NCBI GenBank assembly: GCA_004123355.1
Contig: SCHM01000005.1
Coordinates: 124,001-188,000 of the forward strand
DNA: 64,000 nt
Direction of reading: 5' to 3'
Source of the DNA: Amphirosellinia nigrospora
Lineage: Eukaryota; Ascomycota; Sordariomycetes; Xylariales; Xylariaceae
This document shows, in pieces, positions 1 to 64,000 of this stretch. The position numbers were made by a program, and so were the translations under genes. Under the pieces are notes generated by a model that saw only the letters and a list, made by a program, of their open reading frames with translations, did not search any database and had not been told where the DNA came from. Positions within the stretch are counted from its first letter, which is position 1. Each line of letters opens with the position of its first letter.

Positions 1-643
1 CGTCCCAGGAATGACCAGCAGCAGTGTGCGATCTGCCACTATCGGAAATTCACGACGAGATCCTGTCACCAAAGGGGTACAGGTAAGTACCCCCAGACAC
101 CCCCAGACACCCCCAGATTCATTGGACAGTCGCTGATAATACTTAGGAACATCTGGAAGACCAGCGCTTATAAAAACGACGCCCGCGTGATTCAGTATGC
201 TGTAGACAAATTCAACGACATCGCGCCGCGCATCGAGGCAGCAGTCTCATCTGAGAACCTCCTCCTCGTTGCGGGAGCTTCCAACCCCTGACGCAACCTA
301 TGATCAGCCAAGCTGCCGCCAATGGCGGTAACATGCTAGACTGGAGGAAAGAGTGAAAGACGGCAATGGAGTCCTGTTCAACGCTGTAGTAAGCTTGTCA
401 GGCGCCGAGTGAGGAGGCTGCGTTACCGCTCATGCGTGAGTGGCTGGATTCTGTCGATGAATTTGCAAGGGCGAGGACCTTAGTTGGGATTGGAGGTATT
501 TGAATTACGCCTATGGCGATCAAGACCCGATCGCAGCATACGGCCAAGAGTCCATTGAAAAGATTAGGGCTGCGGCTGCGAAGTATGATCCCGAAGGGGT
601 TTTCCAAAAGCTGCGTATGTCCGGATTTAAGATACCTGGCTAA
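1..643 (+). pseudogene. FAD-linked (berberine-type) oxidoreductase, C-terminal part
   Basis: This is the 3' part of a fungal FAD-linked oxidoreductase with the berberine-bridge (BBE) ending; the FAD domain lies outside the window. The clearest signal is the C-terminus, reading YLNYAYGDQDPIAAYG and then KYDPEGVFQKL, a spacing typical of the BBE domain where the chain folds back on the flavin. Upstream, recognisable stretches (WKTSAYKNDARVIQYAV, NGVLFNAVVSLSGAE) lie in different frames and are separated by stops at about 290 and 410. A likely intron runs 83-146 (GTAAGT to CTTAG) and contains three copies of ccccagacac. Such enzymes act in secondary metabolism or oligosaccharide oxidation; the substrate cannot be told. 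It is either a decayed gene or a gene with consensus indels. Confidence 0.7.
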
Positions 644-1651
644 GCAATTACGTCGATTAAGTTATTAACATCGCAACTTATTAATTAAACATAGAGATTA
701 AATTTTATTGCAACCCGTACGTTTAACTTAGCGCTAGGATTCTCTCGAATCTTACGATATTAGACACTCCTTAAGAAAGTGTTTCCAACTGTCACACGGA
801 TAGATGAGCCACAATGTCACGATCCACGCAAGGGTAGGGTGTAAACATCTGTTGTTGCACAGAGGACCAGTGAAGTCATCTCCGTGGGCTCTACGTGACC
901 ATATGGCTATATACGAGGAGTCTCTTTGTCTAACAGATCTCTGATCCCTGTTCCTGGCACACAATAAGTACTTATCCACAAGAGCCACACAGGGTCCTAG
1001 AGACCGATTACCCTCCGGTCATTATCGCGCGCTGATACCCCTGTGGAGGCCTGCGAAGAAAGAGGCTCTTAGAATGCGTCTATAAATCAAGGGCATGGGC
1101 GAAGTTACATTGGAGTCTGAAAGAGGAAACCAGAGCCCCTAGAGACGCCGAAGAGATTATTAGTTGAATTAAACTCCAAATTTCAAGCACTTGAACGCAA
1201 GCCGTTGTCCACACTAACTCACTGTGGCGCGGTGGTGTGTCATCGGCCTAACTTGGGTCTGTTGGAAATTTTATCATCCTATACTAAAATCATTACTAAA
1301 ATGCTCTATTTAGGATAGCAACACGCAATAGCAATAGTTATAAGCCGACAATGGTCCTCCGGCTACAATTTTGGAGTACTTGAAGGTGATGAGATAATAT
1401 CAAGAATGCAGTACAGATAATGGAGAGTTGTCAAGGCACCTATGCAATTAGATGTCGTCGTTGAACGTGACTCTAGACATCTCCTCATGGAGACTACTTG
1501 ACCATAAAGGTGTCTCTTTGTCTGTGTGCTTGTGTCTCGTGACAGTAGTTATTACAGTTTATAATGGTTTAAAGATTTTTGTCTTTTGCCCGTGTATAGA
1601 TTTACTTGTGTAGTACGCACTGACATAACCAACCCCCCCTTTATTCTTCCC
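644..1651. other. Gene-free stretch with LTR relics
   Basis: No credible gene. It contains the relic at 812-960 and, around 1330-1560, a more decayed stretch with the same end-like words (tgtctctttgtctgtgtgct). The sequence at 1120-1240 resembles 63515-63600 (shared gaaaccagag and caagcacttga words), so a second old repeat family is also present. Confidence 0.5.
812..960 (+). repeat. Copia-type LTR relic (inverted partner at 3772-3910)
   Basis: This segment matches the reverse complement of 3772-3910 over about 140 bp at high identity (shared gtgtaaacatctgttgttgc and gaccagtgaagtcatctccg). It also resembles the better preserved LTR at 44804-44996 through words such as ggctatata and the tgtctctttgt/ccctgtgtctg block. 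It is a partial, old LTR; no coding part of an element is left beside it. Confidence 0.6.
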
Positions 1652-2478
1652 TCATTTTGCCGGAGCATACTTCTCCCAAAGCTCCATCAAAATTGAGGCA
1701 TTCACTTCGCTCTGATCCCCTCGAACAGGCAATCTATTGGCCCGGAACGTCTCCTCCTTATGGTGATCCAAAGAATCCACCGCCAATGAAACGGAGGCGG
1801 CCTCTGCCGTGGCATACCTCGCCCCGTTGAGAGTGACGAGAGACATCTACACCCCGCCAGAGGAAGTATTTGTCGCTCTAGTTGGACAACTCGTAACGCC
1901 CGTTCCGACGGCCTAGCCTAGACGCCCGGTGAAAAAATCTAGACAAGGGAGGCCTTCGTGGTCATTGCCCCAAGTACTCGTCCAAGTGCCCGGGTCCCTC
2001 TTTTCCATCTCGTCCTCGTCCTTAAAATCCCCCTCGCCGTTGTCGTCGCCCTTGTCGTTTAAATACCACTCGTGCTCGTAATCCTCCTCCTCGCACTCGT
2101 TCTCTTCATAATCGTACTCATACCCCGCAACCTCGTACTCATCCTCATCCTCTTCCCCCTCAACCTCGTCGTCCTTATCATCCTCGTCGTCCGTGTCCTC
2201 GTGCTTGTTCTTGCCGTGAGAGTCGTCTTCGTCCTTTATTGGATGAACAACTCTAAGCCGCTCGGCGCCGTATTTAGCGATCATATCCAACGACGCAGCT
2301 TGGAGATCCGGTCTCTGGTTAGCAAAGACATTGAATTGCTCCACCGATAACGTTGCTTCATCTATGCCCTTTGTAGACAGCAAATAAATGGCAAACCGCT
2401 GTCGGATCTCGGCCTCGGCGGGGGCACATCGATGATTCGGGATTGAGTGGAAGTTGAAACGGGTCGGGCTGGGGACAT
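1652..2478 (-). CDS. Hypothetical protein with a strongly acidic tract
   Basis: I do not recognise the family. The probable start is ATG at 2478 (MSPARPVSTST). After one frame slip in a C run near 2420 the chain continues as AEAEIRQRFAIYLLSTKGI, an apparently helical segment ending in MIAKYGAERLRVVHP. A tract of about 80 residues, roughly half Asp/Glu with interspersed Tyr, follows (about residues 75-150). A final piece, ending FRANRLPVRGD and WEKYAPAK, lies beyond a frame change near 1850-1910, where an unrecognised intron or another slip must fall. The helical segment and the final piece read like conserved protein; the acidic tract is probably disordered. It lies between two inverted LTR relics. 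Confidence 0.45.
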
Positions 2479-2928
2479 TGTTTAATCTGCGGCCGGAAAG
2501 GCTGAGATTTTGGGTGCTTTGGGCTTGGTTCGAGTAGTCGCGTGAACTTGTTTGCAGAAGAGTGAAAATTTAGTGAATGAACGAATGAAAAATGACTCAC
2601 GTCTCTTGGGATCGGCGACTTGACCCTTGTTGAATCCTATTACACGTGTACGTACGATGCGTCGCGACCTGTCACAATTGACATTTCGGGCTAGCGTATA
2701 TCTATTTTTTATTTTTGGTAAAAGGTCTATGAGCTGCAAATCTGTTTAATTGCAGGACATTCAATAGTAATTACAGTCCGCTCAATTGCAGTGAGGCTAT
2801 CTAAGCAGTACAGCGATAATTTGTTGCTATCTCAGCTAGACAACAGTGCAGATTAGATCTTCAGAGACCGCTGGCCCGAAGTCACAATTATGATCAGTCG
2901 CGACCTCTTCGGCCGTCATAGGTATAGG

Positions 2929-3190
2929 TGTTAAAAGGATCTCGCTTACGGATACAGCCCTCGGCTATTCGTACCGTTTGAGGCCCGTCACCGACACATA
3001 TAGACTCCGGCTATACGAGCCTACGGAGGTCCATGGGGCATTGGGACTTATTTTGTGTATAGGCTAGCCAGGTCCCGGGTCTTATGGGGGGAAACCTAGA
3101 GTGCAAGAGGTCGTTTGACGCCAGAGCCAATTATTGGAATTAATCGGAATGAAACTATTCCCAAGCCCTTTTACTGAGCCCCTGTGATAA
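2929..3190 (+). repeat. LTR relic, family shared with 23185-23440
   Basis: It starts TGTTA and aligns along its length with 23185-23440 in the same orientation. Shared blocks include cagccctcgg, cctacggaggtcca/gctaacggaggtcca, ggctagccaggt/ggctagtcaggt, tttgacgcca and ctattcccaagccc. Two dispersed copies of similar length with a TG start fit solo LTRs of one old family. No target-site duplication is evident, so the ends are approximate. Confidence 0.6.
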
Positions 3191-3771
3191 TCCGGAACTC
3201 TAACTTCAGATGCCAAAACTTTAGTCGTCGTGTGCATACAAACACTTGAACAATTGATGTAATATTGGACACTTGACATGGAGCGTTCTGCTGACTTATT
3301 ATGGTCCAGTGGGTTAGACGGCGGGCTATCACTACATGACTATTGCATCAACTTTTATAATCTGGACGCTACGATTCTCGTTGTCGGATTCTCTCCGGAT
3401 CAAACCCCCGCTAGACTAGGAAATAGTCCTTGGCATTGACACCGCGATGCCATTCTGACACTCGTATGCTGGCCACAATATATTAAAGTCGGTGCTTCCC
3501 GCTGTGTGACTGATCGGTAACAACATACTAAGTAGGCACAGGGCAGCATAGCTGACCTGCGCTCCCTATTTACAGACTGTGTGTAAGATCACGTGACCCA
3601 ACCTCCCAAAATCCCCCATCTGGGTCCCAAATACCCCTTGGGAATGGCTTCACCTGGCCGGATCCAGCTTACCGGGACACTGTCAAGCAGAAGACAGCTT
3701 TGTGCTCACATGGGTTATTGTAATTTAACCTTACATACGAATGCCATGATGGACTCTAGTTCTATTCTTGC

Positions 3772-3910
3772 CAGGGAACAGGGATCTGAGCACACAAAGA
3801 GACTCTCTGTATATAGCCAAGTAGTCACATAGAGCCCACGGAGATGACTTCACTGGTCCTCTGTGCAACAACAGATGTTTACACCCTACCCCCTTGCGAG
3901 GTTCGTGACA
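3772..3910 (-). repeat. Copia-type LTR relic, inverted copy of 812-960
   Basis: This is the inverted partner of 812-960, about 2.8 kb away. Differences are scattered through both copies, so they are old. The two copies bracket the acidic-protein gene and another LTR relic, but the ends show no DNA-transposon signature. I read them as two independent solo-LTR remnants rather than terminal repeats of one element. Confidence 0.55.
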
Positions 3911-4397
3911 ATTCTAAACTGTAGCACTGGTTTTACTACGAGCTCTTTAACATTTGCAGGCAAAAATTGCCCTGGTTTATACCAATCGGCGGTTTGGGTC
4001 TTTTTGGCGCATCATCGATCTCACCTTGCGTCCTGATATCTCTCCACGCCTCCAAGATATCTCGAATTCTTATGGCATTAGGTATGCCAAAAAGGCCAAC
4101 AATATTGAAGTTGAGGCATTACATTGATCCCTCTCCGAATATCCTCATAGTATTAACCGCTGCCTACATTGTCTAGAAAATAGCCGTGAAAAAGATGATG
4201 GTAACATATCTAATCATGGGCAACACGTTATATACATCTCTGTAACCAGCAGTAGGCCGTAAGAGTATTTTCCGTCGTGCTGTGAAGAGCACAAGTCGCA
4301 TTGCCGATGCGGTGCTCCCAGCCATACCCCGGAATATCCCGAACGTTTCCGTCAGTAATTAGACCTAGCAGTAACAGCCCTCTTGTGCCTGTCTCGC

Positions 4398-6375
4398 TTA
4401 CTTAAGTGGTATTAAGTGCGCGTCAAGCTCCAGCTCACGCACCTTGAGGCCGGAGTCGATTTGCGAGACTAGCGTCTGGTTGTTGAAATAGTTGTTCCAT
4501 GCGGCGCAGTTGTCGGCATACGCCTTCTGCTGCGCGGCACTGATCTGAGCCTTTTGCTCGGACACGCGCTCCAAGTAGGTGAGCGCCAGCCCGTTCGAGG
4601 CGTGCCATGCGATGTGACAGTGGAACAGCCAGGCGCGGGGTTATCCGACTTGAAGGCCAGCACGTTCCAGCCCATGGGTGGCAGCACTATTATATCACCG
4701 CAGTCAATAACATGCACTAAGGTGATTATTATTCAGGGGTTTCTGGTGCATACGGGGGCGGGGGTGGGGATGCCCTGGAAGTCAATTTACGGTTTAGGCA
4801 CGTGTTAAGGGGATGAGTATAAGACTCCAGCGGACTTACTAGTGACGTCGCGGCGAGTGGGATTTGTAAAGTTGAGCGAGGCAACGTCGGCGGCCGTGAA
4901 GAAGCCCGCGTTGGGGGCCGAGGTGCCCAACACCAAAAGTCGTGCCCGTGCAGGTGCATCGGGTGCGGCCCTGTCGATGTGCTCTCAGTAACCCAGTACG
5001 TCCACACGTTCTTTTCGTCGATAGTGATCAGGTTTTCGGATTTCGGGTAAGAAGTGTTACCGGACAGAACGTAGTCGATCACCGGTCTATCCCAGTCTAC
5101 TCTTATCGACGAGTTATAAATTGAAGACCCGTTGATCACCCAGTGCACCGTCGGCGTCGACACCGAGGTCATCACTACCGTGTTGTCCTCCGTCTGACCG
5201 AATGTCGCCGAGTTCGCTGCCTGTGACACTATGGGCTCGTACAGTAGGCTGTCTTGGCACCCCGAGTTGGCGGGCACTATTCCGGCCTCCGTCGGGTTCC
5301 CTTCGGCTACGTTGGTGTAGTGCACGATGGCCGCGGGAACGGGTTGTCCGAGACGCCACACTTATTCGCCACCGGCATAGTCACGTTCATCCAATAGTTG
5401 CCCGCCTCCCGGTTCGCTGTAATGAGGACGTGCGCGCGCTGCCCTATGGCGAGGAAGAGGTTGTCGGTCGTGATCGGCTTGACGGGGACGAGGTCCGTCT
5501 CGATCACCGTCAGGTTGTGCCCAACGATAGATACTTGGTAGTGATGCTGGGCCGAAGGGTTATACAGACGCAGAAGATGCGTCTTGCCGGGCGTTAGATT
5601 GATAGTCGAGTAGGCGCCGCCATTTCCGGACGGGTTGACATTTGTCCCATTGAACATAACATTGGCACTCGTCGGGCCGGACGCCCCAAGCTGGCTGGCC
5701 TTAACGATCTCCTCTGCCGACGCCAGGTAAAAGTCGTTGATAGGATATACGCCGAGGTCAATGTCATAGTTGGCTGAAGAAGGGCCGTTGATCTGCACGG
5801 CGCCGAAGACGCCGTTGGCGTACTGTGACGAGAAGTGCGAATGGTACCACGTTGTGCCGTACTGCGTCAGTTTAAACGTGTACGTCTTGCTTCCTCCGGG
5901 CGGAATGGGACACTCGGTTATGCCATTGGTGCCATCCTGTAGATTGGTGCCAAGCTGGCGGAGGCCATGCCAGTGGATCGAGGTGCCATTGAAGGTCAGC
6001 TTGTTGGTGACGGTTACAAGAGACGGTGTCGCCCCAATCCGCCGTAATAGTTGGCCCGGGATACATGCCATTGATGAGCATAGCGCTGTCCTTGACCTCG
6101 CCGTCAGGAGCTGTCCAGTTGGTGAACTCTTCAAGCGTCCAGCTATACTATTCTCGCGCACCAGCGGCATGATCAGAGGCGAATGACACTGTACACAAAG
6201 GGCTGAGGACAGATCGAGTCACACCAGGCGGCGTGCTCAATTCATAGTCAGTGTTGATGTCGAACCCGTGAGACCAGCAGGCTCGATTGTTGGCAGCTTG
6301 GCATGAGGGAGCACCTCGACCGAGTCCGACAAGGAAGCCAGCCACGATGCCAGCGAGGCGAAAGAGAGAACGCAT
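4398..6375 (-). CDS. Laccase (secreted multicopper oxidase)
   Basis: A blue multicopper oxidase that oxidises phenols with reduction of O2 to water, acting outside the cell. The chain starts MRSLFRLAGIVAGFLVGLG, a signal peptide, followed by CWSHGFDINTDYE as in ascomycete laccases. All four copper motifs are visible in order: HWHG (about 5975), WYHSHF (about 5845), HPMHLHGHDF (about 4950) and, after a frame slip, HCHIAWH (about 4615). Likely introns are 6210-6148 and 4839-4687; the second joins RRDVT to MLPPMGWNVLAF. The frame slips by one base near 6020, 5338, 4937 and 4638; the last three look like one lost base. The stop is at 4398-4400. Length and motif order match full-size laccases, so function is lost only if the slips are real. 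Confidence 0.9.
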
Positions 6376-7687
6376 CTCCTTATATGGAAGCTGACGAGCG
6401 TATCTACACGTTCTGAAAGCAACTAGGATGGAAATAAGGAATGATGTATGTACCAACTAGGCGGCGGCTCTACGCTCCGTGTGTAGGCGACTTCGAAGAC
6501 GGGGCTTGTCAACATTTTTATCGGGGATGTGGCGATCTTCTCGCCTTTTTATTCACGTTCAAGATTGATAGCTCGAAAATGGAATTGATCGTATCAAGAT
6601 ATCGCCCCTGAGCTTCGCGAGTGGTCTTATCGACTTTTGGTGCTGGAGCGACCGGGTTACGGGTACGGCTACCCATGTTCACGATGCACCTCCTCCATGG
6701 TCGCGGTCTTTTAGCGAGAGAGGGCACCTTGACGACACCTCGCCCGTTCTCTCCACATGCACAGTGGTGTGCACTGGTCCTCGCGTCTGGCGGTCAGATT
6801 GAATGCCTCGATTCTCTAGGATAAAGAATTGAGATCAGAGTTTTCAGCTTGATCTAGGTTGGAAGGTAGCTGCATCGAGTCTATAAACCTGTCTCTTCTC
6901 TTTAAGAGAGTACCTTAGTAAGCGGAGCCTATAAAGCTCCTACTCTTTCTTTGAATAGTGTGTCTTAATAAGCGGAGTCCATAAGGCTCCGACGTCTATT
7001 AAGTAGAAGAAGGAATAAACAGTGGGGATGTACCTCGCGCGTGTAAATTTCGCGAGAAAGATACTTCTGTGGGAACGTGTTAACCTTCCGCGTCATAGAG
7101 AATCTAGAAGTTGAAGATATATGATAAACTTAACAACCTATTAATCGTGGTGGAATTAAACAACGACCTACATTAAGATCTAGGTTTCAAATAGAGACAA
7201 CAGACTTGATATTGTGGTGGTGACTTTAATAACCTCGTAGTTACTATGTAGGGCCAAATGAGTTAGCCTATTGGCTTCAAGGAGCTAAACAGAAGTATAG
7301 CAGACCCGCTTGGCTCATCTGGCCGCCCTTCTACCAGGATGTAATTGAAATTAGGTTTGGAACCGTATAGCTTGTTTTCTTCCCGCAACTAGTGCATGTG
7401 CAACGCAAACGTGATTCTAGCAGACCCGTTCGATACCACGTGGGCTTGCTGTTATTCTCATAAGTCTATCGCTTACTCCCGTAAAGGACAGGGGTTGTTC
7501 GTGCGTCGCGTCCGCGCTCGCAGGGTTTCTTGTCTGCTGTGCTCAGGGGTTCGGCAAGGTTCCGGCGTTCGCCATTCAGACGCTGGCCAAGAAATCAATA
7601 ACCTCGTCCACTTCGCGACGTTGTTACCAGGTATACTAACTTGGTTACGAAGCACATGTATTGGTGCTGCTCGCGGTATATTCCAGA
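6376..7687. other. Laccase upstream region and repeats
   Basis: The first part is the laccase upstream region. From about 6840 to 7330 the sequence is AT-rich with short palindromic repeats and looks like a decayed LTR or its flank. No gene is supported; the frame at 7396-7740 has no recognisable domain. Confidence 0.4.
6905..6994. repeat. Two 50-bp tandem units with a hairpin
   Basis: The unit taagcggag(c/t)c(t/c)ataa(a/g)gctcc occurs at about 6919 and 6969, a 50-bp period. Each copy can fold into a small hairpin (ggag...ctcc). It probably belongs to an old LTR. Confidence 0.45.
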
Positions 7688-10600
7688 TCATGCAAGCCTC
7701 AAGTCTGTCTCCTGCGGCTTGGACGCCGCCCAGGCGTTAGCATGGATCACGGCCACCGTGCACCGATATCCTATCGCCATCTTGTTTGTTAGGTCCATGT
7801 CTACCACCAATACATTGATGAGGCCGCTACCCGGGCCGACATCCGGGAATACTGCTCTGTCGAATAATTCGATCTCACCCTCCACCCTGGCCGGCCCCTC
7901 GCGACGATGATACGCATCCCCGTATGCCGAGATGCCCACGAGGTGTATCCGCTTCTCTGCCTCGGCGTTCAGGCCTAGCCCCACGTAGCCGTAGCCGGCC
8001 TGTTCCCACCAGAGACCACAATGCTGGCCCCGGCCGTCCAAGATGCGACGGATTGCTTGGCTGCCTTGCTGATGGATATGAGGTAGTTCGACTAGATATT
8101 GCTTCTCGTGGGAGATGATGAATTGACGACAGGAGACGGTGGGAGCCCTGAAGCTGAGGATGTTGCCATCCCTCGGTGCATCCCAGGGCTCCATTGGGGC
8201 CGGCCCCCCTATCGTCCAATTGGTACCCGAGAACGATCGGGTAAGACACGAACTTTTATGGATTTTTGCTGAGTTCCTTCTGGGGAACTTTTTGATAGCT
8301 TCCTTCGTCACTATTGCCCTCAACAGAGACTCCCTTTCCCTTTAGCAGGGTTAGGGGCGGAGATGCAAGCTGATTATCCTGTCCAAGACGCATGGGGGAC
8401 TTGTATCGTGTGCGAGCGTAGTCTGGTGTCGTACTTCGGTGAGTGCCACGGCTTGTGGGGAGTCTTGAGGCCCGTGTAGTCCGGCCTCATCTATATACTT
8501 TCCTTTTTGGCCCACATGCATTGCTACGGAGCTCCGCGATGACAGCATTTCTTTTTCATCGTCTAGGACCGTTGATCCTTCTAGAAGTGATTCGGTGTTG
8601 CTAGCCAATGCGTCAGCTTTGTCTACGGATTCTGCACGAGTTGATGCTTGAACACTAAGCCTTCTTGTGCTCCTATCTACAATGTCGCTAGCCTTTTTAA
8701 CGTCCGTCTCCTCCGACGCTGCCTCTGGAATATCTGTGTCAACTGACGTTCCTGTCGCAACATCGGAGTCGGGCTGCGCGGCAACGTGTCCTTCGTTGAC
8801 GACCGTAATCCCACCAATGCAATACCGGTCAAACATGGGTGCAGGTAGAACTAATTTGCCATCTACCTCTGCGAATAGACGATATTCAACTGGACCGTCC
8901 CAACCAGCCCACGACCAGCTAGCGAATTGAGAGTCCGGCTTTCCCATGGACAAATCCGATGGTGTTGGCAGCCGCATTCCGCGACGCGGCAGTCGTCCCG
9001 CCGGCGTCCACAAAAGTGCATGGGCTAATGCCGCGCCTGGCAGCCCACAGTATATCTCGCTGTCGAAGTACTTCTCCAGCACAGCAAACACCCCCAAGAA
9101 TCCATTAATCACATCTGATTTGAAGCTGAATTCTCGGCGACTGTATGATCTGACCATATCCTTATAAATGCCGAAGGCTCTGCACAGCTTTTCGGTACCT
9201 GTCATGTCTTGGATGGAATCTAACAGGTCCAGCGGATTGTCGCGAGCTGCTCTCGCTGAACTCAGCTTTGGCTTCATAGGCACTTCGTTATCAAACAGGG
9301 AAGCTGTGTACTCCTCGTTCGTGCCACATTCGCTGAGCGTATCTTGGGCACATTGGAAATACACGGCCTGCTCGGAAAAGTACAAACACCGCCGAGAGAG
9401 CAAACGCTCCTGGAAAACCCAGCCTCGAGAATTCCACCTTGAGATACTCAAAGCCAAATGGAGAGGAGGCGGCGTGACCATCAGGTAGAGGGTTTCGTTT
9501 TGTCGTGATGGGTATCATAGTCCAACTGTAAGAGTCCGCTCGAAACACGCAGCGACTCAATGTGCTGCGGACGTCGAGTCCCAGCTGTAACCCCTGGGAG
9601 ACCGGCGTCTGCGTTGTCTCCATACAATGCGATCAATGTAGCAAATGCCGATCCGTACACGTTGTTCATCCTTGGAATGTCCCGCGCCATCCCTCTTCGT
9701 CGTCTTGAATCAAGCAGATAGCATCGACCCATAAGAAGCGTTCTCCGACGCATTTGACTAGTCGCATCGCGTCTCTAATAGTTCCAGGAAATGATACTGT
9801 GGAAAGAGCTGAGGGCTTGAGACGCGTGAGATAATTGCTTTTCGTGGTTTTAGGTATGTCTACCTGACCCATACGTAGCTGAGAGCGAAATACTTTTCCC
9901 TCGAAGTGGCAGAGACTAAGCAGTTCTCAATAACATCAATGAACAGCATAGGCATATCGTCAACCCCGCTTATATGCAGTCGGTTGCTGTTGCAGCGTTC
10001 ACTGTGGTTATGATCGCAGTCTCTCATCCAGGACTGGATGAGCGCCGGATTGATCTGCTGCCCAAGTGGCGAAAGCACTGGCCCTGAACTTGAAGTGATG
10101 GTTTCACCCAACGAAGATTGCCCATCAGCCTCCCAAGCTTGCCGAACAACTTTCCGACGATTCTGAGAAGAAATGATCCTCAATTCTCCCGCATACTTCA
10201 GACCATACTCGATTCTAATGATATTTTCCCCGGTCGAGAGCTTGCCAGTCGTCAAGCGGGTTCCCTGAACTTCCCGGTCAATGGCATCAAGTTGCGGATG
10301 CAGTGTTTCCGTGTCGGTTGTAATGAGCGACAAAACCAGGCGGCAGATTGCGCAATGTTTCCTACATTGCAGTTGGTAGAGGTTGCCGAATGGTAAGTAA
10401 ACATTCTTTGTCGTCATTTGAAACCCTTTTGGTGTGGGCTGAAGCGGCCTAGCAATATCTCGACACATGCGACAGAGATGTAGGTTGGGATGTCTTCCTT
10501 CCGCTTGGGCTTTTTCGATTGCGCGCTGCTCCAACATAGACTCTCGGATAACAAATGCTTCTTTCGGAAGCGCAGTGGACTCAGAGGTGTCATACCCCAG

Positions 10601-12235
10601 TGCCTCCTTTATCATGTCTTCGTTAAACTCAAACACAATATCCCCAGTCTCGCTATCCATGGCTAATTCTCGGTAACCGAACTCAGTCTCGTACTCCTTT
10701 TTACGGAAACCTGTCCTTTTCGTGTTGGCCTCCGTAGAAGCTGCTCTCTTGTTCTTCACTTCCTCTATCAATAGACAGATTTCTTCCTCAGAGAGTACAT
10801 GACGGGCATGGATCGCCTCTGCTATCACTTGCAACCGGACGCCGTAGTTTTGATACAACTCTTGCAGTGCCATAATGGGTGCTTTTTGAGGCTCGAGGAG
10901 AGATATAAACAAGCCAGCCAATTCCTGCTCTGCGAGGATTTTCATCTCGTTGTCTACCGATGCCGCCGAAACTAGGTTCAAGTGCTTCTTCATGACCCGA
11001 ATCCAGTCCTCGGGGACTGGCCGCTCTGCAGAACCTGGGTACCGGACCTCTCGGTTTCGTGCAGCCACCATCCCCGCCAACTGGTCAACCAAGGCTATGA
11101 GGTCCCCAACTTTAGTTGATAATTCATACCGCATTCCCAAGATATCAGACAGGACAGCTTCACATTTTACTTTATGTGGAAAACTCGCAGGCATGGTGGA
11201 GAAGAGTCTCTGAATTTTCGCGATTGCATTTTCAAATGCTTCTAGCGAATTCACTTCCAATGCGTACTGTTTGACTCTCAAGGTATGCTTTAGGAAACGC
11301 GACCCCCGCGAGTGATGATCTGCGGACAGCGCTTCCAAAAATAGACCCGAGTGATGTACAAGTCTCTCCAGGTCCGTCACATCTTTCAGCAAGGAGTGTC
11401 GGGCGCTGAGTAGTTCAACAATAACTGTGAGGACGTCTAACCTTAGCTCATGGTTTGCAGGCAAGGCTTCCAAGGCTGTTTTGCAATGAAGGAGCGCTCG
11501 ATCCAGGTCTTCCAGCGAGTTGGTCGTCTTGAATGTTTTGAATTCCAGGAACCCCAGTTGCCCGACAGCAATGCTGTTTTGTAATGTTCCGGGTGTCGTA
11601 TCTGCTACCAGCTGTTTCAAAAGAGCCTCAGCCTCCTGCTCAAGGTCATCGTCATGTGCTTGGTCTACCCTCCTGTTTATTTGAGAGACAAGATTGTTGA
11701 GCCCCATCAGGGACTGATCTGAGCCGCTGGGGGCATCATTGTAGACTATCCTAGAATATACGATCGCCTCGTCCAGGTCATCCAGGTTTGCCGATATCGT
11801 GTGTCGACGTGAAAGCGCATAGCCTAAGGTATTAACGATATTTAATTGGCTCTCGGAGCCAAAGCCCTGTGAATCCTTGTTTCTGGCCAACTGTAGTGCC
11901 TCACGTCCAGCCTCTATAGCAAGATCCAGCGCGTGCCTAGATCCTGCGATCATATACTCAGTGGTCCTTGCTTTCGATAAAGAGGTAAGATGTACATGAT
12001 ATTCGTCAGCTTCCCGGGGGATGTGACGGAGGATTGTTTCTATATGGTGAATCGCATCTTGAATCAATGGTGGATGCTGCAAGTCGTCGTATGTTCTGAT
12101 AATTGCGTCGGCGATCTGAGAACGCAGCTGGACTTCTTTGTCTACCGGAACGTTTCCTGATGCCAACGTCTCACGTAAAAGTCGCTGTGTTCGTTCCAAA
12201 GACGCGATCGCCGACGTACGATTTACTTCTTCCAT
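7688..12235 (-). CDS. Large TPR-HET protein (heterokaryon incompatibility)
   Basis: HET-domain proteins trigger programmed cell death on non-self fusion. The first 791 codons (12235-9860) are open without an intron. They hold helical repeats of TPR character in roughly the first 400 residues (DLDEAIVYSR, SLEDLDRALLHCK), a charged region, then a Cys pair (LCRMCRDIA, CRKHCAICR) leading into the HET domain. HET motifs follow in order: KYFALSYVW, FLWVDAICLIQDDEE, MNNVYGSA, SRGWVFQERLLSRR, ASWSWAGWDGP. A C-terminal HET-type tail ends at 7688 (LINVLVVDMD, ANAWAASKP). The domain runs across several frame changes and two in-frame stops between about 9870 and 8350. The N-terminal TPR part fits a sensor, with HET as executor. 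The family call is firm; intactness is uncertain. Confidence 0.85.
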
Positions 12236-13270
12236 TGGTTGATCGTGGTAAGATGCTACATTTTTGCGTCGAATGTGAGAATATATTACCCCTCACGGTG
12301 GCTGCCTAGGTAATAGTCGCTTTCTCCATCCCATATCCAACATCTTTAGCCACATACCTAATACAATACATTTCGCACGTGATCCCCATCAGATGGAATC
12401 CTTTCGCTTTTCCTAGAAAAGTAACTGAGCAGCATTAGATTAAAGTATGTGCCATTGCTAACAGCATCAGTCGACGGCTTTAATTATTTCCATTTTAAGG
12501 TTAGACTTAGATCCCGGCAAATGAAACGCGCTAATGCTGGACTCCACTACCTAATTAGGCAGGTATCTATTTTTCTCTTTTGATTTTGTTTCATACCTCT
12601 TGTTTGCTGGCGCCAGCGTTCCTAACGTAGCTGATTAGCGGTAAACAGCCAGATGGTATTCGTACCTCGCAACGCATTCAATATTCGTCAATGTTAAGTA
12701 ATTGATAAATGGTTGACTTTTAGCATCTCAGGTTAGTTTTGCACTCTTTCGTGGAAATTGTGTTGATCGCGGTAAATAGTTTGTGGTGATCGCCTTAGGG
12801 CTGAATCTAGGTGTTGTGGATCTTTGGAGGGGTCCTCAATCCAACTGTATTGTACGTCGCCAGCAAGTACACTAAACGTTGGAACTTTTAGTGTCATTCA
12901 AGTATTATCTAAGAAAATACTGAAACAGGCAACTGGCGACTTCGAAAATGCTGCCAGCCCTGCAAGACACGGACTCGGCAGCGGGTTCAGGCGGTGCAAG
13001 GGAATGAAGATCGCTGCTGGCACATGCCTGTAAAAGGTCGATGACGGAGGCTTGGCGGCGCCCTGAGCTGCGGTATATGGTGTAGGATAGCCGGGAATAT
13101 CAAATGCAGCTGACTTGGCGATAATTATATATAATACTAACCTTCGCCGGGCTTACAGCATACTAGCTTACATCATTCTGCTTTGCTGATGTTATAAATC
13201 AATAAAAGCTTGGTCGTTGCTCGCAAAGCTGTGTCAATTTCTTCCCCATTCTACTCAAGCCCGGAAATCC
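12236..13270. other. Gene-free stretch, divergent promoters
   Basis: This separates the divergent HET gene and the chitosanase. AT-rich, no recognisable gene or repeat. A possible TATA region (attatatataata) lies at about 13122-13134, some 140 bp upstream of the chitosanase start. Confidence 0.4.
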
Positions 13271-14264
13271 ATGATGGCTCCCCGATCTATTCTCCTCGCG
13301 CTTTCAGCTTTCGTAAGCGCCACGCTCGCTAGAGATGTCCACAGAACGTTCGGGACTTATACAACAGCATCAAGGGTCAGGGGCAATGCTCTAACGTCTT
13401 ACAAGGAGGCTTCTATGCTCTAGAAGACGGCAGTAATGGTGTGTAAATATGACACACAAAAGTCACGACGAATACGCACCTCGTCGCATCCATACATCTC
13501 CCTACGCTTGAACAGGACGACAAGGCTTGTGTTGCTAACAGGCTACCTTCCTAGACTTCACATACTGTGGCGACCGCTTGGACAGCAACGGGATAATCTA
13601 CGAGCAGGGCACGGGCGGCGCACTCTCGGATATGGATATTGACTGCGACGGCGTGCAGGGGTCGCCAGCGGATGATGGGCGATGCGGGAACTCGGGAGAC
13701 ACGCAGTCGGTGACGTCGTTCGCCGACACGGTCCGCGGATACAATAAGGGGGTCGACGATCTGGACGCTAACATTCATCCTTATGTCGTTTTCGGTAACG
13801 TTGGGTCTAACCCCGGCTTCACCAACTTCAACCCCCAGGATCACGGCATCGAGCCGCTGAGTATCATTGCTGTTGTTTGTGGGGATAACCTGGTCCGTAG
13901 TCCCTTTTTTTGCTACCCCGTCCTTGTAACATGAGTCCACCGATCGCATGTCGTGGAATATGTTCGGTGCATGGAAGTTGGACTAACGAAGCCAACATAG
14001 ATATACGGCATATGGGGCGACGAGAACGGCGATGATGGTCCTAAAGCCGTGATTGGAGAGGCCTCAATCTCGTTAGCCACAGCGTGCTTCGGCAAGGGAA
14101 TAACCGGCAATAACGGCCATGAGCAGACAGACGTGCTCTACATCGCGTTCCAGGGTCAGGACGCTGTGCCTGGCGCCGACGGCGCTAAGTGGGATGCATC
14201 CAACTTTGACGAGTTCGAAGCTAGTATTCAGAGTTTGGGTGATTCGCTTGTAAGCCAGCTTTAA
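13271..14264 (+). CDS. csn: GH75 chitosanase, secreted
   Basis: Endo-acting chitosanase that cleaves chitosan outside the cell. A signal peptide ([19 protein letters not shown]) leads into [21 protein letters not shown] and DMDIDCDG, characteristic of family GH75. The acidic pair expected for catalysis lies in [20 protein letters not shown] and the ending [10 protein letters not shown]. Introns are 13439-13554 (aatg|gtgtgt to ttcctag|actt) and 13893-14000 (ctg|gtccgt to acatag|atat). One frame slip near 13338 (cc where ccc restores the frame) sits just after the signal peptide; the rest reads through to TAA at 14262. ATG at 13274 is an equally good start. About 240 residues, normal for the family. 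Confidence 0.9.
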
Positions 14265-14492
14265 AGAGATGAGGAGAACCTAGCGCCCGCTTAAACCGTA
14301 ACACGAGTTGCGGAAAGGACGTGGTATGGTGATCTACCACGGCTGGTTTGACAAGTTTAAACTATTTATGTCATAACACTTATTATATTATTATGTGAAT
14401 AGCAGAACTCGATTGTCACACATACCTCGTCTAGCTTGACGCACAATGACTAATACAAGACCCCATTCTCCCCATGACATACGCAATAAAGC

Positions 14493-16446
14493 TCACAGTT
14501 TCACCGGATACCTTTTCCTCAATTTTGTTCCGAAAACAACACTAAGAGAGGAATGGGATGATTCCGACGGTAATGAATCCGAGTACAGATGACCCCCACC
14601 CAAGCCCGAGTGATGAGAACAAGAGGGCCCTGCGAGAGGCAGGAAAGCAGCGACGATACTCCGGAGCACCGTGAAGGCTGCGAGGCCAGAGGCAGCGTAC
14701 ATCGGATACGCGTCAATGATATATGCTTGCGTCGGCAGATAGACGCCAAGAATGGCGATGCCGAAGGGAACTAAGCTCAGGATGGGCACAATCCAGTGTA
14801 CCTTATAGTAAGTTGTCCAGCCGTACAAGAAAAATGTTACTGGGCAGAGACAGGCTAATGATTAAATGTTAGCACAATCCACAGCGAACATTTCAGGGTC
14901 AAGGCAATAAGGGTACCGACCATAGTATACGACTAGATGCAGACGCATCTCAGGTTCGAAGACACCGTTATTCCGCTTCGTCAGTCGCAAAATTGTCCTG
15001 TCGGAAAGCAGGGAGAAGCTCCATAAGCCGATGAAATAGCCAAGCCCCTGTGCCAGGTAGATCAGGCCCGTGAGGCTAGTTGGAAACCCATACTGGCCTT
15101 CAAACGTTGGGGGGATTGAGTTGAACATCAAGTACACTAGTATTATCGTGTTAATAACGGAGGAGGTGTCAATCGCTGTGTTAACTCACTCGAACCATAA
15201 TTGACCGCCACATTAATGGACATGAGAAAGATGACAGGCGCTAAAACAAGCATCTTCACGGGCCGGGTGAGCCCTAACAATAGCAGCCTTCCCTGCACAC
15301 CCTCGGGGCCCGGCAGCATCATAGCAGTTCACCAAATCATCCCTATTCAGCTCCTTACTCAACCGCCTAACTTTGCGATCAATGAGGACCTTATGGCACG
15401 TCTCAGGAAGGTAGAACGCTAGTGCGATAGTAACAAGCGTAGACGGGATGAAGACTATCCACGGATCCCAGCGCCAACCAATCGAGCCGACGATGAAAGC
15501 TCCAATCAGCGGACCTAGCGTAGGTCCAATAATCGGCCCAATGCTCCACGCCGACAAAGCCTTCGCACGCCCAATAAGCGGGAATAAGTCTCCTATGACG
15601 GCACCTCCCAGGGTCATGCACCCGGCGCCACCAACGCCACAGAGGAATCGGAAGACGATGAGGGCGTCAAGGCTCGGGCCAGCGCGCAGCCGATATGCCA
15701 TACGCAGAAGAACGCGTTCGCAGTTGATAGGACCGTCGCACGTCCGTAGATCTCCGACAGCGGTGACAGAAACAGTGGGCCGACAGCATAGCCAAGCAAG
15801 AAGATGCTGACGGGCAGTGAAGCCTTCGTCGTGTCCGTAGTGTGGAAGTCGGAGCTGACTGCACTAATAGCTGGAGCGAGAATAGACGACGAGAGCGGTG
15901 AAAAGAGCGTGATAAGGCTCAGGTATGTCACTACGATCCATTTCCGGCGGGGGTCGAAGTTCAATGGCACTGCAACACTCCGAGTTAGCTACCGACATTT
16001 TAACATGACTTGTAAGGGTTTCGGAGCTCATGAAAATTATGCTGCCTCATTGAAGGTGGCTCATTGAAAGCTACCGAAATAAGAAAATAATGGCTCCGAG
16101 AACTACTCACTGGCGGGTCATCCTGGCCTCCCAGCCTACGACGCCACGGTCAAGGTCAGAGAGCGGGATCACGGTGGGCACAAAATCATTGTTGACTCTC
16201 GCTCCGCTTGCCGTACTCAAGATGCGGGATATCCTGCTGCGCTTGCTTACGCGGCTCGTCGTTGTGTCGATCTTCCGGAGCTCGTCCTTGATTGGATTTA
16301 TGTAAGCGTGGGTTCAATCTTGAGCATTATGAGAGGAAGCTCACCCCTGCCACGTCTTCAACGTCATCGTGGCCGATTTCACGCTCATCGTCGGATATTG
16401 AGCGACGATACTTCTCATGAGAGTCATTATTGAGTTCTGATGCCAT
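14493..16446 (-). CDS. MFS transporter, DHA1 (drug:H+ antiporter) type
   Basis: A plasma-membrane efflux pump of the 12-TM DHA1 type (multidrug/polyamine group). Exon 1 starts at 16446 (MASELNNDSHEKYRR), exon 2 (DELRKIDTTTSRVSK to GWEARMTRQ) ends at a GTGAGT donor near 16120, and exon 3 begins the membrane part (MPLNFDPRRKWIVVTYLSL). TM1 and TM2 (PLSSSILAPAISAV, SIFLLGYAVGPLF), the loop LSEIYGRATVL and the motif C region AWSIGPIIGPTLGPLIG are clear. Further introns lie near 15190-15137 and 14930-14855. The frame slips near 15670, 15300, 14630 and probably 14545. The C-terminus (TQAYIIDAYPMYAASGLAA, GLGWGSS) is typical of the family. The exact stop is uncertain because frames disagree at the end. 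Confidence 0.85.
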
Positions 16447-16984
16447 AGTGATAGGTTACGTCTATGCGAAGGTTTGAATTCGGCCGGGCAAAGTGAAGAT
16501 GAATAATGTATCATATAATGCAAGTCAGATATCCGAGGTCAAATATTAGTAATGCAACTGCGCTTCACCGGTTATAGTCATCAAGCGATTGTGTCATCCA
16601 CCATGACCTCACCAAAACTTTGAAGGAAGGAGACTATTGCCGATGCACCTCGGGTTAAATTTCGATTAGAACCTCGTCGACTAGAGTGCTGTGCCGTAGA
16701 GCTCGAGCTGAGGTTTAAACCTCATGGTCATCGCGAGCCGTTAAAATTTGGGCGCTAAGGTCCAGAATAATTGCATTCAGTAGGGCGTGTCCGGCTTTAT
16801 TCCCGCTACTATCGCCGGCTCTGGTGGGTCACACGGAAGAGCGGTGGTCAATATATGTGCCAATGTGGAGGTGTGACGACTGGCCTTGGCCGCCGCTTAA
16901 TGGACCCGTTTTCCAGGTTGGTCTGCCATTATTAATCTTGAAGAAATAGAGCTAAGTGAGCAGATAAAATGGGTTTAGGAGGAG

Positions 16985-17242
16985 ATGGAGGGCTGTCCCT
17001 TCAACATCTTGTATTTGGATCCAACTCCGACTCAGCAAGAACACATAGATATCGTCCGAAATGCGATGACACTCGAACCAACTTTAGCCAATGTCTGTCT
17101 ACGTTTGGTTGAGACCGGTCTCGAATCCACACCGCTCACGATCCGACTGCCGGACCTAATCTCGGCTGTGACACATGTTTGCGACATAGGAGGACAATCG
17201 AATCAGAAGTTGCCCAGAACAGTGCCTGACAAGATCAAATAA
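16985..17242 (+). CDS. Small hypothetical ORF
   Basis: An 85-codon frame with ATG, starting MEGCPFNILYLDPTPTQQEH, no signal peptide or membrane segment, and no family I recognise. The composition (balanced acidic/hydrophobic, helical middle NAMTLEPTLANVCLRLVE) is protein-like, but chance is possible in a 4.7-kb gene-free stretch. Confidence 0.2.
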   Translation: MEGCPFNILYLDPTPTQQEHIDIVRNAMTLEPTLANVCLRLVETGLESTPLTIRLPDLISAVTHVCDIGGQSNQKLPRTVPDKIK

Positions 17243-18769
17243 ATCTAGAACGTTGAGATGCCTAGTTTTGACAGAAATGGCTATATTCTATGCTGATAAA
17301 AGTCCGGGAGGACCCAACATCTTCAGTAGTGATATCCTCACCTAGTTCAAGGTTTATCGCGAGGCCCAAGATTTCGATTTGTAATCCTACTACTTACAAC
17401 ACAGAATAGGTACGAGCGAATACCTGTGATACTAAGAGGGTCGCAATATAAGGGCGTCACACGTGTCTATACAGGTAGAGGTCTCAGACTTGGGTTCCCG
17501 AAGTCGCGGACTCTCATTATGGGAGCATCCGAGTGTAGCTCCTGACCTGCGTACTTCGAGACAAAGACAATTAGGCAATAAGTGACGAAGCCTTTAGGTA
17601 TACACGCTATAATTCTCCTACTTGAATGAAAACGAGAGAATGGACCTCCATAGCTCCGTTGATTAGCTGAGTTGATGAACGCTTCCTGAAGATACTACAA
17701 CTAACAAAAATATACTTAAGACAATAAACTTTTTCCTACAAATAACTAAGTTATCTTCTAGCGTGTATAGATGGGAACATGTACCGTGGTTTAGACGTGC
17801 TTTTGCTCTTACGTTCTATCTCATGCTATAAAGTGAGACATATCGCACAAAGGGGGATAGATTGCAGGCAAATTGACCGCATATAGATAGAGGGCAACGA
17901 ATAGAGTTACCTCAAGAGGGAGGAGAGGGAAATTATTGGCTATTTAAACCGGAATAGAATTACTTCTTGAATATGAACCCTGATTTAGGACCTTGAACAC
18001 AAGCCCCCATCATATCATGGTTCACTGCCAACCTCAAAGTCGAACCTAGTCTCAATCTACCTTAGGTATTTTAACAACTTCATTTCTAGACTTTATATAA
18101 CCAGTACGCTATCCGTACCAATCATGCTCTTTACAGCATCAAGGTAGTTCCCTAGTACATCAGACTCTTCAACACTAAATGAAACACAGAACTTACCTGT
18201 GCAATACCCCTACTCTCCCTTAAACTTGCAGTACGTCCCACAAGACTCGTCACCGTAGCCCTGTTTTTCATGTGGACGGAGAGGCGTGAGGGATGGGCCA
18301 GGCACGATATAGACACGAGCCCCGACCCGTTAGAGTTTAAGGAGTCCTGAGATACAGTTTCGAAGATAGGAAAAGCGCTTCGTGATGACGACCGCAACGC
18401 GATCGTAATCAGCGGGATAGCGACGGAGACCGGGAGAACAACGAGGCAGACGTCGAGGACGAGCATTACTGGTCGCGCACTGCGGACTTTTCGCCTCCTT
18501 GTTCTTAGCTCCGCCCTTGCCCGTCCATTGTGTCCGCCGACGGACGGACGGACAACAATTCGAAAGCACCACCCTCCTCACACGAGTTCTATTGAAGTAT
18601 AGGTATCAATAGATTAGGTTAAAACTACTATAGTACAGGCGTGCGAGGCTAAGTGGTTCTACAGGCCTACAGGGCCCACCACACAACCCTACCATCTACA
18701 TCACATTTTCGGTGCACTTAAGCTACGTATACGATACGTTATTTTCCCACCCACCACCCTTATTTTTTA

Positions 18770-18830
18770 GGTAGTTAGGTAGTTAGTTAGTTAGCTGTTT
18801 TTGTTTGTTTTTGTTTTTTAGTTAGTATGG
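18770..18830. repeat. Low-complexity gtta / tttttg tract
   Basis: A run of ggtagttaggtagttagtta units is followed by tttttgtttgtttttgttttt. It is a simple-sequence tract with no coding potential. Confidence 0.7.
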
Positions 18831-21006
18831 GCAGGTGCAGGCTAGTGTTCGAGGCTTCTACGAGGCGTATACGGGGCGTATACGACTCGTCAAAGCCGCG
18901 ACTGCCAATCGAAAACTAGCCTGTACCGCTCACGCTCCCCAATACTAGTACTTTCCCTACCAAAACAAGTGCCCTGAAGTGTGCTGTAGATGTAGCGGCT
19001 GTGGTGGCTGGGCCCTATCAATGGAGTACTCGGGTACGCACCACAGGTTGGTTGGGTTTTCGAGACCGAATATGCCACCCTCGTGATAGTCTGCCGAGAT
19101 ATTCAAACAGTCGGCGCAATAAGTCAAGTTCCCAAACATCGCCGGTATTCCAGGGCAATTGGCTGATTGAGATGGCGTAAATCTTGCGACCAATGTTGAG
19201 TTATTGTATGGACTTTTCTAATACACTGCGCTGAGTTGTGCTGATGCGTTACAACCAGGTGATGAAACTGCTATATCCAGCTCAGAGAACTTGGAATGTA
19301 GTGAGACAAATTCAACATTTGCTAAGGCAAAGTTGATAGGCTGGCAAGATGGCAATTGGATGGACTGGCCCGAAAATTGCCGGTTATTGAGAGCTTATCC
19401 TTACTATCAGCAAATTTGTCGGAGGGCACCATGATAAGATTTTTAGCTGAGATTAACCAATGATAGAGATATCAGGCTAGTTGATATAATTAATATGTTG
19501 AGAATGGTTGGCACAGTAACTGTGATTGACAGTGTGAAGTCTCGTCTGCTTACGACATTGGTGGTTTCATAACCAGCATGGTTGCAACCTCTTTGTCTGT
19601 CTTTGATTGACCTTGTCTGGTACTCCTCATGTAAAGACTACGCTAAATAACTTCATCTTCACTTGCTGTTATATAGCCAGGGAATGTTCCTATTTCATAC
19701 ACCCTAAGGCTAGAAAATAATATTATTATATACTGTTGTACAACTATGAGGGTCTACAAGAAACTAAAAGCAAGGTAAGCAAGGTAAGACAAGAGTCAAC
19801 CGTAAGAAGCAAGGCTGTTCAGATGCGTAATCTGTTCAGATGCGTAGTTTGTACTAACGTAAATATCCTTAGAACCCCTCGCAGCTAAGTGCTTGTTACA
19901 ATTATAGCCTCACCTGTGCTACCATTTCCATCATGCTGACGTAAAGTAGCAGCAAAGCCAGCGAATTGCAGGAATATTTGCGCTTGTACGCCTATGTGCC
20001 TAGTAGCAGTGCCTATTAATGGAAACCATTTCAACGATCTCAAGTCGGCGCAATTAATTCTCCGCCAAGGCAACTTGGCCAAGCAGGCGGCTTAGCCACA
20101 GCCCCAGCCACCTTACGTCAACAAACCTAGCCACCGGCTTGCTAGCCGGCCATGGTGTATTGCGGGCCGCAGGATCCTTACCTACTTCGGCGAGAAGTAC
20201 CCCGCGAGAACGGCCATCTGATGACCTGCCTAGTCAGGGGGAACATGCACAACGACACGCGACACGCGCTTCTGACGTAAAGTTACTTGACTTCTGAGGA
20301 CATGGATGCAATGCCCAATGAGACTCCAAGTCATTGCAATCCATATAACTTGTGCGAGGTTGTCTCGATACAGTCACGTACACATGTCCCCTTTCTCCAC
20401 GCCAGCTTTTTAAACTGGGCAGTGAAGTGGGCTGGCGGTGGGAGGGGTTGAAGCGAAGAGAACGACGATACTACCCCTGACTCGGCCCTTGGACCCTACA
20501 CTACGTAACTGTGCTTCACTCGGCAGAACAAGAGCAGCTGAACCCTGGCTCCGCCCTGTCGCACGGCATCTGCAAGAGTGATAGGTGGATGAGGACCACA
20601 AGAGGCCAATAGGCAGAATCACACCCTCGTCTCTGCATTGCGTGGTAATGCCAAGACCATCCAACCTCCAATACCTCCAATCAGGATCTATCTTTCGCCC
20701 GCCTTGGTAGATCTGTCCCGGGATCCCTCCCCAACTCGCTCTGGTTGTTGTTTTCGTGTTTCCTCTTGCGGCTGACACGTGCAAATGACCGCCATTTCTC
20801 TTTTCCCAGAGCGCGTTGCTGACCGCATTTTACACGCGAGGCCATAGGGAAATGCTACGCCACGCGATGGGATCCCTTGCCCCAGCGCGACGTGACGTCA
20901 ATTGGAGAGAGGAGCCATGTCGGGTTATCTTGAAACATTTTTAATCTCCGATTTTCCCAGTCGTACGCCATGCGCCGAGGCGGCTTTTGGACCCCTCCTC
21001 ATCTTT

Positions 21007-21014
21007 TATATATA
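21007..21014 (+). promoter_or_regulatory. TATA-like box of the J-protein gene
   Basis: tatatata lies about 155 bp upstream of the ATG at 21169, followed by a pyrimidine-rich stretch (gtcgttttttccccc), the usual arrangement in filamentous fungal promoters. Confidence 0.4.
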
Positions 21015-21168
21015 GAAGTCGCGTCGCGTCTCTAGGCCGGCATCTATTTAGGTCGTTTTTTCCCCCAAGCCTGACGGCGGCCCATTTTCACCTTCCTTAT
21101 CACATAGTCTCAGAATCTTCGGTGACCTCATAGTCAAGACACCTAAATCTAAATCATTAGCTACTAAA

Positions 21169-21866
21169 ATGGCAGAGACCCCAGACCACTGTGCTACCCT
21201 TGGATCAAGCGAGGGGCTTCAAACGAAGAACTCCATGCTGCTATCGCCGTCTGGCTCTGATGCACCACCCCGATAAAAACAAGGGGAACGAAGAGATCGC
21301 GACTGCAAAATTCCAAGAGGTATGTCACTTTAGCTCCATGAACCCGACGCGTTTCTTCTTCATCCTTGTCGTGACGGCTCTCAGGTCACGTATCTCGAAA
21401 TCTACAATTGGGCTACAAACACTGAGTCCCAAACCATAAGCAATGAATCCTATAGACGGACTACTAACGTCACCAACAGGTCCAGAGGGCGTTTGAGGCG
21501 CTCAGAGATACAGAGGAGCACGTGACACAAAGCACCCCTGGGAGCGTTCCACGAGACACAAGAGCAGCGACACCCAGTGCCAGCAACGGCGAAGAACACT
21601 CGACCTCCTGGTTTGACGCCAACTGGGGCCCTAACTTTGAGAGAAGATGGAACGAAAGGGACGCTAATGGAGCCGGCGACTGGTTTGATGAAAGAGGTTG
21701 GAGATCTCGGGGCTCCGCCTTTGCGTCACAGCACCCTGGCTTTGGCGTCTTCGGCCGGCTTTTTACTCACCTACCACCCCTGCCTCCACTTGAGGTCAGA
21801 GTCGAGCGCAACCGACGCAACAACAACTGGCGTGAGACCACGAGGTCGTTCCGTCTATTCACATGA
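21169..21866 (+). CDS. Small J-domain (DnaJ/Hsp40-like) protein
   Basis: An Hsp70 co-chaperone-type J protein. An N-terminal J domain is readable: ETPD-YATLG, KRGASNEELHAAYRRLALMHHPDKNKG with the invariant HPD, then after the intron VQRAFEALRDTEE. The intron is 21320-21479 with a clear branch site (actaac) and CAG acceptor. The C-terminal half (about 120 residues) has a Trp- and Arg-rich segment (WFDANWGPNFERRWNERDA, NRRNNNWRETTRSF), no Gly/Phe or zinc-finger region and no membrane segment. Two one-base slips (near 21203, ctygga>a loss, and near 21241) break the J domain on paper. About 180 residues; the client is unknown. Confidence 0.85.
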
Positions 21867-23600
21867 AACTGCATCTAACTGGGCGTTAAGAGGAATTATT
21901 GGGAGATGGAATCGATTCTTGTAAGAGCTTGTAGGAAGTTTTAAGTAGCGATTGTTCCCTATTTGTTTTGCATGGAAGAGGTTTTGGGTGTAGTATTATG
22001 GGAACAGGCAGCATCGGGGCGGGTTCAAGGGATACTTGGGTTGTATGATATTATTGAAAGGAATACGGGGACATTCCACGGGGTTGGAGAGCACGGTACG
22101 CACCATTTGGCTACGCCAAGGCCAACATTGTTGCTGGGCAACAGAAGTTTCATTATACGGTATCCTACCCTCTGATATTATTACAGAAGAAAGATTCAAA
22201 CCAACTACGTCTTAATTGGTAATAATGCGTATCGAAATTGACCTTCGCCCCTCGGAAAACCGATAGACAGCGCCGGCTATAATTTTAAACGCTCTGAACC
22301 CCACGATGCCTTACAGAAGCCGGAGGGGTATATTGCTCAGCACTAGCCTTCAAAACGGATTGGACACCTTACGCAACAACGTTCACGTTCACGTTCACGT
22401 TTCCTTGTGCTTATGAGTCCTAAAGCCGAGAATAATAAACTAGTGAAGTATTTATTCCGCCATATATGTAATATCATAAACCATCAACGAGTTAAATCCA
22501 ACGTCCATCTGTTGGAGTTACATCGTTGAAGACCTCACTCTCTACTCGCCTGGTCTAAGTTAGGAGCCAATGATGTTATCGCGGATAGCCGTGAACTACC
22601 GGTAGTTTAGTTTAATGCCGAGATCCAGTTGGGAGGGATCTTGGCGACTAAGCATAGCGTTGTATAGTTTTAGTGCCAAAGCCTATAGTAGTTATTCCTA
22701 TAGTAAGTAGTTATTGCTTGCAAGATCGATTATTTCATTTAAATTTCAATTGTTGCGGCAATGAGATTGAAGATAATTCTTTTTTTACACATGTTATTTT
22801 AAAACTCTTGAAGTTGAGGCTGAGCCTTGGAAGTATTAAAGAATTCAGTAAAGTAAACTGGACCCAAACCCTACCACTAAACGATTTTAAGAAGCCCTAG
22901 TATTTGTAATCAGTCTGTCCCTATTACCACTCCTTTATCTATGCATTCGTCATCCCGCTTTTTTATAACACTAACAAGGTATCGCACGAGCTAGAAACTG
23001 GGGAAGTCCTGCGAGATGAGATACCGTCTGCCTAGTAGGTTATTGATTGGCGTGTGAAGGATACTTAACAAGGTTAGCGTTGAAGCCGGCTTACGGCTAA
23101 CGGTTATCCACAACCTCAAGATAAGAGACACTTGTCCTAATAAATGCTTTGTCATCGGAACCCCCCGATTTTGATGACGTCTGATGTTGAATCCTAAACG
23201 GTTACACATATCGCCTACGGATTCAGCCCTCGGTAATTGTACTATTTTGAGCTATATTGGCTACATAGGCTAACGGAGGTCCACTGGAGTGGCCTGATAT
23301 CTGTGTATATATAGGCTAGTCAGGTTCCGAGTCCCCTGCTAGGGAATTTAGAGAGTAAGAGGTCCTTTGACGCCATAGCCAATTATTAGATTTGAAGGAA
23401 TGAAGCTATTCCCAAGCCCTCAATCGAAGCCCTTGTAACATAAACTAAAAGCGCTGAGTTTACATGAAGTATACAAAACCTGACGCTAAACCGCTTCTCT
23501 AGAATACTCGTACATAATTTCCTCATTCTGAGAGTCTGACTTTTTACCACCGCCAAGTTCTCACACATGTTTTCTAAACAGACACTTTAAGCACTTCAAG
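21867..23600. other. Gene-free stretch with one LTR relic
   Basis: The first 300 bp are probably 3' UTR and downstream sequence of the J-protein gene. A hexamer tract, (gttcac) repeated four times, lies at about 22380-22402. The LTR relic at 23185-23440 is listed separately. No gene is supported. Confidence 0.45.
23185..23440 (+). repeat. LTR relic, family shared with 2929-3190
   Basis: Starts TGTTG, ends TTGTAACA, giving the TG...CA ends of an LTR about 256 bp long. It aligns with 2929-3190 along the whole length with scattered changes and small indels. The flanks (gtctga / taaact) show no duplication, so one end may be eroded. No internal element sequence adjoins it. Confidence 0.65.
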
Positions 23601-25343
23601 ATGCATCTCGCCGACCATCACTCTCATGAGTTGGGGCCAAGGCCTCTATCTAGCCTTGTGCAAGACCCAAAAGTCCAACTCAACATCGCCGAGGCCGATG
23701 TCATTTCATCTATCGCCCCAGTGCATTTACGTGAGACGACGACAGGATTGCCAACAGATCCGTCAGATCCCCACCCGTAGAGAGTGCGGAATCATCAACA
23801 CCACAGCGCAATGTTTCCAAGGCGGCTGGCATTACTGTCATCGTGACGCTTGCTGGCATCAGCTTCCTGAACACTATGGGATCTGGTATTCTGATAGCCG
23901 CATTGCCTACGATGGCTCGCGATGTCGGACTAGCCCAGGGTTTGATGCTCTGGCCAGCTTCGGTATACGCACTCGCAGCCGGCGCATTGCTCCTTATCTT
24001 CGGGGCTGCTGCTGATGTCGTGGGGGCCAAGCTGATGTGGGTATCAGGGAGTTTTCTGTTCATCGCTTTCACACTGGGTATTGGTTTTGCCAAGACTGGC
24101 ATCCAACTTATCTTGTTTCGCACATTTCAAGGTGTCGCCATCGCTATGTGCTTACCTACCGCCGTGAGCCTGATCACAAATACGTTCCCTAAGGGGCCCT
24201 GGCGCAATACGGCCTTCGCCATGAACGGGATGGGCCAGCCTTTGGGATACTCGGTCGGTCTTGTCCTAGGCGGTGTCTTCACTGACACGATTGGGTGGAG
24301 GTGGGCGTTCTACTTGATGGCTATCATCAACTTTTTCCTCTCTGTAGCTTCGGTATGGTCTTTGCCCACAGTTCATCACCCTTCGGAGAAGAAGTGGACA
24401 ACGAGACTGGCCCAGGACATCGACTGGGTGGGGCTATCATTATGAGTGTTGGACTTGCACTGCTCTTCTACGTCCTAGCTGCCGTATCGACTTCTTACAT
24501 CAGTCTCGGTTACGCGCAGAATATCGCTCTCCTGGTCGTCTCCCTTGCTCTGATCCTTTCTTTCCCGTTGTGGATGGAATGGCAAAAGAGACATGGCCGG
24601 CCCGCTCTCATTCCTAACGAGCTATGGCGCAACGCAAAGTTCACGACAATCTGCACCTCTGTCTTCTTCTGCTGGGCATCCTTAAACGCGATCGAATATT
24701 ACATCACGCTCTAGTAAGTGAGCCGATAACACCAATCTAGAATCAATGGATGCTAATTAACCGTGTACAGCTTCCAAGAAGTCGAGGGTGTCTCGCCATT
24801 ACAAAGCTCTCTCCGCTTTTTGCCTCACCCCATCGCGGGCACAGCGACAAATATTGCAATAGCCTACCTAATCTCGCGGGTCGAGGTCCGAACTCTTGCT
24901 GTCGTGTCAGGAGTTGTCACCATGGTTGCGCCGATTTTGATGGCCACTGTGCGAATCGGGGAGAATTACTGGACTGCACCATTCTTTGCGCTCCTCCTAT
25001 CACCGTTGAATCCCGACGTACTCTTCACAGCATCAAATCTTGTAATCTCTGATGCCTTTCCGTCAGATGTGCAATCCGTCGCAGGGGTGTATTCAACGAG
25101 GTAGCCCAATTCGGCAACGCTGTCGGCCTTGCTGTCACGGCAGCCATTGCTTCATCGGTGACTGACCATTCCCACAAGGTGAACTCGAAGGTCGCGTTGA
25201 TGGATGGCTATAGGGCTGCCTTCTGGACAGTATTTGCCGCGACGGCGCTCGTTGTTGTGCTTACCTTTTTTGGCTTAAAGAGGGTGGCACCGTTGGGAAA
25301 AAGGATGATTAGATTATATACAGGAAACTTTACCTTAGGTTAA
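23601..25343 (+). CDS. MFS transporter, DHA2 type (14 TM, ATR1-like)
   Basis: An efflux pump in the aminotriazole-resistance-like branch of DHA2. The N-terminus (MHLADHHSHELGPRP) is cytosolic. TM1 is IVTLAGISFLNTMGSGILI, with the substrate-loop motif LPTMARDVGLAQ following, then LIFGAAADVVGAK and the motif C region MNGMGQPLGYSVGLVLGG. An intron (about 24714-24770, gtaagt to tgtacag) splits the central TM region. The second half continues through TAPFFALLLSPLNPDVLF to the final membrane span VFAATALVVVLTFFGLK. One-base slips near 23771 (C run), 24428 (G run) and 25084 (G run) each look like loss of one homopolymer base. It is well separated from neighbours by LTR relics on both sides, so a role in a biosynthetic cluster cannot be inferred. 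Confidence 0.9.
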
Positions 25344-26347
25344 ATATAGATCTTAATGGTAGGATCTAGCGAGCTCCGTGCGAGATCCGTGTGACACTAT
25401 CGTAGTACGAGATTTTGTAACAAAGGCAAATTTTGGTCCTTTTTTTCGGACTGCGGTTGAATTTATTGCACCCTGCAACAAGGAATGTCACCAATCTACG
25501 ACGGAAAGGAGCCTATCAAAATTGGGCCAAGTATTGATATAGGGCTAACCATGCATGAACGCCTTGAACTACTTCAAACCCTAAAGGCTGGTTATGGGAG
25601 TAAGATATCGATTCGTTGCCAAAATGTAGCTCTATCTCCTTTGCCACCACAAGCTTGTTGTGACAAGGGCCTGTGCTCAGGTGCTTGGAATAGAGTTCAA
25701 TTTAGCTAATAATCTCTTTGGGGCTCTAGGGCTCTGATTTCCTAATTCTGACTTCAATGTAACCTCGCCCATGCCCTCAATTTATAGACGAATTCCCAGG
25801 TCCTCTGCCTCCTCGCAGGCCTCCGAAAGCCTGACTCCTCGAGGGGGGTGGAGGCTATTCGACCAATACGAGTATACTAATATATTATGTCTCAGCCCAC
25901 GATAATGCCTCGGAGCGATGCCGGTCTTCCAGGACCTTCCAGGAGTCTCCAGGAGTCTGTGTGGCGCCCGTGGATAGGTCCCGAGGGTGGTGTCGGAGTA
26001 CATTCCACCCCACCAGCCTGCACACCTACTACCTACTAAGTACCTATACAACACGACGAGACTCTAACCCCCACTCTGGAATATCGCTGGTATATTCATT
26101 TATTCGGAAGTAAGTTAGCCGGTTAATTGAAGGTATATAGTTTCTTTACTTCACCCTTCTATCCTGTTCTCGCCTTGGCCACCGTGATTACCGTAGTAAC
26201 ACTTTTCTTCGCTGTGACTTGTCTCCTGGTCCAGAACCGTGTTCGCTAGAAGCCCTCTCCCCTAGTAACTTTCCTGATGCTTCCCTGCCAACAGGCCATG
26301 CTCCTATTGGCTCGTAACACTATTACTCAAATTCCAAGTGTTATATT
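25344..26347. other. Gene-free stretch with one LTR relic
   Basis: It contains the LTR relic at 25659-26002. The frame at 25485-25709 (start MSPIYDGKEPIKIG) is not recognised and runs into the repeat. Nothing else is supported. Confidence 0.45.
25659..26002 (+). repeat. LTR relic, older sister of the solo LTR at 39272-39639
   Basis: It starts TGTGACAAGGGCC and aligns with 39272-39639 throughout (shared ctgtgctcaggtgcttggaa, tatgtctcagcccacgataa, accttccaggagt). It is about 344 bp, somewhat shorter than its sister, and its 3' end is eroded. No duplication is visible at the flanks. It looks broken and older than the 39-kb copy. Confidence 0.7.
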
Positions 26348-27959
26348 TCAAGGATATCTTCGGTCAGGGGCAAGTTTATGGCCGTCGAAGATCATGTATT
26401 TTCTTAAAAGAGTGAGAAGAGAATCGAGGCTTTCCCGGGAATCTGGGGTTTGGATATCGGCTTGGTGTTGTTCTGCAAATCGATCCCTATCAGTCGGTGG
26501 CACAGGAAATGTGTCGCCGCACCAATCTCTCAAATTTTTGTACTCGTGACTGGAAATATTACGTTCGTCAAGTTTCTCTTCGAGAAGCAGTTTATTCTGT
26601 CCTTCCCATCGTACGACACCGTCAGGCTGCATCGTGGTTCTCCAATCTCGCAGTACTTGGCATGCATGCGGATCCTCTGACATTGCAAAACGCACCGTGA
26701 AATGAATCGATGTAGAGCCTTGCCACTCGGGATCCATTTGGTCGGTCTCGTACCCAATTTGTCGGTTCATCATCCCTGTGACCCACCAGAGAGGTGACGT
26801 TGTGGTTGTTTTGCCTGTAGAAATAGGAATCGATTAGAACGGTGAGTGGGCGATACTTCTAATATGTGTCAAGATTTTGGAGGTCCAGGACGAAAATACT
26901 CACCTAAGGTTGTCATCCTTGTCAAGGTGGTAATTTGTGTTAAATGACCAGTAATATAGTTGATATAGAAATCCCATTCTAACAGCTTGTGTCTCAGGTG
27001 CTTTCCGATCTCCGCTCTACTGAACTTTGTACCCGTCCTGGCTTGTAGCAGACCAATCATCCATATTAGTGTGATGGCTCCGAGGGCGGCATCCTGACCA
27101 CCACCCACATCTCCATGTGAGCCCAGGAACCAACACTGCTTAGTGAACGTATCTTCTCCCTCATTTGACTTCCAAATACACGGCTGAAACTGTGTTCTGG
27201 TCTCATTTAGTGCAAGAGCCTGAAATGCATTTTGCACAGCCCTGGGCACGGTATTTCCCACATGCGATAGCCGTCTCGGCTGGGGATTAAAGATCCCAAA
27301 CTACTAACGGTATCCCATAAAACGCAGGCTTTAATGCGCACCTTGTGCAAGATGTGTGATCTCAGAAAGCCATCAACTTCCAGGTTCAATCTTGTCTGTA
27401 CTGGTGTTTTTCGACCGTATCCTAGCGGCGTCAAATCACGGTTTTCCCATAAATTGAACAAGCCGCGGAGATAATATAAGTGTTGCGGTTTAAGCAATCC
27501 TGTCTCACTAATGAATGAGGCTAGACACTGGACCGCAAAGGCACCTCTGGAATAGCCGACAAGGATTATCTCATCTTGTCCCGTGTCATCTGGTGAGCTA
27601 TGCTGCTCCCTGAAGGTATAGTTGTGGGAGAGGAAGCTGAAAGCGTTTCTAATCTTGACTTCAATGCCTGCTCATTACCCATTTAGTAAATGATCAGATT
27701 CGTTTCAAGGCTGGGCGAAATCACCCCTCCCAGTAGCAGCGTCAACCTGTCGGCCAAACCAGCTCGTTCCGTTCCCAATTCCGCTATCATAATAGACAAT
27801 CTGGAGATAATTATCTTCTGATACACCCGTCAGGCATCTGGCAAGCGTGCCGACGTTTGTCAGGGGCTGACTCTTGTTCACACCATCCTGCCATGTTCCG
27901 TCGCAGAACACGAACAGTCTTTTCCGCACCTGCCCTACCACTGAAGGATTTGCCGACAT
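26348..27959 (-). CDS. DUF2235 alpha/beta-hydrolase (Tle1-like lipase fold)
   Basis: The family (T6SS Tle1-like catalytic domain) groups predicted phospholipases; fungal members are widespread and mostly uncharacterised. The signature LFVFCDGTWQDG is at residues 14-25, the nucleophile elbow VGYSRGAFAVQC holds the predicted Ser, and SHGDVGGG carries the predicted Asp. A conserved segment VLWDTVSSLG and the ending region (EYKNLRDWCGD) complete the usual order. Introns are 27724-27668 and 26903-26815. One reading-frame change falls in the middle exon. No signal peptide, so cytosolic. It is transcribed divergently from the kinase gene across about 570 bp, with a HET gene beyond it, which suggests a role in lipid attack or signalling during incompatibility (inference). 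Confidence 0.85.
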
Positions 27960-28529
27960 CTAGACGTGATGCCTCGAGTTGCCAACAAGATGCTGGGATC
28001 TTTATTGGTTACTCAAATTGGGAAAGCGTTGGCAGCTGAAAAAAAAAAGTCACAGAATCATGCACTGGAGGGTTTGTTAAACATCATTTATGCCCGATAT
28101 AAGGTACTTAAGGCAACATGGCTGGGTGGAGACATATTGTCCTAGCTTTTGATTGGGTTAAATCGTGATCTCACTGCAGAATATTGGCAGAAATCCCTGC
28201 TTCCGCATATGCAGCTGTCTAAGGTTTGATTTGTCGGCTCTCAGACCCACTTGAATGACTGCATGTTGCTGGGTGAATTTTTAAAGCAATAATGCAACAG
28301 TATAACGCCCGTCATACACCGAGAGGAAACTGTTTGAGAAGTACGAGGGATCTTTTAACAGATCTCCGACAAGGTTCTGCAACGAGCGCAGACAAAATGA
28401 TGACAGAGCATTGGTAAGCCAAGCTTAGCTCATCCTTCCCGAATTTCTACCCTCTTCAACTCTTTTGGCACACGCAGCCCTCAGTGAAGACTGCGTCATT
28501 AGAGAAACAACGTGGAGGCTTTACCAAGT
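27960..28529. promoter_or_regulatory. Bidirectional intergenic region of lipase and kinase genes
   Basis: The only stretch between the divergent DUF2235 gene and the kinase gene, so it should hold both promoters. It contains an A10 run near 28038-28047. A possible upstream kinase exon (ATGATGACAGAGCATTG followed by gtaagc, 28398-28416) does not join in frame by any clean acceptor I can find. Confidence 0.4.
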
Positions 28530-30560
28530 ATGCTTAATTGTGTCAAGAAATTATCGTTTTTTTCACGGCGCCGTTCACAGGTTCTGTCGCGTCCAAATTC
28601 TCCAGAAATGGACAGTGGAGATGAAGAACACCAAGATGAGGAGCATACAGCGCCATTGGTTTATGAATCTGAGGGGTTGCAGAAAATATCGAACGAGGAT
28701 AAATGCGACAGAATGACAAGTGCTCGCTTCACGGAACTCCTCGAAAAATACCCTGGATACATCCGCGAGGTGTATCGCGATGTAGAACAAGGTCGGTTTG
28801 TGGTTATACCGAAGCGATTAAAGAAGAAAGGTAAACCTTTTTACCTCACCAAAAAAGACCTGATACAAATGGATCAGTGGATGCAGTACGTCTCTTTCTT
28901 CGATCCATGCCCACTATGAAAGTTTCATAACATCAGAGGAACGTCAAATCTAACAGTGCACAGGAAACGCGGCACTCCTCTCCGTCAGCACATCCACCAA
29001 AGCACCACTAAAAGAATAGGTGGTAACAAGAAAGCCATAGTAGAAGAAGTCACTAAGCAAGCCTTTAAAAGGTATCAGGACGTAGGTGACAGCCCCCGTA
29101 GGTCTGCCAGGCTGGCCAAGAAACCGAGCCAGGGGGACATGGATGTGAGGGGCACTGGCACAGCTGAAGATTTCATAGAGGCAATTCAGATTTTGAAAAA
29201 TGATCTTACAGGGGTGCACAGAGCGAGGGCAAATCTACTTTTATCCATCCCATTCTACAGGACTGTGCCGTATTGTTCGCGGGCACTATATCGGTGGTTG
29301 AACTGGAGCGAGAAGGAGGGATGGGCCCAAAAGTTCACATGGTCTGATCACAAGCTTAAAGAAACGATTAATAGAGTGCGCGATCTGGCGAGGCGTTTCA
29401 AAGTTGATGCCGTGGACGTGGAGAAGGTATCGTTTGTGCTAGAGCGTGATGGCTTGATTGAAGGTAAGACTCGGCTCTACTTCGCTAATCGTTTTCAAAT
29501 CACGATTAATGTAATGCTAGGCTTCAAAAGGACAGCTATCACGAAAGATGTTTTTTATCAAGGGAAAATGGTGGCCGACTTAAACTACACACAAGTGCGC
29601 AGCGTTGTAGGGGCGGTTGCGGGAATCCCGCAAGAGAAAATGGTTGCCATCAAGCGCGTATACGACTCGCCCCATTTGAAACTCAGATTCTTGGCCGAGG
29701 TGACGATATCAAACACACTAACGCAGGTGAGTTGAAACCTGAACACTGACATTGCCTGGACTAGACGGACAATGACCTGACTTCATTACTCTGTCTTCCT
29801 GCTCTAGTTGTCTCCAGAACACTTTGTCAAATTTTACGGATGGAATAAAATAGAGGACTTTCTTTACATCGCTATGGAGCTAGTTGAAGAGGGGGACTTG
29901 GACAAAAGCCTCGAGGACAATGGAAAAAGATGGACAGAGCCTGCTATTAGAACAGCGACAAAGCAGATACTGGAGGGGCTGCGATTCATGCATGAGGCCT
30001 ACATTGCTCATAGGGATTTGAAGCCTCAGGTAAGTGGGATTTCCCAACTGATGTCCGGACTCATTATCCAAGATATTCAGCTGACCAAAGTGATGGCACT
30101 GACCTAGAACATCCTCGTCGTATCATCCAACCCCATTCGGATCAAGATCGCAGATTTCGGCATATCAAAGCGGCTTTCGAATAGGAAAACTACTGTGTTA
30201 CAAACAGGAATTGGCACGAACGGCTACAAAGCCCCTGAAGTGGTAGAACAGTGGAGGAAAGAACAGGATGAATCCTACCTCGACGCGCGCCAAACATCGT
30301 ACACATTCAAAGTAGACATATGGTCTCTCGGTTGCATCATTTACAAGATGGCAAAGCGAGAGCGCCTGTTCAGGGATAATTACGCAACAACAGACACCGA
30401 GCTGTGGAAAAGGGTAGAACGTATTAAGGTCAATCTGAATACGGGGGGGAAGCTGGGGGAAACTGGTGTTGACTTTGTCTGCGGCCTGATAGTGATTGAA
30501 TCCAAGCAGCGACCGGACGTTAGAGCTGCTATGGAACGCCTCGAGAGGTGGAGTACTTAG
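28530..30560 (+). CDS. Fungal protein kinase with a long N-terminal region
   Basis: A Ser/Thr-type protein kinase of about 597 residues with four exons and no frame breaks. Introns are 28886-28963, 29727-29807 and 30030-30107, all GT-AG with branch-like CTGAC/CTGACC. The N-terminal 300 residues include an acidic patch (MDSGDEEHQDEEH), a basic stretch (RSARLAKKPS) and a helical region (LARRFKVDAVDVEKVSF). The kinase domain shows the VAIK lysine (KMVAIKRVYD), a hinge (YIAMELVEEGDLDK), HRDLKPQN, DFGISK, GYKAPEVVE and DIWSLGCIIYKMA. The glycine loop (VVGAVAGIPQ) is degenerate. ATG at 28530 (MLNCVKKLSFF) is chosen; ATG at 28608 is possible. Its stop lies only 38 bp from the convergent HET gene. 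Confidence 0.9.
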
Positions 30561-30598
30561 GGCAGCGCAAACATGATTGAATCTTGATATTTCAGTTT

Positions 30599-32099
30599 CT
30601 AAGGAATAACTCTGAATAATACCCCAATACTTGAAAGGGTCGTGGGCTTGGCAATGGATTCGCAAGGGTGCTTTATGCGACAGTCTACTGAAGCCCAGCT
30701 CCAAGACGGGCCCGGTATTCGGTCGGGATGTGACGGCGCACGCCCGTGGCCTCCCACGCGAGACATCGCGAGAGAAATTTGCTCCATATGCCGCCTAAAT
30801 AGTTGCCCAAGCCGTCGCTGAACACGTCTGCCAATGCGGCGATAGCAGGCAACTTGTCACTTGCATGTGTCAAATCTCGCCCCGAATACTCGGTGACACA
30901 GTGAAGCCATGCACGCAAAGCTTTGTCTAGCTGATCCTCATCAGCAGGTTGAGCCAAAGTCCTTTCCTTCTTGCGAAGCCATCTGTCGATATGGCCGAGA
31001 ATGTCATGTTGACGCTTATCTAAGGACTGAACAGAGTTGCTACTATAGATATCATTAATGCGCACCTCCGGCTTTGAGGATTCGGTCCAGAATTCCTGGG
31101 CGCACTCCCATAGCATGCCATATGGTGTGTAGTGAAGAATCCGAGTAGCCATGATTCGCTCCTGCGCGCACCAGCTCCGAGTGTTCATTGGACACATGTC
31201 TATAATGCGTCTGAAAGAGTTCTCGTTGTCGAGGAAGGCTTCGCTCACAGAGTATGCCGCTTCAACACCAAGTCGAGGCGTGACCAATGATGGTCGATAC
31301 CGCAGGAACCCTTCGTCGCTATTTGTCGCAAAGGCAGCAGACAGGACCAAGCTAGCAGACGTATATACTTCTGCCATTCTCGGAGCTTGTTCCTGCCAGT
31401 CTTCTGCTGAGTCTTGCACGATACACAGTGCATCAATCCAGATATATCGGTAGCCAAGGAGCCTAGTAATTTTGAGTGCGTCTTGGAAATTTCGGGATAG
31501 CGAAGATGGATCAATGCCTTCCTGGCGCCACTCCATCTCGTTTTCCCATAATAGTGTCTTCATCGGCCTCTTTCCCCAGCAGTGTGTCAAAGCAACATAT
31601 GTACCTGTTGCTCCTCCCGTGATGCAAAGAACAGGCCGTTTGTTCGCGTCTGTGGGCACCTCAATCACCCTCTTCGGTAGAGTGACTTCTTCTCGGCGTG
31701 CGCAACCATGCGCGAGGCAGTCTTTGGTCCAAGACCGCACCTGTTGTAGACAAGAATCGACAGTCGGGTTCTTGGGAATAAATATGTCCTTGGGACGGCC
31801 AGAAAATGATGGCTCGGGCCAGTGGACTAGCTGGATCCTGTTAGGCTTGGACTGAGGACTATCATACCAGATATTCCCAAATGCGCTGGGGGCTCGTGCT
31901 CGACTTGCAGAAAAGCAGGGACATCGGGACCAACCACGCTCCCCGACGGAAGCGTTACTTCGAGCAGATCTCTAAAAGTTCGACAGCCATCGCAGCCGTG
32001 GGTGGCATTGTGTTGGAGTTGCGAGCAGTTTGGTAGGCAAAGCCTTTTGCCAACATCGTCGCAAGGCGAAAATGAGGCACAGAATTCGCAAAGTGGCAT
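30599..32099 (-). CDS. HET-domain protein
   Basis: A heterokaryon-incompatibility protein of standard size. It starts MPLCEFCASFSPCDDVG with paired Cys and CDGCRTFRDLLE, as in many HET proteins. The HET domain follows: TYVALTHCWGKRP, YRYIWIDALCIVQDSAEDW, MAEVYTSASLVLSAA, RSWCAQERIMATRILHY. The C-terminus has LPAIAALADVFSD and PSWSWASVDC, then ends at 30599. Two reading-frame changes separate the N-terminal piece, the main 351-codon frame (31740-30685) and the last piece. The C-terminal tail after the WSWAS motif is short (about 40 residues), so part of the usual tail may be missing. It is convergent with the kinase gene. Confidence 0.88.
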
Positions 32100-33428
32100 C
32101 GAGACAGGGCCGGAGAGAAGTTTCGGAGATATTCCGCGAGTATCCTAGTTCTTTATCCTGCTACTGGTGGGTGTAAGGCCGCTGGCGATCATGAGGAGAG
32201 GGTTGCGCATCGTCATGATGAGTCAGCAAATCTTTGGATCCCATACCCCAGTTAGGACCGCATAATTGTATTCCTACTGTTATATTTATATCTACTCCTT
32301 CGTTACCTAATATACGGATATACACTTCGCCCTTAAAATATTAGGAAAGTGAGCTTAAAGACCTTCGACTGAAATAAGACGAAATTAGAGGCGTTCACTT
32401 GACATAATGTTCAAGGCAATCTTCTCTGAACGCGCATTGTTTCCTACTCGTCTTATGGCGTAAGGCGGTGGGAGAAGTCTAACGATAGAATAAGTACATC
32501 TAACTCTCTTTTCAACGGGCTTTAAAGGCTTTGGAGTGCGACACAATAGACTTTCTAAAACCTGACTTTCTATAAGTACCTAGTATATAGTAGGGATGAA
32601 CAGTATAAATCAAGCTGGTTGAGCATGGTGTTCACCACCCTGAAGGGTTATCGATTAGAACACGTGTGGCTGTGTCCAGCCACATATACATAAAATGCAC
32701 GCGGCACACCTAGCTCTACTTCAAACTGATTGCGTTACCCCAGAAGTGATTAAAAACCGTAACAATTAGATTAATTGTTTTTTTGGGCGATCAAATGCCA
32801 GGCGAGTATCCAACACTCCACACGAAAGCATTGAATCACCAAGAAAGGGTGGAAAAGTCGAGAGCAAAACTGCAAGATCTGATTGGCTGGGTACAATTGT
32901 GGCAGTGTCCGAGCACCAGGTACTTAGCCTCAGAAATAAGAAGCGCGGATGGAACATTCCCCTACCCATTCTTTCAACTACATTCAATCAAATTTACCGC
33001 ATAAAGCCTTTATAACGCTACTATCTACCTCGACCCTGCGCAACCTACCTTGATTCATCTCAGGAACACGCCTCCTGGTTTTGTACATGGATCTCATGAG
33101 GCGAGGGATCCGGGCGCGTCGTGGCGTGCAACTGTCCTATAATCAACTATGGACTCTCTGTGGGTGAAGCTCTATTATAACAATTATATCTGTTACGAAA
33201 CATCGTTTGCCCTTATTAGCATAGTAGGGTGCCCAACCAAATCCTGACCCCCACCATCCCCTGCGCTAGGTACCCCTTATTCAATATTCCCACAAACTTG
33301 TCGAACGGCGCTCGACCCTTTTACAATTTTACGGCTTGTCCCTCTGCGGGCGTGACCATTCTTTCGGCATTGGGTTGGTTTTCACGCAACATCGGGCTAA
33401 CTAATTCAAAGCCCAACCCTGTCAAACG
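32100..33428. other. Gene-free stretch
   Basis: AT-rich sequence upstream of the HET gene with no recognised gene or repeat. Short open frames at 32766-33004 on both strands have no identifiable domain. Confidence 0.4.
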
Positions 33429-34710
33429 ATGCCGTCAACAAGCATCGCCGCGAACTGGAACCAAGCAGATAGAACAGGTGATGCGATATGTGTGCTTTCT
33501 ATGGCGACTCTACGGCAGCAACATGCCGTAGTAACGAGCGAGACCGATCCCGAATTGATATGTAGTTATAGTCGGGAACGCTTGGGGTCCATTTTAAAAA
33601 TACCTGGTACTCGTGCCCTGGAGACACCCGCCTTTCTCAGGTTCGCTCACCATGGTTGTTAGGATGCGCACCAATGTGGCACCATGCCCTCTACCTATAA
33701 CATTGCAGAAAAGTCTGCGTTCATGGCCACAAGATACACTAAAATATAATTTCGAGCCATTATTTCGAGCAGCAGAAGCCATGAATCCCACCGCCAATTT
33801 CACCAAAATCGACATCGTGAGCCGCCAGTTAACTCTCTGGCTTCTTTCCAATTTTGCATCCACGGGAAGTTCCGGCGTTTTCATCTGCATTTCTCGATAA
33901 TTAACAACACGCTATTTTTAAATCACTGGCGCAGCCCTTGTCGTGATCACTATGGTGTTGTACCAACGAATAATTTGTACCAACGGAGCATCTTATAGCA
34001 AAGAATAGTCTGGGGCTTGCTTTTGAGAAGGCATTCACCACACTGCCGAAGGGGCTTGAGGGCATGAATCACCACATTCGTGTTATACGATACCCCTTTG
34101 GAGGTTTAAATTGCGTCGTTTGCTGTCAGGTTGATGCATGGTATCAAGATCATGAAACGGAACGCCAAATCATTACCGACAATATTCTTGCGGCCTTAGC
34201 CCTCCAGATGGGCGAAGTACCTATAAGAACCAGCGTCGAGGAGAAATTCAAGGTTATGCCCCCATCTGCAGTAGCGGAAATCAAGATTCTTTCTCGACGC
34301 GCACTGTTCGGGCGTTACCAACATGCAGTGGGAAAAGATCTTAATAAGACATCGGCGGAGTATTACATCCCACAACTATGGTTTGGCCGAACGCCTCGGC
34401 TCATTCAGGGCATCCACATCAATGGAGTGTTCGACACGATCGAGATATATGATGTCAAACACAAGTTCGGGACTGGGAGGCGAGAAAGCAGACGGCATTG
34501 AGGAAGATGGCGTCGCTTCTATCTGAACTACGGGGCGTAGCAGTGCAGAATGGGTTCAAAAGTTACATAGCGACCGCCGATAAATCTGCGCACCCTGGTG
34601 AACTGAGGATTTTTGCAGACCCAGGACACGATGGCCCCGTTCCTGATGATTTGATTAACAAGTTCTGGCATACCGAGAGCGACGGGGTTGCTGTTAAGGG
34701 TGGGGGATAG
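33429..34710 (+). CDS. Fungal family often labelled GGPP synthetase-like; function unknown
   Basis: Recognisable blocks in order: CSYSRERLGSILKIPGT, LWRHPPFSG, RTNVAPCPLP, SLRSWPQDTLKYNFEPLFRA, IDIVSRQLTLWLLSNFA, then FEKAFTTLPKGLEG, VIRYPFGGLNCVV, YYIPQLWFGRTPRLIQG and NGVFDTIEIYDVKHKF. This matches a fungal family usually tagged geranylgeranyl pyrophosphate synthetase in databases, but there is no DDxxD motif, so prenyl transfer is unlikely. An intron or short gap lies between about 33880 and 34010. The frame slips near 33620 and 34468; the second joins KHKF to DWEARKQTALRKMASLL. The start at 33429 is a guess; the conserved part begins near 33555. The stop is TAG at 34708-34710. Confidence 0.6.
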
Positions 34711-34865
34711 ATAGAAGCATAACCAAACGGAGCCATTGCAGCTCACCAGCCAAACGTGCCTCGGTATAATTACTCATGAAACTTTGCTCTGATGGGCGGA
34801 GATTGGTGGTGAATGCTCGAGTGTAGGTGAGAGCTGGCTTTCATCTATAGTTGTTGTTGAGGGAT

Positions 34866-35236
34866 TGTCGCGTAGAAGTGGATACATATACCGTTAATAC
34901 TCGCGGAGTATTAACGGCGTCGTTTTTATTCCGTGAGAGTTATGAGCCCGGTTCGTTCTTGAGCTGATTAGCGCAACGGTATAATGTACGATCCACTTGA
35001 CTACCTTTCCGATGGAGTACTTGAAAACAAAACTGAGGGACTAAGGGGTTCGAGTCAGTGACCGAGCAAAACAGGCAAGCTGTTTCCCTGCACTCTGGTG
35101 AAAATATAGACCACGAAGTAGCAAATCAGCGGTCCTTAGCCAGACCAGCGAATCTGGGGGGTGTGTCGCGTAGAAGTGGATACCTATACCGTTAATACTC
35201 GCGGAGTATTAACGGCGTCGTTTTTATTCCGTGAGA
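34866..35236 (+). mobile_element. TRIM-like miniature LTR retroelement, Copia-type primer site
   Basis: Two 73-bp direct repeats (34866-34938 and 35164-35236) differ by one base and start TGTCGCG. The element is flanked by a perfect 5-bp duplication, GGGAT, at 34861-34865 and 35237-35241. Right after the left repeat, gttatgagcccgg (34939-34951) is complementary to the anticodon arm of initiator tRNA-Met (GGGCTCATAAC), the half-tRNA primer site known from Copia elements. A purine tract, ggggggtg (35156-35163), directly precedes the right repeat. Each LTR has a 27-bp palindrome (12-bp arms, gcg loop; left copy 34891-34917). The 225-bp interior has no coding frame. The LTRs end GA rather than CA. 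It looks whole and young, non-autonomous, and would depend on a Copia element elsewhere. Confidence 0.8.
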
Positions 35237-35500
35237 GGGATTATGTTAATATCACCGAGAAGGTCTCCCGAGGAAATGAACGTAGGCTCTGAGGCTGGGA
35301 ACTAAATCAAGCTGTCTCACTACGTGTTGTAAGAGCCAATCGGTCAACAGAGACCCTTTCTACACCAAATACGTATTAAGAAACGATTGTCCTAGGCAAC
35401 GTGCTCCACGATTCAGTCAGCGAACATGCCATCGACAATACTACATTCTATACCTCCTCTCGAACTTAGTCGGCCATAATTTTAGTAATTGCCTTTTTGT

Positions 35501-35599
35501 GAAGGGGGTGTATGTTTGACTGCATGTAGTCGATGTCGCTCCACCAGATGGGATATGCACAAGTAGCGTAATGCAAGGCCGAGTTCGACACTCCGGCTT
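35501..35599 (+). repeat. About 100-bp dispersed repeat with a T-arm-like hairpin, copy 1
   Basis: It matches 40171-40269 in the same orientation at roughly 87 percent by eye (shared gaagggggtgtatgtttgac, gtagtcgat, tagcgtaatgcaaggccga). The 3' end, ccgagttcgacactccgg, folds like a tRNA T-arm and carries a pol III B-box-like word (gagttcgacac). This suggests a tRNA-derived SINE or its fragment, but no convincing A box at the expected distance is present. Confidence 0.55.
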
Positions 35600-37394
35600 G
35601 GAATCGACACAAAAGAGAGACCTGTGTAGCCGGTGAGGCGAGTGTCTCGGGTGTGGGACCTTGTGTGGCACTGTATTGCGCACAGGCTATGATCCGTGTG
35701 ACAGGGAGAGTGTCTCTCGCAGGCTTCTTGCCAGCGGTCGGGTGAGCCCCAAATTAATAGACACAGTCGGGCTGTACACCATTGTCCCTCGCGCCCAAAT
35801 GTGGAAGTTTGGGCTAATCAAAGCTATTGTAGCTCACCCTAAGACCAACCCGGACAGTGGGCGCCGTAAAACTGCCGCTGATATTGGCGGCCGGCTCGGG
35901 CCACGTAGGCACGGCGCGGGTGCTACTGAAGACAGGCGCATCCATGTCAATGCCATTCCGAAGATGAATTTGTGGGCGACGACGGTCTGTTTTTCACATG
36001 GACTGTGAGTTTAAATGGGCTCCTTCAATATCTAACCCAACCCGCTGACTATAGTTAAGCTCACTGTCGCTGGTGCCTCTACCGTGGGTAGTATTAGTAC
36101 CTCTATAGGATCGCACAAAAAATCCTATTGAATCCTGTAGGCAAAGAGGGGAAACACCGCTTGGCTACCCACGTGATAATGAACAAGCTGAGGCTGCAGG
36201 AATGCTCCAAGGTTCACGAGACGGGAAGAATTGCTTGAATTATAAAGTTCGGACAATATAGGCGCTAGAGGTTGGTAGAACGATAGTACTTGAGCAATAT
36301 CCCATCCTTTATGACTCGATATTCATGCCATAGTTGCGATGACGAGGACTGTCTCTGTTTAGATCACGGTGCTGCAAGTACTGCTATTTGCACAAGGTAG
36401 GCTCAGACTACCCTATGTTAATGACAAGCGCAAAGCGTAATTATTGCTTAAATCGATAATAATTGAACACTCCATCGGCAAGAGAGTACTGCTAGTAGTG
36501 GAAGAAGAACCGGAGATGCAGGCATCGATCCTGCATGGTGGCGTCGATATTAGTTTCAGCAGAGGCAAGCCGACTCGGAATCCATAGTACTTAGTAATAT
36601 CTGCAGATTTCCGCAGACCGATCGTAGTATCAGTGAATGTGATAGGCTAACCGGTAAACTGGTGAACTTGGCGCAAGTATACGCAGACCCCCAGACCTGC
36701 AAGGCGCCCGTGAAAGAATTTATCGACACATTAAATAAAGACTTTTCTCTCTTTAAACGACTTGGCGGCTGTTAAGGACCCGCGCCGGGACTATCAATGG
36801 AACTCCTAAACGGTTGATTCACCGTGTCCACCGGTTCGGGCCCCTCTCTAGATAACATACCGATTGTTGTTGTTGTTATGTTCTATTTAACGCCAGGGGA
36901 CGCTGCGTTGCAGTCGGTCCCAGAGCCTCCTGTAGGCATCAGGGGCGTGCTGAGTCTAGGAAAAATAATTACACTAACATACATAGCATCCAGTAACCTG
37001 TTCAGCAAATCTTATCGGTAGATGTGCGCCCATCTGGGCCTTCACGCTGCAGGCTCCCGATGTACATCCCGATACCCCGGAGATCCACGAAAACGAAAGC
37101 CACTCGGGTGTTAATGCCAAAGCTTCCAGGTCAATCCAGAGAAACAGAAAGCCAACCCCTGAATCAATAATGTGAGTTTCCCACACCTTATTGCATTTCT
37201 GTTTAGTGTCACGAAATGGCCGGCGCACAGCCTCGTTTTCGGTCCCGGCGGGAGCTTTTCGTTTTTCTTCTTCATCTCATCGACGTCACCTCCCTGCGAC
37301 CCCGTGTTCTGTCCCCAATTCTGCCTTTGCGTGACCAATGCCCCCGAAACCCCTCTCGGACGGCTTGGCCGGGGCATGTGCCTGTCACTCTGTT

Positions 37395-37401
37395 TATATA
37401 A
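37395..37401 (+). promoter_or_regulatory. TATA box of the PSD-like gene
   Basis: tatataa lies about 195 bp upstream of the ATG at 37593 and is followed by a leader of normal composition. Confidence 0.4.
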
Positions 37402-37592
37402 AGCCTCCCATAATACATGCTCCTCAGAATCATCCCAGCTATCCTTACATCTTCGATTCGTCCGACGGCTCCTTCTTCCAAAATCCAACTGAGAGGATAT
37501 ACAATATCTAAAGCTAACCTATAACCTATCGGGCAGAGGTGTGTTAGTATTCTACTATTTTCTACTGTTTACTTCTGCCGTCAATTTTTATC

Positions 37593-38759
37593 ATGGCTTC
37601 TGGAGTATATGCGCCTATTGTCCAGGAGCTCGTCAACAAGGTCGGAGAGGAGGATGATGCTTAGTGAATTTGACAAAGCAGTCGAAAATGCGGTGACTCG
37701 GGCTCGCAATGACATGCAAGGGATTGAGACGTTGGGCGATTTCTACAACTACATGAACGGCCTGTTGAAGTGGGTGCCGTTTGAGGAGGGTTCTGAGGGT
37801 CGGGAAATCTACAAGAAACTTTGCATCTTCTATTTCATCCTCGGTCAGGAATCCGTGTATCAATTCCAGACTCCGATTGGGCCTCAGACCGCAAACCAAG
37901 AGCTATCATGGCTGTCAGGCTGGATGGTCCGTTATGCACAGGAGGCTGGGAAGTTCATGGACACTCCCGAATCCTTCACGAGGAATCTCTGGCGACCTTC
38001 AAGAATGCAGAGAACTATAATATGGGGATTACATTGAGCCCCATGGGGGCTGGAAGACTTTCAACCATTTTGCTCGGAACACAAAGCCGGTTACCGTCCG
38101 ATCGCGAATATGGAGGATCCGAAGGTAATCGTCTCCCCCGCTGATTCTACCTACGAAGACCAGTGGCCGGTGGATTCGGATTCAATTGTAACCATCAAAG
38201 AACTCCGTTGGACCATCAGCGAGCTTCTGTATGACAGCGCGTACAAGGACAAGTTCAGCGGTGGCATCTTTATGCATTCTTTTCTTAAACCGAATGACTA
38301 TCATCGCCTGCATGCTCCTGTCGGGGCAAGGTGTTGGAAGCCAAGGTAATTCAGGGCCAAGTCTATCTCGAAGTCCAAGCGGACCCAAACGGCAAGTTAC
38401 AGCCAATAAGGAAACTTGATCCAGCTGCCGGGAAGGATCGTGGTGGCGGTCATGATTTTTATGATCTCGAGGCCCCAAACAACGCGGATATCAGTTCTGT
38501 CAGATGCGTGGGCTTTTCGTCCTGGAGACGGATATCGGGCTCGTGGCAGTCCTACCTATCGGCATGGCCCAGGTCTCGTCTGTGATCCCCACCGCGAGGT
38601 GGATAAGATCTTGCACAAAGGGGAAGAACTTGGTACTTCCAATTTGGTGGATCTGATATTGTTCTCGTCTTCCAGGAAACAGGGGTCAAAATAACGGCCG
38701 AACACAACAACCACTACAAGATGGGCGAGGAGATCGGAACAGCCGAGCCTAAACTGTGA
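37593..38759 (+). CDS. Phosphatidylserine decarboxylase-like enzyme (soluble, pyruvoyl type)
   Basis: PSD-family enzymes cleave themselves to form a pyruvoyl group and decarboxylate phosphatidylserine or, in PsiD-type fungal relatives, an amino acid such as tryptophan. Conserved blocks in order: GGWKTFNHF, ARNTKP and YRPIAN, VIVSPADSTYEDQW, IKELRWTISELL, FSGGIFMHSFLKPNDYHRLHAPV, VIQGQVYLEV, then RGLFVLETDIGLVAVLPIGMAQVSSV and the C-terminal FQFGGSDIVLVFQ. The cleavage site reads GGSD where classical PSDs have LGST/GGST. There is no mitochondrial presequence or membrane anchor; the protein starts MASGVYAPIVQELVNKV. About 385 residues. The frame slips at about eight to nine places (for example near 37655, 37993, 38342, 38492, 38598, 38640), nearly all fitting one lost homopolymer base. 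The stop TGA is at 38757. Confidence 0.85.
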
Positions 38760-39271
38760 TAAACGGAAACCAGGACGGCCGGGTTGCAGGATTCCTCGAG
38801 ACACAATCCAGGAATCTAGCGGCATTCATTAGCGGTTCACGAATGTTTTTCTCACTCTCTTTTCCTCAGAGTTGTATTATGCGCAACAAGTTCACATGAG
38901 TTTATCTTTTTTGTTCCCCTAATTTGGTATTTGGCCGGTATGGGAAACTCGAAGGGTCGGGGTTCTCAAGCGTTCAGGGCAGACTGCAAAATGGCCAGAG
39001 GTTTTCTGTATTGAAGTACGAAGTATTGTAAATACAGAAATCTAACGTCATGGTTAGAGGGATTTGGGGGGTCAGCCTACAGTGGGCTAAACAACATGAA
39101 TGGCACAGGGCAGTGTCGTACCAGCCTGTCTGGGAATTGTTATTAGAGCATCCCCCTTGAGTTAGTTGGGACAATATCTTAATTCACTGTCCTAACCCCT
39201 TATACTGCGAGTGTGCCTCTGATAATCTTGGATCGACATGATGGGTTGAAACTCTAGTCTTGCTTCGCACC

Positions 39272-39639
39272 TGTGACAAGGGCCTGTGCTCAGGTGCTTG
39301 GAATTTGGAGTTCAATTCAGCTAATAGTCTTTTTGGGGTCTCTAGGGCTCTGGTTTCCTAATTCTAACTTCAATGTAACCTCGCCAAAGCCCTCAATTCA
39401 TAGACGAATTCCTAGGACCTTTGCCTCCTCGCAGATCTCCTAAAGCCTAACTCCTCGAGAGGGGTTGAGGCTATTCTAACCAATGCAATTGCGCCAATAT
39501 TTATGTCTCAGCCCACGATAATGCCTGTTTCCCAGGACCTTCCAGGAGTTTCCAGGAGTTTCCAGGAGTCTGTGTGGCTCTTGTGGCTAGGTCCTGAGGT
39601 TCGGTCCTAAGGTTGGGTCCTAAGGTGGTCCGTGTGACA
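39272..39639 (+). mobile_element. Solo LTR with perfect 5-bp target duplication
   Basis: A 368-bp unit starting TGTGACAAGG and ending GTGTGACA is flanked on both sides by GCACC (39267-39271 and 39640-39644). Inside, ttccaggagt is repeated in tandem and ggtcctgaggttc-type units repeat near the 3' end. Its older relative is at 25659-26002. The intact ends and duplication show a full element once inserted here and was lost by LTR-LTR recombination. The superfamily is undetermined because no internal part remains. Confidence 0.85.
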
Positions 39640-40070
39640 GCACCCCTTATCTCAGTACCGGATACCCAATATTCATCCCAAAGTGGTCGCTCTCTTCGTT
39701 TTCTCGTATATACATGTCATATCATCAACCCTCCTTTCTCTTAGACAGCCAACGTAAGCGACGACCGCCAATCTACACAGTTGTTTTCTTATCAACTCTT
39801 CGATGCCCGACCGTTCTACTTTCGCCTTGCGGTTGCACCCTCGCTACTGGCTTGCTTTTATTATTTGTCATATCGTCCTTCTCTCTCTGTTTCTCCAATC
39901 CCAACTTTATTTTCTCCACGACAGCTTTTACATCCAATAAGTGCAGTAAGCCCTCCAGACCTCGCAGTTCTTCAGTGCTCATCCCGGTTTATCATGGATT
40001 GTATTGAAGTCCTTCTGAGCTATCGGTGGAAAGGTCTCTGCACGCCGGTTGTGGCGGTACGGTGATTTAG

Positions 40071-40162
40071 GGGGTTGGCTAAGAGTAATAGGGCGAGCTA
40101 TAATGGAGTTAGGAGTTAGAAGCTAGTGTATAGTAGGCAATAGACACTTGTTTTTGCAGATC
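40071..40162 (+). repeat. Truncated Copia-type LTR (5' part)
   Basis: gggttggctaagagtaatag through tttttgcagatct matches the first 92 bp of the LTR at 44804-44996 almost exactly. It stops at a T8 run and is followed directly by the 40171-40269 repeat, so either the repeat inserted into the LTR or the LTR was truncated there. Confidence 0.75.
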
Positions 40163-40170
40163 TTTTTTTT

Positions 40171-40269
40171 GAAGGGGGTGTATGTTTGACTTCATGTAGT
40201 CGATATCGCTCTACTGGATGGGATATTCATAGGTAGCGTAATGCAAGGCCGAGTTCGACACCCCGGCTC
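40171..40269 (+). repeat. About 100-bp dispersed repeat with a T-arm-like hairpin, copy 2
   Basis: Second copy of the family at 35501-35599. Its end, ccgagttcgacaccccggc, gives a better T-arm-like fold than copy 1. It sits immediately after a T8 tract and the truncated LTR. Confidence 0.55.
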
Positions 40270-40468
40270 AGACCATCATTGGCTGTTAATGTTCGCAACG
40301 TCTATCGCAAGTACCTGTTGCCTCGTATAGCAGGTGCTATACGACCCTAAATAGCAATATAACCCCCATGGCTCCCATTCCACAATTTACGCAAGGGGAC
40401 GGAGTGAAACGGGGCTGCAACGAGGACTTATTAAGTTTGATACCAATGGTGGGCAGTTGATTTGATAG

Positions 40469-40726
40469 ATGTTCCATACGCATCTAATATCAAAGCATTT
40501 CACAGGTCTAGTTGCAATAGTATTTATAATCATCGGTCCTCGAGAAGAGTTATGGAGATCAGTCATTTACAACCTTGATGAGCAACTTGTTGTACGGACC
40601 CTTATGCTAACTCCGAGCATAATGCAAAACGCAGCAAGGGATGTAAAGGAGCAGAATGGCGCTTTACCTTTCTATTGGCTTAACTTCGGCTGTGCTTTGT
40701 TAGTATTATTCTTATTTTCTGTTTGA
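40469..40726 (+). CDS. Hypothetical small tail-anchored protein
   Basis: 85 codons, not recognised. A hydrophobic stretch (TGLVAIVFIIIG) lies near the start and a stronger one (FGCALLVLFLFSV) ends the protein, a tail-anchor-like arrangement. The middle (RDVKEQNGALPFYWL) is polar. It lies in AT-rich repeat-bordered DNA, where hydrophobic frames arise by chance, so support is weak. Confidence 0.2.
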   Translation: MFHTHLISKHFTGLVAIVFIIIGPREELWRSVIYNLDEQLVVRTLMLTPSIMQNAARDVKEQNGALPFYWLNFGCALLVLFLFSV

Positions 40727-40859
40727 CATGAGGAGCTTTGTCACACGGACAAGCTGTATAGCCCCTATTATACTCTAGAGTGCATAGAGATTTGCCTATA
40801 GCCAGGAACCTAGCTAAAGCTGAATGGAGTGAACCTCCTGATTAGGTAGTTTTAATCAT

Positions 40860-41192
40860 TTGTATATCTACAAAGGTCTAATAAGTTTACCCTATAAGGT
40901 CACTATGATCTGGCCCCTAGCACTTGTATACCTAGGTTTTGTATTACCAGTCTCTCACGTAGTTGTGGATATGCGAGCTGTGAAAAGAAATGAACTAGCG
41001 CACTCTCTAGAGGGATCACGGACTGTGTTTGATGATCTAGTAGTTAACTATTATGTACAAGTGATAGGATGTAGGAATTATCTATATTACTCCGAGATTC
41101 CCCAGCTGATTCTTATCTGTGCCATAGTATCTAGACACCTAGTCTGTCCATTTCTACGTAACATAGTCTATACGATAAGGGCTTGTTCCTAA
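40860..41192 (+). CDS. Hypothetical small membrane protein
   Basis: 110 codons, not recognised. Two hydrophobic segments (MIWPLALVYLGFVLPV near residue 16; IPQLILICAIV near residue 80) flank a polar loop. It follows the frame at 40469-40726 on the same strand, so the two could be exons of one gene, but I see no clean splice pair. Chance remains likely given the base composition. Confidence 0.2.
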   Translation: MYIYKGLISLPYKVTMIWPLALVYLGFVLPVSHVVVDMRAVKRNELAHSLEGSRTVFDDLVVNYYVQVIGCRNYLYYSEIPQLILICAIVSRHLVCPFLRNIVYTIRACS

Positions 41193-42199
41193 AGGATTTG
41201 GATAGGGTTCGGTGACAGAGTGAAAAACGGCGTCGTTAAAACTCCATTATTATTAAGGGTATAGATCTGGCTTGCAACAGGTTCGTATTCAACTGATACT
41301 CTATCGGACTATGCATTTTTCTCCAAACTGTAACCCCGCAATCTGCAGTCTAAATATAGCCTGTCCTCAAGGCATACAATCGACCCCTGATCAAGACGTT
41401 GATGGCAACCTCGCACAGAAGGATCGTAGGATCTCTGTTCTTGCACGAAGGTTTTAATACCTCTGGAAGTATATAGGTTATGGAGACGGTCTAGACTCCG
41501 CTTCTTGGAAATAGGTCAAACGAGGAGTACTAGTAATGTAACAAGGTGGCGATAGTGCCGGCGGTGTACCCAACGCCCTGGGACTTGGATTGTGGCTTCT
41601 GGGCGAATATCAATGGATCTGATGTGCGCGGATATCTTAGTGTCAGAGCGGTCTAGGGCTGTGTGGCTGTATAGCTCGTCTGTATGATATTTGCTTGGAC
41701 GGGCCTATTCAATGATACCTAGCTAAAAGCAGATTGCGACGTTCTCAACATCCAATTAGGAAGCTATCAATATACAAAGACAGGGTAGTAAATGTGGGTG
41801 ACATCTGGAGTTCTTATCGACCCCGGCCAAGAACAACTATTCTGTTCACTGCCATGTACCCCAAAACGGGGTATGCAATGGAACTCACGATGTGACATCC
41901 AATGGACACCAGATATCTATCTACCCTGGTAACGGTACAGCAATCAGGAGAATCCTTTGCAACGAAACGCAATCTATCTGAAAGTTTGAATATTAATGGT
42001 AAGGCATAAACGGTGCATAGCATCTTTGAACCCTAACCGCTCGACGCCTTTTGTATGAGCTCCACTCTTTTGCCCTATACCATTCCTGCTTCCCGTCGAG
42101 TATACCAACCTCGAGTATACCAAACTCACTGACTTCATATTTTATCATATTGCAAAATATATAGCAGCGACCATAGTAACCGCATCATATTTCTCTGTC

Positions 42200-44561
42200 A
42201 TGGAAGACAACCAATACCCAGTCTACGTTGGAGTATGGACCAACTGGTCTCGAGGAAGGTTATGGGTTCAACTCTCACTCTACGTCGACGTGACGCTGAT
42301 TTGCTCATTGCTTTCACCGCATTTTTCATTGCATTCGTTACAACTCGGGCGTGGAAAGTCATTTGCTTCGTTTCCATCGATTTTACTCGACTGCTGATCG
42401 ACAGGACGCGCTCTACCACCAACGTCAGATTATCTTCCGGAACTCCTCATCTCCCGAGAGCGGAATTCAGATGCTCCTCAAGTTATTATGGGCAAATCGT
42501 CATTCTAAAGGATGGTTCCGCCACTGCCAGCATCCATAGTCGCAATCTGTGTTAGTGCGTTTACTATCGCAGGTGGATTTTCTTCACAGATATCGACCGC
42601 TGTTGGGACCGAAGTCCTAATAAAAACCTCCAATTGCGGCTATTCACCCGCTGAAACTGCATTAGGGGGCCCTTCTTACTTCCTTGGGCTTTCCGATCAA
42701 GCTACTAAAACAAACAATGCAGCCAATTACGCGCAGCAGTGCTATTCGAGTGAAAGCACTGGGTTACTTGATTGTGATCGTTTTATTACCAAGCAAGTCG
42801 CAAAGAAGATCGACAAAGTGGCCGGGTGTCCTTTTGACAGTCATTTATGCCGAAACCAGTCCACGAATTTACTGATTGACTCAGGTTACATCGATAGCCA
42901 CGAAGTCCTTGGTCTAAATTCTCCTTCAGCCAACAGAATCTTGTTTAGAAATGTACTCCATTGCGCCCCATTAACCACAACCGGATTTGCGAAGGAGAAG
43001 AATACGTCGCTTGGAATATGGACTGTGTATCAGTATGGGAGTATGGCGACGCAACAAACTATGTCTTTGCCGCCCGACCCTTGAATCTCATTCAATTGTA
43101 AAGGCTCACGATGTTGTGGCGACAGACATAAATTACGCCCTGCAGTAAGTTTTATATCCTGACAACATCGAAACTAGCTAATTCCTCGCCCTTAGCTCCC
43201 TTATCTCGTCCGTTAAAGATGAGGCAACTGTTCCGAGCCTTCGGACTTCGATCCGATAGATGAATTGGCTCGGAAAGATGCGGATCTCTACCTTTTTTTC
43301 TTATCGGGAACGGGGTAGGATTTATGCCATCAGACGATGAGTGGTATCATGTCAACAAGACCGCTGATTCCCTACTTTTGATTGTCGGAGATGTATCGAA
43401 AGGAGTACCGGTGTACTATCCTGAGGAGCCTGCCTCGCCGCTTGGATGTACCGATCAGTATCAGTTTTGTAACACTGCATTCCAAGGCACAGGCGGTGTG
43501 GCCGCTAGCGAGTCTTCGAGATGCGACGGCCGGAGCTGCCGTGTTTTTCAACACTACCTATGCTGAGCTTTCGACCGACAGTTCTAGAGGAGAGACAGCA
43601 ACCCGTTTCAGTTATTTATGGACACCTTCTTTGCAAGCCTACCTCGAGACTCTCTCAACTATTAGGGCGTTTAGGGTCAACAGCGTTAACTTCTCAGAAC
43701 ACGCTCTTTTCAGGCATACAGGGGCCATAGCATCAAACCAGTGGCAACAAGACGTCTCTCATTGGTGGGATATATCGATGGCTATTAAGCAGTCACAATT
43801 CCTCGACGTAGCGTACCTTGCGGATAATTCCGACCTACGAAGCTCGCGCTTTAACTACACGACTCCAGAGTTTCAGAAGATGTGTAAGAACCAGGTGAGT
43901 CCTTTCCCTTCCTCTCGCGTAACTCGTATAGCCCTGTAATAACGCGTCAACAGAAAATACGCAGTACGGCATACGGCTCGTTTAGTCTATTTGGACTTCT
44001 CTTTACCCTAACTGCCGGGCTGCTCATTACTTTGACATCATACCTTCTGGAACCCATATTTGAATTTCTTATTGTAATCAATATGCCTATTTGGAGTGGG
44101 CAACTAACGCACACTACAAATGCAGCGCATAGCACATGAAGAGATAGGGTTCGGTACTTGGCCCAAGGAACCGAGACTATTCCGATGACCAAGGAGGGCG
44201 AGCTACTTGGCTCTTTAGATATCACAGACCCACGACATCCGGTCCTATGTCGAGCCATGGAGGAAATGGCGTACCTCTCTCCATTGAGGGGTTTGCTGAA
44301 ATATTTAATACCGGTATTGATAATGGATCAGAAAACCCAGAAATGACGCTCGAGTCTCTAAATCAGCCCTCCGACGCAGATGAGGAGATAGATCACAACT
44401 CTTACCACAACTTAGCCAGCGATGAAATATCAGTTGAGACACAGGGATCAATTACCAACCTAGGGATGATAGCGCCATCTGGCCCGCAGAGTAATCCAGA
44501 ACAGCCTGAACATCTTCCGATCATACAGGTTGCTAAGAGAGGTGCGACAGCTAACTACTAG
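42200..44561 (+). CDS. Multi-pass membrane protein of a Pezizomycotina-wide unnamed family
   Basis: The opening YVGVWTNWSRG, then GSTLTLRRRDADLLIAF and AFFIAFVTTRAWKVICF, is the signature of a large uncharacterised fungal family with 3-5 membrane spans and a big extracellular region. The family order continues: QDALYHQRQIIFRNSSS, VAICVSAFTIAGGFSSQIS, a Cys-rich lumenal part with N-glycosylation sites, then KIRSTAYGSFSLFGLLFTL and SYLLEPIFE (last spans), and LLGSLDITDPRHPVL. A disordered acidic tail ends at 44561. One intron is clear at about 43893-43952 (gtgagt to caacag); a second probably lies near 43145-43195. Frame slips occur near 42258, 42370, 42523, 43085, 43490 and 44125, mostly one lost base. 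Confidence 0.75.
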
Positions 44562-44803
44562 TGGCTCGAAAGTAAATATTGCTGAGAAGGAGATCGCTGT
44601 ACGTGGATCTATAAATAAGGCCATATTAATCAGAAGACGAGGGTATAGAATGCCTACTGTGGGAAGTTTTCTTTCTTCCTTCATTTTTTCTTCTTTATTG
44701 CCATCCTATAGTGAGCAGTTGATCATGTATCTGCATCTGGGAAATCTTAATATAATGCTACATTAGAAGTTAGGCTCGTATGTATTATACTTTCCATCGG
44801 ATA
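44562..44803. other. Gap between membrane-protein gene and solo LTR
   Basis: About 240 bp of AT-rich 3' flank. No feature seen. Confidence 0.4.
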
Positions 44804-44996
44804 TGGGGTTGGCTAAGAGTAATAGGCGAGCTAGAATGGAGTTAGGAGTTAGAAGCCAGTGTATGGTAGCAATAGACATTTGTTGTTGCAGATCTATCCT
44901 CACCGAGGGTAGTTGGCTATATACAGGAGTCCCTGTGTCTGTGTGCTCGTGCCTCGTTACACATTCTAAAATTATACGTGCTCCTAAGTACGCTCA
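44804..44996 (+). mobile_element. Copia-type solo LTR, the best preserved copy in the window
   Basis: It begins TGGGGTTGGCTAAGAG and runs through ttgttgcagatctatcctca, ggctatatacaggagtccct and gtgtctgtgtgctcgtg to the cgctcaa end, all hallmarks of a common ascomycete Copia LTR. Partial relatives lie at 812-960, 3772-3910 and 40071-40162. No internal sequence adjoins it and no duplication could be matched, partly because the right side lies in the end of the arylsulfatase gene. It appears to be a solo LTR. Confidence 0.75.
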
Positions 44997-47051
44997 ACCA
45001 AGCTGATCTGAGGTGAGGTTTTTTGCAGTCTTCAAAATGACGCTTAATGTGACATTCCTCTGCGCCGCCGTCCCAAATTGACCGTTGGACACTACCTTCT
45101 TCCCCGACGGTGACGAACTTTGATAGTTGTCTGTCGGCTTGCGGTACGCCTCGCCCATCCTGCATCTGCGGCCAGTAAGGCATCTCGTTGGGACGGACTG
45201 ATACATCATGCATCTGTCAAGCTCACTTGAGGTATCGAGGCGAAGAAATCATCGAACTTTGGCTCCAGCGCTTGCTCCAGACATGTGATTGTCAAATTCG
45301 TCTGCACATCCCGGCGCGCCGTTCAGGCTCCGGCTGCAGAAGCGACCACGGATTGCGGCACGTGTCTACTGCGCAGGATTTTGCAGCAAGTAGCAGACCA
45401 TTCAGCGGAGATGAGACGCTTGTCGCCTCATCCTTGTCCGCGCCAAGTGCGAGGTTCGTCAGCTCGCCCGGGTCGGACGCCGTGTCGTACAGCTCCGCTT
45501 CGCCGGTGCACCATTTCGAGTACAAGTGTTCCACCGTCGGCGCGCACGATGCGCAACGTCTTGTAACTGTTGTTAGTATGGCGATGACGCCCCAAGGGGT
45601 TTCTTCCTCGCCTCGGCCCAGTATTCGACATTGATTACCTCATGCCCCCTCCGTTGACGGGACATGTGTTGGTGCCTTTTCCGGGCTTTTCCAATTCTGC
45701 AGTAAGCTGCGGCCGTCGAGAAATGTGGGTATGCAGAGTTGTCTGAGCTTAGACCTGCGATGTCGAGGAACGTTGGTGCGAGATCGAGATGTGCCCCCGG
45801 CAGAATCGATGTTTTGTTTATTGGTACCCGGGTCTCGCACAATGAATGGCACGTTTGAATCCTCGCGGTAATGAAGCGACTACCCGCCGAGACGCGATGG
45901 TTTCCAATGTGCCATCCGTTATCACTGTGAAAACCACGTATGTTATTAAGAATACCCTTTTTGCTCGAGCTTAGCTATGACATCTTCAATGATGTCGTCC
46001 ACGCCGAGGAGGACTGCGCTCGTGCACGATACAGTCCGTCAAGCTTATCGATAGTGCTTTCATTTAAAAGTGCCTGGTTCTTGATCCATGTACCTTCTGT
46101 TGCTGGTACGCGTCGTTGGGGTTCCAGTTCACCGAACGGGGGCTTTCAGATCGGGAAACATATTTTGGTAGCGGACAGGGGGCACAGGCCACTTTCCAGG
46201 GCCCAACTCCACGTGAGGGGTAGTCGGAGCTATCCCGAGGAAGAATGGTTTTTTGAGCTGCCAATTTCTCAATTCGATCAACCCTGGTTTTAGTATCAGT
46301 CGTTAGCCGCGCTCAGTGTAATTTCGGATATTTCAACTTACGCCATAGCACGGATGACATCAGATTGATGGTATCCGGGATACGAAATGGGGGTCTCCCC
46401 ATTGAGCGACATGACTACATTATTATACTCGTAGGTATAGTCGTCCACCTACGCGGGACTATTAGCATAGAAGAAAGAGCGAGATGAAATTGGGGTCCTA
46501 TACAGCATTTGGACATTTGTCCAACCCCCGGGGCTTTTCTTGTAATTAGCTGTATTATAACCGTTCATTATCTTGCCGATATCTGGAGGCTAGAGTTAGT
46601 ATAAAGCAGCAAAGCAGGAAAAGTGTTCGTACACTCAGCGTTATATCCTGCTGCTGTGAGCCAGTGAGGTAAATAGTCTTCATTCTGCCCAGAAATCAAC
46701 CATTTATCATAGTTGCCCCTTGTTATAGACGGTCAGCTACTAATCTCCTATCTGGCTACCATGACAACTTACCCTGGAGCGCTAACTTCTGTGATATTTG
46801 TATTGTGGCCCGCCTGACCCCTCAATAACGAGGCCCTACTGGGACAGCATTTCGCAACAGTTACATAGTGCTGAGAGAATGTGGTTCCTTTCTCGGCTAA
46901 CTCTTTTCTTACGACGGTTGATAGTCCAGGAACCAAGATGAAGATCTTGATCATCCGTAATGATGAAGACGATGTTTGGTCGCTGCGCTTGAAGCCCTAT
47001 GCCAAAACATATGGGCACTAAGGAGCCGAAAGCTAAGAGAAGGAACCTCAT
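44994..47051 (-). CDS. Arylsulfatase (type I, formylglycine), secreted
   Basis: It hydrolyses sulfate esters outside the cell or in the wall. The start MRFLLLAFGSLVPICFGIG is a signal peptide, followed by RPNIVFIITDDQD (metal-binding Asp pair). The sulfatase signature CCPSRASLLRGQAGHNTN carries the Cys that becomes formylglycine. Further blocks: NYDKWLISGQNEDYLPHWL, YFGKLMNGY region, PHVELGPGKWPVPPV, GGHLDLAPTFLDIAGL and ELYDTASDPGELTNLAL. Several introns (for example donor gtaagt near 46772) and many one-base slips split it. The last readable words are LSVILKTAKNLTSDQLG, with the TGA supplied at the edge of the solo LTR, so the native C-terminus may have been cut by that insertion. No steroid-sulfatase-like membrane helices. 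Confidence 0.82.
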
Positions 47052-48056
47052 TGTCAGCAGTAAGGTCAGTACATGGTGAAGTGTCGGGGAAAAGTCTAAG
47101 CACAGGAAATCATTTCTGCTGGGATTTATATTATTTCATCCAAGTAACCTCCTTCCCGGTTTTCTTCTTCGTTCGGCGCTCAACGCGATCCCGAACCGCT
47201 ACACTACGTATGTTACATCCGCCTTATGCGGGGGTTCAGACGTAGAGCACGCAATGCACTAGAACTCCTGGTTCTTTGTTGAGCTCATCAGTAAGATACA
47301 ATGATTGCGTGACGTCTGTTAGCGGCACTGCAACGGATCAGCGGCGACAGTGGCCGTCATGTTGTTAGCCGTATTCTAGCCGTATTCGATGTAGTTATGG
47401 AATGATACAAGTAGTTAGATTGTTGCTGGGCACTCAGTAAGCCTAATCTACCTGCCATAATACCAGAGAGGTTTCATCTCACTCAAGCCGTACCCGTTAG
47501 CTTTATTTCTAGCGCCGTGCTAGATATTATCACTCACATATCTACTACGGTGGTTTGCGCTTACAACATCTAAAAATACGCGCATTGAGGTATAGGTAAT
47601 TGTCCAATTGCTGCGCTTGGAGGCCGACACCCGCCCCTGCAGTTCCCACTATTACCCGCGGTCGGCCAGATTCCAGACCATAAGATGAGTTCCATCATCA
47701 GCTGCCGTTATCAGCTAGGTTTCGGTGTTAGGTTCGGATGCTTATTATTAGTCTATCTTTAGTGGGTTCTCTCTTGCGGTATACGTATTAAAATAGGCAG
47801 TGAAGCGGATGACACATTCACACACGCTATTAGCTTCGGCAGTCACATGCGCAATGTAAAGAGGGCGTCTAACAAGGTAACCATAGTCATAAACTATTGT
47901 TGCCCGAATTTATAGAAAGAGATTGAATTATAAACTGCCTAACTAAAACTTCTAAAGCGAGTGTGTGAAAAATAAGAAATGATTATGTTTAAAAGTCGGA
48001 GACTCTGCGGATTGATCGATTCTAAACTAATCGACACACCGCCGGCGCGTAAGCGA
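47052..48056. other. Gene-free stretch
   Basis: Upstream region of the arylsulfatase, then AT-rich DNA to the end of the next gene. No recognisable gene or repeat. A weak B-box-like word near 47180 on the minus strand does not fold into a tRNA. Confidence 0.4.
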
Positions 48057-48391
48057 CTAGAAATGCCTACCCTTGTAGCAGTATTCCGGACTAATCCGCT
48101 TCCAGAACTGGCCCTCTCTTGGTTTGAGAAACATGGGCTCCGTAATCGCAAGGTACTCTTTATAATAGTCCTTTGTGATTTGCTCCTTGAAACCACTCGG
48201 GCGACTTCGACAATTCTCAACCCAGCTGATTTTCCCGGGATCCTCAGGGTCCTAAAATAACTTCAAAGAAAGTACACCTGTTCGGCGATTACCTTGTCAA
48301 ACACTGGTTTGAAGGCATCAAAAAAGCGATCAACATTTTCTGGAGCGATGTACACTGTTACGTGTAGACTCATGCCAAAGGGAAAAGACAT
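48057..48391 (-). CDS. Small ABM-type (antibiotic biosynthesis monooxygenase fold) protein
   Basis: It starts MSFPFGMSLHVTVYIAPENVDRFFD and continues DAFKPVFDKVIAE, CTFFEV, DPEDPGKISWVEN, SPEWF and KDYYKEYLAITEPMF, the alternating strand-helix order of the dimeric ferredoxin-like ABM fold, about 110 residues. Members act as cofactor-free oxygenases or as unknown small enzymes in secondary metabolism. The frame slips near 48285 and 48213, so the reading frame changes inside a protein that otherwise matches from end to end. No catalytic assignment is possible. It has its own upstream region of about 150 bp with clean AT-rich leader. Confidence 0.65.
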
Positions 48392-49240
48392 GGTGTAAGG
48401 TAGAGCAGATGTGTTGTTGATATGTAAGTTGTGTTTTAGTAGAGATTATTCTGTGATTGTTGATGATATTGAAGATGGTGTGATGAGGTAAGCTAAGGTA
48501 GATGGCAAAATGTGGGTGGGTTGAGTGGACTTAAATAGACCAAGAACTAAATAACAACTTCTTTGTGGTAGCGGAAACAATATAACTTAAAGGTATTGTG
48601 CAAAAACCCATTCTGTAGCTGTAAATTTATTAAGTCGTCAGTAGCATAATTAAAAACAAGAGGAATATGATTGGAAGAACCGTCCTCTTGTAAGGATTAC
48701 ATCGAAGGGTCCCAGTGAGGTGCACACCCGACAGCTACCCCCCCCCCCCCCCCCCCCTTCAGTATTAATATTTACGTCTCGCAGGTTGATGCCCTCAAAT
48801 ATTCCGATAAATCAGCGTTCGAGAAATTATCTCAATAAGTGTCAGTGTTTCACAGGTTCATTCTTGTCCGAGGCAAAGCTGACAATCGATGTTGGTCGGC
48901 AGTGCGCGATATCTGAAGTTACCGGCTGTGTTTTTTGGCTAAATATTCCTTGAAGGTCGATTTATGACGATGTGAGCATGCTACACTTTGGACAGTATCA
49001 CATGAATAAAATCTATCGGGCCTCGAATAGGAATAGAGGAATGTTGCTAAACACCAGAACGCCTGTGCCTAGCCCTGAATTCTAGAAGCTACCCTATGAA
49101 TGCCAAGACTCACACAGTGTTGAAAATAGTGCCTAGTATTCTCACACATTATAATCTTAAAAACAACTTCATAACAACCAATTCAATCGAAAGCCCCGAC
49201 CACTTTTACAGGTTGGCCAACGCCCGTTATATCAGCGAAA
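48392..49240. other. Gene-free stretch with a poly-C run
   Basis: Promoter of the ABM gene, then unrecognised sequence and the 20-base C run at 48738-48757. The frame starting at 49096 overlaps the EXPERA gene start in another frame and is a shadow. Confidence 0.4.
48738..48757 (+). repeat. Poly-C run of 20
   Basis: An uninterrupted run of 20 C. Unusually long for a nuclear genome and a place where sequence length is likely to be misread. Confidence 0.9.
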
Positions 49241-50193
49241 ATGACATCCTCAACACGGTCTATCCTCGACCGCATCTACCTGGTCTACTTCGCGATCCAT
49301 ATTCCTATTCTCTTCTGTAAGCATTAGGCTCATGAACTATCTCTCATTTCAAAATCGCCTAGGGAAGGCTTTGATTGAGCGCCGGCAATTGATTGATAGC
49401 TGTCTGGCCCCTCTTTCAAATGGCTGGCCCTCACTACCCTCGTTTCACATATAGCTTCATAGAAAGACGTAAGAGTTGGAATTGCGGTGAGATGAGAATT
49501 GCCCATACAACTCATCTCATCCTTTGAAGCCTCACAACATACCACGCCCATCTCACACCTGCGATCCTCCACACATCAACCTAACACACTCCCCCCTCTA
49601 ACAAAGTCAAACAAAACTAACGCTCTCCCACAGGCGTAGACCTAGTCCCCTATACCCAAAATCCCTCTGGATCCCCCCCTCCTCCCCCCTACACTTCCTA
49701 CACTCGTTACGAGAATACTACATCACCGCCTACAACGACCAATTCTTCCTCCCGCCGCCGGCCCCGATCCCCTCCTTCTTCCCGCTATACGCCTTCCTGG
49801 AGCTCGTGATCCACCTCCCCGTGTCCCTGTGGGCCGTCCGCGCGCTCACGCGCCAGCTGTCCGGGTCCGCGGAATTGCTCCTCCTCGCGTATGGTCTCGA
49901 GACGGCGCTCACAACGCTGACTTGCATGTATGACATCTTCCTCTGGGATCCCGCTGTCGTCACTGCGGAGCAGAAGACGGTGTTGCTTGGTGGGCTTTAT
50001 GGCGGGTATTTGGCGCTTGGTGAGTTTATCTGCTCTCTTGTTTTTTTTTCCTGTTGGCGGTTTTCGGTGTTCTTTGCTGGTAGTATTCTGAGAGTGTAGC
50101 TAATGAGTTCTAGCTGTCTTGCTCACTGTCGACATGTACGCGCGAGTGCTGAAGCGCCTCAATGCCGCGGATGCGGTGAAGAAGGCGCAATAA
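49241..50193 (+). CDS. EXPERA-domain membrane protein (TMEM97/sigma-2 receptor-like)
   Basis: EXPERA proteins are four-span ER proteins tied to sterol metabolism and lipid transport. Exon 1 (49241-49316) gives MTSSTRSILDRIYLVYFAIHI, the typical first span. Intron 1 is 49317-49633. Exon 2 gives GVDLVP, REYYITAYNDQFFLPPP, a span (YAFLELVIHLPVSLWAVRAL), LLLAYGLETALTTL (span 3) and GGLYGGYLAL. Intron 2 is 50020-50113, and exon 3 ends with the fourth span and a KKAQ tail. The C-terminal lysines suit ER retrieval. One frame slip falls in the C-rich stretch near 49675. About 180 residues, normal for the family. It ends about 310 bp before a convergent gene. Confidence 0.85.
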
Positions 50194-50505
50194 ACGGGCG
50201 TCTCCTTGAGTCAATTAATTACCGAAGGAATGATTTAGGCCTGGTGGGTGCGCCATCTAAGGTATTACATTATACATAATAAATGATATCAGAGCGACGG
50301 TGCAAAGAGCCAATCTCGGCCGGTATTTTGAATTCGAGCGCCGTTGCCGTAAACTCCTAATGCTACAGCCAGCCCAAAAAATGGCTTCCATCATACATCG
50401 GACATTGGTTCCTCGTAATCTATAAGTAGTAGGTATATGTACAAGACTGGGGGGTATCCTTCTCTTTCATTTTCTCTATTCCCCGTGATAGGCAGGCTAA
50501 ACGGT

Positions 50506-51488
50506 CTAATCAATGCGCTTCGAGTACCCCCATCCATTCCCGACGCCCTTGCCATTCAGTCCGTAGCCGAGCGGCGTGGCGCCGCCCATGCCCCTTCCGC
50601 GTAGCCTCTTAGGCAGGATGACACCGAAGAAGTAGGCACCGGAGGCGAGCACGCCAGCGAGGAAGGCGACGATGCCGTAGAATACGGTACTGGCGTAAAT
50701 GTGGCCACCCATGCCTTGCCACTCGACCTTGCCCTCGGTCTTCGGTAAGGTCGGGTGGGGAACCAGCGGACGCTGAAGCTCAGGGGTAAGGGGTCGCCGA
50801 TGACAAGACGGCGCGTGTGACTGCCGGCCATGTGGCTCAGCGGACTAGTGCTATAGGCGGCGCCACTGTCGAGGACACCGCTGTCGTGTGGGTGGATGTG
50901 GTGTTTCGGTGTGCTATGTAGCAGCACGTTCATGTGTGTGCTGATGTGCATATGGCTTAGCTGCAGGGTCCGGCGAGGGCGAAGACGAGCGGGATGAACT
51001 CGGGATCGAGCGGTTTCTCGCCGATGCGCTCGACGTGGGCGGGGGGTCGCGAGGGTAGGCGGCAGGCGAGGGGCGCGTCGCTGTGGACATAGAATTCGAG
51101 GAGGTGGAAGAAGGGGTCGTCGATGATAGGGATGGTGCAGTTGAGCTCGGTCTCGATGCCGTAGTGGAATTCGAGGGCTTGCCGGTCTCGTTACACATGG
51201 GGAAGGGAATCCATTGGATCTCGTCGCGGCGTCCTGGATGTGCTCGCCCGTTTCTCTATCGTTGAGGACCTGGGTTAGCAGCAGCTTGGGACCAGATGAC
51301 ACCAGACTGGTAACAACAAGAGGGTGGGAGGTTCCTCACATGCTACGGTTCATGCACTCGACCGGGATGGGAGCGCCATAGTGATAAGATGGAGGATTCC
51401 TTCTTCTAAGCTCGACGATGCAACGGCCAATTGGACAAAACAGAGGGGCGACCACACCTAGAGCAAGGCGGGCGATGGGCGACGGCAT
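50506..51488 (-). CDS. Conserved fungal type I membrane protein, unnamed
   Basis: It starts MPSPIARLALGVVAPLFCPIG, a signal peptide, then VPVECMNRS-type motif (IPVECMNRSM) before an intron near 51339. A lumenal domain follows: RETGEHIQDAATR, IQWIPFPMCNETGKP, LNCTIPIIDDPFFHLLEFYVHSD, ACRLPSRP and an AG(T)LQLSHMHISTHMNVLLHS block. A single span near the C-terminus (TVFYGIVAFLAGVLASGAYFF) precedes a basic tail (LPKRLRGRG). The order matches a family seen across Pezizomycotina without known function. Frame slips occur near 51205, 50965 and 50740. It has several N-glycosylation sites, consistent with the secretory pathway. Confidence 0.6.
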
Positions 51489-52158
51489 GATGCTATAATT
51501 ACCGGATGCGGACGCGAGTGTGGATGTAATAAGGCATGTAATTGTTGTCAAAGACTGCTGTGAGCGGGATTAGTGTCGGATGTTTACGGCGGAAGCTTGA
51601 GCATGTCGATATCAATATCGCCGCGCGTTCAAATGTATAAGGGATGGTAGTTGGAACTGGCCAACGAGGCCATGTGAGTGTGAGTGTGTGAGTGTGCCGT
51701 GTCTTGAGGCGACACCAAATTCGTTATCGACACCTGTCAAAAGGCTGAAAGGTAGCCTGGTAGCTGGTAGGTAGTGGCTGATAGCGCCCGAGAGCCCCAC
51801 CTATTCAGTGTATTTACCCTCCTAAGGTTACCTAGACAGACAGACATCTCCCCATCAACATCTACTAGAAGACGAATCGAGAGCCACATCAAGTGAGAAT
51901 ATCGACACTTTAACTTGTTAAATCTATACTCTCGAGCCCAAAGATGTCCAGATATGATCTACCAAATGAGAAAGAGCATCAATCACATCGAGGTGACATT
52001 CATAAAGACCGAATGTCACCCTCAAAATCAATTAGCAGTCCATAGCTGCCTACAAGTAGGTAGCCAATGACGACCCATCTGAGGCAGTTGTCTACAAGCG
52101 ACAAACAGGAGGATTAGCTGCTTTTCCATTCCAACTAATAGTCAGAGGCCACACTTCA
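51489..52158. other. Intergenic with a (gtgagt)n microsatellite
   Basis: Upstream region of the type I membrane protein gene. A short gtgagtgtgagtgtgtgagtgtg microsatellite-like tract lies near 51673-51694, and ggtagctggtaggtag repeats near 51757-51772. No gene. Confidence 0.45.
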
Positions 52159-53286
52159 TCATCCTAAATTTGCCTGACTCTGTGGTGGGTGGAGGGCGAC
52201 GCCTAGCTGCAACCCGGCCAGGACACTCGCGACGACAGAACAACGGTTGATGACAAAATGAGGAGACCTAGCCAGAATGTCCAGAACTGCATCGGATTTC
52301 TTCTGTCCCTCCAGATCGATCTCCAGTCGCGGGGGATTGACAAACTCATAAGCGATGTCCATGAGGCGGGTGTTGTAAAGGGCAAACTCTTTCAGCGCCG
52401 GCCGAACGCTGCGGCACCCGTTCTCGTCGTCCAAATTTATGCCATTCTTCTCGAGGTAAGTTGTTGTTCGGTCCTCGTACGCTGGGAACAGATAGTCTAA
52501 AGATTTAATAGTCTCTTCAATGACCTGCGCTGGAATTGGAAGTTGAGGCCTTGGTCGATACACCTCGCATCAGTCATCTCGCCGACATTGCATGATTTCG
52601 AGGCCTCCTCGACGACGAAAAAGAACTTACGGTTGTTTCTTAACTAGTACTAATGCGTCCAGGAGCCATTGTTTCTGCCAGAATACGTAGATGACGTTGA
52701 GGTTCGAGTTGTACCAAGGTGCTTCCAGATGTCCTCAGCTGGCTGAACCTCTATTCGGTGTACTTTATGATATTGGCCACTGTAAGCTTATGAGTGAGAC
52801 GACTCTGAATCCCGACAATCTCAGACAGGTCATCTGGCGTTGCGACGTCTCCTTGAACTCCTTGCGGATAGAAGACGCCACGAGCGAAGGTCGACAACTG
52901 GGAACCATCTCCCAACGATCGATTCGCTTCTTGATTCGTGGATCCCTCGGACCTCTTGAGTTCACCCTGAGCCACAGCCGAATAGCTCGATCAATGGCAG
53001 TCTGCTGGTCATCATCGGACTTGCCTGCGAAGGCCCCCGGTTGTAGCCCAGCCTTGATCTGTGTCCGGGTCGCTCCCGTATGCTGTCTCATATACATAAT
53101 GACAGAAGTGGCCAAGTCAAGCTTCCGTAACGCCCCATCATTGTTGCCATTTGTTTTGAAGTCGATATCGGTCTCGATCCATTCAAAGAATTCTTTATGG
53201 CGATCTAAGTGAAAATCCCCATTCTCATCATACGCAAACCACTCTTTTAGAATGTCCTGCCGTTTCGCATCATCCATAACCACCAC
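52159..53286 (-). CDS. Conserved fungal hypothetical protein
   Basis: No family name known to me. The N-terminal half (MDDAKRQDILKEWFAYDENG, DLATSVIMYMRQHTGAT, IDRAIRLWLRVNSRGP) is helical. After a frame change near 52915 it continues DGSQLSTFARGVFYP, then LTHKLTVANIIKYT and DIWKHLG with FW, a block seen in fungal accessory proteins that often sit near NLR or HET genes. A further frame change or intron near 52575-52690 leads to a C-terminal region (LPIPAQVIEETIKSLDYLFPAYED, RLEIDLEGQKKSD) ending at 52159. No signal peptide or membrane span. Soluble, possibly cytosolic. Confidence 0.55.
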
Positions 53287-54559
53287 TTATTATTATTTTG
53301 GAATAACGAGGTCGGCAAAACTCGACGACGCACAATTCCAATTAGTCTGAATCCTACTTATGTTCACCCGGTGTCGCGAAAAGCCTGTAATGAGGCAGGG
53401 GAAGAAGGGAAGAAAAGTTTCTGTTAATATTTCTCCAATCAGCCAGCGATACATGCCACGTAGGTTCCAGTCTACTCGACCTCGCGCACAAGTAGGTGCA
53501 ACCCTCAACAAGAAATAGTCGTGGAACATCGTACGTGGGTAATTGGCCGTCTTTTCGACCTAGCGCGCGCTTAAGGACGGCGTGACAGAAGATCCTAGCA
53601 TGCTGCTACTGTATTCAAATGTTGGAGGTGGCTTCTTACCTTTTTCGGACGACAACTTTTATGCCGATAATCAAAAAGCCGGCCCTCGGTCAAGAAACAT
53701 AAAGCCATCAAGGCGAGAGACATGGTATTTACACATTAAATAACACTAACACTAATTTCCAGCAGCGCAAGAAAAGGAATAATTAACCGCCGAAGCTGAT
53801 ACTTGTTGTTCTTGGCTCTTTTCAGCACAGCACACATCCACATTCAGCTGCATACTGTATTTAGGCAAGCGCCTGCCCGCTGTCGACTTATCGATCACCG
53901 CGATGAACCATTGGCTGGGCTTTACTAACTTAGAGGCTGCGCAATACATTGCGCCCTGCATGGCGCAGCCATCGCTTACCACCCTTGCCCTACTAATCGG
54001 ATTCCAGTCAATCATAGGTTAGTCTATGCGACGCGATGGCCTCCTACTTTGACGCTGACTGTCATTGTCAACAAAAGGCGGAACTTATAGCTTCTTCAAG
54101 CTTTCCCCTTCGGCCATCCTACTCTCATTCGTACGTGCTACGTAGGCCAAGCAGTCTCTTAGCACTGAAAGCTGATTAGGCAATGGTGCTACAGCGCAAT
54201 AGGGCCGGCTTCGAGATCTAAGATAGCCGCGTATTACGCTGATGTACGAGCCATACTCTGCATTGTCCGCCAAAGCTATTTTCATTTGAGGTGGCCTATC
54301 TCATAGACTACAAATCGTCCTTTACTAACTGCCCGAGCCGCTCCAAGTCGACTGATGGCTATACGCGTGTACTGAAGCTGACATAGACGATAGACTGTCG
54401 TCGATATCTTCAAGGCATTCTCCTAAATGGGGGTCAAGCTTCTGAAAATTTCCTAAGACTGAAGAGACAAAAGATCAATTAGTACAATTAACTACCAACA
54501 TATAAGCCCGCCTCGAGAACCTATGCACAGCTAATAGGAGGGCATGTAACACCTGTTTT
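53287..54559. other. Gene-free stretch
   Basis: Upstream region of the 53-kb gene and unrecognised sequence. The frames at 53293-53529 and 53752-54015 (minus) have no known domain. Nothing else is seen. Confidence 0.4.
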
Positions 54560-56320
54560 ATACTGAACCGCCTTCAAATGAACATTCAGCAAGGCCAGCA
54601 GGAGGGCCAGCCCTGTCTTTCCAAGTCGAGCTCGAGCTCGCCCAAAAGTCTATCACGAAGTATAGCGAGGCACTGCACAGAGCGATCCAGTATTTACCAC
54701 CGGCGAGCTCCCATGGATTCCATTTACATCGCAAAAACAAAAAAGTCGACACTACGTATTTGCCTTTAGCAAGCATCACAGAGGATACTACGGTTGTGAT
54801 TGAGATCGAGTGCAAGTCGGAAGATTTCATGAAGCATCTCCAAAAACACAGCAAGAAAGGCCATTTAGCAAGCATACTGAAGTCATTCAGCCACGAGCCG
54901 CGCTTTGTGTGGAATCCAACACTGCGGCTTGCCTCTGGCTCGGATAGTCTCTCCCAGCAATGGCGATGAGTTCGGACGGGTTTGTGTGTCGCCCTGAAAG
55001 CATCATGGGTACAAGGGCACTACTTGTGAGTCGACGTGAAGGGGGCAAGACTAAGCGCAGAGGCGGTATTGCTGTAGTCGGAGGCGTCATCGTGGTTAAT
55101 AACACGTTGTATGGCCTGTCCGTTGGGCACTACAATGTTGGGCTCCAGCCACGGTTGGATGAACACCCGATGTCTGAGGAGCCTAAAACCAGTAAACTGA
55201 AAAGAATACGGTCTTTCGTATCCGCTAAGGATGGTGGTGGCACCAAAACGAAACCAGAACCGGAGGATAGCCAGTATCTCATGACCGCACGTGGTTGAGT
55301 CCCGTTTCTTGAGCGAGGAACACCCACAAGATTCCACGACTGGGCTTTGGTAGAGTTAACTCTGGACGTCCCACATCAGAACTCTCTCCGATCGCGACTA
55401 TCTAGGGAGGTGTCAGGCCACGACGCGACCGATATTGTCGTCAGTGACATTTTCAGCGAGCACATTTTCTCCGAGTCAAATGAAATTCGATACCCTGCTA
55501 GCCTCGGATGCTTCGTCGTTACTAAGCAGGCCGTGATCCCCGGAAAGGTGTCTGCGGGCTCCACTAGGATATCACTAGCTTCAAAGTCGTCGCACAATGC
55601 ATTAGCAGAGGTTCTCGTAGTCCGCTTAAAGGATATTCTTCGTATGTCACGATTCACCTGACCATGCGATACTAGATGTGCTAATATTGAAAATACAGCT
55701 AGAGGATCGTCCGGGTCTTGGGTGATTATCGATGGGAAACTACTCGGAACCGTCATCGCTGGGCTGACGGCCCACCTCGAGCATTTGTAGCTCCTATCGA
55801 GGACACCTTCAAAAGTATAAAGGAGCATCTTCATGCGACTAGGGTGTGCCTGCCATCTCGAGTCGATACTGGCATCTTTAAGTTGCAAAGGCTGCAGCAG
55901 CAATCACGATGGCTAAGACGTGACGAAGTGGGAACGAGCGATGATGGCGCCGACCTGCTCGAGCTCGAGTTGCTCCTTGCTCAAAGACAATCCGAGCTAA
56001 GGGAGTGCGATAGCCGTCGATCAGTACCCAGCATGGGCTGGTTTGGTGTTTCGAGACAAGAAGTACTCGAACAATCTGCTACATTTCTCAATCCTCGTAG
56101 CTTCTCCGACTCGCGCGTTGGTGCAGAACTCTCCGGGAACACCATAAAATCTCTATTGCTTCTCGGTCACATTTTCCCCGTTGTCCCGCGATTCCGTTTG
56201 GCTCACCTGATACCAACCATGATCAACGGGGACGTTTCCTTACAGATATTGGCTACCGAAGCGGGGGAGAACGTTTTCGAGCTTATTTCCTTCTCAGTAT
56301 GGTGCTTCATTGCACAGTAG
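54560..56320 (+). pseudogene. Fungal protein with a trypsin-like-fold domain, frame-broken
   Basis: The N-terminal part (FQVELELAQKSITKYSEALH, VVIEIECKSEDFMKHLQKHS) is helical and unrecognised. The centre reads GGVIVVNNTLYGLSVGHYNV, the His-bearing strand pattern of trypsin-like peptidases in fungal multidomain proteins (GLTVGH/GLTAAH). Later blocks DWALVELTL (candidate Asp region) and GSWVIIDGKLLGTVIAGL (position of the usual GDSGSWV Ser motif, here not readable as GDSG) fit the same fold, followed by AFVAPIEDTFKSIKEHL. A last stretch (55920-56320) is unassigned. Several frame changes interrupt it. It could be a decayed sensor or effector protease of a NLR-like system, or a gene with consensus errors. 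Confidence 0.5.
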
Positions 56321-56336
56321 ATTATCAAACCCGACA

Positions 56337-56932
56337 CACCGATTGGATCCAGGACTTTTTAACTTCTTTAATGAGGTTAATGGAGTTTCCGCTATCGCTT
56401 TTCCAAGCGCTCGCCAGTTGCTTCTCCTCGTCAAGGAAATTCTCGGTGGTCCGAGAATCCCTCATTAGGGGGGGTTAAGTTTGACATTGAACACAGCGAT
56501 GGCAGGTATGAACAAATTTCAATCTATGACGAGTTTACACGGTACATGGGAATGGGGATGTTGGATTTCCTAAACGACCGTCGTACTTTCTACTTGAAGA
56601 TATGACGAGGGGCGACCTTAAAGGTCGACATACACCCTCTCAGGCCGGAGCCAATGTCTCGTTTACTCCTTCAGCTCAGTGACGTCGCCCATAGCAAAGG
56701 ATCAACTGTGCTTGTGTGCGCAGGGGGTCAGGAGGTACTGATAGTTGGTTGGATTGCCTCTCTTCTATTTGGCCTTACTACCGAGCGTCGTAAGTTGTTT
56801 CGCGGAAAGTGGAGGACTCCTTTTCTGCCGATAAGCGAACCATCTTCTCGGGACCCGGATGTTTATGTTTTTTTCGGGCAGGGTATTGAGATATCCGAAG
56901 TCCTTGACAGGAAGTCTCTGTCGCAGTTCTAG
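56337..56932 (+). CDS. Conserved hypothetical, C-terminal part of an accessory protein
   Basis: Not recognised. Readable pieces: RLDPGLFNFFNEVNGVSAIAF, SARQLLLLVKEILGG, VKFDIEHSDGRYEQISIYDEF, MGMGMLDFLNDRRTFYL, then PEPMSRLLLQLSDVAHSKGS and VYVFFGQGIEISEVLDRKSLSQF to the stop at 56930. The pieces lie in more than one frame (changes near 56465 and 56600). The order and composition are protein-like throughout, so a gene is likely. It may be a separate gene or the distal exons of the trypsin-like gene just upstream, on the same strand. Confidence 0.4.
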
Positions 56933-57257
56933 TAAACTTTGATATTTTTTGGTCTAGTCGGCTCGTATCTCGGGGTTTCGCGGCACCATCCGCGAAATAA
57001 AATGTCGAAGGGCATCAATCCTCGCTTTTGTTGTCGAGGTTGGATTCGTCGCAAAATCGAGGCCACGGCGCACTTCCTTGCAGCTAAATTAGTGTTAAAC
57101 TAAGACAATTACAAGATCACCCTCGCGGAATCATGACAGTGCAGTTGAAAAACGAAGTCAACTTTGACAGACTACTCTGAACGACATGTCCAAGAAATTC
57201 ACTTTTGCTAAACACAGGACTTGCTTATCAACCCAAACGTAGATAGTCTATCATTGC

Positions 57258-58278
57258 TTAGTTCATTGGTTTGCGACAAGTCGCCAGAATCAACGTCCAC
57301 GTCAAATTCCAACCCTGCCCATCGTGCTTCTCAGTTAAGTGGCGTAGAATGTGATCATCAAGCATGCCCTTCGCCTTCTCCTTGCTCTCCTCGCTCCAGT
57401 ACGACTGTAACATCCAATCCCGCATCATCCCAAAGCTGCGCAGATAGTCCTCGGCACTCTCTATACGCATGATATGCTCTGTCGGCTGTACCTTGACATC
57501 TCCAAACCCGTACCGGGTGAGTTGCGATGGGAGAAGTTCGGGGTCGATGAACTCAGTTTTACCATTGGGCGCCATTGGCAATACCTCCGGCATGGGCGCT
57601 TCGAACGGCAGTGTCTCGAAGCTGGAGCGCATGTCTGGCACCCAGCCCAGATTGTTCTTGTGCCATACCGTGAAGGCGAATACGCCTCCGGGTTTGAGTA
57701 TCTGCATTACATCTGCTCCATCTATCAGCGCTGCGCGTTCTGGATTACGGAACTTATCGAGTGAGGATTAGACGTACCTTGCAAGACAGCTCCCGGGTCT
57801 GGGATTACATGCATGGCAAAGTTCATTGTTACATGCGAGAATGAGTTCTCGGGGAAGCCGGATTTCTACCAGAATCATTAGACTTGATTTTCCGTTGTTG
57901 GCAGGAGATGGTCGGTCGTACCTGGGCATCGAGAACAGTCGTCTCAACATCAGACCACCCATTCTTCTCGGCGCGTCTCTTCAGCGTGCCCACTAGATTC
58001 TCACTAATATCCGCACACACCATCTTACTCTGCGACAGAACGGGGTTTCCCAAAACCTCGTGTAAGTGCGCGGCGATCGGACCGGTTCCGCAAGCGTGGT
58101 CTAGTAGGGTGAAGGGTTCGCTTGTCGATGCATCGAGACCGGCCTGCTCGAGCAGTAAACCGGCCGGTCGCCTCATGATGCGCTCCGAGTCCTCGATGAA
58201 CTTGTTCATTCGCTCGTCGTCGAAGCCCGAGGCGAAGGATTTGAACATCTTCCCTAGCTCTTCTTGCGCCTTCGCCAT
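57258..58278 (-). CDS. Class I SAM-dependent methyltransferase
   Basis: An intact three-exon gene with no frame break. Exon 1 starts MAKAQEELGKMFKSFASGFDD. Motif I is LLDHACGTGPIAAHL and the acidic post-I residue is in MVCADISENLV. Exon 2 (57865-57778) carries the motif IV/V region (NSFSHVTMNFAMHVIPDP), and exon 3 has LKPGGVFAFTVWHK. The introns, 57921-57866 and 57777-57722, are both 56 nt. About 300 residues with the C-terminal substrate lid (EDYLRSFGMMRDWMLQSYW). It resembles small-molecule methyltransferases of fungal secondary metabolism; the substrate is unknown. It is not close to a synthase in this window. Confidence 0.9.
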
Positions 58279-58803
58279 CTTGATGGTTTATATCTTGTTT
58301 AATAGGGAGGTATGGTACGATGGCACGAACTGAGCGTAATGGCAGGATGTTTAATCACTGTCCAAGTCCGTTATCAAGTTCGTTTATCGCGACATCTTTA
58401 TATAACGCCCATTGTCCCGGGTAAGGGGTCGGGTTAGCGTGGAACTCTCCGTAAAGTCTCCGGCCGTCGACGTGGCGGGCAGAACTAGCCGCTAGACGGA
58501 GGCATTAGCTATGTAGCGGCCCTTTCCCTGGCAACCTAAAACTTTAATACATGCTCAGTTCCGGCATCGTTCGTGGTCTGGATAGAGTGGTAGGCGACCC
58601 GTCCGACCAACATTATGCGAATAGGGAATAAGCCGAGCAAGTTACATTCAACTCTTGTGGTAAACAAGTATATTGGTTTGTATTCAGGGTTAACTAGAGA
58701 TTAGGTACATAGTTGCTATCTTAAACTCTAAACCTCTTTGCAACGGGTTACGAGAACGACGCTAAACTCTAATTACTATCCGCGTTGAATGTTCAATAAG
58801 ACA
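58279..58803. other. Methyltransferase upstream region
   Basis: Contains the methyltransferase promoter (a TATA-like tttatataac at about 58396-58405) and the 3' flank of the lipase gene. No other feature. Confidence 0.4.
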
Positions 58804-59912
58804 TTATGTAGTTTGATTACGGAACACAACCTCGGGCCATTCTGTCGAGGGGCCATCTAAAAGCGGGGAATTCCGACCGAGCAAAGTGAAATCAAAGAAA
58901 GCCCTGACGTAGTCATTCAAGATCTTATACATGCGATTTCCGTCAATGGGGCCAGTGGACGGGTCAGTAGGCATGATAGTTTTCCAAAAGGTATCGTCGC
59001 AGAAATCATGATGCATGCTCCCGTTAATCGTCACGAATCTAAAATACCCCGTCTGGTATTCTATGAACGTTTCCCACGTAACGTCGTGGTCGGGATCCTC
59101 GCCTGTATGAAACTCGCTTCCGATCAAGAAGACCGGCTTCTTCGCATCTGCGACCGTACTATTCTCCGCCAGAGTCTCATAAAACGAACCGTCGAGGTTC
59201 AGCCCCGACACGAAGCGGCCGTCATCGTATATCGCAGCGACCCCCGCAGCGCCGCCTAGCGAGTACCCGAAGGAGCCCATGTGCGTCGTGTTGAACGGTG
59301 CCCCGAGCTTCCGGGTCAGTTCGGGAAGTACTTCAGGAAGACGGCGTTGTCTACCACGCGGGTGTCGTAGATGGCCTCGATGAGAGCCGCGTCCGTGTAA
59401 TCGATGTCGACGCCCACGACGCCGGTCCCGTTCGGGTAGCGGATGAACGGCTGCTCGAACGGATGGTCTAGCCCCACCACCGTGTACCCGTGCGACACCA
59501 GCTCCGAGATCAGGATGGTGTTCCCCGCAACGGAGGACCCCCGCCGCCGGGACCGAATAGGAGGGTGGGCAACTGGGGCTCCCCCTCGTCCCGCTCTTTC
59601 AGAAAGGGGGCGTTGGGCTGGATGGTGGATGTGAAGGTGGAGAGGAAGCCCGCGCTGTAGTGGAACTGCGTCTCCATGATGGCTGCCAGCTCCGGCTCTA
59701 GGTATGGCTGTGGCGGGCCGTGCGTTTCTGGAGTGTGGGGTAGTAGATGGTAGCCAAGAATGCGGTGCTGATGTTATTCGGCGCCAAGGGTCGTGTGGGT
59801 GTAGTGCTCGTGATGCTTGCTGACGCCGACGTTGTATTTCCCCGTCGGTGGGGAGAGAGACGGCGTGGGTGAGACACCCTTGCAGGATCGTGAGTACTGC
59901 GACTGCGAGCAT
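58804..59912 (-). CDS. PAF-acetylhydrolase-like secreted lipase
   Basis: An alpha/beta hydrolase of the platelet-activating-factor acetylhydrolase type II family. ATG at 59912 gives a signal peptide (MLAVAVLTILQGCLTHAVS). Conserved blocks: RILGYHLLPHTPETH (partly after a slip), FLSTFTSTIQPNAPFL, LLFGPGGGG near the oxyanion region, ISELVSHGYTVVGLDHPFEQ, GVDIDYTDAALIEAIYDTR. The nucleophile elbow is MGSFGYSLGGAAG (GYSLG Ser), with INGSMHHDFCDD carrying the catalytic His region near the end. One-base slips near 59325, 59540, 59620-59760 split the chain into frames. It ends at 58804. About 360 residues. A longer N-terminal extension from 59999 is possible but would hide the signal peptide. Confidence 0.82.
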
Positions 59913-61496
59913 GTGGAATTGGTAAACGGTATGATCTCGTTTGGTTCTACTTTGTGTTAGCAACGGGCACAAGATGCCGAGGGATAAGACGAGAGACATG
60001 ACGGCCGGTCGAGTTAATGTAGTAAATTAATAGTCGATTATATAACGCCGAATACCGGGTAGGGCTGACAGACATCCTTAACAACATTCCAATTCGGGCG
60101 TTATAATGCGGGTCGGGTAGGCAACAACATGATAGCTAGGATGAGTGCAGATGAACAGTAATTCGCGCCTTCAGGACCATTTGAGTCCTTGGGCTTCAGC
60201 AACTTTCACAGTCCTTGAATCATAGTATAGCATAGGCCTAATTCGAAAAGGCCCTCACCCCCGTGAGAGGTTCTTGCTCAGTTATACTGGCTGCTAGATT
60301 GGTCGATAAGCGCGACGGCTATTAGTGAAGGGATCTCACAATGCATAGATCATTATTTACTAGGCTGGAATTATGTTGTTTGACGTGGTGATAATAACTT
60401 AATATCACCAACTTCACAAATCTCATTAGATTGATAAACTCATCATCGCACAGCTAATTTCCATATTACGTCATTCTCAATATGTGCAGTCAAATGGGTA
60501 GTAACCGCCATAAATACATCTTTCAGGGCACATCTGGAAAGAACGAATAATGGTTAGTTCAAAATGATCTATGGGTTGTGGGATGCATTTCATTTGACTA
60601 TACCATGCCTGTATGTGCAAGAAACAGAAAAGCCACGAACATGCTACTGAGGCTTGATAGCTATAATTCAATCAGTATATATTATGAGGTTAGATATTCT
60701 CATGGATTATGGAATGATGTGAAAGCCCAGACTCGACACTTTGAACCCCTCGCCGCCTTCCCGGGACCTGGTGTTTGCTTCAGTTAGAACTACGCCTTTG
60801 TCATGTTCTAAATTGTGTTTGGCGCTTGGATGTACCGCCTCAGCTATGTTGGGATTCCGGCGCGAGCGCACGATTATTGGTTTACACGTGAGATGGTAAG
60901 CTTGGGAAGACACTGTAATCAACCATCTTAATTAAGAGTGCACGCTGAAGAGCATGATAGTGACTCGAGGTGCTGTCATTCCCGATAGCATCGCAACGAG
61001 CCTTGTCTGAATTGAGATCAAAATAATGGAATATACACGTATGTTCACTCAGGACTTCAAAAGCAGGCTCGGAATCCCTTTATTGCAACACACCCAGTAT
61101 GATTGAAGTTGCGCAACTGTGTTTCATTCGGCTTGTCAGCAGACTCCGCTCGTAGTCCTACATGAACGAGCCTGCCGTACCCGCCCTCATAGCACTGCAT
61201 TAGGATTTATCTCGCCCCAATCCTTTTCGTTTTCAATTCGTTATCGCCTGGGGAATAGGGATTGGTTCTACAAGTCGATAGACTAGCCGAGGAACCCGTA
61301 CCCGTTTTACAGGCCACCTTCGCGCGCATCAAACGAAAATGCGACAGACTCTGCCGTTCAATAACGACTTATGACCGAGCAATGAACGCCTTCCGTTAAC
61401 ATAGGCATAAAAAACCAGATCACATTTTAATCGGACTAGCGTCTTCTTGACGCCATTTGGACCGCACATAGGCTGGGCCATTTTGGCTCTGTCGAC
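59913..61496. other. Gene-free stretch
   Basis: Upstream region of the lipase and unrecognised DNA. It contains the promoter of the rhodopsin-domain gene at its right end. No repeat or gene identified. Confidence 0.4.
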
Positions 61497-62961
61497 ATGC
61501 TTCCTAACTGGTATTCTCTTTCGCCAGCGCAACAGCAGGCAATACTCGATGGGCCGACACTGACTCCGCCAGACGGAGTGGTGTCAAACTTCGACCATCC
61601 AAGTAACGAGAATAAAATGGTCGTCATTGTGGTCGGCATAGCTTTAGCATTGGCAACGATCGCAGCTTTTATTCGCCTTTATGCCAAAGTTGTGTGTTTA
61701 AAGCATGTTAGACTGGAAGATTGTAGGCATCCCGCATTCGAGCCGCGCACCCCTTTTGTTGTTTGTGGTATCTTTCACAACGAGCTAACTACTCATAGAT
61801 CTGGGATTGCTAGCATTTGTATGGACAATATGGCATCCTGGAGATTCGTCTTGAACTAATCCCCCTTCATTAGGGCACCTATATTGCTCACGCTTGGAGC
61901 ATCCTTGCAATCACAAAAAAGCCTGGCATGTTCGTTCACCAATGGGACGTTCGGTTCATTGACTACATATACTGGTCCAAAGTGAGGCCTCTCGATGTCT
62001 CGGCCTTTTCAACCAACTTACTTGAGCTTAGATCCTGAACCTCTTGAGAACATTTTATTTTCTTACATTGGGACTTGCAAAAGTCGCAATCCTTCATGAA
62101 TGGGCCCGAATCTTCGTTCCCCGACCTGGCCGTAACTCATTTTTCTGGCTTTGCTATGCAGTGATAGCTGCAAATATCGCCCTCTATCTTGCTGCCATAC
62201 CAATAACGTTTCTTATATGCATTCCTCAGCAGGCCTCGTGGAACCCCTTTATCCCCGGAAGGTGTATAAACAGATGGGCGGCTGACGTGTCTGCCTTTAC
62301 TTTCCATCTTGTTACGGACATCTTCACGTTTCTTCTCCCGCAGGGTAATATGGACACTGAACATGCCCATGTCTCGGCGTGCTGGCGTGTCGGCAATATT
62401 CTCGTTCGGTGTTTTGTAAGACTTTGACCTCTTTCTGATGCATAGTTTTAGCTAATCGATGTCTCATAGAACTTGCCTATGTGCCGCAGCGCGTGTATAC
62501 ACCCTGGCCAGAACAGATTACTCTGGAGATGCAGTTTATAAAGTAAGCACGGTCATTATGTGGGTGTGGGCGAAACAACAGCATTGCTGTTCGTCTTCTG
62601 TATACCTGCAGCCCCGAAAGCCTTTCGAGGAGAATTGGGTCTGACGACAGTGCTTGGACGTCCACTACGGTCTTGGACCGGAGCAACGTCAGCTTCAAGA
62701 GCGAAGACCCCGGGCACCGAGGACTCTCTTAAAATGGCCAAACATCCAAAACGGCCATATAACCGCATCAAGGATGGTGACAGTCTACAACTTGAAACCA
62801 CGGACACAACGTTCAACACAACAATGGATTTGGATAGAAACCAAACAGCTGGTATTACCAGAACTACAGAGCTTATTGTTGAAGAAGGAAGTGGAACGAA
62901 TGTTGATCGTCAATGGGTACGGAGACAGCACCCTTGGATGGGGAGCAGAGGATCATCATAA
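61497..62961 (+). CDS. Rhodopsin-domain (PTH11-like) integral membrane protein
   Basis: A seven-span fungal protein of the PTH11-like/rhodopsin-domain group, often thought to sense surface or host cues. It starts MLPNWYSLSPAQQQAILDG with span 1 (MVVIVVGIALALATIAAFIRLYAK) and the conserved LED that follows. Later blocks: FVHQWDVRF, LRTFYFLTLGLAKVAILHEWARIF, NIALYLAAIPITFLI with C-IP, FTFHLVTDIFTFLLP, VIWTLNMPMSRRAGVSAIFSFGVL, CAAARVYTLARTDYSGDAVYKVS and GETTALLFVFCIPAAPKAF. The cytosolic tail (Thr/Asp/Arg-rich) ends at 62961. Introns lie near 61722-61800 and 62417-62468. Frame slips near 61855, 62344 and 62571 interrupt it. Function as a receptor is inferred only. Confidence 0.82.
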
Positions 62962-64000
62962 GGACCTATGACGCCCTTAGGCCACGATGTAATGTTGATT
63001 TAATGCGGCTGGGTAGACTATCAGAGCACATCTGGACCCTCGCAATCTCTCCTGATATCTTTCCTCTACCCCTTCAATGAATCGGAAGTTCCTCCTTTCT
63101 CACTGCTACCTTGCACTCGGTTTCGCCATCTTTGTGGCTTTTACTTGCTCCCGATGTCAAAGTCCCACCGTATTGGCTGGCCTATGTTTAATCGTAACGC
63201 ACGTGTTATATGTTATATGGGGAATCTAAATGAAACCCTTTCGCAGTATTTTATCTACAGCATATAACATAGTTTGGAGATAGCTGTCACACAGATAGGA
63301 TGTTGAGTTACGAGCCCCAGGACTATGAGCTCCCCAGATTCCAAAAAGGCCGAATACCCTCCGACCCGCTCTCACGGTCTAAGACATACAGAGTGAGGTA
63401 TAGGGTTATGAGTCATAATAGCCTCGAACACTCTCTGGCTGCCTTTAACCGGAGCTCCTATGAAACCTCTGAATTATTCTGTAGATAAGGACAAAGACCG
63501 AGGTTTCATTCTAGTAAAAGGGGAAACCAGAGACCGTAGAAGTTGCAAGCACTTGAGCACATCCTCTTACCATACTAAGTTGTGATTCATATTACAGTTG
63601 AAGTGCAACACAACGCGGAATCCAACCCTAAATGCCCCGCTTGTTGCGTGAGTCGATTAATATCGGGATCTCTTCTGCTCGGCTCCGAGTAGGGTGTATT
63701 GGGTACAAACCTACGGGCCCGAGGGCATCCTTATTTTGACACGATGAACTTGAGGTCACACCTACAACGAGGCTTCTTGTGCCTACCACTTACCATTTGT
63801 TTAGGATCACCGTGTCGCCGCCATCCTTCCGGCATATTTGCGCAGTGGTATTACAGACATGGGATACAGGTTGACAATCCTGCGTGGAGCGGGGCATGGC
63901 GCCTATTCCCTGCTCAAGAGGGGTGTTTCTGAAGCCTGATCTGACTGTATTTGGAGCACATTGGCGTTACATAGCATTAGGTAGTGAGTGATGCCATTTC
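62962..64000. other. Gene-free end of the window with an old repeat
   Basis: Holds the repeat relic at 63281-63600. A short inverted match, tgttatatgttatatgg against catataacat, lies near 63210-63270. The frame at 63699-63932 is unrecognised. Confidence 0.4.
63281..63600 (+). repeat. Old repeat, relative of 790-830 and 1120-1240
   Basis: agctgtcacacagatagg resembles ctgtcacacggataga at 790, and ggggaaaccagagaccgtag plus caagcacttga resemble 1120-1200. Both sites may be remains of one LTR family whose middle has diverged. Broken, old; ends approximate. Confidence 0.4.

Follow-up and report, generated by a model that had tools for sequence, protein, structure and literature searches.

The window analysed here comprises 64,000 nt of the Amphirosellinia nigrospora genome (C7:124001–188000, within a total of 48.1 Mb in 11 contigs) and contains, at positions 34866–35236, a unit of 371 bp bounded by two short direct LTRs. 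In its surroundings, a frame with a HET domain (30688–31740, minus strand) lies approximately 3 kb to the left of the element, and a piece of a multicopper oxidase (5310–6170, minus strand) approximately 29 kb away; the other five of the seven window frames scanned displayed no match to Pfam. The features of the unit itself are collected in Table 1.

Table 1. Features of the 371 bp unit, with positions numbered from the first base of the window
Feature	Position	Strand	Basis
Left target site duplication, GGGAT	34861–34865		Sequence and repeat search
5′ LTR, 73 bp, TGTCGCG...CGTGAGA	34866–34938	+	Sequence, repeat search; whole LTR with 5 bp duplication elsewhere in genome
TATA-like ATATA in LTR	34886–34890	+	Precedes palindrome in most relatives listed; putative role
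27 bp palindrome/hairpin, 5′ LTR	34891–34917	+	Repeat search, shuffle test, LTR alignment
T-run TTTTT 3′ of hairpin, 5′ LTR	34923–34927	+	Sequence
Primer binding site, GTTATGAGCCCGG	34939–34951	+	Complement of anticodon arm of host initiator-type tRNA-Met
Box A-like (Pol III), TAGCGCAACGG	34969–34979	+	0 mismatches to TRGYNNANNNG
Box B-like (Pol III), GGTTCGAGTCA	35047–35057	+	1 mismatch to GGTTCGANTCC
Polypurine-type tract, CTGGGGGGTG	35154–35163	+	Sequence
3′ LTR, 73 bp, 1 difference from 5′ LTR	35164–35236	+	Sequence, repeat search
27 bp palindrome/hairpin, 3′ LTR	35189–35215	+	Repeat search
T-run TTTTT, 3′ LTR, candidate Pol III terminator	35221–35225	+	Sequence; putative role
Right target site duplication, GGGAT	35237–35241		Sequence and repeat search

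A previous sequence-only reading of this DNA had described 73 bp repeats differing by one base, a GGGAT duplication at both outer ends and a 27 bp palindrome within each repeat, all of which are borne out by the sequence and by repeat searches. The sole difference between the LTRs is an A at 34886 in the 5′ copy and a C at 35184 in the 3′ copy. Each palindrome has arms of 12 + 12 bp and a loop of 3 nt, and no such palindrome with three or fewer mismatches arose when the window sequence was shuffled 100 times. The interior (34939–35163) is, as also proposed, 225 bp long and non-coding: its longest ATG-started frame is 25 aa, and a frame of 37 aa enters the left LTR from outside. Two further claims stand in part. 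The half-tRNA primer word, GTTATGAGCCC, is indeed present directly 3′ of the left repeat, but the full site is longer, extending over the 13 nt GTTATGAGCCCGG; and the G-rich purine tract abutting the right repeat is there as CTGGGGGGTG, but contains a T and so is impure. Boxes A and B of the interior are features absent from that reading.

With regard to copies elsewhere, 41 matches to the whole unit are present in the genome. The LTR alone returned 63 rows, 37 of which are places at E ≤ 4 × 10−8 (whole or partial, and counting both LTRs of the window copy and of locus L003), with the other 26 being the palindrome matching itself on the opposite strand. Many copies with differing 5 bp duplications had been named as the thing to look for, and these were found: exact duplications flank 19 of the 30 loci (L001–L030) examined for the LTR of what we term family A, namely 17 solo LTRs, the window copy (GGGAT) and L003 (CTATT). 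Four of the 30 have a duplication with one mismatch (L022, L024, L026 and L027), and seven are without one (L002, L020, L015, L021, L028, L029 and L030), with L002 and L020 being halves of one split copy. The 371 bp unit has the attributes of a TRIM, in that it possesses short direct LTRs (73 bp), a total length below approximately 1 kb, no coding capacity, a primer site after the 5′ LTR, a polypurine tract before the 3′ LTR and dispersed copies with target duplications. It is a genuine miniature retrotransposon that was mobile recently, and its mobility is well supported. An exact search of bacterial and archaeal contigs for the palindrome produced no matches. The notion that small size allows escape from RIP is not general, as 27 of the 30 substitutions in L003 are C>T or G>A.

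Three further mini families, A′, A″ and B, display the same layout as family A. LTRs of family A begin with TG and end with GA; those of the other three end with CA. The A′ copy (L066, C11:28701–29081) is 381 bp long, with identical LTRs of 69 bp, the duplication ATAAT, primer site GTTATGAGCCC and tract CAAACTGGGGGGTG; one more solo LTR of this family is flanked by CCAAT. Family A″ has an LTR of approximately 70 bp, and its 36 rows consist of the query, 33 LTR-only matches (whole or part) and two matches to the primer-site region of family A; exact duplications occur at 14 of the 26 loci fetched. Its interior is known from a single chimeric copy alone (L028, C9:931272–931829), in which a Copia-X 5′ LTR (see below) is joined to an A″ interior and 3′ LTR. 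This chimera was rejected as proof of template switching; because it has no target duplication (AGGTT vs GATCT), DNA recombination is equally likely.

Family B, represented by L074, is 319 bp long with an LTR of 56 bp, and possesses no blast similarity to A. At least six full-length copies exist, at 94–100 % identity, with the query and one other being identical. The rows for this family number at least 41, comprising six full-length copies, one at 74 %, four partial (two of which are halves of one copy) and 30 LTR-only, with all counts being lower bounds, as 40 of the 47 candidates were scored. Duplications were scanned at 24 loci, one of which (L094) is an A′ solo LTR, leaving 23; 14 of these have exact duplications, including five of the six copies with two LTRs found, and the sixth (L081) has a duplication with one mismatch. 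A further 10, more diverged, B loci include four with exact duplications. When joined, the flanks of L074 align across the insertion point in both L009 (84 %, 19 gap positions) and L075 (79 %, 18 gap positions), which are two copies of a Copia LTR, with the alignment gaps falling before the insertion point; an empty site for this B copy therefore exists in paralogues. Another copy (L077, C9:1015936–1016141) is interrupted by approximately 207 bp that start with TG, end with CA and have GTTAG on both sides, this insert probably being a solo LTR of another family. Diverged LTR-like stretches at L029, L030 and L103–L105 keep, with changes, a block formed by the palindrome and CGTCGTTTTT, with the preceding part being different; this pattern suggests a lineage of great age, copies that have been broken or a module held in common.

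Two observations on the wider genome arose alongside these searches. The 1.33 Mb contig C9 carries four of the at least six full-length B copies as well as 14 of the 36 DUF3435 matches in the genome (which are exon pieces, not genes), with nine of the latter on C6 and eight on C10. Together with the RIP-like substitutions and the HET-domain gene of the window, these DUF3435 matches indicate that the host is probably a member of the Pezizomycotina. In addition, the split copy of family A, L002 (C6:5328937) and L020 (C6:5260572), has its parts 68.4 kb apart, such that positions 1–26 and 23–73 of its 3′ LTR are separated, whilst its own duplication, GTACT, is found at both outer ends. The segment in between has inverted ends that are 79 % alike over 177 aligned positions (ACTAGTTC...) and is flanked by a 4 bp ATAC duplication; none of the DUF3435 matches from the profile search of the genome falls inside it. 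The mini families mark insertions with sufficient precision to have exposed, in this case, an insertion of 68 kb at another genomic location.

The complement of the primer site, with a tRNA-type continuation, occurs at five exact places in the genome. Three of these exact places were retrieved together with one near match; of the four, three are tRNA genes according to Rfam (L147–L149, 63 bits each), and the near match, L150, is not. On the basis of A54/A60 in the T-loop and three G–C pairs in the anticodon stem, we take the matching tRNA to be of the initiator tRNA-Met type. The match of the primer site to the host tRNA-Met spans 13 nt in A, 14 nt in B and 11 nt in A′.

A larger Copia element with the same LTR ends had also been proposed as a check, and the element termed Copia-X fits this description; it additionally has the tract and, if RIP is allowed for, the primer site in common with the mini families. 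It is defined by an LTR of 215 bp, of which L015 is an intact solo copy (duplication GAAAG), and is present as at least 41 rows, including same-strand pairs approximately 7 kb apart on C1 and C6. The Copia-X LTR ends are TGTCACG...CGTGACA, compared with TGTCGCG...CGTGAGA or CGTCACA in the mini families. The tract CTGGGGGTG is found in both Copia-X and the family A copy L002. At the Copia-X 3′ LTR on C9 (135836–136050), AAAACTGGGGGTG precedes the LTR and is followed by TGTCACGGATAAGTGG, the A″ counterpart being CAAACTGGGGGTG and then TGTCGCGG. Several Copia-X LTRs are RIP-like, with 33–44 C>T/G>A changes vs 0–3 per other class in L069, L070, L100 and L101, and 24 vs 0–2 in L068; those of L028 and L098 are not. 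In L068–L070 the LTR is followed by GTTATAAGCCCGGTTCG, which corresponds to the first 17 interior bases of the TRIM except for one G>A. As primer sites adjoining the Copia-X LTR are seen only in RIP-like copies, in the form GTTATAAGCCCGG, the sharing of this site assumes the G>A change.

A profile search of the genome identified 16 matches to RVT_2, none of which lies inside the 7 kb LTR pairs on C1 and C6. On C9, an uninterrupted frame of 671 aa with RVT_2 (E = 6 × 10−28, residues 311–532) has the same orientation as the Copia-X 3′ LTR and ends 1.8 kb upstream of it. In its present form this frame does not represent a single gene, because its first part crosses an A″ solo LTR, and a complete 5′ half of the C9 Copia-X copy was not found. 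For family B, the primer site is the only pointer to a helper that was identified.

Due to the many copies with different duplications, and to the larger Copia element sharing its features, the earlier description of the unit as recent, TRIM-like and primed by a half-tRNA is upheld. An alternative without retrotransposition, namely a MITE-like palindromic DNA element that is dispersed and paired by chance, would account for the strong palindrome in the LTR and for most copies being single. The single copies, however, end at TGTCGCG/CGTGAGA and not at the palindrome, full copies have a primer site and tract common to Copia-X, and at least six B copies have paired repeats, such that this explanation is exceedingly improbable. 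Instead, the structure of the unit, its duplicated and dispersed copies, the solo LTRs, the near-identical B copies and a Copia element with matching LTR ends, tract and primer site (allowing for RIP) argue that this is very probably a gene-less TRIM-type LTR retrotransposon copied in trans by a Copia element. This level of confidence does not extend to any role of Pol III; Copia-dependent retrotransposition as such is well supported. In this scheme, the TRIM RNA would be packaged by the proteins of the Copia element, priming would occur at a cleaved (5′-half) initiator tRNA-Met, followed by reverse transcription, and the Copia integrase would carry out integration.

In all four families (A, A′, A″ and B) the interior contains sequences resembling the two internal Pol III promoter boxes, for which the consensus is TRGYNNANNNG (box A) and GGTTCGANTCC (box B). 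Both are in the sense orientation, with no mismatches in box A and one to two in box B, and are 69–106 bp apart, box A starting 15–30 nt after the start of the primer site. Summed over both boxes, there is one mismatch in A, A″ and B, and two in A′ and in the A copies L002 and L003. In a strict test, with box A confined to the first 45 nt and a background of 2,804 overlapping window pieces on both strands, no piece had one mismatch or fewer, and nine had two, equal to A′. Seven Copia-type primer-site interiors scored 5–8, including L071, which may not be a Copia end. Dinucleotide shuffles of the interiors reached the observed score in 0–10 of 1000 cases (six sequences, three of which are family A), and the LTRs are without a box B (best 3–5 mismatches).

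The interiors of A and B display no blast similarity, and the tRNA covariance model of Rfam matches neither the window copy nor A′ nor B; it is thus the promoter-like box pair that is kept. No Rfam family matches the window at gathering score, the region 34800–35300 at up to E = 5 (so that no hammerhead ribozyme was detected in the LTRs), or the loci L074, L066, L082 and L072; a retrozyme or other known RNA family was accordingly rejected for the element region and these four related loci. A tRNA gene in the interior was not found at default settings, and calls at lowered ARAGORN thresholds were taken as spurious. The boxes were also considered as a copied-back primer tRNA, which was rejected since box A would then be antisense and is observed as sense. 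Alternatively, the boxes might act in the RNA, mimicking the D-loop and T-loop beside the primer site and helping placement or release of the tRNA primer. Their position adjoining the primer site in four families, in sense orientation, is consistent with such a role, but inspection by eye shows no retained T-arm stem flanking box B, and tRNA searches with default settings returned no hits, making this improbable.

Within A-type LTRs the order is a TATA-like sequence, the palindrome, CGTCG, the T-run, approximately 11 nt and then the primer site. A T-run of at least four follows the hairpin in 29 of 29 A-type LTRs, as counted on the freely aligned LTRs of 30 loci and excluding L028, where there is no A-type LTR. 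Since most of these LTRs are alike by descent, its retention is weak evidence. The same T-run is present in 25 of 26 A″ LTRs and in eight of the 10 more diverged B copies; TTTT is absent from the L015 LTR of Copia-X. Pairing in the hairpin is found in 90.6 % of cells, vs 29–54 % when slid. Double-sided changes are limited to three pairs, and the observed values of five measures were attained by 27 to 187 of 500 shuffles, so that the case from covariation for a hairpin formed in the RNA is weak.

With a likelihood approaching one half, TFIIIC on the interior boxes could help LTR-driven transcription, and the T-run of the 3′ LTR could end the RNA. The usual start of Pol III is approximately 18–20 nt before box A; here that would coincide with the primer site or lie 3′ of it, such that the RNA would be without the 5′ LTR end that is needed. 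The same T-run in the 5′ LTR also counts against Pol III use, as do the A″ interior (L028), in which a TTTTT extends into box A and another TTTT is present, and L003, which has one TTTT. A TATA-directed Pol III start is known for yeast SNR6, and a bolder, rather unlikely proposal is that TFIIIC on the interior boxes would set Pol III at the TATA-like site of the LTR, yielding RNA from after the palindrome to the T-run of the 3′ LTR. With such a start, the terminal repeat R would be only approximately 10 nt (CGTCGTTTTT), and the palindrome would become a 3′-terminal hairpin before the U-tail.

An ordinary Pol II TRIM, in which ATATA drives a start near the palindrome and the boxes are functionless remnants of a SINE of tRNA origin from which the interior arose, is a considerable possibility, if not quite an even one. 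ATATA precedes the T-run by approximately 30 nt, Pol III starting at its canonical distance would leave out the LTR, neither the window copy nor A′ nor B matches a tRNA, and the T-runs of the A″ interior and L003 would stop Pol III. Set against this, A, A′ and A″ have retained the two boxes with comparable spacing despite much divergence elsewhere, they recur in the dissimilar interior of B, and an LTR of 56 bp would leave little room for a Pol II promoter.

If the use of Pol III from the TATA-like site is correct, these families would represent a class of Pol III retroelements whose promoter lies 3′ of the primer site. The A types and B have no detectable similarity outside the primer site, yet have reached the same layout. 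Moreover, the boxes sit where the accepted LTR-promoter explanation cannot be applied directly, raising the question of how the RNA gains terminal repeats. Finally, LTRs of 56–73 bp that are mostly solo bear on the minimum repeat length for recombination.

Amongst known systems, the autonomous Copia elements Ty5 and Drosophila copia encode gag-pol, unlike the mini families. They are alike in being primed at a tRNA anticodon loop (cited in PMC10886601). GalEa and FunCo1 are, as in the present case, Copia elements of filamentous ascomycetes (PMC5445492). According to that source, GalEa has a conserved hairpin near the primer position, but no primer site there, whilst the primer site of FunCo1 is complementary to an inner part of tRNA-Lys, that of Copia-X being of the tRNA-Met type, a comparison made by description. 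Cassandra, a TRIM of plants, similarly possesses a Pol III promoter and terminator, but its Pol III part is derived from 5S rRNA and lies within the LTRs (PMC7215508).

The unit had been thought unusually small, which is not so, as SMART (FRetro129) of grasses is 292 bp (PMC3281118). SMART is further alike in its short LTR (85 bp), solo LTRs and a candidate helper with a similar primer site and polypurine tract; it differs in being restricted to grasses and, in the text available, in having no Pol III boxes mentioned. Compared with SMART, the LTRs described here are shorter (56 and 73 bp), and the whole elements (319–381 bp) are not.

Nor is the half-tRNA site unusual for such an element, as had been supposed: half-tRNA-iMet is the dominant primer type of fungal Helenus (Kojima 2024, PMC10886601). 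Helenus (TRIMp3) is the closest in kind of these comparisons in being a gene-less mini LTR element with tRNA-like boxes A and B, 5 bp duplications, mostly half-tRNA primer sites in fungi, a proposed Copia helper and solo LTRs, but its tRNA-like part is in the LTRs, its elements are 311–1263 bp and the fungal hosts in its Table 1 are Basidiomycota only (PMC10886601). The mini families have the 5 bp duplication and half-tRNA primer site, whereas their boxes follow the primer site within the interior, and their LTRs (56–73 bp) contain no tRNA-like sequence; because this defining part is absent from the LTR, they were not assigned to Helenus. A mini LTR element with boxes A and B in its interior was not found in the open-licence literature searched, so far as its accessible text extends, and a location just inside the primer site is, to the same extent, a position not seen in the described relatives found. 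The 371 bp unit works like a TRIM and, judged from its motifs, perhaps like TRIMp3, which would extend Pol III-type TRIMs to a filamentous ascomycete.
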